A DNA stretch of 64,000 bases, taken from positions 2,590,001 to 2,654,000 of the forward strand of contig NZ_CP030265.1 of the NCBI RefSeq assembly GCF_008843145.1, in the 5' to 3' direction. Positions 1 to 64,000 of the stretch are shown here, in pieces (the stretch's first letter is position 1; each line of letters starts with the position of its first letter). Source of the stretch: Skermanella pratensis (lineage in GTDB: Bacteria > Pseudomonadota > Alphaproteobacteria > Azospirillales > Azospirillaceae). The translations under genes were made by a program, and so were the position numbers. The notes beneath the pieces are model-generated. The model was not told the origin of the DNA. It saw nothing but the letters and a program-made list of their open reading frames with translations, and searched no databases.

Positions 1-542
1 ATGGAGACGGCGGCCGTGACCGCCAGGATCGCCGGATAGGTCAGTGCGGCGCGCACCGCCTTCGCCGACCTGGCCCGCCGGTCGGCGAGATCGGCCAGGC
101 TGCGCAGGATGGTGGCGAGCGCGCCGGCCGCCTCCCCGGCGCGGATCATGCCGATCGCATAGGGCGGCGCCAGTTCCGGCCGCTGCTCCAGCGCTTCGCT
201 GAAGGGGATGCCGGCCCGGACCTGCTCCAGCACGACGTTCAGCGCCGGCGCCATCGTCTTGAGGTCGCGCGACCGGGCGACCGAAGCCAGCGCCTGGTCC
301 AGCCGGAGGCCGGCATCCAGCAGCAGCGCCAGTTCGCGGGCGAAACGCGACAGCTTGGCGGGCGGCAGCGACTTGCGGCTGCCGGCGAATCCTCCGGCGG
401 CGGCTTGGCCGGTCTCGATGCGGAGGGGCACGGCGCCCCGCTCCTGGAGTTGGCGCGCGACCGCCTCGGTGTCCGCGGCGCTGAGAGTGCCGACGGCGAT
501 CTTGCCGTCGCGCTCGACCGCCTCGAACTGGAAGACCGGCAT
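1..542 (-). CDS. gspF: Type II secretion inner-membrane platform protein GspF (partial, C-terminus beyond left edge)
   Basis: Reading leftward from an ATG at 542-540, the protein begins MPVFQFEAVERDGK and continues with the soluble N-terminal GspF domain (about residues 60-180, with the family pattern of a Phe-rich amphipathic start, then RELALLLDAGL and MIRAGEAAG). GspF is the polytopic inner-membrane platform that couples the GspE ATPase to pseudopilus assembly. Only about 180 of roughly 400 expected residues are inside the window; the first hydrophobic segment is just starting at the edge. The start overlaps the gspE stop by one base (TGATG), so it is translationally coupled to gspE. Family assignment is firm from sequence pattern and neighbours. 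The genes for GspL, GspM and GspC/N are not in the window and may lie to the left. Confidence 0.93.
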   Translation of the reverse strand, partial: MPVFQFEAVERDGKIAVGTLSAADTEAVARQLQERGAVPLRIETGQAAAGGFAGSRKSLPPAKLSRFARELALLLDAGLRLDQALASVARSRDLKTMAPALNVVLEQVRAGIPFSEALEQRPELAPPYAIGMIRAGEAAGALATILRSLADLADRRARSAKAVRAALTYPAILAVTAAVS

Positions 543-2263
543 CAGGAAGCTCCCTGCAGCGTCGCCATCAAGACCTCCTCCACCGTCGTGGAGCCGTCCG
601 CGACCTTGCGCAGGCCGCTCTCGAACAAGGTCTCCATGCCCTCCTCCCGCGCGATCTCGGCCAGCCTGGAGGCTTCGCCGCGCGCCATGGCGGCGGCGCG
701 CATCCGGTCGGTCATGACCATGAGTTCCGTGATCATGGTCCGCCCGCGCCATCCCGTGCCTCGGCAGGACGGGCATCCGGGCGCATGCATGGGCCGGGCT
801 TGTCCGTCGGGGGCGAAGCGGCCGAGATCGAACCGCTGGACGATCGCGTCCGCGTAAGGGTGGGGCTCGCGGCAGTCGGGGCACAGGGTGCGGACGAGCC
901 GCTGGGCCAGCACGGCATTGAGGGTGGACGCCAGCAGGTAATCCTCGACACCCATCTCCAGCATGCGGGTGATGGCGCCGGGAGCGTCGTTGGTGTGAAG
1001 CGTCGACATGATCAGGTGGCCGGTGAGCGACGCTTCGATCGCGGTCTGCGCGGTCTCGCGGTCGCGGATTTCGCCGACCAGGATGACGTTGGGGTTCTGC
1101 CGCAGCAGCGCGCGCAGGATCGAGGCGAAGGTCAGCTTGATCCCGGGCTTGACCTCGGTCTGGTTGACACCGGGAAGCTGGTACTCGATCGGGTCCTCGA
1201 TGGTGAAATACTTGCGCGACGGGACGAAGACGCGGAGCAGCGAGCTGTAGAGCGTGGTCGTCTTGCCGCTGCCGGTCGGCCCCGTGACCAGGACGATCCC
1301 GTAGGGGCGGTTCGCCGCCTCCAGCCACTTGTCGAGCACGGGGCCGGTGAAGCCGAGCTTCACGAAGTCAAGCGCCACGGAACTGCGGTCGAGCACGCGG
1401 ATGGCGACGCTTTCACCGTGAAGCGTCGGAACGATGCCGACGCGCAGGTCGACCTGACGGCCTCCGACGGTCATCTTGATGCGGCCATCCTGGGGAAGGC
1501 GGCGCTCGGCGATGTCGATGCCGGCCAGGATCTTGATGCGGGAGACGACGGCCCGGTGAAGGGCAGGTGCCGGCGCCTCGATCGGCGTTAGATCGCCGTC
1601 GATGCGGAGCCACTGCACCGGCCCGCCTTCCTGGCTTTCCAGATGAAGGTCGGACGCCCGGCTCTCCACCGCCTGGACGATCATGTGGTTGACGAACCTG
1701 ACGACCGGCGCCTCGCTCGCCAAGTCCTTCAGGCGCTGGAGGTCGTCGTCGCCGGCCACGGTCGTCACATGGGTGTCCGAGGCGGCGCCGTCCCGCAGCT
1801 TGGCGACCGCCTTCCGGATATCGGACTGGGTCGCGACCCGGATCCTCACCGGCAGGTCGAACAGCAATCCCGCCGCCTGGAGGGCGGCTGAGTCCGTCGG
1901 GTCGGCCGACGCCACCACGACGTGGTCCTCCTCCACCCGGAGCGGGAGGACGCGGGCCTGCTCCATCCAGCGCGGGCTGGCCTCGCCGACCGCCTCGTCG
2001 GGCCATTCGTGGGCTTCGACCTGGGGGAGCGAGAGCGCCCGGCAGAGACTCTCGGCCACGATGGTCTCCGGGACGATGCCCAGGTTTATGACCGCGGTCG
2101 GCAGCCCGATTCCGCTTTCCGACGCCGCCCGGCGGGCGCGATCCAGCAATGCCTGCGACAGGTGCCCGGACGCCAGCAGGTCGCCCGCGAACGCGTCCTG
2201 GAGAGCGTCGGCGGGAGCGCCGGGGAAGGAGGTGACGGTCGGGTTGTCGGCGAGGCTCGTCAT
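542..2263 (-). CDS. gspE: Type II secretion ATPase GspE
   Basis: 573 residues, normal for the family. It is the cytoplasmic hexameric ATPase that powers pseudopilus growth. An N-terminal GspE/PilB domain (about 20-150) is followed by the secretion ATPase core: Walker A GPTGSGKT at 328-335, an Asp box (IEDPIEY) near 355-361, Walker B with VGEIRD near 396-401, and the His box STLHTND near 420-426. A zinc-binding tetracysteine is present (C461, C464, C497, C500), as in true GspE proteins. I chose the ATG at 2263 because it overlaps the upstream peptidase stop (ATGA). The open frame extends 12 codons further upstream but that stretch would lie inside the neighbour. It sits between the prepilin peptidase and gspF in one leftward operon. 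Confidence 0.96.
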   Translation of the reverse strand: MTSLADNPTVTSFPGAPADALQDAFAGDLLASGHLSQALLDRARRAASESGIGLPTAVINLGIVPETIVAESLCRALSLPQVEAHEWPDEAVGEASPRWMEQARVLPLRVEEDHVVVASADPTDSAALQAAGLLFDLPVRIRVATQSDIRKAVAKLRDGAASDTHVTTVAGDDDLQRLKDLASEAPVVRFVNHMIVQAVESRASDLHLESQEGGPVQWLRIDGDLTPIEAPAPALHRAVVSRIKILAGIDIAERRLPQDGRIKMTVGGRQVDLRVGIVPTLHGESVAIRVLDRSSVALDFVKLGFTGPVLDKWLEAANRPYGIVLVTGPTGSGKTTTLYSSLLRVFVPSRKYFTIEDPIEYQLPGVNQTEVKPGIKLTFASILRALLRQNPNVILVGEIRDRETAQTAIEASLTGHLIMSTLHTNDAPGAITRMLEMGVEDYLLASTLNAVLAQRLVRTLCPDCREPHPYADAIVQRFDLGRFAPDGQARPMHAPGCPSCRGTGWRGRTMITELMVMTDRMRAAAMARGEASRLAEIAREEGMETLFESGLRKVADGSTTVEEVLMATLQGAS

Positions 2264-2955
2264 GGCTGCACCAGTTCGGGAACGAGGAAAACCACCCACA
2301 ATGCGGCGGACAATGCAGGGACGAAGGGAATGCGGCCGTCCCGCTCCACCCAGCCGCCACGGAGGAGGAATGCCGCGGCGAGCAGGCCGAAGACGCCGGA
2401 CAGGAACAGGACGCTCGGCAAGGCCGCCAGCCCGACCCAGGCACCGGCCGCGGCGAACAGCCGGACGTCGCCGCCGCCGATGCCCTCATGCCCGCGGACC
2501 CGGCGGTAGGCCGCGCCTAGCAGCCAGATGGCGCCGGCGCCCAGGGCAGCGGCGGCGGCATGAGCCGGGACCGCCTGCGGCTCGACCCACCAGGTCGCCG
2601 CGAGGCCGGCGGGGATCAGCGGAAGGGAAACGGCGTCCGGAACCTCCAGGTAGCGCAAGTCGATCAGCGCCAAGCCGAGCAGGGTCCAGCCAAGGACGGC
2701 GGCGAAGGCCGACAGCGGCATCGGCAGGAGCACGGCGGCCAGGATGGCCGCCAAGGTGCAGGCGGCCTCCATGGCGGGATGGAGGCTGCGCAAGGCGGCC
2801 GGGCACGCGTCATCCTCGCCCGGCGGCGCGGGATAACGGTCCACCAGGATGCCGACGATGCCGCCGAACAGCGGTGCCGATGCTATCAGGAGCAATTCCA
2901 ACCCTTCCACCTGCCTGTTCAGTTCCCTTTTCGTGGACGTGCCGGTGAACCTCAT
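2260..2955 (-). CDS. Type IV prepilin peptidase (A24 family, GspO-like, short form)
   Basis: About 231 residues, mostly hydrophobic with several membrane segments. This aspartic protease would cleave the leader of the pseudopilins GspG, H, I, J and K. The two family aspartates are visible: LIDLRYLEVPD near residues 105-115, and GIGGGDVRLF in place of the usual GxGxGDxK near 165-175. The cytoplasmic cysteine-rich methylase loop (paired CxxC) found in full-length GspO/PilD is absent, so it may cleave without methylating, or methylation may be done elsewhere. The start at 2955 (MRFTGTSTKRE) is the best placed ATG; a start slightly further in is possible. Its stop overlaps the gspE ATG. It is the first gene of the leftward peptidase-gspE-gspF operon. 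Confidence 0.82.
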   Translation of the reverse strand: MRFTGTSTKRELNRQVEGLELLLIASAPLFGGIVGILVDRYPAPPGEDDACPAALRSLHPAMEAACTLAAILAAVLLPMPLSAFAAVLGWTLLGLALIDLRYLEVPDAVSLPLIPAGLAATWWVEPQAVPAHAAAAALGAGAIWLLGAAYRRVRGHEGIGGGDVRLFAAAGAWVGLAALPSVLFLSGVFGLLAAAFLLRGGWVERDGRIPFVPALSAALWVVFLVPELVQP

Positions 2956-3540
2956 CGGCGCGATGATACCCGTGTGTTGACGGACATCGGTCGAATTTAT
3001 TCCCGCTTTATGCCCTTTTGCCTTGCCGGGCCTGCGCATCCCGGCGGGTCGTCCGGACCGGATCTTACAAAATGTGCCTAAAGATGTACTGGTCATGCTG
3101 TACGCCGACATGCATTTTCCAGCGGCCGGGGAGTCGGCGTACCGATTCGGGGGGGAGACCCGCCAGGAAATTTTAAGTCAGGTTCAGTGGGAGAAAATTG
3201 CTGCGCCGGAGCGAGCCGACGAGTTTCGGGCAGCTTTCCGAGCAAGTGGCCCGAGGACGTTTAAACCAGGAGTTTAGTCCAGAGATACATCTTTTTCTCG
3301 CTTCCATTCGGCCGATGGATAATTCTTGGTGGCCATTCGCCGATTAGGTTTTCCAAAAATGAATGAGGAAAACTACCGCTACTACCCTTCCGATGCACTT
3401 TTCTCGAAATCGGAACTTGGGTGTTAGAGATTACGAACCGGTTCCATCCGCAAGTGCAGGTTTCACCGGTCGGTGGATTTTTCGGTTTTCGTCATAGGTC
3501 TTCCTTTGAACCCTGGTTGCTTTGAGTCGGTGAACGATTG
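2956..3540. other. Divergent intergenic region between prepilin peptidase and gspD
   Basis: 585 bases without a convincing gene. A frame at 3023-3277 (plus) is open but has no domain, poor codon pattern and no ribosome site. The region must hold the leftward promoter for peptidase-gspE-gspF and the rightward promoter for gspD-gspK. It is clearly more AT-rich than the flanking genes, especially 3270-3400, but I could not pick a convincing -35/-10 pair on either strand. A small inverted repeat (CACC-ggtc-GGTG) followed by GATTTTT lies at about 3464-3482 in the gspD leader; it is too weak to call a terminator. Confidence 0.5.
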
Positions 3541-5859
3541 ATGACGACACGCAGAACACCCGCTCCGTCCGGATTTCGGCTGGGAATTTCCGCCTGTGCT
3601 GTCCTGGCTCTCCTGGCTGGATGCGCTCAGGGTACCGCGCGGAGCAACATCGACGAACGCATGTCCGAACTGATGCGCACGGACGGCGGAACATCGGGGC
3701 AGCCGACGCCGCTCGTTCCGGGCGGAGGGGTTGGATCGGGCGGTGCCGCCGGCCGGGAGGAGCAGCCGCCGAGGCGGCCGGCCTATGTGGAGCGGGGCGG
3801 CTTGCGCATCCAGGTGCCGGCGACCTCCACCCGGCCGTCGCCGACCGGCGAGAGCGTGGAGCTGAATTTTCCGGACACCGACATCAGGGAGTTCGCGCGC
3901 GCCGTGCTCGGCGACATTCTCGGACTGACCTACGCGGTCGATTCGAGGATCGAGGGAACCGTAAGCGTCGATACCCGCGGAGCCATCCCGCGGGCCGACG
4001 TCCTGCCGCTGGTCGAGCGCGTGCTCCAGATGCATGGGGTGTCGCTGGTTCCTTTCCCCAACGGTTACCAGGTGGTTCCGGCGGAGTCGGGCCTTACCAA
4101 CGGCCCCGCCCTGGGCGGGGGACCGGGAATGGGAGTCCGGGTCCTGCCGCTGCGGCATATCGAGGCCGCGAAGGCGTCCGAACTGCTGGCTCCGCTGACG
4201 CCCAGGGGTGCAGTGGTCTCGGTCGATCCCAAGCGCAACATCATGGTCCTCGCCGGATCGGGGCCGCAGCTCGACCTGATGGAAGCGACCGTCCAGGCGA
4301 TCGACCTGGACCAGCTGCAGGGCATGTCCTTCGCGCTGAAGCCGCTCCGCTACGCGGCTCCCGCGGCGATGGCCGAGGAACTGACGGCGATCTTCGGATC
4401 GGAGGAAGGGGACCAGGAGGTGCGATTCGTGCCGGTCGAGCGCATGAGCGCCCTGGTCATCGTGACGCGCAACGCCGACGCGATCGACCGCATGCTGAAC
4501 TGGGCCGAGCGGCTGGACCAGGAGGGCGGCGGGTCCGATCCGGAGCTGTTCGTCTATCCCGTCCAGAACGGCAAGGCCGCCGACCTCGCCACGGCGCTGG
4601 GCCAGATCTTCGGTGCCGAACCGACCGGCCAGCAGATCGGCGGGTTGGCGCCCGGGTTGCAGTCGCGCCAGCTCGCCCAATCCAGCCTGACCCGGCGCGG
4701 ACAGGGCGGATCTTCCGGCCAGGGCGGCTTGGGTCAGGGCGGTCTCGGCCAGGGAGGGCTGGGTCAGGGAGGCCTGGGCCAGGGAGGGCTGGGGCAGGGC
4801 GGCGGAGGGGGGGGACTCGGCGGCGATCCCTTGGGCGGCGGCGGTTTCGGCGGCCAGGGCGGCTCGGGATTCGGCGGCGGGTTCGACGGCGGCGCGGGCG
4901 GGCAGGGGCAGGGCAGCGGCTTCACGGCCGTCGCGGCACCTGGCCTGCGGATCATAGCCGACGACAGCCGGAACGCCCTGATCGTCCAGGGGACGCGGCA
5001 GCAGTACCGGCGCATCGAGAATGCCCTGCGCCAGCTGGATACCCAGCCGCTCCAGGTGCTGATCGAGGCGACCATCGCCGAGGTGACCCTCAACGATACG
5101 CTCCAGTACGGGTTGCAGTGGTTCTTCAACAGCGGCAATTTCCAGGCCTTGCTGAGCCAAAGCGCGAGCGCGACGCCCCAGCCGGCGCTGCCGGGCTTCG
5201 CACTCGCCTTCAACACGCCCGACGCGCGGGTCGTGCTGCGCGCGCTGGAATCGGTCACCGACGTGCGGGTGATCTCGTCGCCCCAGGTCCTGGCGCTGAC
5301 CAACCAGACGGCGCTCCTCCAGGTCGGCGACAGCGTGCCGATCCCCGTCCAGCAGGCTGTCAGCGTCGTCAATCCGGACGCGCCGATCGTCAACTCGGTC
5401 CAGTATGTCGATACCGGCGTCACGCTCCAGGTGGTCCCGCGGGTCAACGAGGGCGGGATGGTCCGGATGGAGATCGAGCAGAACGTCTCCGAGGCGACCT
5501 TGACCACCACGTCCGAGATCGACGCGCCGACCATCGCCCAGCGCCGGATCGCCAGCACGGTGGCGGTCCGGAGCGGCGAGACCATCGGTCTGGGCGGCCT
5601 GATCCGCGACGGCGCCACCGCCGGCATGGATGGCGTTCCCTACCTGTCGAGGCTGCCGGTCGTCGGGCCGCTGTTCGGCACCCGGGCGACCGACGTTCGG
5701 CGTACCGAGCTGCTGATCCTGCTGCGGCCCCGGATCGTGCAGACGACCCAGGACGCCCGGGACATGACCAACGAACTGCGGTCGCGCATGCAGGCGCTGC
5801 TGCCGGTCGTTCACAGGGAACCGATTCAGGGCACCCGGCAGGGACTTCCCGTCCAGTGA
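3541..5859 (+). CDS. gspD: Type II secretion outer-membrane secretin GspD
   Basis: 772 residues. Forms the outer-membrane channel. The N-terminus has a lipoprotein-type signal ending LALLAGC (Cys28), so it may be a lipidated, self-piloting secretin. Domains in order: N0 (about 95-185, starting VELNFPDTDIREF), N1 and N2 (about 195-335), N3 (about 340-495), secretin core (about 505-745, with VISSPQVLALTNQTA, the VPRVNEGG strand and VPYLSRLPVVGPLFG). N3 is interrupted by an unusual Gly-rich insert of roughly 75 residues containing five GQGGL-type pentapeptide copies. The frame also opens at a TTG three bases upstream (3538), but the ATG at 3541 is more likely. It is followed by gspK on the same strand. 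A long antisense frame over this gene is a codon shadow. Confidence 0.95.
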   Translation: MTTRRTPAPSGFRLGISACAVLALLAGCAQGTARSNIDERMSELMRTDGGTSGQPTPLVPGGGVGSGGAAGREEQPPRRPAYVERGGLRIQVPATSTRPSPTGESVELNFPDTDIREFARAVLGDILGLTYAVDSRIEGTVSVDTRGAIPRADVLPLVERVLQMHGVSLVPFPNGYQVVPAESGLTNGPALGGGPGMGVRVLPLRHIEAAKASELLAPLTPRGAVVSVDPKRNIMVLAGSGPQLDLMEATVQAIDLDQLQGMSFALKPLRYAAPAAMAEELTAIFGSEEGDQEVRFVPVERMSALVIVTRNADAIDRMLNWAERLDQEGGGSDPELFVYPVQNGKAADLATALGQIFGAEPTGQQIGGLAPGLQSRQLAQSSLTRRGQGGSSGQGGLGQGGLGQGGLGQGGLGQGGLGQGGGGGGLGGDPLGGGGFGGQGGSGFGGGFDGGAGGQGQGSGFTAVAAPGLRIIADDSRNALIVQGTRQQYRRIENALRQLDTQPLQVLIEATIAEVTLNDTLQYGLQWFFNSGNFQALLSQSASATPQPALPGFALAFNTPDARVVLRALESVTDVRVISSPQVLALTNQTALLQVGDSVPIPVQQAVSVVNPDAPIVNSVQYVDTGVTLQVVPRVNEGGMVRMEIEQNVSEATLTTTSEIDAPTIAQRRIASTVAVRSGETIGLGGLIRDGATAGMDGVPYLSRLPVVGPLFGTRATDVRRTELLILLRPRIVQTTQDARDMTNELRSRMQALLPVVHREPIQGTRQGLPVQ
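4717..4791 (+). repeat. Five tandem 15-bp units encoding GQGGL inside gspD
   Basis: Five in-register 15-base units (pattern GGYCAGGGMGGNYTG) run from 4717 to 4791, with degenerate copies on either side (4699-4716 and 4792-4810). The third and fifth units are identical. They encode a low-complexity Gly/Gln/Leu loop within the N3 domain of the secretin. Such repeats can gain or lose units in register by slippage without breaking the frame. Confidence 0.85.
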
Positions 5860-5984
5860 CGGGAAGCGTCGCCAGGACGGATCATCACGCCTGCCGGCGG
5901 ATGAACGGCCGGCACCCAGGCGTGCCGCCGAGTTCCAATGGCGCGGCCGCGCCCGGAACTCGTCGGCATCCTCAAGGCATCGCC

Positions 5985-6812
5985 ATGCGCAGACCCGGTT
6001 TCGCCCTGATCGCGGTATTCTGGATCGTCATGGTGGTCGGGCTGTTCACCGCGATCGTGGCGTCGCGGACCGGATTCGACATCGATCGCAGTGTCTGGGC
6101 GCACGACATGGGCAGGGTCAGGGCCGCCGCCGACGGGGCGGTGGAGGAGGCGGCGTTCCGGATGGTCGAGCGCCTCGGCTCGGGGCAGCCGGTGACGGAC
6201 CTCGCCGGGGTGCAGGTCTTGGATCTGCGCATCGACGACATCCCGGTCCGGGTGAAGATCGAGGACGAGGATGGCAAGGTCGACCTCAACGGCGCCCAGC
6301 CAGAGCTGCTCGCGCTGCTTTTCGAAACCCTGATGCGCGACAACCCGGACCTTCCCGCCGAGGATCCGGTGGCGCTTTCCGAGCGCATCGCCGACTTCCG
6401 CGACATCGACAACCTGCGCCGGGCGAACGGCGCCGAGGATCCGGAGTATGTGGCCGCCGGCCGGCCGGCCGGCGCGAAGGACGGCGTGTTCGACACCGTG
6501 GGCGAAATGGAGCAGGTCCTTGGCATGCCTCCGGAACTGGTCGCGGCGGCGGCCCCGTTCCTTACGGTCCATAGCGGGCGGGCGCAGTTCGACCCTGTCG
6601 TGAGTCCGCCCGGATTGCAGCGGCTGGGCAGCGCCGTCGAGGCCGCCGGGCTGCTCAGCGGAGTGGCGCCCTCGCGGCGGCGCATGTTCTCGGTGACGGC
6701 CGAGGCAGCGCTGCCGAGCGGAGTCAGGCTGACGCGCGCTGCGTCTTTCAGGATAACCGGCGACATGCGCCAGCCGGTCGCCTGGTACGGCTGGCGGGCT
6801 ATCGGCGGCTGA
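5985..6812 (+). CDS. gspK: Type II secretion minor pseudopilin GspK
   Basis: 275 residues. The start MRRPGFALIAVFWIVMVVGLF is a class III prepilin leader and hydrophobic helix, with a Gly before Phe as the cleavage point and a short basic leader, as in GspK. After the helix comes the alpha/beta pilin body with the large helical insert typical of GspK (including VKIEDEDGKVDLNGA near 92-106 and ERIADFRDIDNLRR near 130-145, the helix-hairpin-helix-like stretch). GspK caps the pseudopilus tip with GspI and GspJ. The frame is open far upstream through gspD in another frame, so I set the start at the leader Met. It follows gspD by about 125 bases and ends convergently with gspJ, leaving only 15 bases between the stops. 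Confidence 0.9.
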   Translation: MRRPGFALIAVFWIVMVVGLFTAIVASRTGFDIDRSVWAHDMGRVRAAADGAVEEAAFRMVERLGSGQPVTDLAGVQVLDLRIDDIPVRVKIEDEDGKVDLNGAQPELLALLFETLMRDNPDLPAEDPVALSERIADFRDIDNLRRANGAEDPEYVAAGRPAGAKDGVFDTVGEMEQVLGMPPELVAAAAPFLTVHSGRAQFDPVVSPPGLQRLGSAVEAAGLLSGVAPSRRRMFSVTAEAALPSGVRLTRAASFRITGDMRQPVAWYGWRAIGG

Positions 6813-6827
6813 CCAGCCGCTGTCCGG

Positions 6828-7379
6828 TCAGCGGTTGCGCGGCGCCACGACGATCGGCGGCCACCCCTCGGCGGGACCGCCGCTCATGCTCAGCTCGATC
6901 AGGTCCGGCAGGCGCTGGCCGGCGGGCCAGGCGTTCCGCCAACCGCCGGCGTTGTCCCAGTAGCGGAACGAGACCTGAACCGCCCCTTCCAGGATCAACC
7001 GCTCGCCGACCTGCTGCTCGCCGGTCAGGCGGAGCGGCTGCCATCTCGCCAGCAGGCCGCCGGGCGACCCGGACATGGTCACGACGTTGGGACCGGCGAG
7101 GCCGAAGCGCTGGGGCAGGACCGTGACGAAGCGGAGCGATCCCTGGTCACCGGAGAAGATCAGCGGCGCGCGGTCGCGCCGGTCCGACCGGACCGGCAGG
7201 GCGGTTTCCAGCCAGTCGGCGATCTGGCGCTGGACCAGAAAACCATGGCCGCCGTCACCGCGAGGTGCGGCCGCGCGGGCCGCGAGCGCGATCACCTGCT
7301 GGCCGGCGACCATGATGAAGGCGATGAGCGTCATCGCCACCAGCATTTCCAGGAGCGTGAATCCGGGGCGCCGGGTCAT
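6828..7379 (-). CDS. gspJ: Type II secretion minor pseudopilin GspJ
   Basis: 183 residues. It begins MTRRPGFTLLEMLVAMTLIAF, a textbook prepilin leader (G/FTLLE, cleavage after Gly, Glu at mature +5) and hydrophobic helix. The size and the position as last gene of a G-H-I-J string identify it as GspJ, a tip component. The ATG at 7379 overlaps the gspI stop (ATGA). The frame is open for 47 codons upstream, but that part is a shadow of gspI. Confidence 0.9.
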   Translation of the reverse strand: MTRRPGFTLLEMLVAMTLIAFIMVAGQQVIALAARAAAPRGDGGHGFLVQRQIADWLETALPVRSDRRDRAPLIFSGDQGSLRFVTVLPQRFGLAGPNVVTMSGSPGGLLARWQPLRLTGEQQVGERLILEGAVQVSFRYWDNAGGWRNAWPAGQRLPDLIELSMSGGPAEGWPPIVVAPRNR

Positions 7380-7810
7380 CCCGCCTCTCCCGGGATCATC
7401 CGGCGGGTGACCAGGGCGATGTTCCGGCTGCCGCGCATGGACAGCCAGGACACCTCCACCCGGATATCGGCGATGCCCGCGGTGCTCCGTCCCGTGGCGT
7501 CCTCCATCGTCCGCAGGCAACAGGTTTCGAGCCGCCAGGAGAAGCCGTCGGGGGTCGTGCCGTCGACGGGCGTTCCGGAAGGCATCGGGATGGTACGCCC
7601 CACTTCTACCAGAAGCCTCTCCGCCAGCATGACCGCTTCCTCGGTGCGTTCGGCGCGCTCGGACGCCAGGCTTCCGAAGGAGAGGCGGGGCATCATGGCG
7701 CCCAGCGCGATGCCCAGGATCGCAAGGGCGACGAGGACCTCGATCAGGCTGAATCCGGGACGGCGGGCCAAGGCGGGGCGCTGCCGGCCGGCGGGCGGCG
7801 CGTCAGTCAT
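7376..7810 (-). CDS. gspI: Type II secretion minor pseudopilin GspI
   Basis: 144 residues. A 19-residue basic leader ends PGFSLIEVLVALAILGIALG, giving the prepilin cleavage site and N-terminal helix. The size and place between gspH and gspJ fit GspI, which nucleates the tip complex. Two vicinal cysteines (ETCCLR, about residues 95-100) are not a general family feature. It overlaps gspH by eight bases and gspJ by four, so the four genes are probably translated as one coupled unit. Confidence 0.88.
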   Translation of the reverse strand: MTDAPPAGRQRPALARRPGFSLIEVLVALAILGIALGAMMPRLSFGSLASERAERTEEAVMLAERLLVEVGRTIPMPSGTPVDGTTPDGFSWRLETCCLRTMEDATGRSTAGIADIRVEVSWLSMRGSRNIALVTRRMIPGEAG

Positions 7811-8252
7811 CGACCTGGATCCTGCCGCTCAGCCAATCCGCCGCGATCCGCGCCTGTCCGCGGCTGGCGCTGGGCAGATCCAGGAGGACGGTACCTCCCG
7901 AGGAGCCACCGTCGGCATAGAACCGGATCGCTGCAGTGGCGCCGTCGCCCGGCACGCCGCCGTCGATCCCGAGTACGCGGACGCTCGAACCGGGAAGGCG
8001 CCCCCCCTTTCCGCCGGGCTGGATCCGCCATTCCCGGGCCTTCAGGTCGAACTGCACCTCGACCGGGCTTCGTGTCGCGGTCGCCATGTAGCGGGCGCGG
8101 GACAGTGCCGAGCCCAGTTCCCGGACGGCAGCCCTTTCCTTGGCTCCCTCGGCCCAAGACCCTCCCAGCCGAGGCGCCGCCAGCATCACCAGCCCGGCTA
8201 TCGCCATGACGACGAGCAGCTCGAGCAAGGTGAAGCCGGCGTGACTTTTCAT
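7803..8252 (-). CDS. gspH: Type II secretion minor pseudopilin GspH
   Basis: 149 residues. The start MKSHAGFTLLELLVVMAIAGL is a short prepilin leader and hydrophobic helix. The C-terminal part has the GspH beta-sandwich pattern, with RYMATATRSPVEVQFD and a late Gly-rich strand. It lies 30 bases after gspG and overlaps gspI. GspH sits between the major pseudopilin shaft and the tip. Confidence 0.88.
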   Translation of the reverse strand: MKSHAGFTLLELLVVMAIAGLVMLAAPRLGGSWAEGAKERAAVRELGSALSRARYMATATRSPVEVQFDLKAREWRIQPGGKGGRLPGSSVRVLGIDGGVPGDGATAAIRFYADGGSSGGTVLLDLPSASRGQARIAADWLSGRIQVDD

Positions 8253-8282
8253 GATTCGATCAGGACGCGGGGCGGTGACGGA

Positions 8283-8711
8283 TCACCAGCTGCCCAGGTC
8301 CTGGTTCTCCCCCGTGCCTCCGGCAGCCTTGTCGGCGCCCAGCGTGAACACCTCGACCTCGGCGCGCTCTCCGGGGGTGCGGTAGTGATATTCCTGACCC
8401 CACGGATCCTTGATCATGTCGGCCTTCCGTAGATAGGGGCCGTTCCAGCGTTGCGCGCCCGAAGGACGCTGTACCAGGGCCTTCAGGCCGTCCTGCTGGG
8501 ACGGGTAGCTTCCCGTGTCCAGCCGGTACATGTCCAGCGTGGTCGACAGGTTCTGGATCTGCAGCTTGGCCGCGTCCACCTTGGCGCCGCTGAGATAGCG
8601 CGCGACAGCCGGCGCGGTGACCGAGGCCAGCAGCCCCAGGATGACGAGCACGACCAGCAGTTCCAGGAGGGTAAATCCGGCTGCCGAGGAGGGACGCTTC
8701 CGGTGGCTCAT
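8283..8711 (-). CDS. gspG: Type II secretion major pseudopilin GspG
   Basis: 142 residues, exactly the expected size. The leader AAGFTLLELLVVLVILGLLAS, then VARYLSGAKVDAAKLQIQNL, the LDMYRLDTGSYPSQQDGLKAL segment and DPWGQEYHYRTPG match the major pseudopilin, including the calcium-site region at the C-terminus. It forms the shaft of the pseudopilus. I chose the ATG at 8711 (MSHRKRPSSAAG); the frame stays open for 26 more codons to another ATG near 8789, giving an unusually long leader. It is the first gene of the leftward G-H-I-J unit. Confidence 0.93.
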   Translation of the reverse strand: MSHRKRPSSAAGFTLLELLVVLVILGLLASVTAPAVARYLSGAKVDAAKLQIQNLSTTLDMYRLDTGSYPSQQDGLKALVQRPSGAQRWNGPYLRKADMIKDPWGQEYHYRTPGERAEVEVFTLGADKAAGGTGENQDLGSW

Positions 8712-8916
8712 CCGGCCGGCAGGCGTCCGGCGGCCGGCGATCGGGCGGATGGCTCTCGGGCTATGAGCCTCTTGGCGGGAATTCCCCATGACTTCCTCCA
8801 GCATTTGATAAGGCAGTGCCCTCGATCCGATGACGATCTGGCCGGTGGCGTATTCCGGCGGACAGGTCATTTCTGCCGTGATGCCCCCAAAGAGACCGGA
8901 AACTCGAATTCGCTCG

Positions 8917-9663
8917 TCAGGCATGCTGGAAGTGATCCCGGACCTCCTGCGTAAGTCGGTCGAGTTCCGTCGGGGCGAGGGCGCCAACCACGATGTACAG
9001 GTACCCGTTATCGTCCCAGGCGGCAACCTTAAGTCCCTTGCCCGGGTCGTACTGGACCGGGGCGCTCGCTGTCTGGTCGGACTTCGTGATGCACAGCGCG
9101 ATCGGCTGCCGGTCCGGGGCGGAATAGAGCAGCTGCGCGATCGGCTGGTCGGCTTCCGCCAGCAGTCTGCCGCCTTCGAATATCCAACCTTCGGACGACA
9201 GGTCGGGAACCGTGAACTGCAGTCCGATGCGCGCACCCAGCCATTCCTCGATATGGTCTTTCCGCGATGCGGGGACTTCGGCCAGGTGTTCGGTCTCCGC
9301 CGCGTAGACGGAGTGATAGGCTGCGACGTCGGCCATGAAGTGCTCACGCCCGCTTCCGTGCGACGGAAACGCGGAGAGACCGGCTCCGACGACCAGGGCG
9401 ACCATGGCGGCGACAAGGCCGGCCAGGAAGACCGGGTTCTTGACAATGCGCCCCTTGGGCCTGGGCTTGAGCAGGACGATGTTGTTCCTCGGCTCTTCTT
9501 CCGGGAAGGCGGACCGCAGCAAGGCGGCCGTGTCGCGCATGTCCCTGACCTTGGCCTGGGCAACGGGGTCGCGGGCAATGCCAGCCTCCACGGCCAGCCG
9601 TGTCTCTAGGGGCAATTCCTCGTCGACATAGGCGACAAGGATTTCATCTGTCAGTTCGATCAT
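8917..9663 (-). CDS. Membrane anti-sigma factor for the adjacent ECF sigma
   Basis: 248 residues. The N-terminal 70 residues form a cytoplasmic helical anti-sigma-like domain (ILVAYVDEELPLETR near 8-22, then an RDMRDTAALLRSAF helix). One transmembrane helix follows (about 79-96, LAGLVAAMVALVVGAG), then a periplasmic domain of about 150 residues that I do not recognise by name. The zinc-binding HxxxCxxC of the ZAS group is not present. It sits 157 bases downstream of the ECF sigma gene on the same strand, the usual arrangement for a sigma/anti-sigma pair. The same N-terminal pattern recurs in the truncated copy at 10913-11224. Confidence 0.78.
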   Translation of the reverse strand: MIELTDEILVAYVDEELPLETRLAVEAGIARDPVAQAKVRDMRDTAALLRSAFPEEEPRNNIVLLKPRPKGRIVKNPVFLAGLVAAMVALVVGAGLSAFPSHGSGREHFMADVAAYHSVYAAETEHLAEVPASRKDHIEEWLGARIGLQFTVPDLSSEGWIFEGGRLLAEADQPIAQLLYSAPDRQPIALCITKSDQTASAPVQYDPGKGLKVAAWDDNGYLYIVVGALAPTELDRLTQEVRDHFQHA

Positions 9664-9820
9664 TTACGTTCCGTGCTCAGGGGCACCGCCGGGAGCCGGG
9701 TCGATCGGATAGCCGGTTCCTGGCGATCAGCCGGTTACCCCTTCATGGTCGCCGCGGCGACGATACTCAGGACTGATAGTGGGGCATCCGCTCCGACCGA
9801 ATGGTGAAATCTTTCGGGGG

Positions 9821-10336
9821 TCAGCCAACTTTGCCGACCGGGGTGCCGACATGGCCCGAATGGGCTTGCCGCATCCGTTCCGCCAGGGCAAGGCGCGCGC
9901 GGGCCAGGCGGCTCATCAGCGTCCCGATCGGAATCCCGAGCACGTTGGCCGCTTCCTGATAGCTCAGCCCGTCGACGCAGACAAGCATCAGGGCGGCCCG
10001 CTGCTCCGCCGGCAAGCGCGCCATTTCCAAGCGCACACGGGCCAGGGTAGAACGGACATCGACCGTAGCCTCGCCATTCTCCCCGACGATCTCCAGGCCG
10101 GCCTCTATGGGGTCGGAAAGCTTGCTCCGCGCGCTGCGCTTCTCGTCGATCCAGGCGTTGTTGATGACCCGATACATCCAGCTTTCCAGACAGAGGATGC
10201 CGTCGTAAGCCTCGGGCTTGCGCAGGAGGCGTTCGCAGGCCCGTTGCACCAAGTCGTCCCCGGCATCGCGCGAACCCGTCAGGACCCGTGCAAAGCGCTG
10301 CAACTTCGGCAGTATGGCAACAATTTTGTCTCTCAC
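9821..10336 (-). CDS. ECF RNA polymerase sigma factor
   Basis: 171 residues, normal for an ECF sigma with only regions 2 and 4. Region 2: LQRFARVLTGSRDAGDDLVQ (about 12-32) and the region 2.4 segment LESWMYRVINNAWIDEKR (about 51-68). Region 4: LPAEQRAALMLVCVDGLSYQ followed by EAANVLGIPIGTLMSRLARAR (about 110-150), a clear helix-turn-helix. It probably directs a small regulon including itself and the downstream anti-sigma factor. I could not find a matching promoter pair upstream. Its signal is unknown. Confidence 0.92.
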   Translation of the reverse strand: MRDKIVAILPKLQRFARVLTGSRDAGDDLVQRACERLLRKPEAYDGILCLESWMYRVINNAWIDEKRSARSKLSDPIEAGLEIVGENGEATVDVRSTLARVRLEMARLPAEQRAALMLVCVDGLSYQEAANVLGIPIGTLMSRLARARLALAERMRQAHSGHVGTPVGKVG

Positions 10337-10912
10337 GGCCCCGCCACCCAGTTCCAGTACCTGTCGGAATTATCACTGGAGATCGGAGCGGCAAGTCGGC
10401 CTTTCCGATCCCGGAGAACGCCAATAGGTAAAATTTTATAATAAATTTGGGAAATCTGATCGAGTGATTTCAGAGCTACCCATTTTTTGCAGGAGAGCAG
10501 AACTCGAAGTGACACCGGCACCATCCAGCGATTCAAGAAAAAGCTGATAAAATGGAAAACACATTTGGGGTTTCGGAATCAAGTACCTTGCTGGTAGTGA
10601 GCCAGTTGCGATCGGCCATGTACAAAGGGCAGATACACCGGAATATACCACAAGGTAATATTACTAATGGCAGTGGTGGACAGTATGTGCAAGCGCGGGT
10701 CAGGCTGTAGCGCCGTCAGACCGGATTGCCAAACTCCATTTCGGCAACTTCAGTCCGGATACCCGGGATTGAAAAACCCCTGCGTAGAAAGCTAAGCACG
10801 GGCCAGGGGAATTTACAGAATGCTTCCCCCGCCATGCCGGGATCGTCCCGCGCACAGGGGCTTGACGGCACCGCCGGGACGGCGTGGGTCGGGACCCGTG
10901 CGCGGATTGCCA
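10337..10912. other. Gene-poor region upstream of the ECF sigma gene
   Basis: 576 bases with no frame that looks coding. Base composition is visibly less GC-rich than the flanks, with several AT runs around 10430-10570. It should include the promoter of the leftward ECF sigma gene. A GGAAC occurs on the minus strand just before the sigma start but without a partner -10 element at the right distance. Confidence 0.45.
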
Positions 10913-11224
10913 TCAAGCGTTTCGTCGGAGGCGTCTGCGCTGTACCGGAGTCCTTGCGGTGCCGCCGGAGCCCTGTGTCGGAACGACGGAAAGCCGAACC
11001 GCCGGCGTTTCCGGTTCTTCGACGAAGGCGGACCTGACCAGAGTGGAACTCAACTGCAGGAGATCTGCAAATTCTCTTGCTTCCGCGTTGCCCGCAAGCA
11101 AGGTTTCCACATAGTTTCGCCCATCCTGGTCCAACTCACCGTCAACATAGGCCATGATGAGGCCTTCATCGAGGCTGCCCTCGACGGTGCTGTAAAGCTG
11201 TCCCGCGACAAGCAGATTGTGCAT
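10913..11224 (-). pseudogene. Truncated anti-sigma factor (second, decayed copy)
   Basis: About 103 residues from an internal ATG (MHNLLVAGQLYSTVEG); the open frame begins at 11272. The segment LIMAYVDGELDQDGRNYVE, then LLQLSSTLVRSAFVEEPE, aligns by eye with the N-terminal domain of the intact anti-sigma factor at 8917-9663 (ILVAYVDEELPLETR and TAALLRSAFPEEEP). The transmembrane helix and periplasmic domain are missing and the tail is an Arg-rich run into a stop. It might still make a soluble anti-sigma domain, but loss of the whole membrane part plus decay of its partner sigma gene favour a remnant. Confidence 0.6.
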
Positions 11225-12048
11225 AAAGTTTCTCCTGCGGATTGGGTGCTGCCAGTTGTCTGAGGTCGTCAAGTAGCAAGCGCCGCAATCATTTCTCTGG
11301 ATTCATATCAAACATATGGTCTGCATGGAAGTTCCGGCTAACACCAGACTCTGACGACGCGTCTTCCGACAACCGCCGCAGTGGTGGAACTGGCTTGCCA
11401 TCCCCGGCAGGGTAAGGCGTGATGAAGACAAACCATGAAGTCAGACCCCTTGGTGACGCTGGTCGGTTGTCCGATAGCTATCTCTATGACGAATTGGAAT
11501 GCAACTTTTTCCCTGCCTGGTACGAAAATTTGTCATGGTGCTGGTCTTCCATGGACCGTTTTCTGCGAGCGAGCACCTAGGGCGTGGTACTGCAAACCCT
11601 GGGTATCACCTCGCCAGCAGGTGTAGCGTCTGGTCGTTCATCTACTCCAACTCTGACGCCACCAAGGTCCGGCAAAACGGAATCTGCTGTTTTTATTGAA
11701 CTGTGGAAGAACTCCAATCTCTATCCTAGGACATGATCGTGTAGCTATTGAACGATCCCACCGGTAGGCTGGATTTTTCTTGGTAGGTCGTCAGGGAAAC
11801 GGCTGAACCAAATGGCTATCCATGCCCCACCGTCATCCGCGTCGCCCCAAGCCACTCATTCCGGTTCCTTTCCCCCTGATCCGCCCGTCCGTATATATGA
11901 CGATCCGGGAGAAGCGAAATTCCCGGGTATCCTTTTTCGACATGCCGGATCGAAAGGTCCGGGAGACATTCCAAACCGAAGGTCGGAGATTGCCGATGGC
12001 GAAAGCGACCACGGCGGGTTCCCGCCCGCCTTGTACATGCGGTTCATC
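11225..12048. other. Non-coding or decayed stretch between the broken anti-sigma and sigma genes
   Basis: About 820 bases. Short frames exist on both strands (for example 11435-11699 and 11812-12241 plus) but none has a recognisable domain, good start or the codon pattern of the neighbours. In the intact paralogous pair this spacer is only 157 bases, so this gap is probably expanded by insertion or rearrangement. No inverted repeats or transposase remnants are recognisable. Confidence 0.4.
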
Positions 12049-12426
12049 TCAGGAGGCGTCCGGTACGGAACCGGCGAACATGCGCTGTCCAGGGTCGCGT
12101 CCAGGCCGGCGGGGAGTGCCGGATCGGGGGAAACTCCCTTCCGTCACCGTCAACTTGCTTAACAGTGCCAGCCGGCCGCGTAGCAAGCGGTTCCTGATCT
12201 CCTCGACCGAGGTGGAGAGCTGCGCCGCCGCTTCCCGGTAGCTCAATCCTTCAACGCAAACCAGCATGATGGCCAGGCGCTCTTCGGGAGGCAAAGCGTC
12301 CAGCTCGTGACGAACCTGCCGTGGCGATGAGTCATAAACGGATCTCTTCACTGCTTCCTCTTGCGAAATGGTCCGGTGCTCCACAGTCGCGAATGGAAGT
12401 AGCCTGCAAGGGCAATTAGACAACAT
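12049..12426 (-). pseudogene. ECF sigma factor fragment (region 4 only)
   Basis: The 125-residue frame contains ELDALPPEERLAIMLVCVEG followed by LSYREAAAQLSTSVEEIRNR, a clear sigma region 4 helix-turn-helix, very like LPAEQRAALMLVCVDGLSYQ in the intact sigma factor at 9821-10336. Region 2 is absent: the N-terminal 45 residues are unrelated and I find no region 2 remains upstream in any frame. Without region 2 it cannot bind core polymerase or the -10 element as a sigma factor. It lies upstream of the truncated anti-sigma gene in the same orientation, so the two together look like a decayed duplicate of the neighbouring module. Confidence 0.65.
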
Positions 12427-13522
12427 ATGGTTTCACGAAAACCAACTTCCGGCATCGTTGTAAAAAGCTCACGGGAGATACTTTGACGCGGGTCGAGGGC
12501 TATGCCTCGGCGCCGGATCTCATTTTCATTATGTTGGAAGCCATAAGGAGCTGCAGTGCCGAAACCTACCTCGTAGGCCGTAGGGGAAACCGCGTTGCGA
12601 CAGGGCGATACCATTAGTCAGCGTCCTCACCGTATTGGCGCATACCTGGAATGCGTTTTTCGCTTATCGCGTTACTTTATTTCGTATGAGAACGGTATGA
12701 CGGCTGAAGCAGCCTCATTATTGTGCAGACGATGTTTCAATCCGGCTGCCGAAGCGCTTTGTCCGTGGGCTGAAGCGGATTTGCTCACCCAAAGGATAGC
12801 CCCTCCGGTACACCACAAACAGCTCAAGCGGTATGACCAATTACACTTCCGCAGCCCTTCTACCGCTACCTTGCGGTGATTGCAGGAGGTGCGTGCATTG
12901 CAACAATGCAGTTTAAGAATAATTGTGTGCACAATCTTCTCTTGAAATGCCATCGGAAGACGTGTTTAGTTTCCTAACTGAACACAATCGCAATGGGGCA
13001 AGGCAGACTGCGCGATCATTGATGAGGCGCATCCCGTCGAACCCCAACATGATTGTCCGGCGAACGAGTTTATCGTCAAATTCCGGGAGAGCGATGGCAA
13101 TGTCCGTTGTTTCGAAACCCGTTGTGTCAAGTCAGAGGCGGATCACGAAGTCCTACCTTGTGTTGCCCTGAGTTAGCCTGATCTACTCTTCTATTCAGTC
13201 CAATCACCCAGTACGACCGTTTCATTTGGTTTCGTACAATCTCCTGACCGGAGTACCAGCAGGAACCCTTCGGCCGGACAGGCCATTTGCGCCTGACCGT
13301 TCCAGTCCTCCGACCCGCATTGCTCGGGTCGCTGTCGAGTATTGCGCCGGCATGGAGATCTCGCGGGAGCTCAAACAGGCGATCGGAACACCGGGGAGAT
13401 TTGAAGGACAGAAGGCAGGAAAGTCACGGAAAAGCCGCCCAGGTTCATGACAGGCCCTCGGGCAGGAGAGACCAAGGGCGGCCAATACAGAAGCGGGCCA
13501 CAAGGCCTTTTCGGGAGGAAAC
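12427..13522. other. Long gene-poor region upstream of the PQQ dehydrogenase
   Basis: About 1.1 kb with only short unconvincing frames on both strands (such as 12672-12953 minus and 12923-13171 plus). Base composition is lower in GC than the flanking operons, and the codon pattern of the neighbours (strong G/C third positions) disappears. It must carry the promoter of the rightward PQQ cluster; a good ribosome site (GGGAGGAAAC) sits just before 13523. I see no mobile element ends. Confidence 0.45.
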
Positions 13523-15322
13523 ATGAGAAGCCCAACAAGAATTGCCCGACGCGCCGCGTCGGCCGCAAGCGCGGTCGCTTTGTCCCTTCTGGTGGGGACC
13601 GCCATCTTTCCACCAGGCTCGGCAAAGGCCGGCGACGTTTCGCAGGACCGCCTGCTGAAGGCTCACGATGCGGAGCCGCAGAACTGGCTGCATCATCACC
13701 AGTCCTACAGCGGCCAGCGTTTTTCGAAGCTCGACCAGATCAACACGGGCAACGTCAAGAACATGAAGGTTGCCTGGACCATGGCGCTGGGCGGCATCGA
13801 GAAAGGCGGTATCTGGCCTCATGGCGGGCTCGAAGGAACGCCCATCGTCGAGGACGGCATGATGTATGTCACCGACGGATGGGGCAGCGTCTACAAGCTC
13901 GATGTCCATGGCGGGGCCGGCAAGCTCGTCTGGAAGATGGATCCCAAGACCGACAAGGAGTGGTCGGGTGCCGTCGCCTGTTGCGGCGTCAACAACCGGG
14001 GCGTGGCGCTCTGGAAGGACAAGGTGATCTCCCATACCCTCGACGGGCGGCTGATCTCCACCGACAAGGAGACCGGCGAGGTCGCCTGGGAGCGCAAGGT
14101 CGCCGATCCCGGCGTCGCCGAGACCATCACGGGCGCGCCTCTGATCGTCAAGGACATGGCGATCACCGGCGTCGGCGGGGGCGAGTACGGGATTCGGGGC
14201 TGGATCGCGGCCACCGACCTGAACGACGGCAAGGAGGTCTGGAGGCGGCACACCATTCCCGCGCCGGGCGAACCGGGGCACGAGACCTGGAAGGACGACT
14301 ACGAGGCCTGGAAGACCGGCGGCGGCTCCACCTGGGTCACCGGCACCTACGATCCTCAGCTCGACGTCATCTACTGGGGAGTCGGCAATCCCGGACCCGA
14401 CTGGGACAGCCAGTACCGGCCGGGCGACAACCTCTACACCAACAGCGCGCTGGCGCTGGACCCGGCCACCGGACAGATCAAGTGGCATTACCAATACACG
14501 CCGAACGACCCCTACGACTATGACGGCGTCTCGGAGCACGTGCTGGTCGACGAGACGATCCGGGGAGCGCCGCGCAAGCTCACGCTCCATGCCAACCGCA
14601 ACGGCTTCGGCTATGCCCTGGACCGCGAGAGCGGCGACTTCCTTTGGGGGGCGAAGTTCGTCGACAAGGTGACCTGGACGCCGGGCCTGGACGAGAAGAC
14701 GGGAAAGCCGCTCAACTACGACAGTTCGGCCCAGGTTCAGCAATATGCGGAAGGGACGGCGCCCAGCCGCGACAACCCGGTCGGCACGTCATGCCCCGGC
14801 AACATGGGCGGCAAGAACTGGCCGCCGACCGCCTATAACCCACAGCTCAAGCTCTGGTACATTCCGGTCATCGAGAGCTGCAACCAGATGCTGAACGAGG
14901 AGATCATTCCCGGCGAGAGCTACCAGCCGCGGGAGTGGTTCACCGGCGGAGGACCGCGTCAGCACGAACAGATCACCGGGAGCGTGACGGCGATCGACGT
15001 CACGACCGGCGAAGTCGCCGGCAAGTTCAAGACCCACTATCCGCTGCTCGGCGGCATGCTCGCCACCGCCGGCAACGTCGTCTTCACCGGCCATCCATCG
15101 GGGGAGATCTACGCGCTCGACGCGAAGACGCTGGAACAGCTCTGGACGTTCAATACCGGGTCGGGTGTCAACGCCCCGCCGATGACCTTCTCGGTGGACG
15201 GCAAGCAGTATGTCGCGATCCTCGTCGGCCTCGGGGGCGCTTGGCCGAAATGGTTCATCGACGGCACCAAGGGACTGGAGAAGGTCCAGCCCAGCAGCAT
15301 GCTCTACGTCTTCTCGCTGTAG
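13523..15322 (+). CDS. PQQ-dependent alcohol dehydrogenase, lanthanide-type signature
   Basis: 599 residues with a Sec signal peptide (about 1-36). This is a periplasmic eight-bladed quinoprotein of the methanol/ethanol dehydrogenase family. The vicinal cysteine pair that forms the disulfide over PQQ is at C153-C154. Metal ligands by pattern: E221 (GGGEYGIRG), N289 (GVGNPGPDW), catalytic base D332, and an additional Asp two residues later, D334 (PYDYDGV). Asp at that second position is the known marker of lanthanide-dependent enzymes (XoxF, ExaF/PedH types), whereas calcium-dependent MxaF has Ala. The absence of a fused haem domain and the following cytochrome gene fit a type I enzyme passing electrons to a soluble c cytochrome. 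The substrate is unknown: methanol, ethanol or other alcohols. No pqq synthesis genes are in the window. Confidence 0.93.
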   Translation: MRSPTRIARRAASAASAVALSLLVGTAIFPPGSAKAGDVSQDRLLKAHDAEPQNWLHHHQSYSGQRFSKLDQINTGNVKNMKVAWTMALGGIEKGGIWPHGGLEGTPIVEDGMMYVTDGWGSVYKLDVHGGAGKLVWKMDPKTDKEWSGAVACCGVNNRGVALWKDKVISHTLDGRLISTDKETGEVAWERKVADPGVAETITGAPLIVKDMAITGVGGGEYGIRGWIAATDLNDGKEVWRRHTIPAPGEPGHETWKDDYEAWKTGGGSTWVTGTYDPQLDVIYWGVGNPGPDWDSQYRPGDNLYTNSALALDPATGQIKWHYQYTPNDPYDYDGVSEHVLVDETIRGAPRKLTLHANRNGFGYALDRESGDFLWGAKFVDKVTWTPGLDEKTGKPLNYDSSAQVQQYAEGTAPSRDNPVGTSCPGNMGGKNWPPTAYNPQLKLWYIPVIESCNQMLNEEIIPGESYQPREWFTGGGPRQHEQITGSVTAIDVTTGEVAGKFKTHYPLLGGMLATAGNVVFTGHPSGEIYALDAKTLEQLWTFNTGSGVNAPPMTFSVDGKQYVAILVGLGGAWPKWFIDGTKGLEKVQPSSMLYVFSL

Positions 15323-15419
15323 TCGGCCCGGGCAATCGGACCGGACGGGCGGCGCCCTGCGCCGCCCCCTTCCAAGAAGACCCCGAAGGATTCCGATCCC
15401 GAGGGGAGAATGCATCAGG

Positions 15420-15908
15420 ATGCCCATGAGAACTGCCATCATTCGAAAGCTGCTGGTCCTGCCTGCCGCCGTCCTTCTTCTGCCGCTGCTCGGAGTCCCG
15501 TCGGCGACGGCGGCCGACGGCAAGGCGATCTATGAGAAGGCGAACTGCGTCGGCTGCCACAAGTGGCACGGCGGCGGTGGCGGCGGCTATGGCGGTGCCG
15601 CCCTGTCGCTTCGCACGACCCAGCTCGAGCGGGACCAACTGGTCGAGGTGGTCCGGTGCGGCCGGCCGGGAACGCGCATGCCCTTCCATGACAAGAACGC
15701 GTGGTCTTCCGGGGAGTGCTACGGCACGGACCCCAAGACGCTCGGCGACGAAATGCCGCCCCAGGCGGCGGAGTTCCTGTCGGAAGAGGAGATCGCCAGC
15801 GTCGCCGACTACGTCACGGCCAATCAGAAGGGCAAGGACAAGCCCGACCGCGCGGACTGCGTTTCCTTCTGGGGAGAGGGGGCAAAACAATGCCAAAGCT
15901 ACAAGTGA
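15420..15908 (+). CDS. Periplasmic c-type cytochrome, probable electron acceptor of the PQQ dehydrogenase
   Basis: 162 residues. A signal peptide (about 1-32, ending SATA-AD) precedes one haem site CVGCH (C43, C46, H47) followed by a Gly-rich loop. The distal Met is probably M87 (GTRMPFHD) or M112 (DEMPPQA). Extra cysteines at about 80, 100 and the C-terminus (DCVSF, QCQSYK) suggest disulfides. It begins about 100 bases after the dehydrogenase stop with GAGGGGAG upstream, and its end overlaps the next gene by 19 bases. The role as partner of the upstream quinoprotein is inferred from position and family. Confidence 0.88.
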   Translation: MPMRTAIIRKLLVLPAAVLLLPLLGVPSATAADGKAIYEKANCVGCHKWHGGGGGGYGGAALSLRTTQLERDQLVEVVRCGRPGTRMPFHDKNAWSSGECYGTDPKTLGDEMPPQAAEFLSEEEIASVADYVTANQKGKDKPDRADCVSFWGEGAKQCQSYK

Positions 15909-16471
15909 GAGGGACCGCGTTCCTGTGGAGCGCCTGCATCCTGGCGGGCCTTGCGGCCTCGGCCGGCCCTGCCGCCGCCGCGGCCGATCCGCTGGAAAGC
16001 GATGTCCGCCAGGTCAGGGTCGGGGCGACGCTTGACGATAAGTCGGCTGCCGGCCTTGCCGGGTTCTCCTGTGCCGCCGGCGACGGCGCCGAGCTTGCGG
16101 ACTGGTCCGATTACCGGCGCTGCCCCGCCGACGCCAGGGGACTGCGCGGCGTGCGCTTTGAATTCCAGGAGAACAAGACGCTGGCCCGGATGGCCGACCG
16201 CTGGGAGGGAACCAAGATCGCCGGCCATCCCGTGATCCTGACCATGGCCGTCAGCGATGCCGGCACGATCGAGGCCCTGCACATCGTGACCGACGAGAAA
16301 GCCAGCCCTTACCTCAGGAAGAAGGCTTTCCTGCTCTCGCTCAGGGTGCGGGAGCATTACGGCACCGACGGCTGGGCCTGCACCGACCTGCCGCGGCAGA
16401 CGGGAGAAACGGAGATCGGGGCATGTTCATCAAGCAGGAGTGCCGCAAGGCCGTCGCCGGGCGCAGCCTGA
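15890..16471 (+). CDS. Exported protein of unknown function in the PQQ cluster (frame probably shifted near its end)
   Basis: 193 residues as read. A signal peptide (about 1-30, ending PAAAAA-DP) is followed by a domain I do not recognise, with four cysteines as read (about C61, C78 and two near the C-terminus) suggesting disulfides. The last 16 or so residues (ACSSSRSAARPSPGAA) look like out-of-frame translation. A one-base change at the G run 16418-16421 joins the body to the sensible reading frame MFIKQECRKAVAG, which runs to 16566 and overlaps the next start by ATGA. The real protein is therefore probably about 225 residues. The start overlaps the cytochrome gene. A role with the dehydrogenase or cytochrome is inferred only from linkage. 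Confidence 0.6.
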   Translation: MPKLQVRGTAFLWSACILAGLAASAGPAAAAADPLESDVRQVRVGATLDDKSAAGLAGFSCAAGDGAELADWSDYRRCPADARGLRGVRFEFQENKTLARMADRWEGTKIAGHPVILTMAVSDAGTIEALHIVTDEKASPYLRKKAFLLSLRVREHYGTDGWACTDLPRQTGETEIGACSSSRSAARPSPGAA

Positions 16472-16566
16472 AGATGGAAACCAGGTTGTTCCGTGGCCCC
16501 GGACAAGAGGGCAAGGCCTACGAGGACTCGGTGACCGTCGAAGTCACGCGGGCGTCCGCGTCATGA
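16423..16566 (+). CDS. Likely C-terminal continuation of the preceding exported protein, or a 47-residue separate ORF
   Basis: Reads MFIKQECRKAVAGRSLKMET, then about 27 more residues to EVTRASAS. It overlaps the preceding frame and ends in an ATGA overlap with the next gene. Its codon pattern is good, unlike the terminal residues of the overlapping frame. The simplest explanation is that it is the true end of the 15890 gene after restoring one G. A separate tiny protein is possible but there is no ribosome site of note before 16423. Confidence 0.4.
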   Translation: MFIKQECRKAVAGRSLKMETRLFRGPGQEGKAYEDSVTVEVTRASAS

Positions 16567-16964
16567 CCGGGGCTGGCATCTGGATGCCGAGGTGGGGGAT
16601 CGGCGCGGCCCTGGCCGTCTCCGTCGCCCTCGGCCCGGCGGCGCTTGCGCACAACAATCCCCAGATCAAGGAGACCCTGCTCCAGACAGTCACCGTCGAG
16701 GCCGCCGCGGAGCCGGCCAGCAGCGAGCCGTTCGACCTGAGCCCGCCGCCGCGCACCGTGGAAATGGTCTGGAAGATAGAGGGGGATAAGGCCGATGCCG
16801 TGCGCTTCTCGGTCGAGGCCGACGGCAAGACCGTGGCGACCGATGTCCACCACGGCAAGGTGACCCCGCGCATCAAGGCGGGACAGTACAGGCTGGTCGA
16901 CATCACGGGCGCGTCGGCGCCCCTGAAGATCGGCGTCTTCGCGAACGTGATGGAAAAGAAGTAG
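16563..16964 (+). CDS. Small exported protein of unknown function
   Basis: 133 residues. A signal peptide (about 1-29, ending PAALA-HN) precedes a short beta-rich domain with no cysteines. I do not recognise the family. The start overlaps the preceding frame by four bases (ATGA), so it belongs to the same transcript. The mature N-terminus HNNPQIKETLLQTVTVEA and the segment VKWKIEGDK-like MVWKIEGDKADAVRF suggest a small ligand-binding or scaffolding sandwich, but that is speculative. It may be a cluster-specific partner of the dehydrogenase. Confidence 0.65.
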   Translation: MTGAGIWMPRWGIGAALAVSVALGPAALAHNNPQIKETLLQTVTVEAAAEPASSEPFDLSPPPRTVEMVWKIEGDKADAVRFSVEADGKTVATDVHHGKVTPRIKAGQYRLVDITGASAPLKIGVFANVMEKK

Positions 16965-17002
16965 CCGGCGCCACGCAACGCATAAGGTACTGGGAGGAAA
17001 AC

Positions 17003-17596
17003 ATGGGTACCAGGATCCCCGCATTGACGGTTTCCGTCTTTCTGGCGATGGGCGTGTCCCTTGCGCATGGTCAGACGCCGGTGACCACCAGGGCCGATTC
17101 GCCGCCGATATCCGATCCCAAGTTCGTCGAGCAAGCCACGGCCGCAGGCTTGGCGGAAGTCGAGGTCAGCAAGATCGCCGCGCAGAAAGCCACCAGCCCG
17201 GACGTGAAGGCTTTCGCCCAGGAGATGGTCCGCGACCACGAGACGGCGAACGCGGAACTCAAGAAGATCGCCGAAGCCAGCGGCTTCCCGACGGAAGGCA
17301 GCAAGGGTTCGCCGCCGACCACGGGCGAGCAGGGTGCGGCACTGCAGCCCGCCCAATCCCTTGAGACGCTGTCCGGAGCGGAGTTCGACCGCGAATACAT
17401 GGTCATGCAGGTCAAGGACCATGACGATGCGGTGAAGCTCTACGAAGCGCAGGCCGCGAACAGCCAGGACGACGAACTCCGCGGCTTCGCCACGGCGCAG
17501 CTTCCGGCGCTGAAGCGCCACCTGGAGCGTGCGCGCGCCATCGCCGATCCCCTGATCGGCAGCGAGGCGGCGACTGGAACCACCGGCACCAAGTGA
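17003..17596 (+). CDS. DUF4142 domain exported protein
   Basis: 197 residues. A signal peptide (about 1-23, ending AHG-QT) is followed by a four-helix DUF4142 domain (about 37-175): KFVEQATAAGLAEVEVSKIA, then VKAFAQEMVRDH and EFDREYMVMQVKDHDDAVKL with the conserved His/Asp pairs. The fold is ferritin-like, so metal or stress roles have been proposed for the family, but none is established here. A Thr/Gly-rich tail ends the protein. A clear GGGAGGAAAAC ribosome site precedes the ATG. Confidence 0.85.
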   Translation: MGTRIPALTVSVFLAMGVSLAHGQTPVTTRADSPPISDPKFVEQATAAGLAEVEVSKIAAQKATSPDVKAFAQEMVRDHETANAELKKIAEASGFPTEGSKGSPPTTGEQGAALQPAQSLETLSGAEFDREYMVMQVKDHDDAVKLYEAQAANSQDDELRGFATAQLPALKRHLERARAIADPLIGSEAATGTTGTK

Positions 17597-17735
17597 TTGC
17601 GCATGGGATGGAGAGGGTGTCGGTCGCCGGCGCGGCCGGGCACCCGCTCCCGGATGCCGGGTGGATGCCGGCCTGAAACCACTCATTCCAGCTCATAACC
17701 AGAAGCCCATAACCTGAAAATGAGGAGACTCCGGC

Positions 17736-18188
17736 ATGGCGGTCAATCTCACCGTGAATGGACAGCGGCACCAGGTGGATGTCCCGCCCGACACGCCGCT
17801 CCTCTGGGTCATCCGTGACGTGCTCGGACTGATCGGCACCAAATACGGATGCGGCATCGCGGCGTGCGGCGCCTGCACGGTCCATGTCGGCGCGGAGGCC
17901 GTCCGCTCCTGCGTCACCTTCGTCGGCGATATCGACGGCCCCGTGACAACGATCGAAGGCCTCGACCCGCAAGGCAACCATCCGGTGCAACGGGCCTGGC
18001 GCGATGCCAACGTGCCCCAGTGCGGCTACTGTCAGGCCGGCCAGATCATGCAGGCGGCGGCGTTCGTGGCGTCCACCCGGAACCCGGACGACCGCCAGAT
18101 CTCCGAGGCGATGTCCGGCAACATCTGCCGGTGCGGCTGCTACCAGCGGATCCACGCCGCCGTGAAAGCGGCCAGCACGGGAGCATGA
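17736..18188 (+). CDS. iorA: 2Fe-2S subunit of molybdenum hydroxylase (isoquinoline 1-oxidoreductase alpha-type)
   Basis: 150 residues, the standard size for the small iron-sulfur subunit. The plant-type ferredoxin cluster uses C39, C44, C47 and C59 ([13 protein letters not shown]). The C-terminal helical domain binds the second cluster with C96, C99, C131 and C133 (CGYCQAGQ, then ICRCGCY). It passes electrons from the molybdenum subunit encoded five bases downstream. There is no FAD subunit gene, which is typical of the two-subunit Ior type where electrons go to a cytochrome. The gene symbol is by family; isoquinoline itself need not be the substrate. Confidence 0.9.
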
Positions 18189-18192
18189 CGCC

Positions 18193-20499
18193 ATGCCGAA
18201 GCAAGCCCTCATCCAGAACGTCAGCCGCCGCGGCTTCCTCAAGGGCGTCGGTGCCGCGACCGGTTTCGTGGTGGCCCTCCAATTCCTGCCGCGGGGCGCC
18301 TTCGCGGCGGAAACCTACGCAACCGGGGCCGGCGAGATGCCGCACGGCACGGTCAACGATCCCCACGTGTTCATCAGCATCGACCCGTCGGGCACGGTCA
18401 CGATCGTGACGCACCGCTCGGAGATGGGCACCGGCATCCGGACCAGCCTGCCCATGGTCGTCGCCGACGAGCTGGAGGCGGACTGGTCCCGGGTCCGGCT
18501 GACCCAGGCGCCGGCCGACGAGCCGCGCTACGGCAATCAGGACACCGACGGGTCGCGCAGCATGCGGCACTTCATCCAGCCCATGCGCCAGTGCGGCGCC
18601 GCCATGCGCCAGATGCTCGAAGAGGCGGCTGCCCGGGAATGGAAGGTGCCGGTCTCGGAGGTCCAGGCGGCTAACCACGAGGTCGTCCATTCCGGTTCGG
18701 GCCGCAGGCTCGGCTACGGGGATCTCGCCCAGGCTGCCATGGATCTCCCGACGCCGCCCCTCGACCAGCTCAAGCTCAAGAAGGATGCCGCCTTCCGCTA
18801 CATGGGAAAGGGCAACATATCGATCTACGACCTGGACGACATCATCACGGGCAAGGCGCAGTACGGCTACGACACCATGCTTCCCGGCATGAAGTTCGCG
18901 GTCGTGGCGCATCCGCCGGTGGTCGGCGGCAAGGTCAAGTCCTTCGACGCGTCGGAGACCCTGAAGGTTCCCGGGGTGGAGAAGGTCATCGAAATCCAGA
19001 CCCAGGACCCACGCGTGAAGTTCACGCCGCTTGGCGGCATCGCCGTGGTGGCGAGCAACACCTACGCCGCCATGAAGGGCAAGGAAGCCCTGAAGATCGA
19101 GTGGGACGACGGACCGAACGCGTCCTACGACTCCGCCGCCTACAAGGCCGAGATGGAGAAGACGGCCCGCCAGCCGTCGAAGATCGTCCGCAACGAGGGC
19201 GATCCGGAAAAGGCGTTTTCCGCCGCAGCCAGGAAGGTGACGGCGGAATACTACGTCCCCCATCTCGCCTGCGCCCCCATGGAGCCGCCGGTGGCGACGG
19301 CCGTTGTCGGCAACGGCCAATGCGAGGTCTGGGCTCCGCTTCAGTATCCCTACGGCGCGCGGGAGGACTTGGCGAAACTGCTGAACCTGCCCATGGACAA
19401 GGTGAAGGTCAACGTCACGCTTCTGGGCGGCGGCTTCGGGCGCAAGTCGCAGGCCGACTTCGCGCAGGAGGCGGCCCTGGTGTCGCAGGCGCTGGGCGGA
19501 GTGCCGGTGAAGCTCGCCTGGAGCCGGGAAGACGATATCCAGCACAGTTTCTACCATACCGTCTCGCTCGACCACCTGGAGGCGGCGCTCGACGAGAAGG
19601 GCAAGGTCACGGGCTGGCTGCACCGCACCGTGGCGCCGTCCCTCATGTCCACCTTCATGCCGGACCCGAAGCACGAGCACTCGCTCGAACTCGCCATGGG
19701 CGTGGTCGACGTCCCCTTCGCGATCCCCAACATCCGGTGCGAGAACGGCGAAGCGGCTGCCCATACCCGGATCGGCTGGTTCCGGTCGGTCGCCAACATC
19801 CCGCACGCCTTCGCGGCACAGTCCTTCGTGGCCGAGCTCGCCCACAGCCTCGGCAGGGACTCGAAGGATTTCCTCCTGGAACTGATCGGGCCGGCCAGGA
19901 AGCTGGACATCGGCAAGACGGGGATGGTGGAGGAGTTCTGGAACTACGGCGATCCCTACGAGACGTATCCGATCGACACCGGGCGCCTCGCCAATGTCGT
20001 CAGGGTCGCGGCGGACGGGATCGGGTGGGGCCGCACCCTGCCGAAGGGGCACGGCCTCGGCATCGCCGCGCACCGCAGCTTCCTGTCCTACGTGGCGACC
20101 GCGATCGAGGTCGCGATCGACGACCAGGGGAACCTGTCGGTCCCTCGGGTCGACACCGCGATCGACTGCGGCTTCGCGGTCAATCCGGAGCGTATCCGGT
20201 CGCAGATCGAGGGAGCGGCCGTGATGGGCATGAGTTCGACCATGTTCAGCGAGATCACCTTCGAGAAGGGCCGGGCGGTCCAGGCCAACTACGACACCTA
20301 TGAGGTCGCCCGCATCGACACGTCGCCGCTCGACGTGCGCACGCACATCATCCCCCACGGGTACGATGTTCCGGCGAGCGGCGTCGGCGAACCGGGGGTG
20401 CCGCCCTTCGCGCCGGCGCTGTGCAACGCGATCTTCGCGGCGACGGGCAAGCGCATCCGGACCCTGCCGATCGGCGGGCAGGACCTGAGGGCGATCTGA
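18193..20499 (+). CDS. iorB: Molybdopterin-binding subunit of molybdenum hydroxylase (isoquinoline 1-oxidoreductase beta-type, Tat-exported)
   Basis: 768 residues. A Tat signal (SRRGFLKGVG, R12-R13) exports the folded holoenzyme with its cofactor. The family organisation is that of the aldehyde oxidase/xanthine dehydrogenase large subunit, including LLGGGFGRKSQADFAQEA and the C-terminal catalytic Glu in GVGEPG (near residue 733). Members of this two-subunit group oxidise N-heterocycles or aldehydes. Beside a PQQ alcohol dehydrogenase and a cytochrome, oxidation of the aldehyde product to an acid is a reasonable inference, but not shown. It follows the 2Fe-2S subunit by four bases. The very long antisense frame over this gene is a codon shadow. 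Confidence 0.9.
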   Translation: MPKQALIQNVSRRGFLKGVGAATGFVVALQFLPRGAFAAETYATGAGEMPHGTVNDPHVFISIDPSGTVTIVTHRSEMGTGIRTSLPMVVADELEADWSRVRLTQAPADEPRYGNQDTDGSRSMRHFIQPMRQCGAAMRQMLEEAAAREWKVPVSEVQAANHEVVHSGSGRRLGYGDLAQAAMDLPTPPLDQLKLKKDAAFRYMGKGNISIYDLDDIITGKAQYGYDTMLPGMKFAVVAHPPVVGGKVKSFDASETLKVPGVEKVIEIQTQDPRVKFTPLGGIAVVASNTYAAMKGKEALKIEWDDGPNASYDSAAYKAEMEKTARQPSKIVRNEGDPEKAFSAAARKVTAEYYVPHLACAPMEPPVATAVVGNGQCEVWAPLQYPYGAREDLAKLLNLPMDKVKVNVTLLGGGFGRKSQADFAQEAALVSQALGGVPVKLAWSREDDIQHSFYHTVSLDHLEAALDEKGKVTGWLHRTVAPSLMSTFMPDPKHEHSLELAMGVVDVPFAIPNIRCENGEAAAHTRIGWFRSVANIPHAFAAQSFVAELAHSLGRDSKDFLLELIGPARKLDIGKTGMVEEFWNYGDPYETYPIDTGRLANVVRVAADGIGWGRTLPKGHGLGIAAHRSFLSYVATAIEVAIDDQGNLSVPRVDTAIDCGFAVNPERIRSQIEGAAVMGMSSTMFSEITFEKGRAVQANYDTYEVARIDTSPLDVRTHIIPHGYDVPASGVGEPGVPPFAPALCNAIFAATGKRIRTLPIGGQDLRAI

Positions 20500-20599
20500 C
20501 GTCAGCTTCACGCGGTGCTCGAAAGCCGCCGGGCCTCTCCTCGGGGAGAGGTCCGTCATCGGCCCCTTGGCAGGGCCGCGCAATCAATGGGGAAAGAAC

Positions 20600-21235
20600 A
20601 TGTTGGAACGTCCCGGCTTGCTTCCGCCCGTCCTGGCACTGGCCCTCGTGCTCGCGGGCGGGAGCCTTGCCGCGCAGACCATGTCCTCGACCGATACGAT
20701 GCCCATCCGGGTGCGGGGCGAAATCTCCGGCGTCGAGGCGGGCCGCGTCACCGTTCAGAACCGCGACGGCGGCGTGACCGAACTGAAGCTGGCTCCCGAC
20801 GCGAAGGTCTTCACCCTGACCCCGACGGACGCCAAGTCGGTAGCCACCGAAGCGTTCATCGGGGCTGCCGGCGCCTCCGAGCAGAAGGAGAGGATCAAGG
20901 CCGCGGTCGTGGTGGTCTATCCGCAGGGTGCCACGGGCGAAAGCTCGGACTATCTGACCTGGGACCTGACCCCGGACAGCACCATGAGGAACGGCGTCGT
21001 CCGAAGCGTCGAGAGCGGGCCGGACGGGCAGGTCGTCGCTCTCTCCTACCCCCAAGGGGGCTCCACGGTCGTCATTCCGCCCGAGGCCACGGTGATGGCC
21101 CTGGCGCAGGCCGACCATAACCTTCTGCGGAAAGGTGCCCAGATCTTCGTGCCTTCGGCGGAGAAAGGATCCGATGGCTCCTTGGAAGCCGACATGGTGG
21201 CCGTGGGGACGGACGGGTTCAAGCCGCCGCTATGA
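20600..21235 (+). CDS. Exported protein of unknown function at the end of the oxidation cluster
   Basis: 211 residues from the ATG at 20600, which has GGGGAAAG upstream; an earlier in-frame ATG at 20567 is less likely. A signal peptide (about 1-26, ending LAAQT) is followed by a small beta-barrel-like segment IRVRGEISGVEAGRVTVQNR, similar in style to DUF5666 domains, and a second similar stretch near 150-185. The family cannot be named with certainty. The gene follows iorB by about 100 bases and its last bases overlap the end of the convergent hydrolase gene by six bases, so it is the last gene of the rightward unit. Confidence 0.6.
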   Translation: MLERPGLLPPVLALALVLAGGSLAAQTMSSTDTMPIRVRGEISGVEAGRVTVQNRDGGVTELKLAPDAKVFTLTPTDAKSVATEAFIGAAGASEQKERIKAAVVVVYPQGATGESSDYLTWDLTPDSTMRNGVVRSVESGPDGQVVALSYPQGGSTVVIPPEATVMALAQADHNLLRKGAQIFVPSAEKGSDGSLEADMVAVGTDGFKPPL

Positions 21236-22024
21236 GGCCGATCGGCGGATGGGCCAGGTCCGGGCCTGCGCCGGGGGAGCGCCGCCGTTGCTGCGTGATC
21301 CCAGGATCATCTCGGCCGCCCAGGTGACCAGGAGGGAGGTATAGGCCGCCTGCCAGGCCTTTTCCGTCAGTCCATGATCGGCATCCGCGATCACACGGTA
21401 TGTCAGGGAGCGGCTCCTGTCGAAGGCGGTGCGGTAGTTGGCGATGACGGGGTGCGGGATGATGGTGTCGCGCTCGCATTCGACGACCAGCGCATCGCCT
21501 TCGTAGGCTGCGCAGGCGGCGAGGGCGCGGTTGTCCTCCGGCCGTACCCGCTTCCGGCGATAGGCGGCTATCTCGTCGCGGTTCAGCCGCTGCTTGGGCA
21601 AGGCCCAGTCCTCGTCGCGATAGAGAGCGGGTGCGCGCAGGGCCAGCCATCGGACCGGCCGCAGGGAAGTGAGGATGGTGGCGAGGTAGCCGCCGTAGCT
21701 GCTGCCCACCACCGCGATCGCCGATGCATTCACCGAAGGGTGGCGTGCGAGCGTGTCGTAGGCGGCCAGCAGGTCGTTCAGGTTTTCTTCGCGCGTCACG
21801 GTCTCGTACTGTCCTTCGGTCCGCCCGTGCCCGCGCAGATCGATCGTCAGGCAGATGCAGCCCAGCGTCGCGATCTCTCGCGCCCGCGCCAGATAATGTT
21901 CCTGGGTTCCGCCCCAGCCATGGACGAACAGCACGCCTGGCAAGGAGGTTTCCGGCGTCACGAGGGTTCCGGCGATGCTCTGGCCGCCGACAGGGATGTC
22001 GATCGCTTCATCGGTCGTCGTCAT
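21230..22024 (-). CDS. Alpha/beta hydrolase (dienelactone hydrolase/S9 peptidase-like)
   Basis: 264 residues. The fold shows an oxyanion region LFVHGWGGTQEHY, nucleophile GSSYGG (Ser near residue 119), acid in VECERDTIIPH and catalytic His in DADHGL near the C-terminus. The substrate is unknown. The ATG at 22024 lies inside the end of the upstream DUF3182 gene (17-base overlap), so the two are co-translated. The frame is open further upstream but that part only shadows DUF3182. Confidence 0.82.
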   Translation of the reverse strand: MTTTDEAIDIPVGGQSIAGTLVTPETSLPGVLFVHGWGGTQEHYLARAREIATLGCICLTIDLRGHGRTEGQYETVTREENLNDLLAAYDTLARHPSVNASAIAVVGSSYGGYLATILTSLRPVRWLALRAPALYRDEDWALPKQRLNRDEIAAYRRKRVRPEDNRALAACAAYEGDALVVECERDTIIPHPVIANYRTAFDRSRSLTYRVIADADHGLTEKAWQAAYTSLLVTWAAEMILGSRSNGGAPPAQARTWPIRRSAS

Positions 22025-23170
22025 GGGGTTCCAACATGCTGTACTTGAGGAGAGGGCCGGTGCGGTCGTCGATGCCGTTGAAATAGACTGTCGCGCCCGG
22101 CGGCGGCGAATAGCCTTCGCCGTAGACTTCGATCGTCGCGGCGCGTAGCGCGCGGGCTGACGGGTCGGCGCGGAAGCCTTCGACCACCGCCAGCTCGGCG
22201 CCGCTGGCTCCGCCCATGCGCCACGATTGCTCCAGCACGCCGGTACGGCGCCTGCCGTTGCCGACCAATCCAATCGCGATGTCGTAGTTCCGGCGCGAGA
22301 CGATCATGCCCGGAAAACTTCTCATCGCCGCGCCGTCATAGATTCGAGCCTGGGCGACCGCCTCCTGTGCTCCGTCGGGCAACGGCAGCGACAGCAGGCT
22401 GTCGAAGCCGCCTCGCGCCGCCAGCAGGTCGGTGCCGCCGTAGGCCAGGTTGCCGTGGTTGTCGGGCGTGAGCCGCTGGGTCCCGAAATAGCTGATGACC
22501 AGATCGGCGACGCGGACCTGGCCGACGCTGCGGGTTTCGACCTTTTCCAGATTCTCCTCCAGCACCAGCCCGTATGTCGCGAGCTCCTGCGGATCGACGG
22601 CTTCAACCAGGGGAGCCAGCTCGCGGGCGTCGCGCACGACCGTCTGGCCCCTGCCGCCTTTCTCCCGGACGGGCTTGACCCGGACCGGTCCCTCGGCCAG
22701 CAGGCGGCGGCACGCCACATCGGCGTCGGCGGCGCTGAACACCGTGAAACCGGGCAGAACAGCGTCCCGGATCCGGTGCCCGAATTCATGCGACCAGCCC
22801 ACGGGTGCCGCGGCGCCAGGTTCCACAGTCGGGTGGGAGATGGCCTTGGTGGCGACGAAGGCATATGGCACGATGCCGCCGAACAGGTCGTCCTCGGTCG
22901 CGATGGCAAGCTGGTCGGCAATATCCGTACCGACCAGGGTGTCGTCGGGGACGTAGTATAGCGGCGGAGCGTAACGCCCGGATGGCTCGAAATCCCCGCA
23001 TAACGGAAGTTCTTCACCTGCGCCAGCTTGCGGGCGATCAGCGCGGCCGTTTCCGCTTCGTGCCGGCTCCGGCTGGCCAGGGTGGGAATTGCGACCACTG
23101 TTCCCCGATAAGCCCTTCGCTCATCCCCGCCCTCGCCGAAGGCGGCGTCCGATCCCGTCCTCGCGTTCAT
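22008..23170 (-). CDS. DUF3182 family protein (frame disrupted by one base near 22979)
   Basis: About 387 residues when repaired. The N-terminal part reads MNARTGSDAAFGEGG to LAQVKNFRYAGISSHPG in one frame. The rest continues without loss in the next frame as RYAPPLYYVPDDTLVGTDIA, then the long conserved C-terminal part (VKPVREKGGRGQTVV, FGTQRLTPDNHGN, MIVSRRNYDIAIG). One extra C or G in the CCGGG run at about 22976-22981 restores the frame exactly at the Pro-Gly-Arg junction. The function of DUF3182 is not established; the middle part resembles an ATP-grasp-like lysine/glycine loop. It is coupled to the downstream hydrolase. A real pseudogene is possible but a sequencing error is more likely. 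Confidence 0.78.
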
Positions 23171-23274
23171 CGTGCAGGACCATCTCCTCATCCGGTGCCT
23201 TCCGCAAGACCACGGACGGCGCGCCTTCTCCTACAATCGGCGTTGGTGAAGAACGTTCCGGCATCGAAGGCGAA

Positions 23275-24195
23275 TCAAGCCAGGCTGTAATCGACCGGTT
23301 GCAGCGGCGGCGGCAGGTCGGTTTCGCCCAGGGCGGCCAGAAGGTCGATCTCCATGCGCCGGCACATGGCTTCAAGGGGAAGGTTGTTCGGCAGAAGGCC
23401 GAACGGCTCCTCGATCTCGTCTCCGATGGCGTCGAGCCCGAAGAAGGTATAGGAGACCAGCCCGACGACGAAGGGCGTCATGAAGCCGGTGGTGTCCTGG
23501 AGTCCGAAGGGCAAGGCGAAACAGTACAGATATGCGGTGCGGTGGAGCAGCAGGGAATAGGAGAACGGCAGCGGCGTGTGCCGGATGCGCTCGCAGCCCG
23601 CCTGGACTCCCGCCAAGACGGTCAGGTTCTGCTCAAGCTGCGCCAGCAGCATGGGGTCCAGGCGGCCGCCCGCGCCGAGCGCCGCGGCATCCCGGCTGAG
23701 AAGGTGCAGCAGGTGGTCCGGCCCGTTGGCCGATGCCGCCATGGTCCTTGCGTCGGCCTCGGACAGGTACCGTCGGCTCTGGTCGTCCCAGGTCCCGCGC
23801 AGATGGTGTTTGAGGGCGTAGGCGAACGCGATCAGCCGCCGGACCATGATGCGGGGCCGTTCCGCATCCTGCGCCGCCGGCCGCGCATGGCTGACGACCA
23901 GCCGCGTCGCCGAGCGGGCGCCGATCAACAGTTCACCCCAGAGCTTGCGTCCTTCCCACCAGCGGTCATAGGTGGCGGTGTTGCGGAACCCCAGGAAGAT
24001 GGCGAGCGCCAGCCCGATCAGGCTGAACGGAATGGGAGTCAGCGTCACCTTGTGATCGAATAGGGTGCCATGGGCCAGCGTCACGAGGAAGGCCACGGCG
24101 ACGGTGGAGAGCACCTGCCATTTTATGCGCGGGACGATCGACCCCTTCATGATGAAGAACAGTTGAAAGGCCGACGGACGGTTGCGGACGATCAT
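23275..24195 (-). CDS. Bestrophin family membrane protein
   Basis: 306 residues. N-terminal hydrophobic segments (about 26-75) lead into FLGFRNTATYDRWWEGRKLW, the signature of bacterial bestrophins (formerly UPF0187). The C-terminal part has DAIGDEIEEPFGLLPNNLPL, the conserved acidic helix that follows the second hydrophobic region. Bacterial homologues form pentameric ion channels. There is no obvious link to neighbours; it lies on the same strand about 100 bases upstream of the DUF3182 gene. Confidence 0.9.
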   Translation of the reverse strand: MIVRNRPSAFQLFFIMKGSIVPRIKWQVLSTVAVAFLVTLAHGTLFDHKVTLTPIPFSLIGLALAIFLGFRNTATYDRWWEGRKLWGELLIGARSATRLVVSHARPAAQDAERPRIMVRRLIAFAYALKHHLRGTWDDQSRRYLSEADARTMAASANGPDHLLHLLSRDAAALGAGGRLDPMLLAQLEQNLTVLAGVQAGCERIRHTPLPFSYSLLLHRTAYLYCFALPFGLQDTTGFMTPFVVGLVSYTFFGLDAIGDEIEEPFGLLPNNLPLEAMCRRMEIDLLAALGETDLPPPLQPVDYSLA

Positions 24196-24310
24196 GACGG
24201 TCTCGTTGTTGCGGTCATGATGAACAGTCGGCCGTGGCCGTCGTTGCCGTGCCGGCTCCGGGTGGAACCGCCGGCGGACGATCAGGACTTCGTGCCCGAC
24301 GGTCCCGTGA

Positions 24311-25738
24311 TCAGGGAGCGCCGTCCTCCGGATCGGTGCAGGAATGCTGGCGGCTGGACACGGTGATGCGGAAGTTTGTTCCGCGGGCTACCGGCAGGAT
24401 CTCCATCATGCCGCCGATCTGGCGCGTCAGCGCCGTGACGATGCGCATGCCCAAGGTCCGCGATTTGGCGGCATCGAAACCAGGGGGCAGTCCCGGTCCC
24501 TGATCGCTCACGGACAGCCCGTAGCCGTCCGCCCAGCATTCCAGCGAGACGCTGATGACGGCGGGATCGGTGCCGCGATGCTTGATCGCGTTGGTGATCA
24601 ACTCGTTCGTGATCAGGCCGAGTGGAGCGGCGTGATCGATGTTCACTTCCAGCGGATCGGCCGCGAGTTCGATGGTGCAGACGCGCTCGCCCGACGCCTG
24701 GACCAGATCGTCGCACATTTCCTGCAGGAAGGCCGCGAAGTCCAGGGTGCGGAACCTGTCGGCCTGGTAGAGGCGATGATGTACGCGGGCCACCGCGGAG
24801 ATCCGGTCGGATGCCTCCTTGAGCAGCGAGCGGGCGGACTTGTCGCTGAGACTCGCCATCTGGAGGTTCAGCAGCCCGGACACGAGCTGCAGGCTGTTCT
24901 TGACCCGGTGGTTGATCTCCCGGAGAAGCACCGTCTTGTCCGCCACGGCCTGTTCCAGGGCGTCCCGGACGCGCCGGCGTTCCGTCACGTCCCGCAGGAT
25001 GCCGGTCACGAAGTTCCGGTTCTCGCTCTGCCAGCGCGCCAGCGACAGTTCGAGGTTCAGCACCGCTCCGTCGTGCCGCCGTACCGTCAGTTCGACCGGA
25101 TGCGCCGAGGTCTCCTGAAGCGCCAGGGCATCCTGGTTGCGTGGCCAGGGGACATCCCCGCCGGGCGACAGCAGATGGGCGATGTCCTGTCCGACGGCGT
25201 CATGCGGGCCGAGGCCGAAGATGCGCTGGGCGGCCGAGTTCATCCATTGCAGCGTCCCCCCGGCATCGGTCGTGACGATGGCATCCTGCGCCGTGTCGAC
25301 GACCGCCCTGTACTGCGCGTCCCGCCTTTCGCGCAGCAGGCGTTCGCGCTCGACGGTCACCGTGACGTCCTTGACCTGGATCAGGCATTCCCGGCCGGCC
25401 GGGGATGGAAGAGGGCGGATGATAAGGTCGTGGAGCAGCGGCCGTCCGTCCGGCAGGTGCAGGGGAAGCAACTTGGCATGCAGCGAGTGGGTCAGGATGC
25501 TGGATGCCCCGGCCTGGAGCGCATCGTTGATCGCGTCGCCGAACCGCGTGTCGAGCAGCGCCGGAAACGCTTCCCAGATCGACCGCCCGACCAGCGTCGC
25601 CTGGGCAACGTCGGTGGCGCGCTCCATCCAGACGTTCCAGGTCACGACGCGATGATCCCCGCCCAGGATGATGATGCCGGAGTCGAGCGCATCCAGCACG
25701 AGGCTGCCGTGATGGAGGGAGTCGGACGACGGGCTCAT
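24311..25738 (-). CDS. PAS-PAS sensor histidine kinase of the HisKA_2 type
   Basis: 475 residues, no membrane segment. Two PAS domains (about 10-125 and 140-255, the second followed by the PAC-like GILRDVTERRR). The kinase part starts LLREINHRVKNSLQLVSG with phospho-acceptor H277, typical of HisKA_2. The ATPase domain has an N box LITNELITNAIKHRG, a G1 box SDQGPGLPPG and LGMRIVTALTRQIGG. It is soluble, so it likely senses a cytoplasmic cue. Its ATG overlaps the CheC stop (ATGA), making it the last gene of a receiver-CheC-kinase unit downstream of the chemosensory operon. The partner is probably the receiver protein at 26379-26762, by inference. Confidence 0.9.
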   Translation of the reverse strand: MSPSSDSLHHGSLVLDALDSGIIILGGDHRVVTWNVWMERATDVAQATLVGRSIWEAFPALLDTRFGDAINDALQAGASSILTHSLHAKLLPLHLPDGRPLLHDLIIRPLPSPAGRECLIQVKDVTVTVERERLLRERRDAQYRAVVDTAQDAIVTTDAGGTLQWMNSAAQRIFGLGPHDAVGQDIAHLLSPGGDVPWPRNQDALALQETSAHPVELTVRRHDGAVLNLELSLARWQSENRNFVTGILRDVTERRRVRDALEQAVADKTVLLREINHRVKNSLQLVSGLLNLQMASLSDKSARSLLKEASDRISAVARVHHRLYQADRFRTLDFAAFLQEMCDDLVQASGERVCTIELAADPLEVNIDHAAPLGLITNELITNAIKHRGTDPAVISVSLECWADGYGLSVSDQGPGLPPGFDAAKSRTLGMRIVTALTRQIGGMMEILPVARGTNFRITVSSRQHSCTDPEDGAP

Positions 25739-26382
25739 TCTTTGTCTTCAAGTCCGTCGATATAGTCGCCTATCAGCGACTTGATCGCGCTGAGCGACGG
25801 AAAATCCATGAAGAGGGCGATGTAGCCGTTGATGTTGCGGGCGCGCACGGCGAAGTCGATGGTCAGGAACATGACCATTTCGCCGGGGTCGTCCGCATCG
25901 GCGCCCAGCAGCACCACCTGGCTGCTGCCGCGCATCACGCGGGGCAGTGACATGTCGAGCGCCTGCTTGAGCATGTTGGCCATGACGACCAGGCACCCGT
26001 TCAGCACCACGTTGCCGACCTCGGCCAGCGCCTCCTGCTCCAGGTCCACGATCTCTTCGAGGGACAGCCCATCGTCCAGGATGGTGCGGACGAGCTCCAG
26101 GCTCTTCGCTTCCGGGAAGATCAGCAGGGCCTGGCCGGAAAAGGAGCCGCGGAAGTTCTGCCCGACGGCGATCAGGCTGCTGTTCTCCCGGTTCGAAAGC
26201 CAGCCGACGGCCTGGTCCCGACTCATGATCTCGGTGCGCGGAACGGACAGGTGGACCTGGTCCTTGACCATCCGGCCGAGGTTCTTGGCGGCCCGGCTGA
26301 CGCCGATATTGATGATCTCGGTCAGGGCATCGCGTTCCAGCTCGGTCAGCAGGAGTTTGCCGCCATCGTCGTCCTGCGTCAT
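25735..26382 (-). CDS. cheC: CheC-type phosphatase of receiver proteins
   Basis: 215 residues. Two repeats of the CheC active-site pattern are visible: ALTEIINIGVSRAAKNLG (about 18-35) and ALAEVGNVVLNGCLVVMANM (about 117-136), each with the conserved acidic residue, Glu and Asn spacing. CheC proteins dephosphorylate CheY-like receivers, here probably the receiver encoded just upstream. Alphaproteobacteria often use phosphate sinks instead, so a CheC here is worth noting. Both ends overlap neighbours by four bases. No CheD gene is seen. Confidence 0.85.
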   Translation of the reverse strand: MTQDDDGGKLLLTELERDALTEIINIGVSRAAKNLGRMVKDQVHLSVPRTEIMSRDQAVGWLSNRENSSLIAVGQNFRGSFSGQALLIFPEAKSLELVRTILDDGLSLEEIVDLEQEALAEVGNVVLNGCLVVMANMLKQALDMSLPRVMRGSSQVVLLGADADDPGEMVMFLTIDFAVRARNINGYIALFMDFPSLSAIKSLIGDYIDGLEDKE

Positions 26383-26762
26383 TTGCCTGCGCGCCTTAGC
26401 TTGAGGGCGGCTCCGGACAGGAAAGCGGCCAAACTTTCCTCGGTCAGCGGCTTCTCGACGAAGGCGGTGTCGAGTTCCCGCGCGCGGGCGAGGATCGCAT
26501 CCTGCGCATTGGCCGAAATGATCGCCATGGGCATGTCAGGGTTGGCGGCGCGCATTTCCTCGGCCAGGGACAGGCCGTCGCGATCCGGCATGTTGAAGTC
26601 GATCAGGGCGATATCGATACCTTTGTCGGCCAGCAGGCCGAGAGCTTCCTGCGCGCTGGCCGCTTCCACGATCTCCCAGTCCGATCGGGTCTTCTCGAGG
26701 ATGCGCTTGACGACCATACGGGCCAGCTTGCTGTCATCCACAACCAGTACGGTACGCGCCAT
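26379..26762 (-). CDS. Single-domain response regulator (CheY-like)
   Basis: 127 residues. The receiver pattern is complete: acidic pair VVDDS (D9-D10), phospho-acceptor D55 (ALIDFNMPDRDG), switch Ser near 84 (AIISANA) and Lys in VEKPLTE. There is no output domain. The start at 26762 (MARTVLVVDD) is better than the earlier in-frame ATG because the receiver fold begins there. It opens a second unit, receiver-cheC-kinase, after a 216-base gap from the main chemosensory operon. Confidence 0.9.
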   Translation of the reverse strand: MARTVLVVDDSKLARMVVKRILEKTRSDWEIVEAASAQEALGLLADKGIDIALIDFNMPDRDGLSLAEEMRAANPDMPMAIISANAQDAILARARELDTAFVEKPLTEESLAAFLSGAALKLRRAGK

Positions 26763-26978
26763 ACTCTCAAATCTCCAAACGTGCGTTCCAGCCCACCGCT
26801 CCGATCGCACACCCCTTCAGAGAGGGACCTGTCGTCCAATTCGACCTTAGCGTATCCTGGGCCGGCACATTGATAACAAATAATGCAACCCCGTCCGGCG
26901 GGATTCCAGATGAATGTGGCAGTGCAAATGAACTGCCTTCACATCCTTGTCAAGAGGAATGAATATTCCGTTTCAATG

Positions 26979-27212
26979 CTAATTTAGTGTCTGCAGTATC
27001 CACTTCTGAAGGAACTCCGAATCGGGAGAGCCGAGCATCTTCGGCCGGATGGCAACAAGCACCTGAAGCAAGGCGGTATGAAGATGCGTGCAGCCGGACC
27101 AGTCGACCCCGGCACCGGGATTCGCCAGCAGGAACTCCAGCAGCGGTTCGGCCTCATCGACCTGGCAATCGCCTTCCAGAACGATGATCCCGCCGGCGAC
27201 GCGGACGCTCAT
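26979..27212 (-). CDS. Small STAS-like protein at the end of the chemosensory operon
   Basis: 77 residues, with ATG overlapping the cheA stop (ATGA). The pattern VAGGIIVLEGDCQVDEAEPL, then GVDWSGCTHLHTALLQVLVA, looks like a short STAS/anti-anti-sigma or MlaB-like fold: a beta strand pair, then Asp-Trp-Ser at the position where STAS proteins have the D-S phosphorylation motif. It is shorter than most STAS domains. The function is inferred only from linkage to CheA; it might be a phosphorylated or scaffold component. No homologue name can be given with certainty. Confidence 0.65.
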   Translation of the reverse strand: MSVRVAGGIIVLEGDCQVDEAEPLLEFLLANPGAGVDWSGCTHLHTALLQVLVAIRPKMLGSPDSEFLQKWILQTLN

Positions 27213-29469
27213 GGCAGGATCTCCTTCAGGTTCAGGATCAGCAGGACCCGGCCGTCGCCCAGCAGGGTGGTCCCGAGATACGCCGGAATATCGGCCAGGA
27301 CGCCGTCCATCGGGCGGAGCACCATCTCGAGGCGCTCGCCGATCCCGTCGATCTCAAGGCCGAACACACCCCCGTCGGTCTCGATCACCAGCACCATCCT
27401 GCCTTCGGGGCGTGACGGGGCGTCATCACCCAGGTCCAGCAGACGGGCGAGGGAATGCAGCGGAACCACCTGGTCCCGCCACGCGAATGCCGTTTGCGCC
27501 TTGATCCGCTGAACGCGATCGTCGGGCAGCCGGATCGTTTCCGCGACACCGTCCAGCGGAACGCCGAACCGCCTCCCGCCCGCCTCGACCGTGACGATCC
27601 GCAGCAGCGCCAGGGTCAGCGGCAGTTCGAGCCGGATGGTCGTGCCGCGGTGGCGCGCGGTTTCCACGGCGATGCCGCCCCCGAGCCTTTCGATCGCCAT
27701 GCGGACCGCGAACATGCCCATGCCGCGCCCCGACAGGTCGGAGGTTTCGTCCGCCGTCGAGAGACCGGGAGTGAAGATCAGGCGGGTCGCCTCGGCATCC
27801 TCCATCGCCGCCAGATCCGCCTCGCCGATCACGTCGGCCTGCACCGCCTTGCGCCCGATCCCAGCGATATCGATGCCGCGCCCGTCGTCTCCGATTTCGA
27901 CCACGATCCGGTCGTTGGCGTGAAAGGCGCGCAGCGTCAGGGTGGCGCGATCCGGCTTGGCGTGGCGGCGGCGTTCCTCGGGCGACTCTATGCCGTGGTC
28001 CAGGCTGTTGCGGACCAGGTGCAGCAGCGGTTCGTAAAGCGCTTCGACCACCGTCTTGTCGGCGCTGGTTCCTTCACCCTCGATCACCAGGTCGACCGGC
28101 TTCCCGAGGCGAAGGGACAGGTCGCGGACGAACCGGGGGAACCGGTCGAAGACCTGGCCGACCGGCACCATCCTGATCCGCACCACGGCATCGTGCATAT
28201 CCCGCACCAGCCGGTCCATGGTGGCGTGAAGGTCCTGCAGCGGCCGGACGACGTCCCCGGACCCGGCCGGCCGTGCCGCCCGCCCGGCCAGCCACCCCAG
28301 CGAATTCTTCGCGACGATCATTTCCCCGACCAGGGCGAAGAGACGGTCGATGCGCGCCTCGTCGACCCGCAGCAGGCGCGATGAGGGGACGGGGACGGGG
28401 CGGGGGTATCCCGCTCGCGCGGGGCGGCCGGTTGCCGGGAGCGTATGGCAAGGTCCAGGGTCTCCGCCAGCGGGGCGCGGTCGTGCCGTTCCAGCGACCG
28501 GGCGAGCGCCGCCATGACGGCGTCCGCGAGATCCCCGCGGGACCCGTGGCGCAGCGCATTGGCGGCGGCGGCCGCCGCCGCCCCCCAGCGTCCCGGAACG
28601 TCGCCCGTCGGCGTCTCCGCGGAGAGCAGCCGCCGCTGCTCGGCCAGGACGGCGCCGACGATATCGGCGGGCGGCTGGGGGAAAGCGGGTTCGGCGCCGA
28701 GGGCATCGGGATCGACCGCAGTGATATGGACCTGGTCGGCGGCGAGGCGGAACGGATGCCGTATCGCCGCTTCCTCGCCCACGGCCAGTAGGTCGATCCG
28801 CAGGTTGCACAGGAAAGGGTCGAGCGCCTCCGGTGCCGGCCAGTCATCGCGCGGAGAGATGCGCAGGGCGGCCAGACCGGGCAGGCGGCCGACCAGCTTC
28901 AGCGGGTCCTCGCCATTGAAGAAGCAGCCGGGATCGGGATCGTAGACGATCCTGAAGGCGCCGGTCCCGGCAGCGCCCTGGCGGAGCAGGTCCAGGGCGG
29001 CGGACCGTTCGGCCTCGGTGAAGACCGCCAGGCCGTCCGAGGTCGAGCCGTCCGGGGCCAGGGCGGCCGGAGCCGCCGTGTCCGCTTCTCCCACGGCGCA
29101 CCGGCGCAGACGGTCGATCAGGTCCGATGCCGCCGCGTCCGCGTCCCCGGGCAGGGCGCCCTGCACCTCCAGCGACTCCAGCCACATGGCCGTCCGGTCG
29201 AGGCTCTCCAGCAGCAGGTCGATCAACTCCGGGTCGATCGCCGCGCGCCCGCCGCGGACGGCTGAGAGGATATCCTCCGCCGCATGCAGCATCCGGGTCA
29301 TTGCCGGGACATCGAAAACGCCGGACGATCCTTTCAGGGTGTGGAAGGCGCGGAACACCTGCGCGACCACGTCGCCGGTCGGCGCCCGTTCAAGCGCGAT
29401 CAATCCCCTCGTCGCCTCCTGGATCAGGTCGCGGCCTTCCGACAGGAACTGTTCGAGAAGTGCGCTCAT
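27209..29469 (-). CDS. cheA: Chemosensory histidine kinase CheA (frame disrupted by one base near 28400)
   Basis: About 753 residues when repaired. The Hpt domain has phospho-acceptor H43 (FRAFHTLKGSSG). A long middle part to about 330 has no clear CheY-binding P2 domain. A Pro-rich linker, then the dimerisation region (SSRLLRVDEARIDRLFALVG), ATPase domain (HLVRNSLDHGIESPEE, GDDGRGID, GRGMGMFAV) and C-terminal CheW-like domain (VEAGGRRFGVPLDGVAETIR). The N-terminal frame ends in nonsense at 28318 and the C-terminal frame takes over. Adding one C in the C runs between about 28385 and 28406 (minus strand) joins DTPAP to VPVPSSRLL. The 5' end overlaps the receiver gene (ATGA) and the 3' end overlaps the STAS-like gene. 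Most likely an intact gene with a base-call error. Confidence 0.85.
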
Positions 29470-29858
29470 GCCGGAACTCCGGTCAGCACGGCGACATGAA
29501 GGACGAGGTCGGCTGCGGCGACCGGCTTGACCAGATAGTAGTTCGCCCCGGCCGCCCGCGCATCCTCGGCGTCCTGCTCACCCGATTCGCTGGAGATCAC
29601 CAGCGCGGGGACGGCCGCCGCCGCACCGGTCTCGCCGCGCAGGTTCCGGAGGAACGACACGCCGTCCATCTTCGGCATGTTGATGTCCACGACCAGCAGG
29701 TCGAAAGGTTCGGACAGGACCTTTTCCATCGCCTCGATCCCGTTGAGCGCCTCGACCACCTCGAAGCCGGCGGCCTCCAGCGTCTCGCGATAGAAAAGGC
29801 GGATCAAGGCTCCATCGTCGACGACGAGAACGCGCGGCCGCGCGGGCCGATCAGGCAT
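29466..29858 (-). CDS. Single-domain response regulator in the chemosensory operon
   Basis: 130 residues. Receiver fold with acidic pair VVDDG (D14-D15), phospho-acceptor D58 (LLVVDINMPKMDG), Ser at the switch position (LVISSESG) and Lys in YLVKPVAA. There is no output domain, so it is the CheY-like output or phosphate sink of this CheA. The start at 29858 (MPDRPARPRV) lies inside the end of cheR (eight-base overlap). Placed between cheR and cheA. Confidence 0.9.
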   Translation of the reverse strand: MPDRPARPRVLVVDDGALIRLFYRETLEAAGFEVVEALNGIEAMEKVLSEPFDLLVVDINMPKMDGVSFLRNLRGETGAAAAVPALVISSESGEQDAEDARAAGANYYLVKPVAAADLVLHVAVLTGVPA

Positions 29859-30726
29859 GGCTGTCCTCCCAGGGCTTCTGGTACACGATGGCCTCCGGAA
29901 ACCGGCAGACATGGAACAGGGGCGATATCCGGCTCATGGATTCGGTATGGCCCAGGCAAATATAGCCGCCCGGCGCCAGGCAGTCGTAGAGATTGTTGGC
30001 GGCGGTACGGCGGGCCATGTCGTCGAAATAGATCAGCACGTTGCGGCAGAAGACCACGTCGATGTCGCGCCAGCGGCCGGTATCCGCCTGATCGATGATG
30101 TTGACCTGGCTGAACTGGACCGATCCCCGCAACGCCTCGTCGATGCGATACCGGCCGCCATCCATAGCCGTGAAATACTTGGCGACCAGAGGACGGGGCA
30201 GGCGCATCAGCGAGCGTTCCGAATAGACGCCGTCCTGCGCGGCATCCAGGGCCCTGACGTCGATGTCCGAGCCGATGATCTCGATATCCCAGGAGTCCAC
30301 ACGGGACCAGTTCTCCAGCAGCCAGATGGCGATGGAGTAGGGTTCCTCCCCGGTGGAGCAGGGGACCGACCACAGGCGGATCGGCTGGCCGCGGCGCTTT
30401 CGCGCCGTGATCCGGTCGAGCAGGTTGGAGGTCAGGCAGCGGAGCTGATAATCTTCCCGGTAGAAATAGGTCTCGTTGACCGTGAAGGCGGAGATCAGGC
30501 GCTCCAGTTCGTCCGGTTCGACCAGCAGGCGGGCGAAATGCTCGGAGAAGCTGCGCGAGCCGGCGGCGAGGATGCGGTCGGTCAGGCGGCGCTCCACATA
30601 GGCCCGCTGGGCATCGCTGAAGACGATGCCGGTCCGGCGGTAGAGGAAGTCGCGGAACCGCCTGAACTCATGGTCCGCGATCCGGATTTCGGTGCTGTCC
30701 GGCCGGTCCGGTTTGTCGGCGGGCAT
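29851..30726 (-). CDS. cheR: Chemoreceptor methyltransferase CheR
   Basis: 291 residues. N-terminal helical domain (FRRFRDFLYRRTGIVFSDAQ, about 22-41), then the SAM-binding motif LWSVPCSTGEEPYSIAIWLL (about 118-137), the IIGSDIDVRALDAA acidic loop and DVVFCRNVLIYFDD (about 225-238). It methylates receptor glutamates using S-adenosylmethionine, paired with the CheB encoded upstream. The open frame runs far upstream through the HEAT gene in another frame; the ATG at 30726 (MPADKPDRPDS) is the real start, five bases after the HEAT stop. Confidence 0.95.
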   Translation of the reverse strand: MPADKPDRPDSTEIRIADHEFRRFRDFLYRRTGIVFSDAQRAYVERRLTDRILAAGSRSFSEHFARLLVEPDELERLISAFTVNETYFYREDYQLRCLTSNLLDRITARKRRGQPIRLWSVPCSTGEEPYSIAIWLLENWSRVDSWDIEIIGSDIDVRALDAAQDGVYSERSLMRLPRPLVAKYFTAMDGGRYRIDEALRGSVQFSQVNIIDQADTGRWRDIDVVFCRNVLIYFDDMARRTAANNLYDCLAPGGYICLGHTESMSRISPLFHVCRFPEAIVYQKPWEDSHA

Positions 30727-30731
30727 GGCGA

Positions 30732-31343
30732 TCAGTTCTGCGCGCCCGTGATGCGCTTTACCGCGACGTCCGCCGCGAAACCCAAGACCTGCGTCGTCGG
30801 GAACCGCCGGGTCAGCCCGCGCAGCACCGGCACGGCGTCCGGAGTGCCTATCTCGGCCAGGATCTCGACGGCGGTGGTGCAGACGTTCACGTCGTTCTCC
30901 CGTTCCAGCAAGCCGCACAGCAGCGCCGTGGCCTCGCCGGCCGGAAGGCAGCGGGCGATCTCGGCGGACAGCAGGCGGACGTCGGCATCGCGGTCGGACA
31001 GCAGACCCGGCAGCAGGAGCCGCGCCGGGCCGGGCATGGTCTGCAGGGCTTCGATCGCGCCGTTGCGCAGCCCGGCATCCTGCGATCGCAGCAGCGATGC
31101 CAGCGGCCCGGCGGCGTCCGGAAGGGCGGCGAGGGCCGTGAGGATCGCCTCGCGCACGGCCGGCTCCCTTTCGGTTCGAAGCGCCGTCATCAGGGCAGCC
31201 ACGGCTTCCGGACCGTCGCCGAGCCTGCGGACCGCGCGCCTGCGGACCAGGGGATCGTCGCTCCGCAGGTCGTCGCGGGCCGCTCCGGGCGACCTGGAAT
31301 CTTCCCGCGCGGCGTCGGGCGGGCTGCCGCGGATCAGCGGCAT
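30732..31343 (-). CDS. HEAT-repeat protein of the chemosensory operon
   Basis: 203 residues made of repeated helical pairs of about 31 residues: DPLVRRRAVRRLGDGPEAVA, EPAVREAILTALAALPDAAG, DAGLRNGAIEALQTMPGPAR, DADVRLLSAEIARCLPAGEA and a final NVCTTAVEILAEIGTP. This is the HEAT/PBS-lyase-like repeat, a protein-binding scaffold. It overlaps the end of cheB by ten bases and precedes cheR, so it is an integral part of the operon. From memory, a HEAT-repeat protein also accompanies a non-motility chemosensory system of Myxococcus; I could not verify this. The partner is unknown: CheB, CheR or the receptor are candidates. Confidence 0.85.
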   Translation of the reverse strand: MPLIRGSPPDAAREDSRSPGAARDDLRSDDPLVRRRAVRRLGDGPEAVAALMTALRTEREPAVREAILTALAALPDAAGPLASLLRSQDAGLRNGAIEALQTMPGPARLLLPGLLSDRDADVRLLSAEIARCLPAGEATALLCGLLERENDVNVCTTAVEILAEIGTPDAVPVLRGLTRRFPTTQVLGFAADVAVKRITGAQN

Positions 31344-32455
31344 GTCGCCTCCCTGGTATGCGAGCAGGCCCGGGCAACGGCCCTGGCGACGGACTGCGCG
31401 ATATCCGGCAGCGGGGCGACGTCATCGGCGCCTCCGAGCCTGACCAGGGCGCCCGGCATTCCCCAGACCACCGCGGTGTCCTCGTCCTGGGCGATGGTCT
31501 GGCCGCCCTCCGCGCTCAGCCGCGCCATGGCGGCGGCGCCGTCGTCTCCCATGCCGGTGACCAGCACCCCGACCAGCAGTCCGGCGGGCACATGGTTGAG
31601 CGCGCTGGTCACCATCCGATCGACCGACGGGTGCCAACGGTGGGACGGCGAGGAGGGGACCGGCGTGGCGATCAGTCCGGCCGGCCGCCGGGCGACGATC
31701 AGGTCGGCGTCGCCCCGCGCGACATGGATATGGCCGGGCAGCAGGATCGTGGGCTGCCGGACTTCGGAGACGGGCAGGGGGCAGATCCGGTTCAGCCGCT
31801 GGGCGAAAGCCCCGGTGAAGCTGGCCGGCATGTGCTGAGCCACCAGCACCGGCCAGGGCAGGTCCTCGGGGAAGCCGGTCAGGATCGTTTCGAGAGCCTG
31901 CGGCCCGCCGGTCGAGGCGCCGATCAGGACGAGACCTGCCGTCGGGTCTGGTTGGTCGGCGCGGTGCCTTGCGGGCGGGGCGGCGGGCGCCGGCTGGTCC
32001 GGCGAAGCCGTCCGGCTCATCGCATGGCGGATCCGGTCGGCGAGCCGCAGCGTCGGCCGCAGCCGGGCGCCCGCCGCGGCCCGCACCTTTTCGACCAGCA
32101 TCGGCTGGATCCGGTCGATGCCCAGGGAAACCGTGCCTGCCGGCTTGGCGATCACGTCGACCGCGCCGAGCGCCAGCGCCTCCAGCGTGGTTTCGGCGCC
32201 CTCCGGCGTCTGCGACGACACGACGACGATCGGAAGCGGCGTCTCGACCATGAGGCGGCTGAGGCAGGTCAGTCCGTCCATCACCGGCATGTTGATGTCG
32301 AGCGTCGCGACGTGGGGAGCGAAGCTCCCGGCGAGAACCAGTGCCTCGGCGCCGTTCCGGGCCGTCCGGATCTCGAAATCGCCTTCCTGCTCGAAAATGC
32401 CGGCCAGGAGTTTCCGCATCAGCGCCGAATCGTCGATGATGAGCAGACGGATCAT
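31334..32455 (-). CDS. cheB: Chemoreceptor methylesterase/deamidase CheB
   Basis: 373 residues. An N-terminal receiver (D8-D9, phospho-acceptor D53 in TLDINMPVMDG, K104) is joined by a Pro/Ala-rich linker (about 148-172) to the methylesterase domain with catalytic S181 (IGASTGG), H208 (VAQHMPASF) and Asp in GMGDDGA (about 304-305). It removes methyl groups from receptors when phosphorylated by CheA. It follows the triple CheW gene with an ATGA overlap. Confidence 0.95.
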   Translation of the reverse strand: MIRLLIIDDSALMRKLLAGIFEQEGDFEIRTARNGAEALVLAGSFAPHVATLDINMPVMDGLTCLSRLMVETPLPIVVVSSQTPEGAETTLEALALGAVDVIAKPAGTVSLGIDRIQPMLVEKVRAAAGARLRPTLRLADRIRHAMSRTASPDQPAPAAPPARHRADQPDPTAGLVLIGASTGGPQALETILTGFPEDLPWPVLVAQHMPASFTGAFAQRLNRICPLPVSEVRQPTILLPGHIHVARGDADLIVARRPAGLIATPVPSSPSHRWHPSVDRMVTSALNHVPAGLLVGVLVTGMGDDGAAAMARLSAEGGQTIAQDEDTAVVWGMPGALVRLGGADDVAPLPDIAQSVARAVARACSHTREATCR

Positions 32456-34071
32456 GGCGGCGCGTCGGACGGCTGCCCGGGGAGTGCGGCCCCGGCGGAC
32501 GCCGCGCCGCCGAGCGTCGAGAGCTGGTCCGCCTCATGCCGGTCGAGCAGGTGCCCGGGGTCCAGCAGCAGGATCATCCGTCCGCCCATGTTGGCCACGC
32601 GGGAGATCAGCGCCATCTGCTCCGCGGAAAGATCGGGCGCCGGCTCGATCGCCCCGGCAGGTACCTTCAGGACGCCGGTCACCGCATCGACCAGGATGCC
32701 GGCGCGCGCCGCACCCATGGTCGCGACGACGATGCGCCGGCTGCGCGCCGGAACCGCCGCGGACAGGGCGAAGCGGCGCCGCTGGTCGATCACAGGCAGC
32801 ACGCTGCCCCGGTGGTTGATGACCCCCTCGATGAAGTCGGGAGCCTTCGGGACCGGGGTCAACTGATCCGGCACGCCCGCCACCTGTTCGACGCAGGACG
32901 AGGGAAGGCCGTATTCGGCATTGCCCAGCCGGAAGATCACGAAAGACTCCGTGACGGCCGCAGGGTAGGCCATGCCTTTCTCCAGGGTGTCGGGCAGGGT
33001 GTCGGGGTGCGGGTGATCGGAATGGGCGGCGAGGCCGCGCCGCGCCGCCTCCGACCGGAACAGGCGGTCGGGGTCGAGGATGGAGACAAGCCTGCGGCCC
33101 TGGTCGAGCCTGCAGATCGCCTCGATCTCCCCGGCATCCTGCCGGAACAGGGGGGGTATCGGATCGATCTGGCCGGCGGGCACGCGCAGGATCTCGCGGG
33201 CCCGGTCGACCAGGAGCCCGGCCCGCAGTCCGCCGAACGACAGGACGATGATCCTGGTCGCGCCGGCTTCTCCCCGCTCGGGGCGTGTAGGCCGCAGCCC
33301 CAGGAGCGTGCGCAGGTCGAACAGGGGGACGAGCCGTCCGCGCACCGTGACGACGCCCAGCAGGTGGCCGTCGGGGTGCGGCATGCGGGTCATCTTCGCC
33401 TGCGGGCGAATGATCTCGTCCACTGCGGACACCGGTACGGCATATTCCTCGCCGTCGGCCTCGAAGCTCACCAGCATGCGGGTGGCGCCCCCCGCCGTCT
33501 CCGATGCCCGTTCCGGAAGGGGATGCGCCCCGGCCGAGGCACCGGCCGCCGCGGTTCTGGAACCCACCGGCGAGGCGGGACGGGCGACGGCCGCGGAAAC
33601 CCGCCGCAGCACCCTTTCGAGCGCCAGGACCGAGATCGACGGCTGGTCTCCATTTCCCGGAACCATGCCGGAGAACAGGTCCAGCTCGTCGGTCTGGTCG
33701 GCCTGCTCGACCTGCCCGTGCGCCAGGGCGACGATGCCGGTGACCTGATCGACATGAAGCCCGACGCGCGCGCAGGCATCCAGGACGATGACACGCCCTC
33801 CGTCGCCCGCGGGTGACGCCGGCTGCCCCAGCATGCGCTGCATGTTGAGCAGGACGGTGACCGTGCCGCGCAGGTTGATCAGCCCCTCCACGGCCGGGGG
33901 ACTCAAAGGAACGTCCAGGACGTCCGGGCGGCGGACGATTTCCCGGATCTCCCGGAGCGGCAGGGCGGCGCTGAGGTCGCCGATGCGGAACACGAGGTGC
34001 TGCGGGCCGTCCCGGGTTTCCGGGGCCGCCGGTGCGGCTGCGAGCGCCTGTGCGGAGGAGAGCGGGGACAT
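32452..34071 (-). CDS. cheW: Triple-domain CheW adaptor
   Basis: 539 residues, about three times a normal CheW. Three CheW folds in tandem: about 22-165 (LVFRIGDLSAALPLREIREI, GLINLRGTVTVLLNM), about 197-345 (LVSFEADGEEYAVPVSAVDE, GVVTVRGRLVPLFDL) and about 372-525 (FVIFRLGNAEYGLPSSCVEQ, GVINHRGSVLPVIDQ). Linkers are Ala/Pro/Gly-rich. CheW couples receptors to CheA; a single chain with three copies would fix the adaptor stoichiometry within an array. It lies 20 bases after the receptor gene and overlaps cheB. It is a fusion, not a frame artefact, as the whole frame is continuous. Confidence 0.92.
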   Translation of the reverse strand: MSPLSSAQALAAAPAAPETRDGPQHLVFRIGDLSAALPLREIREIVRRPDVLDVPLSPPAVEGLINLRGTVTVLLNMQRMLGQPASPAGDGGRVIVLDACARVGLHVDQVTGIVALAHGQVEQADQTDELDLFSGMVPGNGDQPSISVLALERVLRRVSAAVARPASPVGSRTAAAGASAGAHPLPERASETAGGATRMLVSFEADGEEYAVPVSAVDEIIRPQAKMTRMPHPDGHLLGVVTVRGRLVPLFDLRTLLGLRPTRPERGEAGATRIIVLSFGGLRAGLLVDRAREILRVPAGQIDPIPPLFRQDAGEIEAICRLDQGRRLVSILDPDRLFRSEAARRGLAAHSDHPHPDTLPDTLEKGMAYPAAVTESFVIFRLGNAEYGLPSSCVEQVAGVPDQLTPVPKAPDFIEGVINHRGSVLPVIDQRRRFALSAAVPARSRRIVVATMGAARAGILVDAVTGVLKVPAGAIEPAPDLSAEQMALISRVANMGGRMILLLDPGHLLDRHEADQLSTLGGAASAGAALPGQPSDAPP

Positions 34072-34091
34072 CGGGGCGTTCCGGCCTGACG

Positions 34092-36032
34092 TCAGCCGGC
34101 CGAGTTCTGGAGCTCGTCCGCGAGGGACGCCATCTCCTCGATCGCCGCCGCCAGATCCTCCGCTCCGCGCGCCTGCTGCCGGGATGCCGTCGCCGCCTGG
34201 GCGGTCGCCCTGCTGGCCTGCTCCGCCGCGGCCGCCACTTCCTGGGTGCCGAGCGAGGCCTGTTGCGCCGCCTGCAGGATCACGTCGGCATCCCGGAGTA
34301 TCGCTTCGTTGCTCTTCCGGACGGTCGCCATGTCGGCCTCGACCGCGCCGAACGTCGCGATGATGTCCCGGTTTTTCTGGACCTCGACCTCGTTCGCCGC
34401 CAGGGTCAGTTCGAGTTCGCGCCTGACCGCCAGGACCTGGTCCTGGATCGCGCGGACCGTATCCTTGATCCGGTCGCCGTTCTCGGCCGAATCACGGGCC
34501 AGGCTCCGGATGTCCGAGGATACAAGGGCGAAACCCCGTCCCGCGTCGCCGCTGCGCGCGGCTTCCACCGAGCCGCTGATGGCCAGCATGTTGGTCTGGA
34601 TCGACACCGTGTTGATGCCGTCCACGATCTTCTCGATCCGTCGGACAATCTGCTCCAGCAAACCGATGCGGGCGAGGCTGTCGCGGGTCCGGACGACGGC
34701 CTGCCCGACGCCGTCGATGAGCGAAGTGATGTTCCGACGCCCCTCGGCGAGTAGCGCCGACATGGCGGTCGACCGCTCCACCGCCCCGGCGGTGCTGGCG
34801 CGGGTGCGGCGTGTCGCCGCCTCGATCTGACGAAGCGCCGTGCTGGACTGATGGGTCGCGGCGGCCTGCTGTGCCGAGCCGCGGCCGATCTGGTCGACCG
34901 CCGTCATGATCTGGACGGCGGCTCCCGACAGTTCCTGGACGGTCGCGGACAGTTCCTCCGACGCCGACGCGACCTGCTCGGCGCTGCGGATCAGGTCGCT
35001 GGTCTGGCGCAGCTCTTCGGACAGCAGGGACAGTTCCTGGGCCGCGAGCTGGGCCTGCTCCAGGGCGAGGCTCTGCTCGGCCAAGCTGCGCAGGGACTCC
35101 TCCGTGGCGGCCGACTGTTCCTCGGCAGCCGCGGCGATCTGCTCGGCGCCGCGCTGGACCTCGACCGACGCGCGCTCGGCCTCCTGGGATGCGGCCACCA
35201 TGTCGAGGCTGTTCCCGGCGAGCTCGCCCATGTCGGCGCGAACCTGCTCGATGGTGGCGACCACCCTGGCGCCGTTCTCGACTTCGAGCATCGACATGTC
35301 GGCCGTCGCGGTAATCGCCGCCGCCAGGGCCCCGATCTCTTCCTGGATCGTCCCGACCAGATCTGTGATGTCCCGGGCGCTCCTCTCCGCGACCTCGGCG
35401 AGGGCCCGCACCTCGTCCGCCACCACCGCGAAGCCGTTCCCCGCCTGGCCGGCGCGGGCCGCCTCGATCGCCGCGTTGAGCGCCAGCAGGTCGGTCTGGT
35501 CGGCGATGTAGCCGACGGTGCGGACGACGGAGCCGATGCTGGACGCCAGCTCCTTCAACTCCTCGATCAGCGTGACGGTGGCGGTCTGGCGCCGGGCCGC
35601 CGCCGCGATGCCGCCTACCGAGGAGGTGATCTGCACGCCGGTCTCTCCCAGCAGCGCCTGCAGCGACTCGGTCTTCTGGCGCGACGCGGTCGCCATGGTG
35701 CGTGCGCTCGCCAGCAGCGTCGCGATGTTGCTGACAGCGGAAAGCGACTCCTGGGCGGCGCTGGACGCCTGCTGTGCGCCGCCCGCGATCTGCTCCATGC
35801 TGCGCCGCAGATCTTCCGCGGCCGAAGCGGCTTCGGTCGTGGAGGAGGCGATCTCGGAACTGGCGGCGGCGATCCGCTCCGCGATCTTCTGCTGGCGTGC
35901 ATAGGTCCGGGCGCGGGCCCGCTGCGGCGTCGCATGGGGAAGCGGCTGGGCCGTCCCGGCGCGGGCGGTCGCGTTATCCGCCTGGTCGGCGGGGCGCCTG
36001 TTGTCGAACGTCGATTTCTTGATAAGCGCCAT
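34092..36032 (-). CDS. Soluble chemoreceptor with two tandem signalling hairpins
   Basis: 646 residues from the ATG at 36032 ([13 protein letters not shown]). No membrane segment and no obvious sensor domain. It is almost entirely Ala/Glu/Gln-rich coiled coil and contains two separate hairpin-tip signatures: about 176-212 ([20 protein letters not shown], then [16 protein letters not shown]) and about 476-512 ([20 protein letters not shown], then [17 protein letters not shown]). The first tip is near the consensus; the second deviates (NMLAISGSV in place of NLLALNAAI). Each is flanked by helical arms that could carry methylation sites. No C-terminal pentapeptide for CheR tethering. It is the first gene of the operon, directly before the triple CheW. 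What it senses is unknown. Confidence 0.92.
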
Positions 36033-36203
36033 CGGAGAGCCCCTCGCTTCGGCAGGTCTGGCCTGGATCACCGTACCCTGAATCGCACCCTGTCAGGAAC
36101 CCGGTGCCAAGATAAAGTATCGCCCCTGCGCCGCAAGCGCTCTTTGTAGCGGTATTCCCATTGTTATTCAAAGTGGTACACGCCCGCGGACGGATCGCTC
36201 ATG

Positions 36204-36869
36204 TCATCGGTGCATCCGCGAGAGGGCGTCCGCGAGGCGGATCGGCTCCGGCAGGCGCCACTTGGGCGTGAAGCGGAGCACCAGGTCCACGGCGGTGGGC
36301 AGGCTCACCCGGTGCCCGATGGAAACGAAGAGCGGGTTGGTGCCGTCGCGGGTGCGGAGCGCCACTCCGACCAGTTCCCGCCGGTGGAACATGGGCGAGG
36401 AGGAGCCGCGCTCGCGCCCCGGCTCCTCGTAGCGGCCCACCAGCCGCGACTTGGCTACCCCGATGGCCGGAAGGCCGGTCATCACGCCCAGATGGCAGGC
36501 AAGCCCGAAGCGTCGGGGGTGCGCCAGGCCCTGTCCGTCGACGATCAGGAGGTCCGGCGGCCGCGGCAGCAGGCCGACTGCGGCAGCCATGGCCGGAACC
36601 TCGCGGAACGACAGGAAACCCGGTACGTAAGGGAAGACCGTCGGCCGGGCCAGCAGGACGGAACGGGTCAGTTCCAGCGTCCGCGGGTCGATTTCCGCCA
36701 CGGCCGCCCAGGTCAGGCCGTCGGCTTCGCTGTAATGGGCATCGACCGCGGCGATGCGGCCGAGCGGGGCGAGATCGTCATGGGTCACGACGCGGCCGCG
36801 CAGATCCTCCTGCACGATGCGCGCCTCGGCCTCGGTGGTCGGCCAGGGATCGAGCGTGAATTCTTCCAT
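36204..36869 (-). CDS. nfi: Endonuclease V (deoxyinosine 3' endonuclease)
   Basis: 221 residues. The conserved acidic metal ligands are visible: D43 (RIAAVDAHYSE), E90 (VPGFLSFREVPA) and D111 (LLIVDGQGLAHPRRFGLA). The segment GLPAIGVAKSRLVG (about 131-145) is also characteristic. The enzyme nicks DNA one base 3' to deaminated adenine for repair. I start at 36869 (MEEFTLDPWP); the open frame extends 60 codons upstream without family similarity. The gene stands alone between the chemosensory operon promoter and a divergent unknown gene. Confidence 0.93.
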   Translation of the reverse strand: MEEFTLDPWPTTEAEARIVQEDLRGRVVTHDDLAPLGRIAAVDAHYSEADGLTWAAVAEIDPRTLELTRSVLLARPTVFPYVPGFLSFREVPAMAAAVGLLPRPPDLLIVDGQGLAHPRRFGLACHLGVMTGLPAIGVAKSRLVGRYEEPGRERGSSSPMFHRRELVGVALRTRDGTNPLFVSIGHRVSLPTAVDLVLRFTPKWRLPEPIRLADALSRMHR

Positions 36870-36976
36870 CACGGGCCCAACAGGCGAAGGCCGCGGGCCG
36901 TCTCGGCGTGACGGGCGGATGGAGTGTGACCATGAGCCTTTTTCCCGGCGGGCATGTTGCAGGAGGCGGGTCAGGC

Positions 36977-37354
36977 ATGCCGATCGATTTCCACGGGGGG
37001 TATATGGACGACGACAAGAGGAGTGCCGCGCTGGCCGCGGCGGCGGCACTGCTGGCGATTGCCGAGGGAGCGGATGCCGGGGCCGTCCGCGCGCGGGTGG
37101 CGAAGGCCGGCAGCGGGACCGCCGAGGCGTTCGATCGGCATCTCGCCCACCTCCGGGAAAACCGGCGGAAAGGGGAAATGGCCGCCCTCCAGGCCCTGCA
37201 CCCGGTCAAGGGCGACGCCCGGGCGGCGACGGAACTAATGGAGACCCTGCTGGGAGACTGCGAACCCGAGGAGGAGCTGGCCCCGGCGCAGGTCGCCGCC
37301 GCGCGCCGGGTCTGCGAGACGCTGAACCTGAGCCCGACCCGGTTCGGACTGTGA
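36977..37354 (+). CDS. Small helical protein of unknown function
   Basis: 125 residues from the ATG at 36977, which has AGGAGG ten bases upstream; in-frame ATGs at 36908 and 36932 would add 23 or 15 residues. The protein is Ala/Glu/Arg-rich and mostly helical (SAALAAAAALLAIAEGADAG, then TELMETLLGDCEPEEELAPA), with no membrane segment or recognised motif. The codon pattern is like that of the neighbours, so I believe it is coded. Divergent from endonuclease V and 130 bases before the transporter. Confidence 0.6.
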   Translation: MPIDFHGGYMDDDKRSAALAAAAALLAIAEGADAGAVRARVAKAGSGTAEAFDRHLAHLRENRRKGEMAALQALHPVKGDARAATELMETLLGDCEPEEELAPAQVAAARRVCETLNLSPTRFGL

Positions 37355-37484
37355 GACAGGCTGTTGACGGCCGGACCGGGGCGCCGCGAGGATCGTAACG
37401 AATGGAACAACAGGGGCGGGTGACCGATTATCATTCAAGCAACGAACAAGAACCCGCTGATCCGGAACGGGTAGGGGTTTCAGA

Positions 37485-39166
37485 ATGCCCGCGATGCCTG
37501 CGACGCACGCGCTGATTGAGCTTCTGGGCGAAGTGGCGCTCCTGCTCTGGGGCGTCCACATGGTGCGGAGCGGCGTGCTGCGCGCCTTCGGCGGCGACCT
37601 CCGCCGTCTGCTCGGCCGGGCCCTGCGGAACCGGCTGGCCGCCTGCCTCGCCGGGATCGGCGTCACGCTGGCGCTTCAGAGCAGCACCGCCACCGCGTTC
37701 ATGACGACCTCCTTCCTGGGCGGCGGCCTGATCGAACTGGTCCCGGCGCTGGCCGTGATGCTGGGCGCCAATGTCGGCACCGCGCTGGTTGCCTGGGCCC
37801 TCTCGTTCGACGTCACGGTCGTCTATCCGGTGCTGATATTCGCCGGTCTGGTGATCTTCAGGACCGGAAACAGGACGCGCAGCCGGAATCTTGGCCGGAT
37901 CATCATCGGCCTGGGGCTCGTCCTTCTGTCCCTGCACCTGCTGGTCGAGACCATCGTGCCGACCGGCGTTTCCCCGAGGCGAAGGAACTGATAGCGGCGC
38001 TGACCAGGGAGCCGTTGCCCGTGCTGGCAATCGCGGCGCTGACCGCCTGGGCGATGCACTCCAGCGTCGCCGCCATCCTGGTGATCGCTTCGCTGGCCGG
38101 CACCGGGCTGATCACGCCCTTCGCCTCCCTGGTCATGGTGCTCGGCGCCAATCTCGGCAGCGCGCTGAACCCGCTGCTCGCAGCTGCCTCGGGCGAGCGC
38201 AGCGCGCTGCGCCTGCCGGTCGGCAACATCGCCAACCGCTTGATCGGCTGCATCGCCGTCCTTCCCTTGCTGCCCGCGCTGCTCGATCATCCGCTTCTGG
38301 CGGGTCAGGATCCCGCCTGGCTCGCGGTGACATTCCATCTCGTCTTCAATCTGGCGCTGGCGGCCGTCTTCATCCTGCCGTTGTCGCTGCAGGCCAGGCT
38401 TCTGGAGCGGGTCCTGCCGGACCGCCCGGTGCCGGAGGACGCCGGAAGCCCCCGATACCTTGATACCGGCTCGCTCGACACGCCGAGGGTGGCGCTCGCC
38501 AATGCGGCGCGGGAAGCTTTCCGCATGGCCGACACCGTCGAGGAAATGCTGAAGGGCTCGCGGGAGCTGCTGCGCCGCGACGATCACCGGCTGCTGGACG
38601 AGCTGCGCCGCAAGGACGATATCCTCGACCGGCTGAACGGGGCGCTGAAGCGTTTCCTGGCCGAACTCAGCCAGCGGGAACTCAGCGACGAGGAATGCTC
38701 GAGGCTGGCCCATGTGCAGACCGTCGCCCTCAACCTGGAGCACGCCGGGGACATCATCGACAAGGGGGTCCTGGACCTTGCCGGCAAGCGCATGCGCCGG
38801 CGCCTGTGCCTGACCGAACAGCAGGTCGAGGAAGCCGGCGCCATGCACGACCACCTGCTGGCGCAGCTCCGGCTGGCGGTGACCGTCTTCATGGCCGAGG
38901 ATCTGCAGTCCGCCCTGAGGCTCGTCGAGGGAAAGGAAAGGTTCCGCGAACTGGAACGCGCGGCGGCCGAGAACGAGTTCGCCCATCCGCCCGAGCCGGG
39001 CCCGCAGGCCGAGACGAGCAGCCTGCACCTCGACGCGGTGCGCGACCTGAAGCGCATCGATGCCCATTTCGCGGCGATCGCCCATCCCCTGCTGGAGCGC
39101 AACAACCTGCTTCGGCCGTCGCGCCTGATCCGGCTTCCCCGGTCCGGGAAGGTTGGGCAGGCGTAG
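37485..39166 (+). CDS. Na+/phosphate cotransporter with C-terminal PhoU-like domain (frame disrupted by one base near 37970)
   Basis: About 560 residues when repaired. The two inverted transport repeats are clear: LALQSSTATAFMTTSFLGGG with VMLGANVGTALVAW in the first frame, and MHSSVAAILVIASLAGTGLI with VMVLGANLGSALNPLL in the second. A cytoplasmic PhoU-like helical domain follows (about 320-540). The first frame stops at 37991 just after ETIVPTGV; the second frame supplies FPEAKELIAALTREPLPV without a gap. Adding one T in the TTT run at 37969-37971 restores one continuous protein. Probably a working NptA/YjbB-like phosphate transporter with a sequence error, though a true frameshift cannot be excluded. 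Confidence 0.85.
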
Positions 39167-39212
39167 GATACGCTGAAATCCCCTTGCGCGACGCCCCCGG
39201 CTTGTCGGCAGA

Positions 39213-40280
39213 ATGGACGATGCTTCGACCTTTCCTCCGGCTTCGGGCCTGAACGCGATGCCGTCCGTCGAGAGTGCGCCACCTTTGGGGCAGAACGGCC
39301 GGGACATCGCCTTCCTGCTGTTTCCCAAGTTCTCGATGCTGGCCTTCACCTGCGCGGTTGAGCCGCTGAGGGTCGCCAACCAGTTGTTGGGACGGTCCTG
39401 CTATCGCTGGTCCACCGTTTCGGCGGGAGGCGATACGGTGATGGCGAGCAACGGCATGACGCTGGTACCGGACCGGCGGCTTGAAGAAGTCGAGCCGCCC
39501 GGCATGCTGATCCTGTGCGCCGGCTTCGATCCGCAGCAATCCTTCAGCGACGCGCTGGCCTCTCCGCTCCGCCGGTTCGACCGGCAGGGCACCATCCTGG
39601 GCGCCATCGACAGCGGCAGCCTTCTGCTGGCCCGCACCGGCCTGCTCGACGGCCATGCGGCCACCACCCATTGGGAGTGCCTGGACAGCCTTGCAGAGCA
39701 GTATCCCCGCGTGGAGGTGCAACCGTCCATATTCGTCATCGACCGCAGGAGGCTGACCTGCGCGGGCGGAACGGCGGCGCTGGACATGATGCTTCACCTG
39801 ATCCGCATCGATTGCGGCCACCGCGTCGCCGTGGCCGTCTCGGAGCAGTTCATCCATCCCGCCATCAGGGACGCCGGTTCCAGCCAGCGGGCCGAGGTGC
39901 CCCAGCGGCTCGGCGTCTGCCATCCCAAGCTGGCCGCCGCGGTCCGGATCATGGAGCGGAACCTGGAGGAACCCCTCGCCCTCCATGCCCTGGCGGAGCG
40001 GGCGGGGCTGTCGCTGCGGCAGATGGAGCGGTTGTTTCACGCGGCGCTCGGCCAGTCTCCCACCAGCTATTATCTTTGGTTGAGGGTCGAGAGGGCACGT
40101 TCGCTGGTGCTGTACTCCGGCCATTCCCTGGCGGAAATCGCGGTCGCCTGCGGTTTCGGCAGCTACGAGGGCTTCTCCCGGACATACCGGCGCCATGCCG
40201 GGGCCAGCCCCAGCCGGGACAGGGCCTCGGCACGGCTCCAGCCGGCGGTCGCCGCCACCATGGTCAGGATGGGGGCATGA
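39213..40280 (+). CDS. cdhR: GlxA/AraC-family regulator, probable carnitine catabolism activator CdhR
   Basis: 355 residues. An N-terminal DJ-1/PfpI-like domain (about 30-205, with IAFLLFPKFSMLAFTCAVEP) is followed by a C-terminal AraC DNA-binding domain (about 235-335): LALHALAERAGLSLRQMERL and LAEIAVACGFGSYEGFSRTY. This architecture is shared by CdhR and GbdR, which activate carnitine and betaine catabolism in Pseudomonas. It faces a leftward operon with carnitine dehydrogenase and BKACE genes; the final bases overlap the end of the esterase gene by 17. An internal ATG (MPSVESAPP, 39258) is an alternative start. Regulon assignment is by context. Confidence 0.83.
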   Translation: MDDASTFPPASGLNAMPSVESAPPLGQNGRDIAFLLFPKFSMLAFTCAVEPLRVANQLLGRSCYRWSTVSAGGDTVMASNGMTLVPDRRLEEVEPPGMLILCAGFDPQQSFSDALASPLRRFDRQGTILGAIDSGSLLLARTGLLDGHAATTHWECLDSLAEQYPRVEVQPSIFVIDRRRLTCAGGTAALDMMLHLIRIDCGHRVAVAVSEQFIHPAIRDAGSSQRAEVPQRLGVCHPKLAAAVRIMERNLEEPLALHALAERAGLSLRQMERLFHAALGQSPTSYYLWLRVERARSLVLYSGHSLAEIAVACGFGSYEGFSRTYRRHAGASPSRDRASARLQPAVAATMVRMGA

Positions 40281-41208
40281 ACAGGCTGGCCGCGACGGCA
40301 CGCGCGCCGTCCTCCAGCGCCTGGACGGCGGTCGGGACCAGCCGGCTCCAGTGGAGGAAGCCGTGGGGGACACCGTCGTAGACGCGCAGGTCGGCATGTC
40401 CGCCGGCATTCCGCAGGGCGTCGGAAAGGGCGAGGCTGTCGTCGAGCAGAGGGTCCAGCGCCGCGGCCCCGACCAAGGCGGGCGGCAGGCCAGCCAGGTC
40501 GGACGCAAGGAGGTCCATGGCTTTCCCGCCGGGAGCCGGTTTCGAACCCAGGTAGCTGGCCTGGTAGAACTGCAGTTCGTCGGGGGAGAGCCCGTAGACC
40601 GGGTCGGCGAAGCGCCGGCGGGGCTCCGACTCCTCCAACCCGTAGAGCCCGTAATAAAGCAGCATGAACTTGACGGCCTCCGGCCGCCTGTCGCGCAGGC
40701 GGAGCGCTGCGGCGAGCGCCAGATGGGCGCCGGCGGAATCGCCGCCGATCCCCAGCCGGCCGGGATCGATGCCGTGGACACGCGCGCCGTCCGCAACGGC
40801 GACGAGGGCCTGTTCGATCCTGTCGAGCGCCGCCGGATGCGGATTTTCGGGGGCGAGCGGGTAATCCACCCCGACGACCACCGCTCCGGACCGGCGGCAG
40901 AGCTGCCGCATGATCCGGTCGTGGGAGTCCAGCGAGCCGACGACGAAACCGCCGCCGTGGAGGAACACCAGCGCCGGCAGGGAGGCCCCGGCGTCCGGGC
41001 GGTACACCCGGATGCCCAACGGACCGCCATCCAGATCCAGCACCGCGTCGGTCACGGAATGCAGGTCGATGACCGGGCGGTTCCACCCGGACCGTTCCTT
41101 CTCGTAGGCGCTGCGCATGCCCGCTATTCCGTCGCCCGCGGGAGGTGCGCACCCTGCGGCAATGCGCTGCGCTTCGGCGACCCCGGGAGCGAACCGGTCA
41201 GGAGGCAA
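40264..41208 (-). CDS. HSL-family alpha/beta hydrolase, possible acylcarnitine esterase
   Basis: The hormone-sensitive-lipase pattern is complete: HGGGFVVGS oxyanion loop, nucleophile GGDSAGAH, Asp in LDPLLDDS and His in GVPHGFLH. The start is uncertain. The first plausible ATG is 41118, but family-like helical sequence lies upstream of it (FAPGVAEAQRIAAG); a TTG at 41208 just after the upstream gene's stop would include it, and an ATG at 41280 would overlap that gene by 83 bases. As the last gene of the carnitine operon it could release carnitine from acylcarnitines, as a hydrolase linked to carnitine genes does in Pseudomonas. That is inference from context. Confidence 0.78.
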   Translation of the reverse strand: MPPDRFAPGVAEAQRIAAGCAPPAGDGIAGMRSAYEKERSGWNRPVIDLHSVTDAVLDLDGGPLGIRVYRPDAGASLPALVFLHGGGFVVGSLDSHDRIMRQLCRRSGAVVVGVDYPLAPENPHPAALDRIEQALVAVADGARVHGIDPGRLGIGGDSAGAHLALAAALRLRDRRPEAVKFMLLYYGLYGLEESEPRRRFADPVYGLSPDELQFYQASYLGSKPAPGGKAMDLLASDLAGLPPALVGAAALDPLLDDSLALSDALRNAGGHADLRVYDGVPHGFLHWSRLVPTAVQALEDGARAVAASLFMPPS

Positions 41209-42163
41209 TGCCGAGAGCCGACTTGACGACGGGCAGGGCGGGCTTTCCGTCGAAGCTGGTGACCCCGGCCAGCCAGCCATCCAGCACCTGCGGGTTGTCG
41301 CGCATCCACTGCTCCACGGCCTTTCCGGGGGCCATCCTGTCGCTCAGGATCATGACCATCATCTCGTTTTCCATCGGGATGGAAAACACCAGCTGCTCCA
41401 GGAACGTTCCGAGGTTGGGGCAGGTCTCGGCGAGCCCGGCCCTGGTCAGGGTACGGACCGTGGCGCTGCCACGGTTGGGGCCGAAATACTCCTCCCCGCC
41501 GTCCAGGTATCCCATCGGCAGCTTCACGTTCATCGGGTGGGGAGCCCAGCCCAGGAACACCGCCCATTCGTCGCGCCGGGCCGCGCGTTCGACCGCGGCA
41601 AGCATCGCCGCCTCGCTGGATTCGACCAGTTTCCAGTCACCCAACCCATAGGCGCCGTCATCGATCATCTTCTGGATCTTCGCGTTGGCCGACGATCCCG
41701 GCTCGATGCTGTTGATGGTGCGGTCGAACTTTTCCGCATGCTTCGCGAGGTCGGCGAAGGTCTTCACGCCGGCGTCGGCCGCAGCCTTGTTGACCGCCAG
41801 CGTCGTGGTGGCGCCCTCGAGGTTGACGGCGGCGACATCGATCTGGCCGCCGTCGATGTATTTCCGTGTCATCTCCTCCTGCGCGGGCATCCAGTTGCCG
41901 AGGAAGGCGTCGATGTTCTTGGAGCGAAGCCCTTCGATCGAAACGGCGACCGAGAGATTGACGACCTTCGGCTGATATCCCAGGGCGGACAGGATGACCG
42001 AGGCCGTCGTGGTCGTGGACGTGATATCGGTCCAGCCCGGATCGGACATCCTGACCGTCCTGCATTCGTCGGGCTCGGCCGCCGGGGCCGCGACCGGCCA
42101 CAGGGAGACGCCACACAGGGCGATACCGGCGGCGGCCATCAGGCGGGCGGTTCTCAGAGTCAT
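41198..42163 (-). CDS. Glycine betaine/choline/carnitine ABC transporter substrate-binding protein
   Basis: 321 residues. A signal peptide (about 1-27, ending APAAE) precedes an OpuAC/ChoX fold: MSDPGWTDITSTTTTASVIL at the start, LGNWMPAQEEM, VFLGWAPHPMN and MENEMMVMILSDRMAPGKAV. Trp residues in these segments would form the aromatic cage around the quaternary ammonium group. Within a carnitine catabolic operon it is probably a CaiX-type carnitine-binding protein, but choline is possible. The ATPase and permease are not adjacent; in Pseudomonas CaiX also uses a core transporter encoded elsewhere. ATG at 42163 lies three bases after the thioesterase stop. Confidence 0.88.
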   Translation of the reverse strand: MTLRTARLMAAAGIALCGVSLWPVAAPAAEPDECRTVRMSDPGWTDITSTTTTASVILSALGYQPKVVNLSVAVSIEGLRSKNIDAFLGNWMPAQEEMTRKYIDGGQIDVAAVNLEGATTTLAVNKAAADAGVKTFADLAKHAEKFDRTINSIEPGSSANAKIQKMIDDGAYGLGDWKLVESSEAAMLAAVERAARRDEWAVFLGWAPHPMNVKLPMGYLDGGEEYFGPNRGSATVRTLTRAGLAETCPNLGTFLEQLVFSIPMENEMMVMILSDRMAPGKAVEQWMRDNPQVLDGWLAGVTSFDGKPALPVVKSALGIAS

Positions 42164-42165
42164 GT

Positions 42166-42666
42166 TCAATCTCCCTGTTTGCGGTCTGATTCGGATGGGG
42201 GCGGAATCCAGCGGTCCGGCAGGACGGGGCAGCGGGCCCGGCCGGCCTCGGCGAGCGACCGGATGATGCGGAACACGGCGGGATCGAACGGGCTCGCGCG
42301 CGGGCCGGGCCGGGCCACCGAAAGCAACACAAGTTCGGTCTGCGCCGCCGGCCGGTCGCATCCGGTCCGGTGCATCGCGTGGTGGACCAGCATGCGCTTC
42401 GGATCGGCGCCCGCGACCCAGGTGCGGATTTCCACTTCATCGCCGCAGGCGATCTCGCCCAGATAGAGGATGCGGGCGTCCACCGTGTAGACGGAGCGTC
42501 CGGTCCGGTTCCGGAAACCCCCATCCATGCCGATGGCGTCTAGCAGCGCGTCCGTCGCATGGCCGAAGATCAGCACGTAGTAGGCTTCGCTGAGGTGGCC
42601 GTTGTAATCGATCCATTCCGGGACAACGCGGGCGCGGTGGAGACGCAAGGGCCCTTTACCGTTCAT
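42166..42666 (-). CDS. cdhB: Hotdog-fold thioesterase, probable betainyl-CoA thioesterase
   Basis: 166 residues. The start [20 protein letters not shown] carries the Asp-xx-Gly-His-x-x-x active-site pattern of 4-hydroxybenzoyl-CoA-type thioesterases. In carnitine breakdown the BKACE product betainyl-CoA is hydrolysed to glycine betaine and CoA by such an enzyme, often encoded next to carnitine dehydrogenase, exactly as here (ATGA overlap with the dehydrogenase gene). I name it by pathway context. The C-terminal 30 residues are less conserved. Confidence 0.82.
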
Positions 42667-43640
42667 GGCGCGACCGGATCGGCGAGCTCCGCCCGGCGCT
42701 CGTGCCGCACCGGGGCCAGCGCTTCGATCAGACGGATCAGGCAGTCGTCGCGCCAGCGCTCCAGTTCCTTGACGGTCCTGCCGTCGGCCTGGGCCGCCGT
42801 TCCCTCCACCATGCGGTCGCGCAGTTCCCGCGTCAGCTCGGGAGCTACCAGCTTCGTCCAAGGCAGTTTCAAGGCCGGGCCGAACTGGTCCAGCATGTGG
42901 GCCATGCCGCCCTCGCCGCCGGCCAGGTGGAAGGTCAGGCAGGTCCCCATGAAAGCGTAGCGCAGGCCGGGACCGTAGACGATCGCATCGTCGATATCCT
43001 CGGTGGTGGCGATACCCTGGTCGACCAGGTGGAGCGCCTCGCGCCACATCGCCTCCTGGAGACGGTCGGACAGGTAGCCCTCGATCTCCTTGCGCATTCT
43101 CAGCGGGCGCATGCCGATGGAACGGTAGAAGCCTGCGGCCCGCTCCACGGCATCGGCCGACGTATGGCCGCCGGGCACGATCTCGACCAGCGGCAGCAGA
43201 TAGACCGGGTTGAAGGGATGGCCGATCACCACCCGCTCGGGATGCCGGCAATCCGCCTGGATCCGCGAGGGCAGCAGGCCGGACGAACTGGACGCGATGA
43301 CGGTGCCGGGGCCGCAGCCCGCGTCGATCTCCGCCAGGAGCCTGCGCTTCAGATCCTCGCGCTCCGGCGCGTTCTCCTGGATGAAGTCGGCCTCCGCCGC
43401 GGCCTCCGGGATCGAACCGGCGAAGCGCAGCCGGTCCGGGTCGGCGCCCTGCGCGAGTCCCGTCCGTTCCAGTGCCGGCCAGGCATTGTCCACCGCCGCC
43501 CGGAGGGCGGCCTCGGCTCCCGGGGCCGGGTCGAAGGCAACCACGTCCAGCCCGTGGGCGAGGGCGCGCGCCGCCCAGCCGCTGCCGATGACGCCGCCGC
43601 CGACCAGACCGAGCGTACGGATGGGGAGGGATTTGGTCAT
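42663..43640 (-). CDS. cdhA: L-carnitine dehydrogenase
   Basis: 325 residues of the 3-hydroxyacyl-CoA dehydrogenase fold. NAD-binding [17 protein letters not shown] (about 11-27), catalytic region [14 protein letters not shown] and [20 protein letters not shown] (His near 140), C-terminal helical domain with [20 protein letters not shown], the stretch typical of carnitine dehydrogenases. It oxidises L-carnitine to 3-dehydrocarnitine with NAD. Neighbours are the BKACE enzyme upstream and the thioesterase downstream, giving the full route from carnitine to glycine betaine. Confidence 0.92.
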
Positions 43641-43665
43641 TTCGGGTTTCTTCCTGGAGAATCGC

Positions 43666-44577
43666 TTAACGACGGGGAGCGGGAAGCCCGAGGATCTCGC
43701 GGGCTTCGGCCGCGCCGGCCACGCGTGACCCCAGGGCCTCCACGATCGTCACGGCACGTTCGACCAGGCTGCCGTTGCTGGCATGCACGCCCCGGTCCAG
43801 GTAAAGGTTGTCCTCCAGCCCGACGCGGATATTGCCGCCGAGCAGGATGGCCTGCGCGGCCATCGGCATCTGCATCCTGCCGATGCCGAAACCGGCCCAC
43901 ACGCTGCCGGCCGGCAGCATGTCGCGGAGCGCCAGCATCATCCTCGGCTCGGGCGGCAATCCCCAGGGGATGCCCAGGCAGAACTGGAACAGGGGCGGCG
44001 CGTCGAGCAGCCCTTCGTCGAGCATACGCTTGGCGAACCACAGGTTCCCGGTATCGAAGATCTCCAGCTCCGGCTTGACGCCCAGGCGCTGGATGATCGA
44101 CGCCTGCCGGCGCAGCATGTCGGGAGTCGAGACATAGACCAGCGAGCCGTCGCCGAAATTCAGCGAGCCGCAGTCCAGCGTGCAGATCTCGGGCAGCAGT
44201 TCGGCCACATGGGCCGCCCGCGCCTCGGCCCCGACGAGGTCGGTGCCGGGGCCGAAGCGCGCCGGGTCGTGATCCGGCCCGATCATCAGGTCGCCGCCCA
44301 TGCCGGCGGTCAGGTTGACGATGACGTCGGTTCCGCTGGCCCGGATCCGCTCCATAACCTCGCGGTAAAGGGCCGGCTCGCGGCTGCCGCCGCCGGTTTC
44401 CGGATCACGGACATGGATGTGGGCGACCGCGGCGCCGGCCGCGGCGGCCTCGATCGCGGCACCCGCGATCTGCTCCGGGGTGACCGGGATGGCGGGATGT
44501 TTGCCGACGGTGTCGCCGGCGCCGGTCACGGCGCAAGTGATGACGACCCGGCGGTTGATCTCTGTCGAATTGGCCAT
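43666..44577 (-). CDS. cdhC: Beta-keto acid cleavage enzyme (BKACE), dehydrocarnitine-specific
   Basis: 303 residues of the DUF849 TIM barrel. The metal-binding [13 protein letters not shown] (about 53-65) is the family signature; [11 protein letters not shown] near the N-terminus, [10 protein letters not shown] and [13 protein letters not shown] are also typical. BKACE uses acetyl-CoA to cleave a beta-keto acid; the one linked to carnitine dehydrogenase converts dehydrocarnitine to acetoacetate and betainyl-CoA. Specificity here is inferred from the operon. First gene of the leftward carnitine unit. A long hairpin lies 25 bases upstream of its ATG. Confidence 0.9.
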
Positions 44578-44601
44578 GGCGGATACCGCTGCTCGGCGTT
44601 G

Positions 44602-44643
44602 CTGAGGGTCCGGGGCGGGATCGATCCCGCCCCGGACCCTCAG
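44602..44643. terminator. 42-bp perfect palindrome, probable transcription terminator
   Basis: Two 21-base arms (CTGAGGGTCCGGGGCGGGATC and its exact complement) meet at a GATCGATC centre with no loop base left over. The structure lies between the stop of the leftward gntP gene (44725) and the start of the leftward BKACE gene (44577). It can fold on either strand. TTT follows on the plus strand; on the minus strand the flank is CAACGCC, so it is not a classic U-tract terminator in the gntP direction. It should at least block read-through or protect the gntP mRNA 3' end. Being so close to the BKACE start it could also affect that gene. Confidence 0.6.
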
Positions 44644-44724
44644 TTTGCGGCAAAGGCGCCGGTCCGCTTGACCGGAACCGTCATGCGCCTGACCGCATGC
44701 GACATGACGGGTCGGAAAACGCCG

Positions 44725-46083
44725 TCAGCCGGTTCCGGGAGAGCCGACGATGGCGCCGAGCAGCAGGACCATGACGAAGCCGACCAGCGAGACGATGGTT
44801 ACCGCGACGGTCCAGGACTGGAGGGTTTCCTTCTCCGTCAGGCCGAAGAAGCGGCTGACCAGCCAGAAGCCGCTGTCGTTGACGTGGCTGAGGATCGTGC
44901 CGCCCGCCGCGATGGCGATGGTGGCAAGCGCCAGCTGCGGTCCCTCGACATTGTTCTGCTGCAGGATCGGCCCGACAAGGCCGGCCGCCGTCACCATGGC
45001 GACCGTCGCGGATCCCTGGGCAACCCGGATCAGCGCGGACACCATGAAGGCCAGGACCAGGAAGGGCAGGCCGGATGCCGACATCATGTCGCCCAGCACC
45101 TGACCGACGCCGCTGTCGATCAGGACCTGCTTGAACACGCCGCCGGCCCCTGTCACCAGGATGATGATTCCGGCCGGCTCCAGCGCCTTGTTGACGATGT
45201 CCTGGATCTCCTCCCTGCCATAGCCGCGGCGTGAGCCGAGCAGCACCATGGCCAGCAGCGTTGCGATCAGCAGCGCCGAATAGGGATGGCCGATAAAGCC
45301 CAGTAACGACCGAAGGGCATTGCCTTCCTCCAGCAGGATCGCGGACGAGGTGCTCAGCAGGATCAGGAGCAGCGGCGTCAGGATGATCGCCAGCACCTCG
45401 CCGAAGCTGGGCAGTTCGCGGCTTTCGTCGATCTCCTTCAGGATGACGTAGTCGGGCACGCCCTTGGTGATGCGGCGGGAGATGTAGCTTCCCCAGATCG
45501 GTCCGGCGAGAATCATGGCGGGCAGGCCGCAGATCGTGCCGAACAGGATCACCCATCCCAGATCGGCGCCCAGAAGGTCCGCCACCGCGATCGGACCCGG
45601 CGTCGGCGGGATGAAGGCGTGGGTCACGGCGCCGCCGGCCACCAGCGGAATGCCGTAGTAGAGCAGGGGCCTGCCGCTGTCGCGCGCCAGCCTGTAGAGG
45701 ATCGGCACCAGGATGACGATCGCCACGTCCAGGAACACCGGAATCGAGACGATGAAGCCGGTCAGGCCAAGCGCCCACTGGACCTTGTCGTCGCCGAAGC
45801 GCTTGACCATGGTGCGGGCCAGCCGCTCGGCCCCTCCGGACACTTCGAGCATCTGCCCGAACATGGCGCCGAGGCCGACCACCACGGCGACGAAGCCGAG
45901 CGTGCCGCCCATGCCCCTTTCGACCGACTTGATCACGGCGTCCAGCGGCATCCCCGCCGCCACGCCGACCAGAAGGCTGACCAGCAACAGCGTGACGAAC
46001 GCATGGAGCCGCACCTTGATGACGAGGTACAGCAGCGCGGAAATGCCCGCGACGGCGACCAGGATCAGGTAAGTTCCGGACAT
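44725..46083 (-). CDS. GntP-family gluconate:H+ symporter
   Basis: 452 residues with about 12-14 hydrophobic segments. The family pattern GFIVSIPVFLDVAIVILVPI (about 108-127), GIPLVAGGAVTHAFIPPTPG (about 145-164) and GQMLEVSGGAERLA are diagnostic of GntP transporters for gluconate and related sugar acids. No gluconate kinase or other metabolic partner is next to it, so the substrate is open; other family members take up fructuronate, idonate or glycerate. A single-gene unit between the ada gene and the palindrome at 44602. Confidence 0.92.
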   Translation of the reverse strand: MSGTYLILVAVAGISALLYLVIKVRLHAFVTLLLVSLLVGVAAGMPLDAVIKSVERGMGGTLGFVAVVVGLGAMFGQMLEVSGGAERLARTMVKRFGDDKVQWALGLTGFIVSIPVFLDVAIVILVPILYRLARDSGRPLLYYGIPLVAGGAVTHAFIPPTPGPIAVADLLGADLGWVILFGTICGLPAMILAGPIWGSYISRRITKGVPDYVILKEIDESRELPSFGEVLAIILTPLLLILLSTSSAILLEEGNALRSLLGFIGHPYSALLIATLLAMVLLGSRRGYGREEIQDIVNKALEPAGIIILVTGAGGVFKQVLIDSGVGQVLGDMMSASGLPFLVLAFMVSALIRVAQGSATVAMVTAAGLVGPILQQNNVEGPQLALATIAIAAGGTILSHVNDSGFWLVSRFFGLTEKETLQSWTVAVTIVSLVGFVMVLLLGAIVGSPGTG

Positions 46084-46233
46084 CCCGTCACCTTTGCCGA
46101 AGCAGTCGACGAACTTCCTTATGACAGTTCAAAGGCATTTTCTCTCCTCCCCTGGTTGGCCCTTTGGACTGGGACGCGGCTGGAGAACGCCGGAAGGAGC
46201 AGTGGGTTCCATGCTCGACGGAGGGTCGTCCGA

Positions 46234-47358
46234 TCAGCCGGCAGGCGGTGTCGGCAAGGATTCCGCGCGTGCCGCGCGTTCGGCGGCAAGCAACGTCCGC
46301 TTGCGGTCCGCTCCCCATCGGTAACCGCCGAGGCCGCCATCGGCGCGCAAGGCGCGGTGGCAAGGAACAAGCACGGCGATGCGGTTGGAAGCACAGGCGC
46401 TGGCCGCCGCCCGCACGGCGCGGGGCGCTCCGGCGCCGACCGCCACTTCCGCATAGCTGACCGCGCCGCCGGCGCCGGTGCCCAGGAGAAACCGCCAGAC
46501 GCGGATCTGGAACGCTGTGCCGCGCAGGTCGAGCGGCAGGTCCGGCCTCGGACCGCCCCTGGACAGGTGTCCGTCCAGCGCCGTCATCCAGTCGTCCAGC
46601 TGGCCGTTCGCCTCGGCCGCGGGCACGAGCGCCGCACCGGGAAACTCCGACCGGAGCCGGCGTTCCAATCCGTCGCCGCTCTCCCCGAACTGAACGAAGC
46701 AGACACCCCGATCCGTCGCTGCCATCATGAGCGGGCCGAGCGCGGTCTCCCTGACCGCATGGACGATCGTCTCGCCGGCACCGCCGGCCCGATAGGCCGA
46801 GGGGGTCATGCCCAGGCCGCCGTCCACCTGTTCATAGACCCGGCTGGTCGAGCCGTAGCCGGCCGAGAAGATGGCCCCCGTCACATCGTCCCCCTCGCGC
46901 AGGCGGGCCTTCAGGATCTTCATCCGCTCGGCCGCCTGGAAGGCACGGGGCGAGACACCGAGCACCGCCGTGAAGCTGCGCTGCAGATGGAACGGGCTGA
47001 GGCCCGCCTGTCCGGCGAGCCGGGCCAGGGGCAGCGGTTCGTCGGCATGGTCGCGGATGAAGGCGGCGATCTCCCCGACTTTCAGCGCGAGCGGGTCCTT
47101 GCCTTCCGCCGCCAGCGGGCGGCAGCGCAGGCACGCGCGATAACCTGCCGTTTCCGCTTCGGCGGCGCTCGCGAAGAACTGGACGTTCTCCCGTCTCGGC
47201 GGGCGTGCCGGGCAGGAGGGGCGGCAGAACACGCCGGTCGTCCTCACGGCATAGACGAAGGCGCCGTCGGCGGACCTGTCGCGCGCGAGCAGTTTCGTCC
47301 ACCGCAGGTCGGCTTGGGAACGGTCGGGCACGGCTGCGTCGGCTTCGAGGATGGACAT
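46234..47358 (-). CDS. ada: Ada: bifunctional DNA methyl-transfer repair protein and transcriptional activator
   Basis: 374 residues from the ATG at 47358 (MSILEADAAV). The N-terminal zinc domain has the four cysteines C45, C49, C76 and C79 (FCRPSCPAR, ACLRCRP), one of which accepts methyl from phosphotriesters. An AraC-type HTH follows (about 95-180, with LARLAGQAGLSPFHLQRSFT). The C-terminal O6-methylguanine transferase has the active-site VLVPCHRALR near residue 335. All parts are present, so it should both repair DNA and activate its own gene when methylated. It is transcribed leftward, alone. Confidence 0.94.
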   Translation of the reverse strand: MSILEADAAVPDRSQADLRWTKLLARDRSADGAFVYAVRTTGVFCRPSCPARPPRRENVQFFASAAEAETAGYRACLRCRPLAAEGKDPLALKVGEIAAFIRDHADEPLPLARLAGQAGLSPFHLQRSFTAVLGVSPRAFQAAERMKILKARLREGDDVTGAIFSAGYGSTSRVYEQVDGGLGMTPSAYRAGGAGETIVHAVRETALGPLMMAATDRGVCFVQFGESGDGLERRLRSEFPGAALVPAAEANGQLDDWMTALDGHLSRGGPRPDLPLDLRGTAFQIRVWRFLLGTGAGGAVSYAEVAVGAGAPRAVRAAASACASNRIAVLVPCHRALRADGGLGGYRWGADRKRTLLAAERAARAESLPTPPAG

Positions 47359-47769
47359 CCCGATCTCCTTTTCCGGACCGGATCGATAAGGACCTGTCCC
47401 GGTGTTGCGGAAGTGACGACGCCACATCTATGCCAGGCACTCGCCGGCCGCACTCCGATCCTTGCGCCGGTATTCGGATCGTGCCACCGCCTCTTCGCGG
47501 ATGAACGCAAAGTTCCACAAATGCCGAGATACAGGTCGCATGAACCATATACCTATGCTTCCGCGATCCTAGACGTAATAGCATAGCTTTGATGAAGATA
47601 GGTAATCAGACGGGACGCATCTCATCAATCTCCAATGATGGAGTTGACGGTTTGTGTTTGCCGGGAACACGGTACTGCAATGTTAGTTTTGTATATTTGA
47701 TCGGCCGCCTGGCTTGGGCAGACAGCGGGATTCGTGGCCACGCCAGCAAGAAACAGATGGGAGCCGACG
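47359..47769. other. Divergent intergenic region between ada and the RTX gene
   Basis: 411 bases. No coding frame looks real. The stretch 47510-47700 is distinctly AT-rich and should contain the promoters of both genes. Ada-type genes are normally autoactivated from a site just upstream; I did not find a clear AAWWGCGCA-like box. No strong hairpin is apparent. Confidence 0.45.
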
Positions 47770-48900
47770 ATGCGGAAAGTTGGAACGAACGGTCGGGACA
47801 CGCTGGTCGGGACGCCCGACGACGACGTGCTCAGCGGGCTGGCAGGCAACGATACCATCAGCGGCCTGGGCGGGTCGGACATATTGATCGGGGGGAGCGG
47901 CAGGGACGCGATACGGGGAGGCGTCGGCAACGACTACATCCTGGCCGGGGGCGGCAACGACTCGGTGTTCGGTGACTCGGGCAACGACACGGTCAGGGCG
48001 GGGGCCGGCAACGACGCCGTCCGGGGAGGGGCCGGGCGCGACAGCCTTTACGGGGAAAGCGGGGCCGACAGGCTCTTCGGCGGGTCCGGCAACGACTATC
48101 TCGACGGCGGTACAGGTGCCGACAGGCTCTACGGAGGCGATGGCAACGACATCCTGGTGTGGAATACCGGACCGATCGAGCTGCGGGACCAGTTCGTTCC
48201 CGGTCCCGTGCTGGATGGCGGCGCCGGCCAGGATACCCTGCGCATCAACAGCGAAGTGCTCTATTACGTCGACGACTTCGACGGGGGTTGGGACGGCCCG
48301 TTCGCCGGCGAGGTCGGAATCCTCGCCGAAGGGGGGACCCTGAGCCTGCTGGTCGGCAATTCCACGCCGGAGGACCCGCCGAACATCTTCGCCCCGGTCG
48401 ACGGCATCGAGCGTTTCGAAGTTTCCAGCCTGGGTCCGGTTGTCATCGAGACACGGGGCGAGGAACAGATCGACTACACCGTCCTGGCGACCTCGCACGA
48501 CGACTTCCTGGCGGCCGGTGCCGGCGACCAGGTGCTGTACGGCAAGGGCGGCGACGACATGATCAGCGGCGGCGACGGCAACGACGAACTGTATGGCGGC
48601 GCCGGGAACGACCTGATCAGCGGGGGCGCCGGTCTGGACTGGATGGTCGGCGGGTCCGGCGACGACGTGTTCAGCGATTACCTGCCCGACATGTTCGGGG
48701 AGACGATCATCGGGTTCGAAGGGGCCGGCGAGGCAGGAGGGGACACGCTCGAACTGCTGCTGCCGGCTCCACGGGACAGGATAAAGATCACGGAAGGCGC
48801 GGATTTCACGACCTTCGACTTCCTGGATGACGATACGGACGCCGTGCTGACGGTCGGTGTGACCGGTCTGTTGCTGGGGGAGGATTACTTCCTTCTCTGA
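47770..48900 (+). CDS. RTX (haemolysin-type) calcium-binding secreted protein
   Basis: 376 residues. Two blocks of Gly/Asp-rich nonapeptides of the GGxGxDxUx type: about 15-130 (GLAGNDTISGLGGSDILIGG, GGVGNDYILAGGGNDSVFG, GGSGNDYLDGG) and about 250-310 (GGDGNDELYGGAGNDLISG). Between and after them are beta-rich segments without a recognised catalytic domain. There is no Sec signal; such proteins leave by type I secretion using a C-terminal signal, here ending LLGEDYFLL, hydrophobic as expected. No type I transporter genes are adjacent. An in-frame ATG at 47734 would add 12 unlikely residues. Possible role in matrix or adhesion. Confidence 0.88.
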   Translation: MRKVGTNGRDTLVGTPDDDVLSGLAGNDTISGLGGSDILIGGSGRDAIRGGVGNDYILAGGGNDSVFGDSGNDTVRAGAGNDAVRGGAGRDSLYGESGADRLFGGSGNDYLDGGTGADRLYGGDGNDILVWNTGPIELRDQFVPGPVLDGGAGQDTLRINSEVLYYVDDFDGGWDGPFAGEVGILAEGGTLSLLVGNSTPEDPPNIFAPVDGIERFEVSSLGPVVIETRGEEQIDYTVLATSHDDFLAAGAGDQVLYGKGGDDMISGGDGNDELYGGAGNDLISGGAGLDWMVGGSGDDVFSDYLPDMFGETIIGFEGAGEAGGDTLELLLPAPRDRIKITEGADFTTFDFLDDDTDAVLTVGVTGLLLGEDYFLL

Positions 48901-48974
48901 CGCGGAAGACTCCGGGATCCGGCCGGGCGCTATTCGCGTCCGGTCTTGATCCGCAATCCGGGAAACGACACCTC

Positions 48975-49141
48975 GGCGGGCTGGACATCCTGGTGAACAA
49001 TGCGGCCAGGCAGACGGCGCGGCAGTCGATCCCGCCCCGTTGCCCCACTACGCGCCGACCTACGTCCTCCCCGCCTCCCAGCGGTCGAGCCACGTCGCCG
49101 GCGAGGTCTATGGCGTGACCGGCGGGAACCCGACCCCGTAG
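48975..49141 (+). pseudogene. Remnant of a short-chain dehydrogenase/reductase
   Basis: Two fragments of one SDR protein are visible: GGLDILVNNAARQTA (the mid-protein NNAG motif region) in one frame at 48975-49020, then in another frame at about 49040-49141 the C-terminal tail VLPASQRSSHVAGEVYGVTG with GNPTP and a TAG stop. The catalytic Ser/Tyr-x-x-x-Lys section between them is missing. This is a classic internal deletion plus frame loss. It lies between the RTX gene and the convergent Vgb-like gene. Confidence 0.7.
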
Positions 49142-49153
49142 GTTTTTCCAGCG

Positions 49154-50122
49154 TCAGTCCTGGCCGGTGCGGACAACCACCAGCATGTCGGTGCCGGATT
49201 CCGGCGCCCAGATCTCGCCGCTGCGGCCCAGGATCTGGCGGACATTGGCTTCCGGCCGGGGGTGCCGCTGGACGTCGAACCGTTCGGTTTCCGGATCGAA
49301 CCGCACCAGGGCGTTGCCGCCGAAGTCGCTCAGCCAGACCTTGTCGTCCTCGTCGACGTAGACAGCATAGGCGAGCGGATCGTCGCCGGGCAGCTTCCAG
49401 CTCTTCCAGGTCCGGGCGGCGGGGTCATAGACGCTGACCTGCCCGCTGTTCCATTCGCTGACCCAGATATGCCCGCGGCTGTCCGACCAGACCCGCCGGG
49501 CGCCCTGGTCCTCCGTCGGCGGCTCGATCACCGTCGCCTTGCCGGTCTCGGTGTCGATACGCGCGATATGGCTGCCGGCGAGCGAGGCGTAGTAGATGTC
49601 GCCGTCCGGCGTCGCTGTGATGCCGTAGGGTCCGCGACCCTCCGGCGCCCGGAACACCTCCATTTCACGCGTTGCCGGGTTCAGGCGCCCATAGATGCCG
49701 TTCTGGCCGGTGAACCAGAGCACGCCCTTGCCGTCGAACGCGGCGGTGTTCAGGTTGGCACTCTCCGCATCGGCGGGCAGGGGATGGCGCGTCACCTCGC
49801 GGGTAGCGGGATCGACCCTGACGATCGCGTTGAGCCCGCTGTCGGTGATCCAGGGAGCGCCGTCCGGCCCCACTATGACGCCGTGCGGCGCCGAGCCGTC
49901 TCCCAGCGGGATCTGCTCCACCTCGCCGGTCGCGGGGTCGAGCCGGCCCAGGGCGCCGTGCCGCTGCGCGGTGTACCAAACGGCACCGTCCGGAGCGGGC
50001 GCCACGTCGTGCGGGCGGGAGCCCGACGGAACCTGGTATTCCTGCATGGAAAGTTCGGCGAAGGCGGGTCCGATGCCCATGAGCATCATCAGGGCAGTAC
50101 CGGCAATGACTGTCTTCCGCAT
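49154..50122 (-). CDS. Exported Vgb-like (streptogramin lyase family) beta-propeller protein
   Basis: 322 residues. A signal peptide (about 1-22, ending GPAFA-EL) is followed by repeated propeller blades: GSRPHDVAPAPDGAVWYTAQ, APHGVIVGPDGAPWITDSG, GPYGITATPDGDIYYASLAG and RRVWSDSRGHIWVSEWNSGQ. This matches the virginiamycin B lyase-like group. Most chromosomal members of this group are periplasmic and not proven lyases, so antibiotic resistance should not be assumed from the name. It is a single leftward gene. Confidence 0.86.
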   Translation of the reverse strand: MRKTVIAGTALMMLMGIGPAFAELSMQEYQVPSGSRPHDVAPAPDGAVWYTAQRHGALGRLDPATGEVEQIPLGDGSAPHGVIVGPDGAPWITDSGLNAIVRVDPATREVTRHPLPADAESANLNTAAFDGKGVLWFTGQNGIYGRLNPATREMEVFRAPEGRGPYGITATPDGDIYYASLAGSHIARIDTETGKATVIEPPTEDQGARRVWSDSRGHIWVSEWNSGQVSVYDPAARTWKSWKLPGDDPLAYAVYVDEDDKVWLSDFGGNALVRFDPETERFDVQRHPRPEANVRQILGRSGEIWAPESGTDMLVVVRTGQD

Positions 50123-50238
50123 GGAAAATTCCTTTCTCCGACAGGCCTGTCCCTGTCAGATAGGTGGATCTCCCATTACCGCCTTCAACCAAAGAGCATA
50201 TGCTTAAGACTATGTGTTAATTTCCCGCAAAACATGCG

Positions 50239-50345
50239 AAAAAAAAGGCCGTCCTGATGGACGGCCTGAAGTCTAGGGAGGAAACGCCCAAGAAGGCGTA
50301 TGCGGTATCACTACCGCAATGCACAAACGCGTCATCGCAAGTTTG
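50239..50345 (-). ncRNA. Candidate small RNA ending in a strong intrinsic terminator
   Basis: On the minus strand this segment has, in order, a 7-bp hairpin TGCGGTA-GTGA-TACCGCA (50301-50318), a short hairpin CGCC-TTCTTG-GGCG (50285-50298), an unpaired pyrimidine stretch GTTTCCTCCCTAGACTTC, and a 9-bp GC-rich hairpin (50246-50267) followed directly by eight T (50239-50246). The last element is a textbook intrinsic terminator. CCTCC in an open loop could pair with ribosome-binding sites, as in several alphaproteobacterial regulatory RNAs. The upstream sugar operon already terminates at 50354-50390, so this terminator needs another transcript. A leader of the Vgb-like gene is an alternative. 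The 5' end is a guess. Confidence 0.4.
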
Positions 50346-50353
50346 GTTCACTG

Positions 50354-50390
50354 AAAAAAGGCGCGAAAATCTTTTTTCCGCGCTTTTTTT
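50354..50390. terminator. Bidirectional intrinsic terminator after the sugar ABC operon
   Basis: A stem GCGCG/CGCGC (50361-50365 with 50379-50383), extended by an A/T inner helix, is flanked by seven T on the plus strand (50384-50390) and six T on the minus strand (complement of 50354-50359). It lies 22 bases beyond the stop of the last permease gene (50412) and should end the leftward sugar transporter transcript. Confidence 0.75.
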
Positions 50391-50411
50391 CATGCCAGGA
50401 TGCCGCCGGGG

Positions 50412-51365
50412 TCAGATCCGCTTCGTTCCTCCGCCGATCGCGATGACGGTCACGATGATGATCCCGGTCGCGACGAGCCTGACGCCCGCGCTCAGGCCGA
50501 AGGTGTTCAGCATCGTCACGATCAGGAACAGCAGCAGCGCCGCTCCCCAGATTCCCAGCGGCTCGGCGCGTCCCCCTGCCACGCTCGTGCCGCCGATCAC
50601 CGTGACCGCGATGGAGGCGAGCAGGTATTCCTCTCCCATGTTCAGCGAAGATCCGCCGGAGAACCCGGCCAGCAGGGCGCCGCACAGTCCGGCCAGGGTG
50701 GCCGACGCGATGGAGGTCGTCAGCCGCGCCTGCGCGACCGGCGTGCCGGCCAGCCGTGCCGCCCGCGGGTTCTGGCCCAGCGCCAGCAGCGTGCGGCCGT
50801 AGACGGTGCGCGACAGCACAAGCAGGACCAGGATGGTCAGCACCGCCGCGACCAGGGCCAGGTTGGGGATGCCTAGGGTGCGGCCCGTGCAGAAGTCAGC
50901 GAACACGGGCGGCGGCTTGATCTTCAGCCCGCGGCCATAGGCGATAGCGACGGACTGGACGATCAGCGAGCTGGACAGCGTCGCGATGATCGGCGGAATG
51001 CGCAGCAGGCGGATCAGCAGGTGGTTCGCGGTTCCCAGCAGCATGGCGGCACCCAGCGCCGCCGCGAGGCCGGCGGCGACCATGGCGTCGCTGCCGTCCA
51101 TCACCTTCATGGCGATGGCGCCGGACAGCGAGATCGCAGCCGGGATCGACAGGTCGACGTTGCCGGGACCCGACGTGATCAGCAGCATCTGGCCCAGCCC
51201 GACGATGACGAACAGGGCGGAGAAGGTCACCGCCGCCGCGGCGATTTCGGCAGCACCCCGTCCGCCGGAATAGACCAGGGTCACGGCCAGGATCGCCGCG
51301 GCCGCCGCGAGCGGCCAGACCCAGACCGGCACCGCTGCGCGGGGCCTCGACGCGGCGTCGGTCAT
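50412..51365 (-). CDS. Sugar ABC transporter permease (CUT2/ribose type), second permease
   Basis: 317 residues, about eight to ten hydrophobic segments. ITSGPGNVDLSIPAAISLSG and the later NMGEEYLLASIAVTVIGGTS region match the RbsC/XylH-type permease signature (GLDLSVG and A-x-IGG). The ATG at 51365 overlaps the preceding permease stop. It is the last gene of the four-gene operon encoding the binding protein, ATPase and two permeases. The sugar cannot be read from sequence. Confidence 0.9.
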   Translation of the reverse strand: MTDAASRPRAAVPVWVWPLAAAAAILAVTLVYSGGRGAAEIAAAAVTFSALFVIVGLGQMLLITSGPGNVDLSIPAAISLSGAIAMKVMDGSDAMVAAGLAAALGAAMLLGTANHLLIRLLRIPPIIATLSSSLIVQSVAIAYGRGLKIKPPPVFADFCTGRTLGIPNLALVAAVLTILVLLVLSRTVYGRTLLALGQNPRAARLAGTPVAQARLTTSIASATLAGLCGALLAGFSGGSSLNMGEEYLLASIAVTVIGGTSVAGGRAEPLGIWGAALLLFLIVTMLNTFGLSAGVRLVATGIIIVTVIAIGGGTKRI

Positions 51366-52330
51366 GACCGTTCCTCCGCCCGGTTCAGCACGGCGCGGAG
51401 CGCCAGCACGACGATGAGGATCGCCCCCTGGGCGCCGATCTGCCAGTCCGGCGGGATATGCATGAAGGTGAGGAACGATCCGGCAAGCGTCAGGGTCATG
51501 GCGCCCAGCACGGCTCCGACCGCGTTGACCCGGCCGCCGGTGAACTCGCCTCCCCCCAGGATCACGCCGGCGATCGATATCAACGTATAGCGCAGGGCCA
51601 TGTTGGCGTCGCCGGAGGTGGTCAGCCCCACCAGGGCTAGTCCGGACAACGCCCCCAGGGTGCCCGCGATCAGGTAGAGCGTCACCCGCGCCCGCAGCAG
51701 CGACCATCCCGCGTTCGCCAGCGCCTTGGGGTTGCCGCCGGCTCCGCGCAGGATCGTCCCGAAGGAGGACCGCATCAGCAGGTGGAGCGCCACGCCCAGC
51801 GCCGCCGCGTAGAGGATCGGCAGCGGGACGAAAGCGGGCTTCCACTTCATGATGGCGGTCAGGTACTCCGGCGCGCGGCCCCCCGGCGTCGGCAGGATCA
51901 GGACGGCGAGGCCGGTCCAGATGAACGACAGCCCCAGCGTCACGACGATGGAAGGCAGGTTGCGCCAGTGGATCAGCGCGCCCACCAGCCCATAGCCTGC
52001 GACGGCGGCGGCCAGCGCCAGCACCCCCAGCAGCGGCGCCTGGTTGAGCAGCGTCGCCGCGATGCAGGCGCACAGGCCGACGAAGCTGCCGATCGACAGG
52101 TCGAGGTCGCCGACAGTGATGATGCAGAGCTGGGCCAGCGTCGCCAGGATCACCGGGACAGCCAGGTTGAGCAGCAGCGTCAGGCCGATATAGCTCATGG
52201 CGCGGGGCTGCTGGGAGAAGATCACCGTCAGCATCAACGCCAGCGCTATCGCGGGAAGCAGGGCGCGGAGCAGCCTGACCGGGTCGATCCGGGAGCCGCG
52301 GCGGGCGGCGGGAACGATCAGGGCGCTCAC
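51362..52330 (-). CDS. Sugar ABC transporter permease (CUT2/ribose type), first permease
   Basis: 322 residues. The conserved [20 protein letters not shown] (about 67-86) and [20 protein letters not shown] (about 240-260) identify an RbsC-like permease. It pairs with the downstream permease to form a heterodimeric channel, unlike the single RbsC of ribose systems. Its ATG overlaps the ATPase gene stop and its stop overlaps the next start, both by four bases. Confidence 0.9.
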
Positions 52331-53814
52331 GCGGCGTCCTCCCCCTCGGCGTAGGAGGCGCGCAGGATCGAGGCTTCGGTCATCCGGTCACGCGGCAGAT
52401 GGGCGACGATACGGCCCTGGTGGAAGACATAGACGCGGTCGCAATGGAACAGCTCCTCCATTTCGGTCGAGTACCAGAGGAAGGTCCGGCCGCGCTCGGC
52501 CTCCGCCCGGATGAAGCGGTAGACCTCCGACTTGGTCGAGATGTCGACGCCGCGCATGGGATCGTCCATCAGGATGATCCCGGCTTCCGACGCCAGCGCG
52601 CGGGCGAACAGCGCCTTCTGCTGGTTGCCGCCGGACAGCGACAGGATGCCCAGGTCCAGGTCGGGCGTCCGGATGCCGATCCGGTCGCGCCAGGTCCGGG
52701 CCAGGGCCGTTTCGCGCGCCGGGTCGATCAGGCCGGCCCGGCGCAGGTTCGCCAGCGATCGGATGGAGATGTTGCGGGCGATCGACCAGAGCGGGAACAC
52801 GCCGTCTGACTGCCGGTCGCCCGGCACCAGGGCCACCGGGCTTTCCACCACGGTCGAAGCATCCCGCCGGCCCCAGGCGTCGAACAGGCGGAGCAGCATT
52901 GCCGTTTGCCCGTGTCCCGCCAGTCCGGCGAGACCCACGACGTCGCCTTTGTCGGCCATCAGGTCGATCCCGTTGGGAACGGTCGATCTGGCCAGCACGG
53001 CGCGCGGCAGTCCGGTCGGTCTTGCCGGATCGGCCGTCCCCGGTCCGCGGGGCTGCCGCACCTCGGCACCCATGCTCTCGACGATGGCCTTTCGGGTGAG
53101 GCCGGAGGCGGGACGGTCGAGCACGACCAGCCCTTCGCGCATCACCACCACCCGCTCGGCGGCGACCAGTATCTCCGGAAGGATATGCGAGATGAAGACG
53201 GTGGCGACGTCCCGCTGGGCGGCATGGCGCAGGAAGGACAGAAGCTGTTCCGCCGCCCTGGCGTCCAGCGACGAGGTCGGCTCGTCCAGGATCACCAGCC
53301 GCAGCGGCGTGCCGGTGACGGTGAAGGCGCGCGCGATCTCCACCATCTGCCGGCGGCCCAGGGTCAGGTCGGCGACGGTCGTCCCGGGATCGATGCCGTG
53401 GCCGGGGAAGATCGCGTCGAGCCGGTCCAGGATCAGCCGGGCCGCCCGGCGGCGCCAGCCCCAGCCGCGGAGCTTCGGGTGAAGCACCCGGACATTCTCC
53501 GCGACGCTGAGATTGGGGCAGAGGGAAAGCTCCTGGAAGACGCAGCGCACGCCCATCCTGCCGGCGACGGCAGTGCCATAGTCGGCGATCTCCCGCCCGT
53601 CGGCGCCGATGGTGCCCGCGTCGGGCCGCAGCACCCCGGCCAGCACATGCATCAGCGTCGATTTGCCCGCTCCGTTGTGGCCCACCAGGCCCAGGCGCTC
53701 GCCCCGCGCGATGGCGAGGCTTACCCCCGCCAGCGCGCGGACGGCGCCGAAGCTCTTGCGGACATCGTCGAGCCGCAGGGCCGCTTCGGTCCCGGTCGTC
53801 ATCAGCGTGTCCAA
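52327..53814 (-). CDS. Sugar ABC transporter ATP-binding protein (RbsA type, two nucleotide-binding domains)
   Basis: 495 residues with two ABC domains. The first (about 13-245) has Walker [10 protein letters not shown], a modified signature [14 protein letters not shown] (usually LSVGxxQ) and Walker [13 protein letters not shown]. The second (about 270-490) has a degenerate Walker A (GLAGHGQT), normal for this family, a good signature [15 protein letters not shown] and Walker [13 protein letters not shown]. It energises uptake through the two downstream permeases. The first ATG at 53814 or a second at 53802 (MTTGTEAAL) could be used. It lies 16 bases after the binding-protein gene. Confidence 0.92.
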
Positions 53815-53830
53815 GACTTGCGGTCCGAGC

Positions 53831-54856
53831 CTATTTGACGCCGGAGATCACGGCCTGCGCATCGGTCAGAGAGTACTCGACGTTGGTGACGCCGCCCTTC
53901 TCCGTCTGGGCCAGACGATCGTCCAGGGTGTCCTGCTCGACCGACAGGAAGGGGACGATCAGGTCCTTGGGAACATCCTTCCCGTCGAGGATCTGCTGGG
54001 CGACCCAGAATGCGAGGGTGCCGACGCCGGGCGCGATGGACACCGACATGGTCTCGTAGCCCGTCGCCTCCTTCTGGTCCTTCCACCACAGCAACTCGTC
54101 GTGCCGGTTGCCCATGATGATGGTCGGCACCTCGCGGCCGGCCCCCTTGAAGGCCTGGGCGGTCCCGTAGCCGTCGCCGCCCTGGGTCACCACGGCCTTG
54201 ATTTCCGGCAAGGTGGGAAGGACGCCCGCGACCGCCTTCTGGGCCACCTCCTGCGCCCAGTCGCCGTGGACCGAGGAGACGATCTTGAAGTTCGGGTGCT
54301 TCTTGACGCCGTCCTCGATGCCCTTGTGGATCTCGTCGTCGACGAAGACCCCGGCCAAGCCCCGGATCTCCAGCAGGTTGCCGCCCTCCGGGAAGCGCTT
54401 GGCCAGGTAGTCGACCTGGATCTCCCCCATTCTCCGGAAATCGACGGCGACCCGCCAGGCGCAAGGCTCGGTCACGATGCCGTCGAACGAGACGACCGTA
54501 ACGCCCGCGTCGCAGGCCTCCTTGACCGCGCCGTTCAGCGCGGTGGGCGAGGCGGCATTGACGACGATGGCGTCGTAACCTTGAAGGATGAGGTTCTGGA
54601 TCTGGGCCGCCTGCTCGGTCGCCTGGTTTTCGGCCGTGGTGAAGGCGGCAGCATCGGCGACGACTCCGTCGGCGACCGCCTTGGACGTCACCGTCGCCCA
54701 ACTCTTCAGCATGGCCTGCCGCCAGGAGTTGCCGGCGTAATTGTTCGAAAGGGCGATTTTCTTCGATGACGTATCGGCGTATGCCGAGCCGGCCAGGCAG
54801 GTGGCGGACAGGCAGGATGCAGCGACTACTGCGGCGAGTGCGACCCTGATCTTCAT
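53831..54856 (-). CDS. Sugar ABC transporter periplasmic binding protein (ribose-binding type)
   Basis: 341 residues. A signal peptide (about 1-27, ending GSAYA-DT) is followed by the periplasmic-binding-protein type 1 fold: [20 protein letters not shown] at the start, [20 protein letters not shown] and [20 protein letters not shown], where the ribose-binding family has its DSD-like sugar ligands. It delivers a pentose, hexose or polyol to the permeases. I use the ATG at 54856 ([10 protein letters not shown]), preceded by GGAGGAAACG; the frame is open 44 codons further without purpose. First gene of the operon. Confidence 0.9.
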
Positions 54857-55723
54857 CAACGTTTCCTCCGAAGCTGTTCTTCTTTCCGGCAGCTTAATGC
54901 CGGCTTGTTCAACAGGCCCGCGACATGTTTTTGATTTGATTAATTCGCGTGTCAAACTAACGCTAAGCTGAAATCCTGCCAGCGTCAAGCCGGCCCCGGC
55001 GCTGCCCGGCCGTCTTGGAAGCTGTTTGTAGAGGTAAGGCGCGGACGTCCCGGTCTACGTGGGCTTCCCGGTCTGCAAGGCGCATCAGGCGGCGGGAAAG
55101 GATGGAGATGAAGGCGATCTCGATGAAAGCCGGTGATCGCCCGGCCGCCCATCTCCCGCGAGGCGCGGATCAAGCGGTTGAGCGGCCGGCGCCACAGGCC
55201 GGGCCGGGTCCAGCGGGCGAACAGCGACCGCAGCGCCAGGTACGGGATGCCGGAAACGATATCGGACCTGACCGCGTCGGTCGCGTGCCATGCGCCGTCA
55301 TCGCCCCGAGTTCCGTCGGCACCCGGTCGGCGAACGCATCGACGACACTGAGCGCCTGTTCGATTTGAACGGCCTGCACTTTGCTTTCCAGCAACTTGGG
55401 GGATCGCGGACTTGATGTTGGGCCAAGGGCCCAAACTATCAAACGGAGGATTGCATAAGTAACGAAAGACGGAGCCCTTAGGCTGCATCCATACCCCCGC
55501 GACGCCGGAGATTGTTGCAGTTTTGCGGGCAGCGCGCGCCCATGCCGCTGATCCGATGGCTGTTGACGATGGCTCCTGTTGCAACAACAAGGCCTGGGAA
55601 AACTCTGACATCCTGTATGCCAGCTTGCTGTATGCCAGCTTGGCCGAGACAGGGACGCCGTTAGGCTGCTAGCATGCCGGCTCCGTCGAACAGTTTATTC
55701 GAAGAAAAATTGGAGGGATGAAC
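54857..55723. other. Long region without a convincing gene between the sugar operon and ohr
   Basis: About 870 bases. It carries the leftward promoter of the sugar ABC operon (AT-rich around 54900-54965) and the rightward promoter of ohr. Minus-strand frames at 54985-55611 and 55170-55442 have protein-like stretches (for example IEQALSVVDAFADRVPTELG and GIPYLALRSLFARWTRPGLW) that follow each other only after a frame change, so an eroded gene is possible. I recognise no family. TGTTGCAACA at 55577-55586 is a perfect short palindrome that might be an operator. A 15-bp tandem repeat lies at 55613-55642. Confidence 0.4.
55613..55642 (+). repeat. Perfect tandem duplication of 15 bp upstream of ohr
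   Basis: The unit CTGTATGCCAGCTTG occurs twice without interruption (55613-55627 and 55628-55642), about 80 bases before the ohr start. It may be a recent slippage duplication or a doubled regulator site in the ohr promoter. Confidence 0.8.
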
Positions 55724-56149
55724 ATGCCAGTTGATGTGAAATACACCGCCGAGGCGACCGCCACCGGTGGCCGGGACGGCCGGGCCGCGACGACGGACGG
55801 CACGTTCGAAGTCAAGCTAGCGACGCCGAAGGAACTGGGCGGTGCGGGTGGCGAGGGCAACAACCCCGAGCAGCTGTTCGCTGCCGGCTACGCCGCCTGC
55901 TTCATCGGCGCCATGAAGGTGGTGGCCGGCCAGGAGAAGGTGAAGATGCCGGGCGACACCTCGGTCACCGCGTCGGTCGGCATCGGCCCGCGGTCGGAAG
56001 GCGGCTTCGGGCTCGCCGTGGCGTTGCGGGTGTCCCTGCCGGGCCTCGACCATGCCCAGGCCGAGACGATCGTGGAGAAGGCGCACCAGGTGTGCCCCTA
56101 TTCCAACGCGACCCGCGGCAACATCGACGTGAAGACGACCGTCGTCTGA
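55724..56149 (+). CDS. ohr: Organic hydroperoxide resistance protein Ohr (OsmC family)
   Basis: 141 residues. The two redox-active cysteines are C59 (GYAACFIGAM) and C124 (HQVCPYSNATRGN), with the Ohr-type PEQLFAAGYAAC and the Arg of KYTAEATATGGRDGR. It reduces organic peroxides using lipoyl-linked thiols. I prefer the ATG at 55724 because GGAGGG lies seven bases before it; the ATG at 55718 touches that site. No ohrR gene is adjacent in the window. Confidence 0.94.
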   Translation: MPVDVKYTAEATATGGRDGRAATTDGTFEVKLATPKELGGAGGEGNNPEQLFAAGYAACFIGAMKVVAGQEKVKMPGDTSVTASVGIGPRSEGGFGLAVALRVSLPGLDHAQAETIVEKAHQVCPYSNATRGNIDVKTTVV

Positions 56150-56156
56150 CGGGACT

Positions 56157-56184
56157 GGACCGGGCGCATCCGTGCGCCCGGTCC
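56157..56184 (+). terminator. Strong hairpin after ohr
   Basis: A 12-bp perfect stem (GGACCGGGCGCA paired with TGCGCCCGGTCC) with loop TCCG begins eight bases after the ohr stop. It is not followed by a T run, so it may be a factor-assisted terminator or an mRNA 3' stabiliser. The position directly after a single-gene unit supports that role. Confidence 0.6.
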
Positions 56185-56333
56185 GCATCGGACTTGCATG
56201 CAATGAAATGAATGCATGATTACTCGGAAATATTTCAGAAGATTCATGTCTGATAATTTAACGTAATGGATTTCTTAACCCTCCATTGAGAATTCAGCTT
56301 CCTACCAGGGCTGAAATTTCAAAGAGTGTTTGA

Positions 56334-56606
56334 CATGGCGAAGTTATCCTTGCTGTCACCCGCGCCGACAACGAGGTAACCGCTTTTTTGAATGGCCTGA
56401 TGGTTTATGACGGCAGGACCGAAGGCGATCCGGCCATCGACGCCGTGGTTGCGCTGGACGACTACCCCATCCAGGGCCCGAACACCCTGGTGGTGCTCGG
56501 CATCAACTTGGGCGGCCCGGCGAACTACCAGGGCTCCCTGACCATCGGATCCGTCATGCAACCGTTCAGCTACCAGGCCGCTTCCACCGCGAACGGAATT
56601 GCCTGA
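56334..56606 (+). pseudogene. Fragment of an unknown, possibly extracellular beta-rich protein
   Basis: An open stretch of about 90 codons reads GEVILAVTRADNEVTAFLNG, then LMVYDGRTEGDPAIDAVVAL and INLGGPANYQGSLTIG before a TGA at 56604. The pattern of a strand, a TRADNEVTAFLNG turn and further strands looks like a lectin- or sugar-binding-like sandwich module. There is no ATG before residue 19 or so (a TTG at 56388 and an ATG at 56400 are the only options) and a stop lies just upstream at 56331. It therefore appears to be the tail end of a larger gene whose front is lost. I do not know the family. Confidence 0.4.
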
Positions 56607-56837
56607 GTCCAGACCTACGCCATCCCGGCGCAAGTGGAGCGATATGCCTGCATTTCGCGGGGAGGGTGGAGCCGGGCAGCACGAGGGCGACCGGCTCGCG
56701 AGGTCGATACTTCCGAAGAAGCGATCGCCCCATATGCATCAATATATCCAAACTACGTGGCCGGTGCAACCGAAATCCGACGGCCTCCGGCCGCGGCCGA
56801 CCTGCCGCGACGGGAACGGGATTACTGGTGAAATCCC

Positions 56838-57263
56838 TCAGGATTCATCCGGGTCCGGGCGGCGCTTGATGCCGTACAGTTCGAGCCGGTGGCCGATCAG
56901 GCGGTAGTTCAAATCTTGGGCGATCTTCTTCTTCAGTTCCTCGATCTCCTCGTTCATGAACTCGATCACCTCGCCGGTCTGGATATCGATCAGGTGATGG
57001 TGATGACGCTCGCAGGCCTCCTCGAAGCGGGCGCGGCCGTCGCCGAAATCGAGCCGCTCGATGATGCTCGCTTCCTCAAGGAGACGCAGGGATCGGTAGA
57101 CGGTGGCGATGCTGATGTTCGGGTCGATCCGCATCGCCCGGATATGGACCTGCTCCACGTCGGGATGGTCGGTGGCTTCCGACAGCACGCGGGCGACGAC
57201 CCGGCGCTGGTCGGTCATCTTCAATCCTTTTTCGATGCAAAGCTGCTCGATATGGGACGTCAT
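56838..57263 (-). CDS. fur: Fur-family ferric uptake regulator
   Basis: 141 residues. The winged-helix part (MTDQRRVVARVLSEATDHPD, ISIATVYRSLRLLEEASIIE) is followed by the metal-binding HHHHLID (about 87-93) and the C-terminal dimer helix. The C-terminal CxxC structural zinc pairs of E. coli Fur are absent, as in many alphaproteobacterial Fur proteins. It most likely senses Fe2+ and represses iron uptake. It lies 19 bases after the DUF2325 gene and probably shares its promoter, which has a Fur-box candidate, giving autoregulation. ATG at 57263 (MTSHIEQLCI); 46 upstream codons in frame are shadow. Confidence 0.9.
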   Translation of the reverse strand: MTSHIEQLCIEKGLKMTDQRRVVARVLSEATDHPDVEQVHIRAMRIDPNISIATVYRSLRLLEEASIIERLDFGDGRARFEEACERHHHHLIDIQTGEVIEFMNEEIEELKKKIAQDLNYRLIGHRLELYGIKRRPDPDES

Positions 57264-57282
57264 CGTCACGGTTCTCCAGAAT

Positions 57283-58434
57283 TCAAGGATGGGCGTCCGG
57301 CCGCAAGGCCCGGACCAGCGAACTGGCGCCACTGCTGCGCAAGAGCAGGAAAGGCTTGTCCAGCCGCTGGCACAGGCGCTTGACCCGCAGGCAGGCGGCA
57401 TGGCTGACGCAGTCCAGCGGGCAGAACACCATGTCGGCCTGCGTCACGAGGTTCTCCAGGATCCTGGGTGCCTGTTCCAACCCGCCGTCGTGGTGCAGCA
57501 GGCGTCCTTGCCGCCGCTCGACCGCGGAGCGGATATGGGGAACGAGGGCCTGCCGTCCGCCGACATAGAGAACGCACTGGCCGGCGACGTCGATGGTGGC
57601 CGGTGCCTCGGCGGGCTGGGCAGTAGCGGCGGGCATCTGCTGCGGCGCTTCCCCGTCGTCCAGCAGTTCCAGGCGGGCGATCCGGGCTTCGGCCGCGCGG
57701 CGGCGCTCCCGCTCGGCGGAGAGGCGCTGTTCGGCCCGGACGAGCCGCGATTTCAAAGCGGCGGCTTCGCGCGGGTCCGATGAAGCCGGCTGCGCCGGGG
57801 CATTGCAGCGGACCCGAAGCAGTTCCGACTCCAGGTCGCGGATCTGCTTCTCCTTCGAACGCTCCAGCTCCAGCTTCGCCGCCTGGGCGGCGTCCCGCTG
57901 CCGCGTAAGCTCGACGATCTGCTTCTCGGCTGCGGCGACGCGCTGGATAGCGTTGCGATTGTAGCTGCCCAGCACGTGGGAGAGCATGTGGACCTGGCCA
58001 TAGGCGGTCGTCACTAGTTCCTGCGGCACCGCCCGGAGGCTCATGATCGCCCAGTAGGCGCCGGCCACACGGCCGCTGTCGAACGCCTTGTTCCACAGGG
58101 CTTCGATCTGGACGGCATCGCCGCCGGCGGCGGAAAACCGGCGGATGTCGACCGCATGCCTGTCGTCCAGCATCTTGTGCAGGAGACGGCCGAGCTTGCC
58201 GTTCGACCCGGCCTCCCGGACATAGTAACTGTGGATGCAGTAGTCGGTTGCATCCTCGGAAACCCGCATGCCGCCCTTGCGGGTCAGCTTGCGCAGATCG
58301 TCCATGGACAGGCACGTACCGACGATCGAACAGTGCAGGTGTTGGGCGATTTCCCAAAGCTTGCGCCGGCCCTTGGCCGCATCAGGCAGTTCCACCGGTC
58401 CAGCTTCGCACTGCTCGCACATGTGTCCTCGCAT
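57283..58434 (-). CDS. DUF2325 domain protein with central coiled coil
   Basis: 383 residues (an alternative start four codons in). The N-terminal region (about 5-150) is helical with a cysteine-rich beginning CEQCEAG. A coiled coil follows (about 160-270, LTRQRDAAQAAKLELERSKE, then AALKSRLVRAEQRLSAERE). The C-terminal DUF2325 domain (about 285-375) has QCVLYVGGRQALVPHIRSAV and DMVFCPLDCVSHAACLRVKR, with conserved cysteines. No function is established. In this genome it is in one unit with fur and has a good Fur-box before it, so an iron-related role is likely. Confidence 0.87.
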   Translation of the reverse strand: MRGHMCEQCEAGPVELPDAAKGRRKLWEIAQHLHCSIVGTCLSMDDLRKLTRKGGMRVSEDATDYCIHSYYVREAGSNGKLGRLLHKMLDDRHAVDIRRFSAAGGDAVQIEALWNKAFDSGRVAGAYWAIMSLRAVPQELVTTAYGQVHMLSHVLGSYNRNAIQRVAAAEKQIVELTRQRDAAQAAKLELERSKEKQIRDLESELLRVRCNAPAQPASSDPREAAALKSRLVRAEQRLSAERERRRAAEARIARLELLDDGEAPQQMPAATAQPAEAPATIDVAGQCVLYVGGRQALVPHIRSAVERRQGRLLHHDGGLEQAPRILENLVTQADMVFCPLDCVSHAACLRVKRLCQRLDKPFLLLRSSGASSLVRALRPDAHP

Positions 58435-58480
58435 CCATCGATCCCGGAAGTCCGGTCATGATACAGGTTCGCAATGCGGA

Positions 58481-58495
58481 TGCAAATCATTCTCA
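58481..58495 (-). promoter_or_regulatory. Fur-box candidate upstream of DUF2325-fur
   Basis: On the minus strand the 15-mer TGAGAATGATTTGCA matches the 7-1-7 Fur consensus TGATAATnATTATCA at 11 of 14 specified positions. It lies 47 bases upstream of the DUF2325 start codon in the gap after the DUF2218 gene. This suggests iron-dependent control of DUF2325 and fur. Confidence 0.6.
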
Positions 58496-58514
58496 ATCTT
58501 TGAAGAGAGGCGCG

Positions 58515-58799
58515 TCACTCCCTGTTCCAGGTGATCTCCGCGGGCTCCTTCCACATGAAGCGTTCCAGGTGTCTCTTGACCACGTCCTCGACGGTATTCC
58601 GCTGGTCCTCGCTCCCGGCTTCGACCCGCAGGGTCAGGAATTCGGGTCCGGGCTCCAGAAGGCAAATGCCGGCCTCGAACTGGATACGGCCGCTGCCATT
58701 CTCCAACGTTGCGGGGATCTTGTGGGCGAAGTGCTTGCAGAGCTGCGTCATGAACCGCTCCGCCTTGTCGGTGGCCACGTGGGAGGTCGATGTGAACAT
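58515..58799 (-). CDS. DUF2218 family protein
   Basis: 94 residues. The pattern TSTSHVATDKAERFMTQLCK at the start and a beta-rich body (GRIQFEAGICLLEPGPEFLT) ending with a helix (EDVVKRHLERFMWKEP) fits DUF2218, a small family found repeatedly beside siderophore and iron transport genes. Its function is unknown. It follows the iron ABC ATPase gene by 37 bases, so it belongs to that operon. Confidence 0.85.
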   Translation of the reverse strand: MFTSTSHVATDKAERFMTQLCKHFAHKIPATLENGSGRIQFEAGICLLEPGPEFLTLRVEAGSEDQRNTVEDVVKRHLERFMWKEPAEITWNRE

Positions 58800-58836
58800 G
58801 GGCTTTCCCTCTTGCCTGTTTACTATAGGGGCCTGT

Positions 58837-59661
58837 TTATAATAGGGGATTGTCGACGAGAACCTGGAGCACGCCCCGGGAGCAGGTCTCGACCCGTGCT
58901 TCCACCCCGTACACCCGGGCCAGGATGTCCGGCGTGACAGCCTCGGACGGACTGCCGACGGCGGCGATCTCGCCCCGGGACAGCACGACGACCCGGTCCG
59001 CCCAGCGGCAGGCCAGGCTGATGTCGTGCAGGACCACGACCGTGATGATGCCGCGTTCCCGGGCCAGTTCGCGGACCCGGCTCATCACCCGGTACTGGTA
59101 ATGCAGGTCGAGCGCGCTGGTCGGCTCGTCCAGCAGCAGCACCCGCGGCTCGCGGACGATCGCCTGGGCGAGGCTGGCCATCTGGCGCTGGCCGCCGGAA
59201 AGCTCGTCCAGGGACTCCAGGGCCAGATGCCCGATGGCGAGCCGGTCCAGCGCCCCGATCGCCCGGCGGCGCTGGGCTTCCGCATCCTCGCCGCCGCGGG
59301 AAGGGGAGGCGCGGAGCGCGCTCAGCACCGCCTCCATCACGGTCAGCGCCACGCGCTGGGGCAGGGACTGGGGCATGTAGGTGATGGCGGCGGCGCGATC
59401 CGTCGCCGGCATCGCCGTGACATCCCCGCCGTTCAGCAGGATGTCGCCCCGGGATTTCATCAGGCCGGCGAGGGCTCGCAGCAGGGTGGACTTGCCGGCC
59501 GCGTTCGGCCCGACCAGGGCCACCATGCTCCCCGGTTCGAAGGTGGGCAGAGACAGGTCGCGGATCACCGGACGCCGCCGGTAGCCGGCGGTAAGTCCCG
59601 TTATCTTCAGCCCCGTGCTCTTCATGGCGGCCGTGCTGTCCATTGAGGAGTGGGAAGTCAT
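58837..59661 (-). CDS. Iron-siderophore ABC transporter ATP-binding protein (FecE/FhuC type)
   Basis: 274 residues. Walker A GPNAAGKST (51-59), signature LSGGQRQMASLAQA, Walker B RVLLLDEPTSALD and switch His VVLHDISLACRWAD. This is the ATPase for the FecCD permease encoded just upstream (ATGA overlap). Start at 59661; an internal ATG (MKSTGLKITG) is a possible alternative. The last codons lie in a 17-bp imperfect direct repeat. Confidence 0.93.
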   Translation of the reverse strand: MTSHSSMDSTAAMKSTGLKITGLTAGYRRRPVIRDLSLPTFEPGSMVALVGPNAAGKSTLLRALAGLMKSRGDILLNGGDVTAMPATDRAAAITYMPQSLPQRVALTVMEAVLSALRASPSRGGEDAEAQRRRAIGALDRLAIGHLALESLDELSGGQRQMASLAQAIVREPRVLLLDEPTSALDLHYQYRVMSRVRELARERGIITVVVLHDISLACRWADRVVVLSRGEIAAVGSPSEAVTPDILARVYGVEARVETCSRGVLQVLVDNPLL

Positions 59662-60737
59662 GTCCGCTCCCGCCTGGACAGGATCAGCGCCAGGAACACG
59701 GGCACGCCGATCAGCGACGTGACCAGCCCGATCGGGATCAGAACGCCCGGCACGATCAGCTTGCCCACGACCGAAGACAGCGACATCACCAGCGCTCCGG
59801 CCAGCGCGCTGGCCGGCAGGAAGAAGCGGTGGTCCTCGCCGATCAGCAGGCGGGCGATATGCGGCCCGACCAGCCCGATGAAGCCGATGGTGCCGACGAA
59901 GGCGACCGCCGTCGCGGCCAGCACGCTGATCCGGAACAGCGAGGCGAAGCGCAGCCGGCCGACATTGATGCCGAAGCTCCGCGCGCGGTCCTCGCCCAGC
60001 CGGAGCGCGGTCATCCGCCACGCCGCCCCGAACGAGAAGGGCACGCAGCAGGCCAGCACAAGGACCAGGACGCTGATCTTGTCCCAACTGGACCGCGCCA
60101 GGCTGCCCATGCTCCAGAACACCAGCTGCTGCAACGCCTCCTCGGTCGCGACGAACTGAAGGATCGCGACCAGGGCGTTGAAGGTGAAGACCAGGGCGAT
60201 GCCGAGCAGCACCAGCGTCTCCACCCCGGTGCCGCGCATCCGGGACAGCGCCTGGAGCAGCAGGACCGATCCGAAAGCGAAGACGAAGGCATTGGCGGAG
60301 ACGATCCAGTTCTGCGGCACTCCCGCGATGCCGATCCCCAGGACGATGGCGATGGCGGCGCCGAGCGATGCCGCGGAGGACACCCCGAGGGTGAACGGGC
60401 TGGCCAGCGGGTTGTTGAGGACTGTCTGCATCTCGGCGCCGGCCAGGGCCAGCGCGGCGCCGACCAGGATGGCCATGAGCGCCTGCGGCATCCGCACGTC
60501 CCAGAGGATCACCGCGGCCGGCCGGCTCAGGCTTTCCGGTGCCGTCAACCCGCGCAGCACGTCGGCGATGCCCATGCTGGAAGGCCCCGTGACGAGGTCG
60601 AGGCAGAAGGCCGCCGCGAGGCCCAAACCGAGCAGGGCCAGGATAGCGGCCCGGACGCGAACCATCCGGCCATAACCGGCGAGCGCATCGGCGGCGCCGG
60701 GGGAGGCGGCGAGGGCAGGGGCGAAGGGCTGGTTCAC
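59658..60737 (-). CDS. Iron-siderophore ABC transporter permease (FecCD family)
   Basis: 359 residues with about ten hydrophobic segments. LRGLTAPESLSRPAAVILWD, then MPQALMAILVGAALALAGAE (about 90-130) and GTIGFIGLVGPHIARLLIGE (about 285-305) are the FecCD signatures. It forms a homodimeric channel for ferric siderophore, haem or cobalamin. The ATG lies four bases after the binding-protein stop. Confidence 0.93.
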   Translation of the reverse strand: MNQPFAPALAASPGAADALAGYGRMVRVRAAILALLGLGLAAAFCLDLVTGPSSMGIADVLRGLTAPESLSRPAAVILWDVRMPQALMAILVGAALALAGAEMQTVLNNPLASPFTLGVSSAASLGAAIAIVLGIGIAGVPQNWIVSANAFVFAFGSVLLLQALSRMRGTGVETLVLLGIALVFTFNALVAILQFVATEEALQQLVFWSMGSLARSSWDKISVLVLVLACCVPFSFGAAWRMTALRLGEDRARSFGINVGRLRFASLFRISVLAATAVAFVGTIGFIGLVGPHIARLLIGEDHRFFLPASALAGALVMSLSSVVGKLIVPGVLIPIGLVTSLIGVPVFLALILSRRERT

Positions 60738-60741
60738 GGCA

Positions 60742-61860
60742 TCAGTCCAGGGACGCCCAGTAGGTGCCCTCGTCGGGAACCGCCAGGAACCGGGAATTGA
60801 TCTCCGCCAGCGTCGCCGCGGGATCGACGTCCTTGAACAGGTCGGGATGGATCCAGGTGGCGAGAGCCTCCAGGGCCAGGATGTTCAGCGGGGAATTGTA
60901 GAAGTTGTGCCACAAGGCATGGACCTGCCCCATGCCGACCGCGGCAAGGCTGCCGATGCCCGGCCGTTCCGCCACGCGCCGGAGCGAGTCCCGCGTGTCG
61001 TCCTCCGGAATGCCGGTGCCGACCAGGACGCCGCCGGCGTTGGATCGGTTGGTCCCGCCGGTCGCGATGTAGACGTCAGGGTTCTGGTCAATGATGTATT
61101 CGAGGTTCAGCGGTCCGAGCGGTCCGGGGATCACGTCGCCGCCGATATTGTGGCCGCCCGCGAAACCGATGAAGCCGCCCAGGTTGCCCTGGCCGGGGGA
61201 GGAGCAGCAGTCGCGCACGCCGGCATGCATGTCCATCAGCACCTTGGGGCGGGCCGGCTTCGCCGCGTCGAGCCGCGAGGAGATCCGCGCCATCCGCTCC
61301 CGGTAGAAGTCGGCATAGGCCAGCGCCTCCTTCTCCCGCCCGATGGCCTGGCCCAGCGCCATCAGGCTCGGCAGCGTGTTCTCCAGCGGCTGCGCGCGGA
61401 AATCCAGGAAGATGACGGGGATGCCGGCTGCGGTGAGCTGCTGGATCGCCTCGCTGGAGCGCGACGGGCCGTGACCCTGGGTGCCGAACACCGCGAGGTC
61501 GGGTTCCACCGCCAGGGCCTTCTCGATCGAGAAGGTCTCCTCGCTGGTGACGCCGACCAGCGGGATCTCGTCCACGGCCGGGAACTTCGCCTGATAGGCG
61601 GCGTAGGCAGCGGAGTCCAGCCGCTTCAGCTCGCCCAGCCAGCCGGCGACCAGGGCGACCGGATCGGGAGCGAGCAGGGACAGGGCATTGAGGTAACGGC
61701 CCTCCCCGAGCAGGATCCGCTTCGCCGGCTGCTGCAGGACGACCTGCCGCCCGTCCACGTCCGTGACCGTGATCGGTCCGGCCGCCAGCGCCGCCGCCGG
61801 ACCGAGCAAGGTCGCGCAGACGGCCAGGGTCCGGGCCAGCATTCCAACTCTCGACATCAT
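60742..61860 (-). CDS. Iron-siderophore ABC transporter periplasmic binding protein
   Basis: 372 residues. A signal peptide (about 1-26, ending ALAAG) is followed by the FepB/BtuF-type fold: ITVTDVDGRQVVLQQPAKRI, VEPDLAVFGTQGHGPS, then NLEYIIDQNPDVYIATGGTN. An unusual CCSSPGQGN near 218-226 places two adjacent cysteines in the mature domain. The ligand is unknown: siderophore, haem or another iron chelate. Met codons at 61869, 61860 and 61857 compete for the start. First gene of the operon binding protein-FecCD-FecE-DUF2218. No TonB receptor is in the window. Confidence 0.9.
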   Translation of the reverse strand: MMSRVGMLARTLAVCATLLGPAAALAAGPITVTDVDGRQVVLQQPAKRILLGEGRYLNALSLLAPDPVALVAGWLGELKRLDSAAYAAYQAKFPAVDEIPLVGVTSEETFSIEKALAVEPDLAVFGTQGHGPSRSSEAIQQLTAAGIPVIFLDFRAQPLENTLPSLMALGQAIGREKEALAYADFYRERMARISSRLDAAKPARPKVLMDMHAGVRDCCSSPGQGNLGGFIGFAGGHNIGGDVIPGPLGPLNLEYIIDQNPDVYIATGGTNRSNAGGVLVGTGIPEDDTRDSLRRVAERPGIGSLAAVGMGQVHALWHNFYNSPLNILALEALATWIHPDLFKDVDPAATLAEINSRFLAVPDEGTYWASLD

Positions 61861-61896
61861 AATCTCCACCGGGGCGCAAGGTCTGAAACGCCCCTG

Positions 61897-61911
61897 TGAT
61901 AATGCGAATAA
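61897..61911 (-). promoter_or_regulatory. Weak Fur-box-like site upstream of the iron transporter operon
   Basis: TGATAATGCGAATAA (plus strand reading) has a perfect left half of the Fur consensus but a poor right half. It is about 40 bases upstream of the binding-protein start. Plausible for an iron transport operon, but weak on its own. Confidence 0.35.
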
Positions 61912-62078
61912 GTCGCGATAGCAATCTCTTCCGGCAAGTGCGCGCGAGTATCCGCGGAAGGTGCAGCCCGGTCACGTCTGTGAAACTATGTGAAAAACAG
62001 CTTTACTGGTTTAAGATTTGTGATACTTGGTGGGGTAGCCAGCAATCAGGCACAAAACATAACATCCGGAGGATCGTC

Positions 62079-62990
62079 GTGGCGGCAGCGAACGCGTACC
62101 ACGTCTGCGTAGTCGGGCTCGGTTCCATGGGAATGGGGGCGGCGAAGTCGTGCATCCGCGCCGGCCTGCGGACCTACGGCATCGACCTCAGTGAAGCCGC
62201 CCGGGCCGACTTGAAAGAGGCCGGCGCCGCCGAAGTCGCCGCGGACGGTTCGGCCTTTGCGGACCGGCTCGACGCTGTGCTCCTGCTGGTCGTCAACGCC
62301 GCGCAATGCCGGGCGGTCCTGTTCGGCGGCGACGGGCTCGCCGGCAAGCTGCGGCCCGGAACCGGCGTGATGGTCTCCGCGACGATCTCCGCCGACGACG
62401 CCCGGTCGATCGGCGCGGACCTCGCCGAGCATGGCCTGCTGATGCTGGACGCTCCCGTCTCCGGCGGGGCGGCCAAGGCGGCGGCTGGCGAGATGACCGT
62501 GATGGCCTCCGGCAGCACCGAGGCTTTCGCGAAGCTGAGGCCCCTGCTGGACGCCGTGGCCGGCAAGGTCTACGAGATCGGTTCGGAGATCGGGCAGGGC
62601 GCCACCGTCAAGATCATCCACCAGCTCTTGGCAGGCGTCCATATCGCGGCCGGGGCCGAAGCGATGGCTCTCGCGGCCCGCGCCGGTATCCCGCTCGACC
62701 TCATGTACGACGTCGTGACCCATGCGGCCGGCAATTCCTGGATGTTCGAGAACCGCATGAAGCATGTGGTCGACGGCGACTATACCCCGACCTCGTCCGT
62801 GGACATCTTCGTCAAGGACCTGGGGCTCGTGACCGAGACCGGCCGCTCGCTCAAGTTCCCGCTGCCGCTGGCCTCCACCGCCTTCACCATGTTCGCCAAC
62901 GCCAGCAACGCCGGCTACGGCAAGCTGGACGACAGCGCCGTGATCAAGACCTTCGCCGGGATCACCCTGCCGGAAAAGGAGACCAAGTGA
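62079..62990 (+). CDS. ltnD: L-threonate dehydrogenase
   Basis: 303 residues from a GTG at 62079, chosen because GGAGG lies six bases before it; the frame is open upstream to 61896 but that part reads as non-coding. Beta-hydroxyacid dehydrogenase fold: NAD-binding GLGSMGMGAAKSC, substrate motif DAPVSGGAAKAAAGEMTVMA, catalytic Lys in VKIIHQLLAGVH, and VDIFVKDLGLV. LtnD oxidises L-threonate to 2-oxo-tetronate as the first step of four-carbon acid sugar use. The pairing with the kinase gene downstream (TGATG overlap) supports this over tartronate semialdehyde reductase. Confidence 0.87.
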   Translation: MAAANAYHVCVVGLGSMGMGAAKSCIRAGLRTYGIDLSEAARADLKEAGAAEVAADGSAFADRLDAVLLLVVNAAQCRAVLFGGDGLAGKLRPGTGVMVSATISADDARSIGADLAEHGLLMLDAPVSGGAAKAAAGEMTVMASGSTEAFAKLRPLLDAVAGKVYEIGSEIGQGATVKIIHQLLAGVHIAAGAEAMALAARAGIPLDLMYDVVTHAAGNSWMFENRMKHVVDGDYTPTSSVDIFVKDLGLVTETGRSLKFPLPLASTAFTMFANASNAGYGKLDDSAVIKTFAGITLPEKETK

Positions 62991-64000
62991 TGCGTCTCGG
63001 GATCATCGCCGACGATTTCACGGGAGCGACCGACATCGCGGGCTTCCTGGTCGCCAACGGGCTCAGCACCATCCAGCTCAACGGCGTGCCGGACAAGGAT
63101 CTCCAGGTCCAGGCCGACGCCGTCGTGATCAGCCTCAAGTCGCGCTCCAACCCGCCCGGCGAGGCGGTCGCCATGAGCCTCCAGGCGCTGGACTGGCTGC
63201 GCGAGCGGAACTGCGAGCAGTTCTTCTTCAAGTACTGCTCGACCTTCGACAGCACCGCGCGCGGCAATATCGGCCCGGTGACCGATGCCCTGCTGGACGC
63301 CCTGGGCGAGGACCTGACGGTCATCTGCCCGGCGCTGCCGGTCAACGGGCGGACGATCTACAACGGCTACCTGTTCGTCAACGGCGTGCCGCTGGCCGAA
63401 TCCGGCATGCGGCACCACCCGGTGACGCCCATGACCGACAGCAACCTGATGCGCCTGATGGAAGCGCAGTCCAAGGGGAAATGCGGCAACGTCCGCAGCG
63501 ACGACGTCGCCCGCGGCCCCGAGGCGGTCAAGTCCGCCCTGGAATCCCTGCGCGCCCAGGGTATGCGCTATGCCGTCCTCGACGTGCTGAACTCCCAGGA
63601 CGTGGCGACGGTCGGTAAGGCGGTCGCCGGCATGAAGCTGGTGACCGGCGGTTCCGGCCTGGCCGACGGCATGGCCAAGGCCTGGACCGACCGGCTCAGC
63701 GACCCGGCGCAGGCGGCAGCGGCCGGCCGTCCGTCGGGCGAGCGGCCGGTCGTGCTGTCCGGTTCCTGCTCCCAGATGACCAACGCCCAGGTGGCGGCCT
63801 ACAAGGAAGAGGCGCCGGCCTGCCCGGTGGACGTCGTCCGTTGCCTGACCGACGACGAATACGCCGAGGAGCTGTTCGCCTGGGTGAAGGACCAGCAGGG
63901 CGGCGATCTGGCGCCGCTGGTCTATGCGACGACCGATCCCGACACGCTCGGCCGGATCCAGCAGCAGTACGGCGCCGAGCAGGCCAGCGCCGCGGTGGAG
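62990..64000 (+). CDS. otnK: Four-carbon acid sugar kinase (3-oxo-tetronate kinase type), partial at right edge
   Basis: 337 codons are inside the window; the usual length is about 420. The N-terminal domain starts MRLGIIADDFTGATDIAGFL, the DUF1537 signature, with DSTARGNIGPVTDAL near 90 and CPALPVNGRTIYNGYLFVNG near 115. The second domain begins around RPVVLSGSCSQMTNAQ (about 248). It phosphorylates 3-oxo-tetronate using ATP, and an aldolase (OtnC) usually follows. The ATG overlaps the ltnD stop by one base. Confidence 0.9.
   Translation, partial: MRLGIIADDFTGATDIAGFLVANGLSTIQLNGVPDKDLQVQADAVVISLKSRSNPPGEAVAMSLQALDWLRERNCEQFFFKYCSTFDSTARGNIGPVTDALLDALGEDLTVICPALPVNGRTIYNGYLFVNGVPLAESGMRHHPVTPMTDSNLMRLMEAQSKGKCGNVRSDDVARGPEAVKSALESLRAQGMRYAVLDVLNSQDVATVGKAVAGMKLVTGGSGLADGMAKAWTDRLSDPAQAAAAGRPSGERPVVLSGSCSQMTNAQVAAYKEEAPACPVDVVRCLTDDEYAEELFAWVKDQQGGDLAPLVYATTDPDTLGRIQQQYGAEQASAAVE

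Follow-up and report, generated by a model that had tools for sequence, protein, structure and literature searches.

A type-6b-like PQQ alcohol dehydrogenase with a lanthanide signature in Skermanella pratensis, and the unnamed secreted protein family encoded beside it

Which metal serves the PQQ-dependent alcohol dehydrogenase encoded in a 64,000-nucleotide stretch of the Skermanella pratensis genome (hereafter the window), to which branch of these quinoproteins does the enzyme belong, and what do the neighbouring genes say about the way in which it works? The genome consists of one contig of 5.87 Mb, and the gene in question is the following:

13523..15322, + strand: PQQ-dependent alcohol dehydrogenase, type-6b-like, 599 aa (open reading frame, TIGR03075, PF01011, alignment and tree)

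The open reading frame encodes 599 amino acids followed by a stop codon, lies downstream of a GGAGG-type ribosome site and begins with what, judged by eye, resembles a signal peptide. TIGR03075 (PQQ-dependent dehydrogenase, methanol/ethanol family) matched the protein with 581.5 bits, over the cut-off of 480.05, and the Pfam search returned PF01011 at an E value of 4e-67. The best matches among solved structures were entries 6zcv and 6zcw, listed in the structure table as quinoprotein ethanol dehydrogenase, which we take to be PedH. The latter entry is named as PedH in PMC11996626 (excerpt). The closest named relatives of the dehydrogenase were found in Skermanella aerolata (88% identity) and S. 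stibiiresistens (87%). Within its own family the gene was present in 3 of 82 genomes, all of its own genus (3 of the 5 genus genomes searched), and among the other matches listed identity did not exceed 44%; its spread is thus patchy.

The first-pass annotation had read D332-x-D334 as the lanthanide signature of the enzyme, with E221 and N289 completing the metal site. The residues concerned, together with an adjacent cysteine pair, are encoded as follows:

14183..14185, + strand: metal ligand E221, aligned to Glu of PedH/XoxF
14387..14389, + strand: metal ligand N289, aligned to Asn of PedH/XoxF
14516..14518, + strand: catalytic Asp D332, aligned to the catalytic Asp of PedH/XoxF/MxaF
14522..14524, + strand: extra Asp D334, lanthanide signature by alignment, kept in 31/31 clade rows
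13979..13984, + strand: adjacent cysteine pair C153-C154, kept in 31/31 clade rows

Both readings were borne out by an alignment of 84 sequences that included eight solved anchors. E221, N289, D332 and D334 occupy the metal-ligand columns of PedH (6zcw) and of the XoxF enzymes 6oc5, 6dam, 4mae and 7o6z (the XoxF1, XoxF2 and XoxF5 labels of the solved anchors are our own presumed assignments), so that D334 does sit at the lanthanide position. PedH and all four XoxF anchors have Asp in this column, whereas MxaF (4tqo) has Ala there, ExaA (1flg) Ser and 1kv9 Thr. Within the clade of the window protein, whose 31 rows are the 23-row set of the tree described below plus eight near-identical Methylobacterium rows, E221, N289, D332, D334, R359 and the cysteine pair were each conserved in every row. 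The anchor alignment and this conservation rule out that the D-x-D motif is a chance match. Immediately before the catalytic Asp, 30 of the 31 rows have Tyr and one has Phe, in contrast to the Trp of the solved XoxF and PedH anchors, and therefore the site of the clade is not identical to the characterised ones. Judging from its sequence, the window gene product would be a periplasmic alcohol-oxidising enzyme, and its metal is very probably a rare earth.

The position of the protein among its relatives was examined in a tree of 75 rows, built by a quick method with SH-aLRT support only and lacking XoxF3, XoxF4 and AM1 ExaF; nine of the 84 aligned rows had been dropped, namely eight near-identical Methylobacterium sequences and one divergent one (L126). 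The window protein fell in a 23-row set (SH-aLRT 98) nested in a 46-row set (SH-aLRT 100) that is separate from all eight solved anchors, which comprise XoxF, MxaF, PedH, ExaA and a quinohaemoprotein. Members of the clade come from Methylobacterium, Bradyrhizobium, Acetobacteraceae and marine MAGs labelled Rickettsiales/Pelagibacterales. In the wider superclade beyond the 31 rows, Asp occupies the D334 column in 24 of 24 rows, the cysteine pair is missing in 16 and Asp replaces Glu at E221 in 13. Three other identities were rejected. Against a PedH/ExaA (type 2b) identity, the protein lies outside the PedH/ExaA branch in a tree without AM1 ExaF (support 100 for that branch and 100 for the window superclade), and the genome has a separate PedH relative (910 bits to PedH). 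The protein likewise lies outside the 12-row XoxF/MxaF branch (support 100, in a tree without XoxF3 and XoxF4), and the type-6a-like enzyme of the genome is a paralogue, L037, rather than the window gene.

The earlier suggestion of an "ExaF/PedH-like or less-studied clade" was thus right, in terms of the tree, in its second alternative; the protein is 41% identical to PedH. The clade cannot be called unstudied, however, since by elimination it includes the ExaF of Methylobacterium aquaticum 22A. Six PQQ dehydrogenases were found in M. aquaticum DSM 16371, and 22A has six such genes: mxaF, xoxF1, xoxF2, adh4 and adh6 (these two with 1p locus tags) and exaF (PMC7356819, excerpt). Three of the DSM 16371 enzymes pair with three encoded on plasmid pMaq22A_1p at 90, 94 and 98% identity, two further ones are XoxF5-like, and the sixth (L075, the same as L011) is 68-69% identical to the window protein. 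Because the other five are accounted for, L011/L075 was assigned as the counterpart of 22A ExaF (Maq22A_c07235). Two details fit the elimination: 1p30675 carries Ala at position 301 (PMC5784242, excerpt), as L072 does in our alignment, and c07235 shares 37% identity with the AM1 enzyme (same excerpt), L011 40% with PedH. The same excerpt describes c07235 as La3+-induced and as having Asp at 301. The window protein groups with this DSM 16371 protein, whose match to 22A ExaF is a probable assignment made by elimination.

The enzyme type is accordingly one already known and genetically studied in Methylobacterium, to which the window gene adds a new member. 22A ExaF has been assigned to PQQ-ADH type 6b; a 22A strain that has only ExaF showed slow growth of low yield on ethanol in the presence of La3+ and behaved like the null strain on methanol, and ExaF oxidises formaldehyde in vivo (all PMC7356819, excerpt). 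The 22A-ExaF group occurs mostly in Methylobacterium clade C1 (PMC8561711, excerpt). A literature search pairing Skermanella with lanthanide found no paper.

Elsewhere in the genome, four full-length matches to the window protein were found, the window gene included, and all four carry D-x-D, so that the genome shows a full set of rare-earth-type PQQ dehydrogenases. The other three are L036, the PedH relative mentioned above (WDFD); L038, which is XoxF5-like (WDYD, 934 bits to 6oc5); and L037, which is type-6a-like (WDWD) and 62% identical to L073 of pMaq22A_1p. Fragmentary PQQ matches lie at 5431117-5433047 of the genome. TIGR03871 (XoxJ-type) gave a single genome match, at 4304017-4304706 by XoxF5 with a cytochrome c between, and none in the window; pqqE is present elsewhere in the genome (588.8 bits). 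The search for TonB-dependent receptors (PF00593) gave seven matches in the genome and none in the window, the nearest being 7.5 kb past its end. The EF-hand_5 model had 0 matches in the genome, and therefore no lanmodulin was detected by that model.

Downstream of the dehydrogenase the window carries the following features:

15420..15908, + strand: mono-haem cytochrome c with a CVGCH motif, which probably accepts the electrons (PF13442 and PF00034 both above cut-off)
15890..16471, + strand: ORF3, secreted four-cysteine protein of no named family (profile positions 7-167, E 1.7e-55)
16420..16557, + strand: ORF3 tail in a different frame (profile positions 167-212, E 9.9e-9)
16563..16964, + strand: small secreted protein lacking a Pfam match, with conserved homologues in L013 and in both further Skermanella loci
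17736-20499, after the operon: [2Fe-2S] and molybdopterin subunits, aldehyde-oxidase type

We compared this neighbourhood across 25 full-length loci (26 minus L034, a fragment). A cytochrome c homologue adjoins the dehydrogenase in 24 of them and ORF3 in 23; L017 has neither, and L027 is without ORF3. Nine further loci (L158-L166) all have the cytochrome c, five of them with weak matches of 44-50 bits, and none has ORF3; L027 and L161 are one contig, which is therefore counted in both sets. Clustering of all neighbourhood ORFs revealed no other gene at a fixed place across lineages, if antisense ORFs and an ABC-transporter family with scattered positions are set aside. In three marine MAGs labelled Rickettsiales/Pelagibacterales (L028, L030 and L031) the same three genes are present, with ORF3 and the cytochrome in exchanged positions, and in L013 the homologue of the 16563-16964 protein stands between dehydrogenase and cytochrome. 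A DUF4142 protein (17003-17596), not found in the other two Skermanella loci, separates the operon from the aldehyde-oxidase genes, which might supply a next step for an aldehyde product. Elsewhere in the window, 8917-10336 and 12049-12426 (-) encode a sigma-70 family factor of ECF size, a neighbour without Pfam match that resembles an anti-sigma factor, and a second short protein with sigma region 4 only.

ORF3 overlaps the cytochrome c gene. In the window its frame is broken near 16.42 kb, which puts the tail in a different frame; among the 19 aligned relatives all copies are unbroken, and the break may be either real decay or a sequencing fault. These relatives have, by eye, a signal-peptide-like start, and C57, C74, C160, C181, G103-T104 and H109-P110 are invariant among them. 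NCBIfam gave no family for the 19 relatives up to E 1, Pfam gave no convincing one (three single-member hits, 0.07-0.45), and the ORF3 profile had 0 matches to solved structures up to E 1. The fold, predicted with confidence (mean pLDDT 83.7, pTM 0.78), returned 0 Foldseek matches in the PDB at E <= 0.001; VIA-align gave a best Z of 6.6 to a DUF4309 protein and Z of 4.1-4.8 to several PsbP-type chains, which is below the level at which the tool is trustworthy. No paper naming ORF3 was met in the literature, in which it has no name to search by.

An ORF3-only profile was then searched in 385 Alphaproteobacteria genomes. ORF3 was found in seven, all of which also have a PQQ dehydrogenase match, compared with 146 of the 385 overall (Fisher p 0.001, ignoring kinship). 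Outside the window, 14 of 16 ORF3 genes have a same-strand D-x-D PQQ dehydrogenase at most 1.3 kb away; for the other two (L118, on a short contig, and L122) no PQQ dehydrogenase was found in the stretch examined. The family seems to be without a name so far and is strongly linked to the dehydrogenase. Two small alphaproteobacterial genomes, G160 and G444, carry at least seven and at least five ORF3 copies (L114-L116, L121-L129, L168). Almost every copy has a different D-x-D PQQ dehydrogenase next to it, and many of these enzymes are without the Cys-Cys pair and have Asp for the Glu metal ligand.

What could ORF3 do? One possible but doubtful role is that of a periplasmic helper family dedicated to the D-x-D PQQ dehydrogenases of the superclade, which would act in metal or cofactor loading or in stabilisation and so fill the position of XoxJ/MxaJ in methanol dehydrogenase systems. 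On the idea that ORF3 replaces XoxJ, TIGR03871 was searched in 20 genomes; a match was found in 13 and was over cut-off in 10, and in four genomes (G453, G287, G179 and G376) the dehydrogenase is present while a XoxJ match and ORF3 are both missing. As ORF3 is absent from all nine of L158-L166, a maturation role would not be universal, and its absence from several relatives together with the broken frame in the window argue against an indispensable role; for the same two reasons ORF3 is probably an auxiliary factor. It is the part worth following, being a specific unnamed family whose neighbouring dehydrogenase in 22A has a lanthanide growth phenotype.

From the observed sequence, ligand alignment, clade and gene neighbourhood of the dehydrogenase we propose, with a probability of roughly 0.8, a soluble periplasmic lanthanide PQQ enzyme of the 22A-ExaF branch (type 6b) that passes electrons to the downstream cytochrome c, with ORF3 as an auxiliary. 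A trivalent light lanthanide, presumably, would be held by E221, N289, D332 and D334 and would activate PQQ, and D332, as the base, would abstract the proton of a short-chain alcohol. The best guess for the substrate is ethanol, perhaps also aldehydes such as formaldehyde. Two electrons would leave, one at a time, for the cytochrome c encoded just downstream and then for a terminal oxidase. Secreted ORF3 would most likely aid metal or cofactor loading or stability, and would be dispensable in some lineages.

A different function is conceivable, in which the enzyme is mainly an aldehyde oxidase or a specialised alcohol oxidase working in one periplasmic pathway with the molybdenum hydroxylase at 17736-20499. 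The two subunits of the latter begin within 2.5 kb downstream and recur in each of the two further Skermanella loci, and the formaldehyde oxidation by 22A ExaF would suit an aldehyde role; however, the pair is not kept beyond the genus, where among the other 23 loci only L029 gave a hit, a weak one, to the [2Fe-2S] subunit. We regard such a pathway as unlikely.

The metal itself could also be read otherwise, since D-x-D alone is insufficient evidence: membrane glucose dehydrogenase (m-GDH) has the motif and yet is active with Ca, Mg, Zn and Sr, and PQQ dehydrogenases of one type have been described as heterogeneous in their metal (PMC11996626, excerpt). An alcohol dehydrogenase that is metal-promiscuous or works mainly with calcium, and that retains D-x-D but does not strictly depend on lanthanides, would be compatible with the Tyr or Phe found in place of Trp. 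Such an enzyme is rather improbable, given that D-x-D is common to PedH and the four XoxF anchors and missing in the three other anchors, and that lanthanide use accords with the La3+ response of the 22A relative (PMC5784242, excerpt). Lastly, a XoxF- or MxaF-type methanol dehydrogenase would have the same fold family and the same ligands, but the window protein shares just 36-38% of its residues with the XoxF and MxaF anchors and falls outside the branch that they form, and no xoxJ stands beside its gene, although one adjoins the XoxF5 of the same genome; this identity is highly improbable.

The type-6b lanthanide enzyme that we favour can finally be set against the known systems. PedH of Pseudomonas putida KT2440 (6zcw, type 2b), its best solved match, is alike in fold, ligands and D-x-D, and differs in its separate branch and in an identity of 41%. 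XoxF5 of Methylorubrum extorquens AM1 (6oc5) has the ligands and D-x-D in common with the window protein, which is 38% identical to it, lies on a separate branch and has no adjoining xoxJ. The type 6a enzymes Adh4 and Adh6 of pMaq22A_1p are likewise numbered 6 in the scheme of Keltjens that PMC7356819 (excerpt) quotes; unlike the window protein, to which they are about 36% identical, they have a WDWD or WDWA motif and no Cys pair, and they group with L037. 22A ExaF (type 6b) is presumed to belong to the same clade and to have the same D-x-D site, and the gene order in DSM 16371, dehydrogenase - cytochrome c - ORF3, is that of the window. Compared with 22A ExaF and DSM 16371, the window gene comes from a different genus, its ORF3 frame is broken, and PYDYDG replaces PYDYDS.

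Follow-up and report, generated by a model that had tools for sequence, protein, structure and literature searches.

What could a chemoreceptor that carries two signalling hairpins in one chain, with neither a membrane helix nor a sensor domain, be built to do? A gene of Skermanella pratensis raises this question, and we analysed it within a 64,000-nucleotide stretch of DNA (the window) and against the whole 5.87 Mb genome. The receptor is encoded on the minus strand, in 646 codons from an ATG at 36032, and the plus strand at this place does not encode it; an alternative GTG start at 36071 would add 13 codons. A genome-wide scan with the PF00015 profile returned two separate MCPsignal matches in the receptor, as the initial annotation had expected (2625121-2625582, 99 bits; 2624209-2624676, 70 bits; a single 666-codon frame), both over the curated cut-off of 34.6 bits, and no second gene with two PF00015 places in the 5.87 Mb. 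The supposed lack of a membrane helix and of a visible sensor domain was borne out, with a highest 19-residue Kyte-Doolittle mean of 1.36 compared to maxima of 2.6-2.7 in three MCPs of transmembrane type from this genome, and with MCPsignal the only domain detected by Pfam. Cysteine and tryptophan are absent from the receptor sequence.

The tip motifs begin at residues 193 and 493, an offset of 300 that matches the spacing first read from the translation. The two halves of the receptor align gap-free across 218 residues (30% identity, E = 5e-25) and self-identity has a sharp maximum at offset 300 (27%, elsewhere ≤17%), which indicates that the receptor arose by true tandem duplication.

The receptor is a DosM, which together with CheW3 makes up the defining pair of the F9 chemosensory class, and is of a kind already known, for which most work has been done on Vibrio cholerae. 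The signature of the class is DosM, with its tandem double signalling domains, plus an adaptor in which three CheW domains are concatenated (PMC9321776). In the window, tandem signalling domains in one chain, without membrane helix or sensory domain, adjoin a three-domain CheW, and genes for DosM, CheW3, CheB, CheR, CheY and CheA lie together and in order, with cheA split (Table 1); the assignment to F9 is drawn here from domain architecture, gene content and gene order. That the receptor heads an operon with a triplicated CheW was thus read correctly at the outset, the neighbouring gene (34071-32452) having three such domain stretches. The STAS-like protein had a tblastn match in 28 of 32 F9 loci and is apparently a constant F9 component. 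The HEAT gene between cheB and cheR is present in many F9 operons; in L062-type clusters from that family none was detected. An endonuclease V gene (PF04493; 36204-37049, minus strand) lies directly upstream of the operon.

Table 1 Features of the receptor and its operon, in window coordinates.
Feature	Position	Strand	Basis
DosM-type double-tipped soluble chemoreceptor, 646 aa	34092..36032	-	two PF00015 stretches; two-tip relatives beside CheW3
N-terminal peptide MALIKK, conserved; variable low-confidence tail behind	36015..36032	-	relatives and model
Tip 1 region, residues 175-234, canonical MCP tip	35331..35510	-	
Hinge joining the two hairpins, residues 343-347	34992..35006	-	model helix break 344-346; sole indel site among relatives
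Tip 2 region, residues 475-534, conserved variant tip	34431..34610	-	
CheW3, three CheW domains per chain	32452..34071	-	three PF01584 stretches
CheB	31334..32455	-	PF00072 and PF01339
HEAT-repeat protein of F9 operon	30732..31343	-	PF13646; annotated at same position in several named F9 clusters
CheR, stretch tested, start approximate	29851..30660	-	PF01739 and PF03705
CheY-like response regulator	29466..29912	-	PF00072
cheA 5' part, Hpt domain; frame broken near 28388-28390	28318..29469	-	PF01627
cheA 3' part, dimerisation, ATPase and CheW-like domains, other frame	27209..28390	-	PF02895, PF02518, PF01584
STAS-like protein, 77 aa, directly behind cheA	26979..27212	-	PF13466, E 4.9e-5, under curated cut-off
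Second CheY-like response regulator	26379..26810	-	PF00072
CheC/CheX-type CheY-P phosphatase	25735..26382	-	PF04509 and PF13690
PAS-PAS histidine kinase (HisKA_2), cluster end	24311..25738	-	

The pairing of a double tip with a multi-domain CheW, raised in the initial annotation, recurred in all 27 loci found by searching from CheW3, each with a two-tip receptor just upstream. Among 59 related genomes, the receptor stood immediately upstream of CheW3 and was followed by similar genes in 20 of 20 loci, the window's own excluded. CheW3 was present in 8 of 397 genomes sampled across the phylum, one of them the window's, and the other seven all had the upstream two-tip receptor; for comparison, F9 prevalence has been reported as about 2%. 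The double-tip gene was found at 38 loci including the window, from several families and classes, as well as in an Acidobacteriaceae MAG, while a regex search returned no two-tip frame in a Rhodoferax MAG (L086). Annotated clusters of Sphaerotilus, Methylosinus and Azospirillum (plasmids) had the same core gene order, and plasmid clusters of Agrobacterium and Novosphingobium were without an annotated HEAT gene and without a CheY preceding CheA.

DosM (VC1403) of Vibrio cholerae cluster I/F9 is likewise soluble, with two tandem MCP signalling domains and no sensor domain, and its cluster likewise includes a triple CheW, CheB, CheR, CheY and CheA. It belongs to another lineage and its array has been observed, while an array of the window receptor is predicted; tip 2 and the spacing were compared among other relatives, and V. 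cholerae DosM is likened by description. The F9 system Che2 of Rhodospirillum centenum, whose CheW is tripartite, governs flagella biosynthesis, and its mutants are hyperflagellated or without flagella and still chemotactic, with delta-mcp2 hyperflagellated (PMC2890560, PMC6943060). Its tripartite CheW, receptor MCP2 and two small extra proteins are as in the window cluster, but its CheA2 carries a fused receiver domain, whereas the window cheA is unfused and frameshifted. We infer that locus L058, from the same family as the window and with a receptor 55% identical to the window protein, is very probably this Che2 cluster; its gene order is as in the window. Azospirillum brasilense Che2 (F9, plasmid ABSP7_p2) also has the order DosM-CheW3-CheB-HEAT-CheR-RR-CheA-small protein, but there CheC and a response regulator precede the receptor, in contrast to their downstream position in the window. 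Soluble receptors of the TlpC and FrzCD type have a single hairpin and one signalling tip per chain, unlike the window receptor. R. sphaeroides TlpC and FrzCD share with it the lack of a membrane helix, and in the cytoplasm they form arrays or clusters (for R. sphaeroides, PMC3964821).

We assessed the distance between the tips in 38 distinct double-tip receptors, and found exactly 300 residues in 36, with 306 in L069 and 299 in L173. Indels between residues 45 and 640 occurred in these two receptors only, both at the hinge (at 347 in L173, and in L069 as six glycine-rich residues, DGRDGG, after window-equivalent residue 342). Since ordinary MCPs occur with several arm lengths, this spacing is strict. 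At a rise of 1.485 Å per residue, 300 residues compute to 44.6 nm from tip to tip. The same rule applied to two E. coli Tar fragments gives about 40 nm, compared to 31 nm measured between the baseplates of the sandwich formed by Tar cytoplasmic fragments (PMC3964821), an estimated inset of ~4.4 nm per end. Because this inset is subtracted at both ends, the baseplate distance predicted here by analogy is an estimated 36 nm or so, close to the 35 nm measured between baseplates of the cytoplasmic array of V. cholerae (PMC3964821), though the agreement fits a continuous rod and two opposed half-length rods equally and does not discriminate between them. The near-fixed length raises the question of whether tip spacing sets array thickness. 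Both the 300-residue spacing and the tip 2 variant described below are sharper here than in the F9 papers cited, and the original 2016 DosM paper may hold some of this.

The two tips are both conserved and differ from one another. Mean pairwise identity among 33 non-redundant proteins was 84% for tip 1, 73% for tip 2 and 42-45% for the arms. In relatives, tip 2 reads approximately QTxMLA[VI][SN]G[SA][VI]EAARxG...GFxVVSxDIRxLA, and M482, L483, A484, G487, E490, A491, R493, G495, G498, G500, F501, D507 and I508 are invariant in this set. The other displayed MCPs of the genome read LALNA, and tip 2 differs from them as it does from tip 1. The glutamate and arginine equivalent to the E385-R388 trimer ionic lock of Tsr (PMC8144572) are kept in both tips. 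In a tree, the second halves all clustered together (100/100) behind a long stem, and the DosM halves jointly stood apart from the MCPs of the genome, the sister relation of the two halves being provisional, as the comparison set was the MCPs of one genome. Because the second halves form a single group and the DosM halves stand apart, duplication and tip 2 divergence appear to have happened once, before these F9 receptors diversified, with both tips held since. The earlier reading of the second tip as diverged stands in so far as it differs from tip 1. Its conserved sequence of its own (MLA[VI][SN]G), separated from tip 1 once and ahead of that diversification, points to specialisation and not to degeneration.

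We consider it probable, with array, rod and output all taken from relatives, that the receptor is the DosM of an F9 system whose homodimers act as a rod between the two baseplates of a sandwich array in the cytoplasm. The chain links two complete MCP hairpins head to tail via the hinge, each hairpin having its adaptation region and arms of about 150 residues. The homodimers would most likely be rods whose tip 1 sits in one CheA/CheW3 baseplate and whose tip 2 sits in the baseplate facing it. Such a rod would scaffold a membrane-free, two-layer array and set its thickness, while sensory input would be brought by other soluble receptors, the methylation regions would be targets of CheR and CheB, and output would pass via CheA to the CheY proteins, with control of flagella or another cell function more likely than steering. 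The suggestion in the initial annotation of a cytoplasmic scaffold or an unusual array agrees with what has been shown already for V. cholerae DosM (PMC7534058, PMC9321776), a rod with one signalling domain per end that spans both baseplates (PMC7534058); the accompanying idea that one tip is structural is disfavoured by conservation. In cytoplasmic F9 arrays, double-tipped receptors are the key scaffold.

If the receptor were a plain spacer whose ends are equivalent, the conserved difference between the tips would have no explanation, which counts against the rod reading. We tentatively raise, as possible but on balance doubtful, that the tips are chemically distinct modules, such that the array faces are inequivalent or a folded-back chain has specialised 'subunits', and the receptor is more than, or something other than, a symmetric spacer. 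With all rods in one orientation, the array would have two unlike faces; otherwise both kinds of tip would occur in each baseplate. The presence of the asymmetry in every receptor makes it a testable question whether both array faces act differently.

In the folded-back arrangement, which we regard as unlikely, the chain would turn at the hinge so that its hairpins form an intramolecular four-helix bundle, a pseudo-dimer with both tips at the same end, and the tips would share the work of dimer subunits, one towards the trimer axis and the other towards CheA/CheW. An AlphaFold monomer (pLDDT 89, pTM 0.65; residues 1-31 of low confidence) had long helices at 35-193, 195-343 and 347-644, the last of the three passing through the second tip, and its second half matched the chemoreceptor structure 2ch7 (343-646, 304 residues, 2.4 Å). 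Because the best-scoring VIA alignments cover parts of both halves (e.g. 121-572), with topology read from the alignment ranges, the hairpins of the monomer model most likely lie next to each other, their tips at a shared end. This packing is what a folded-back chain predicts, yet single-chain AlphaFold models of natural dimers tend to substitute a second hairpin for the absent partner. Equal arms (~150 residues from tip 1 to hinge, ~148 from hinge to tip 2) would hold the tips level, and the conservation of one tip as a specialised variant also fits. The hinge as sole indel site can be read in its favour, although one would expect a turn to change its length more frequently than the 2 cases in 38 receptors. 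A model of the hinge fragment also matched antiparallel coiled coils, but it was poor (pLDDT 75, pTM 0.32, low confidence), and tomography of V. cholerae supports a rod across both baseplates (PMC7534058). TTYH channels and alpha pore-forming toxins, unrelated helical bundles, also ranked high, and we discarded these matches as reflecting generic packing of helices.

A dead tip and an artefact were also weighed. That tip 2 is functionless and kept as a passive end could be read from its long stem branch in the tree (2.11 changes per column) and from the changed equivalents of Tsr N381 and A382 (S/N and G), but its average identity far exceeds that of the arms and its 13 invariant residues are common to all 33 relatives, which indicates selection, not decay, and makes this explanation very improbable. 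The same conservation, little below that of tip 1, together with the retained ionic-lock residues, argues against the earlier proposal that one tip is merely structural. An artefact, either two receptor genes fused by chance in a single strain or a misassembly, gains some plausibility from the frameshift that does occur in cheA of the same operon, but has next to no likelihood; a recent origin of either sort is refuted by the recurrence of the double gene and its spacing at the 38 loci.

Nearly all DosM relatives open with MAL(V/I/K)K(K/T), followed by a variable tail of low confidence, and this N-terminal motif looks like a putative docking peptide conserved in sequence.

An intact CheA kinase was not found in the operon: cheA is one base shorter than in two congeners, within the C-rich, proline-rich linker from the Hpt to the dimerisation domain (~28388-28390), whereas it is a single uninterrupted frame in all relatives with the complete gene in view. 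The frameshift is either a genuine lesion or a sequencing error in the C-rich stretch, and because the local cheA is affected the operon may have a changed signalling output or none, which counts against the main reading. Across the genome there are three CheA-type dimerisation domains, and F9 sets without a CheA of their own exist (PMC9321776). Another MCP signal domain of the genome (L025, 1501-1809) is interrupted by TGA, with an open frame of just 130 aa, and is possibly a pseudogene or a second frameshift in the assembly. The genome also holds six flagellin-like genes, which is compatible with flagella biosynthesis as the output of the F9 operon.
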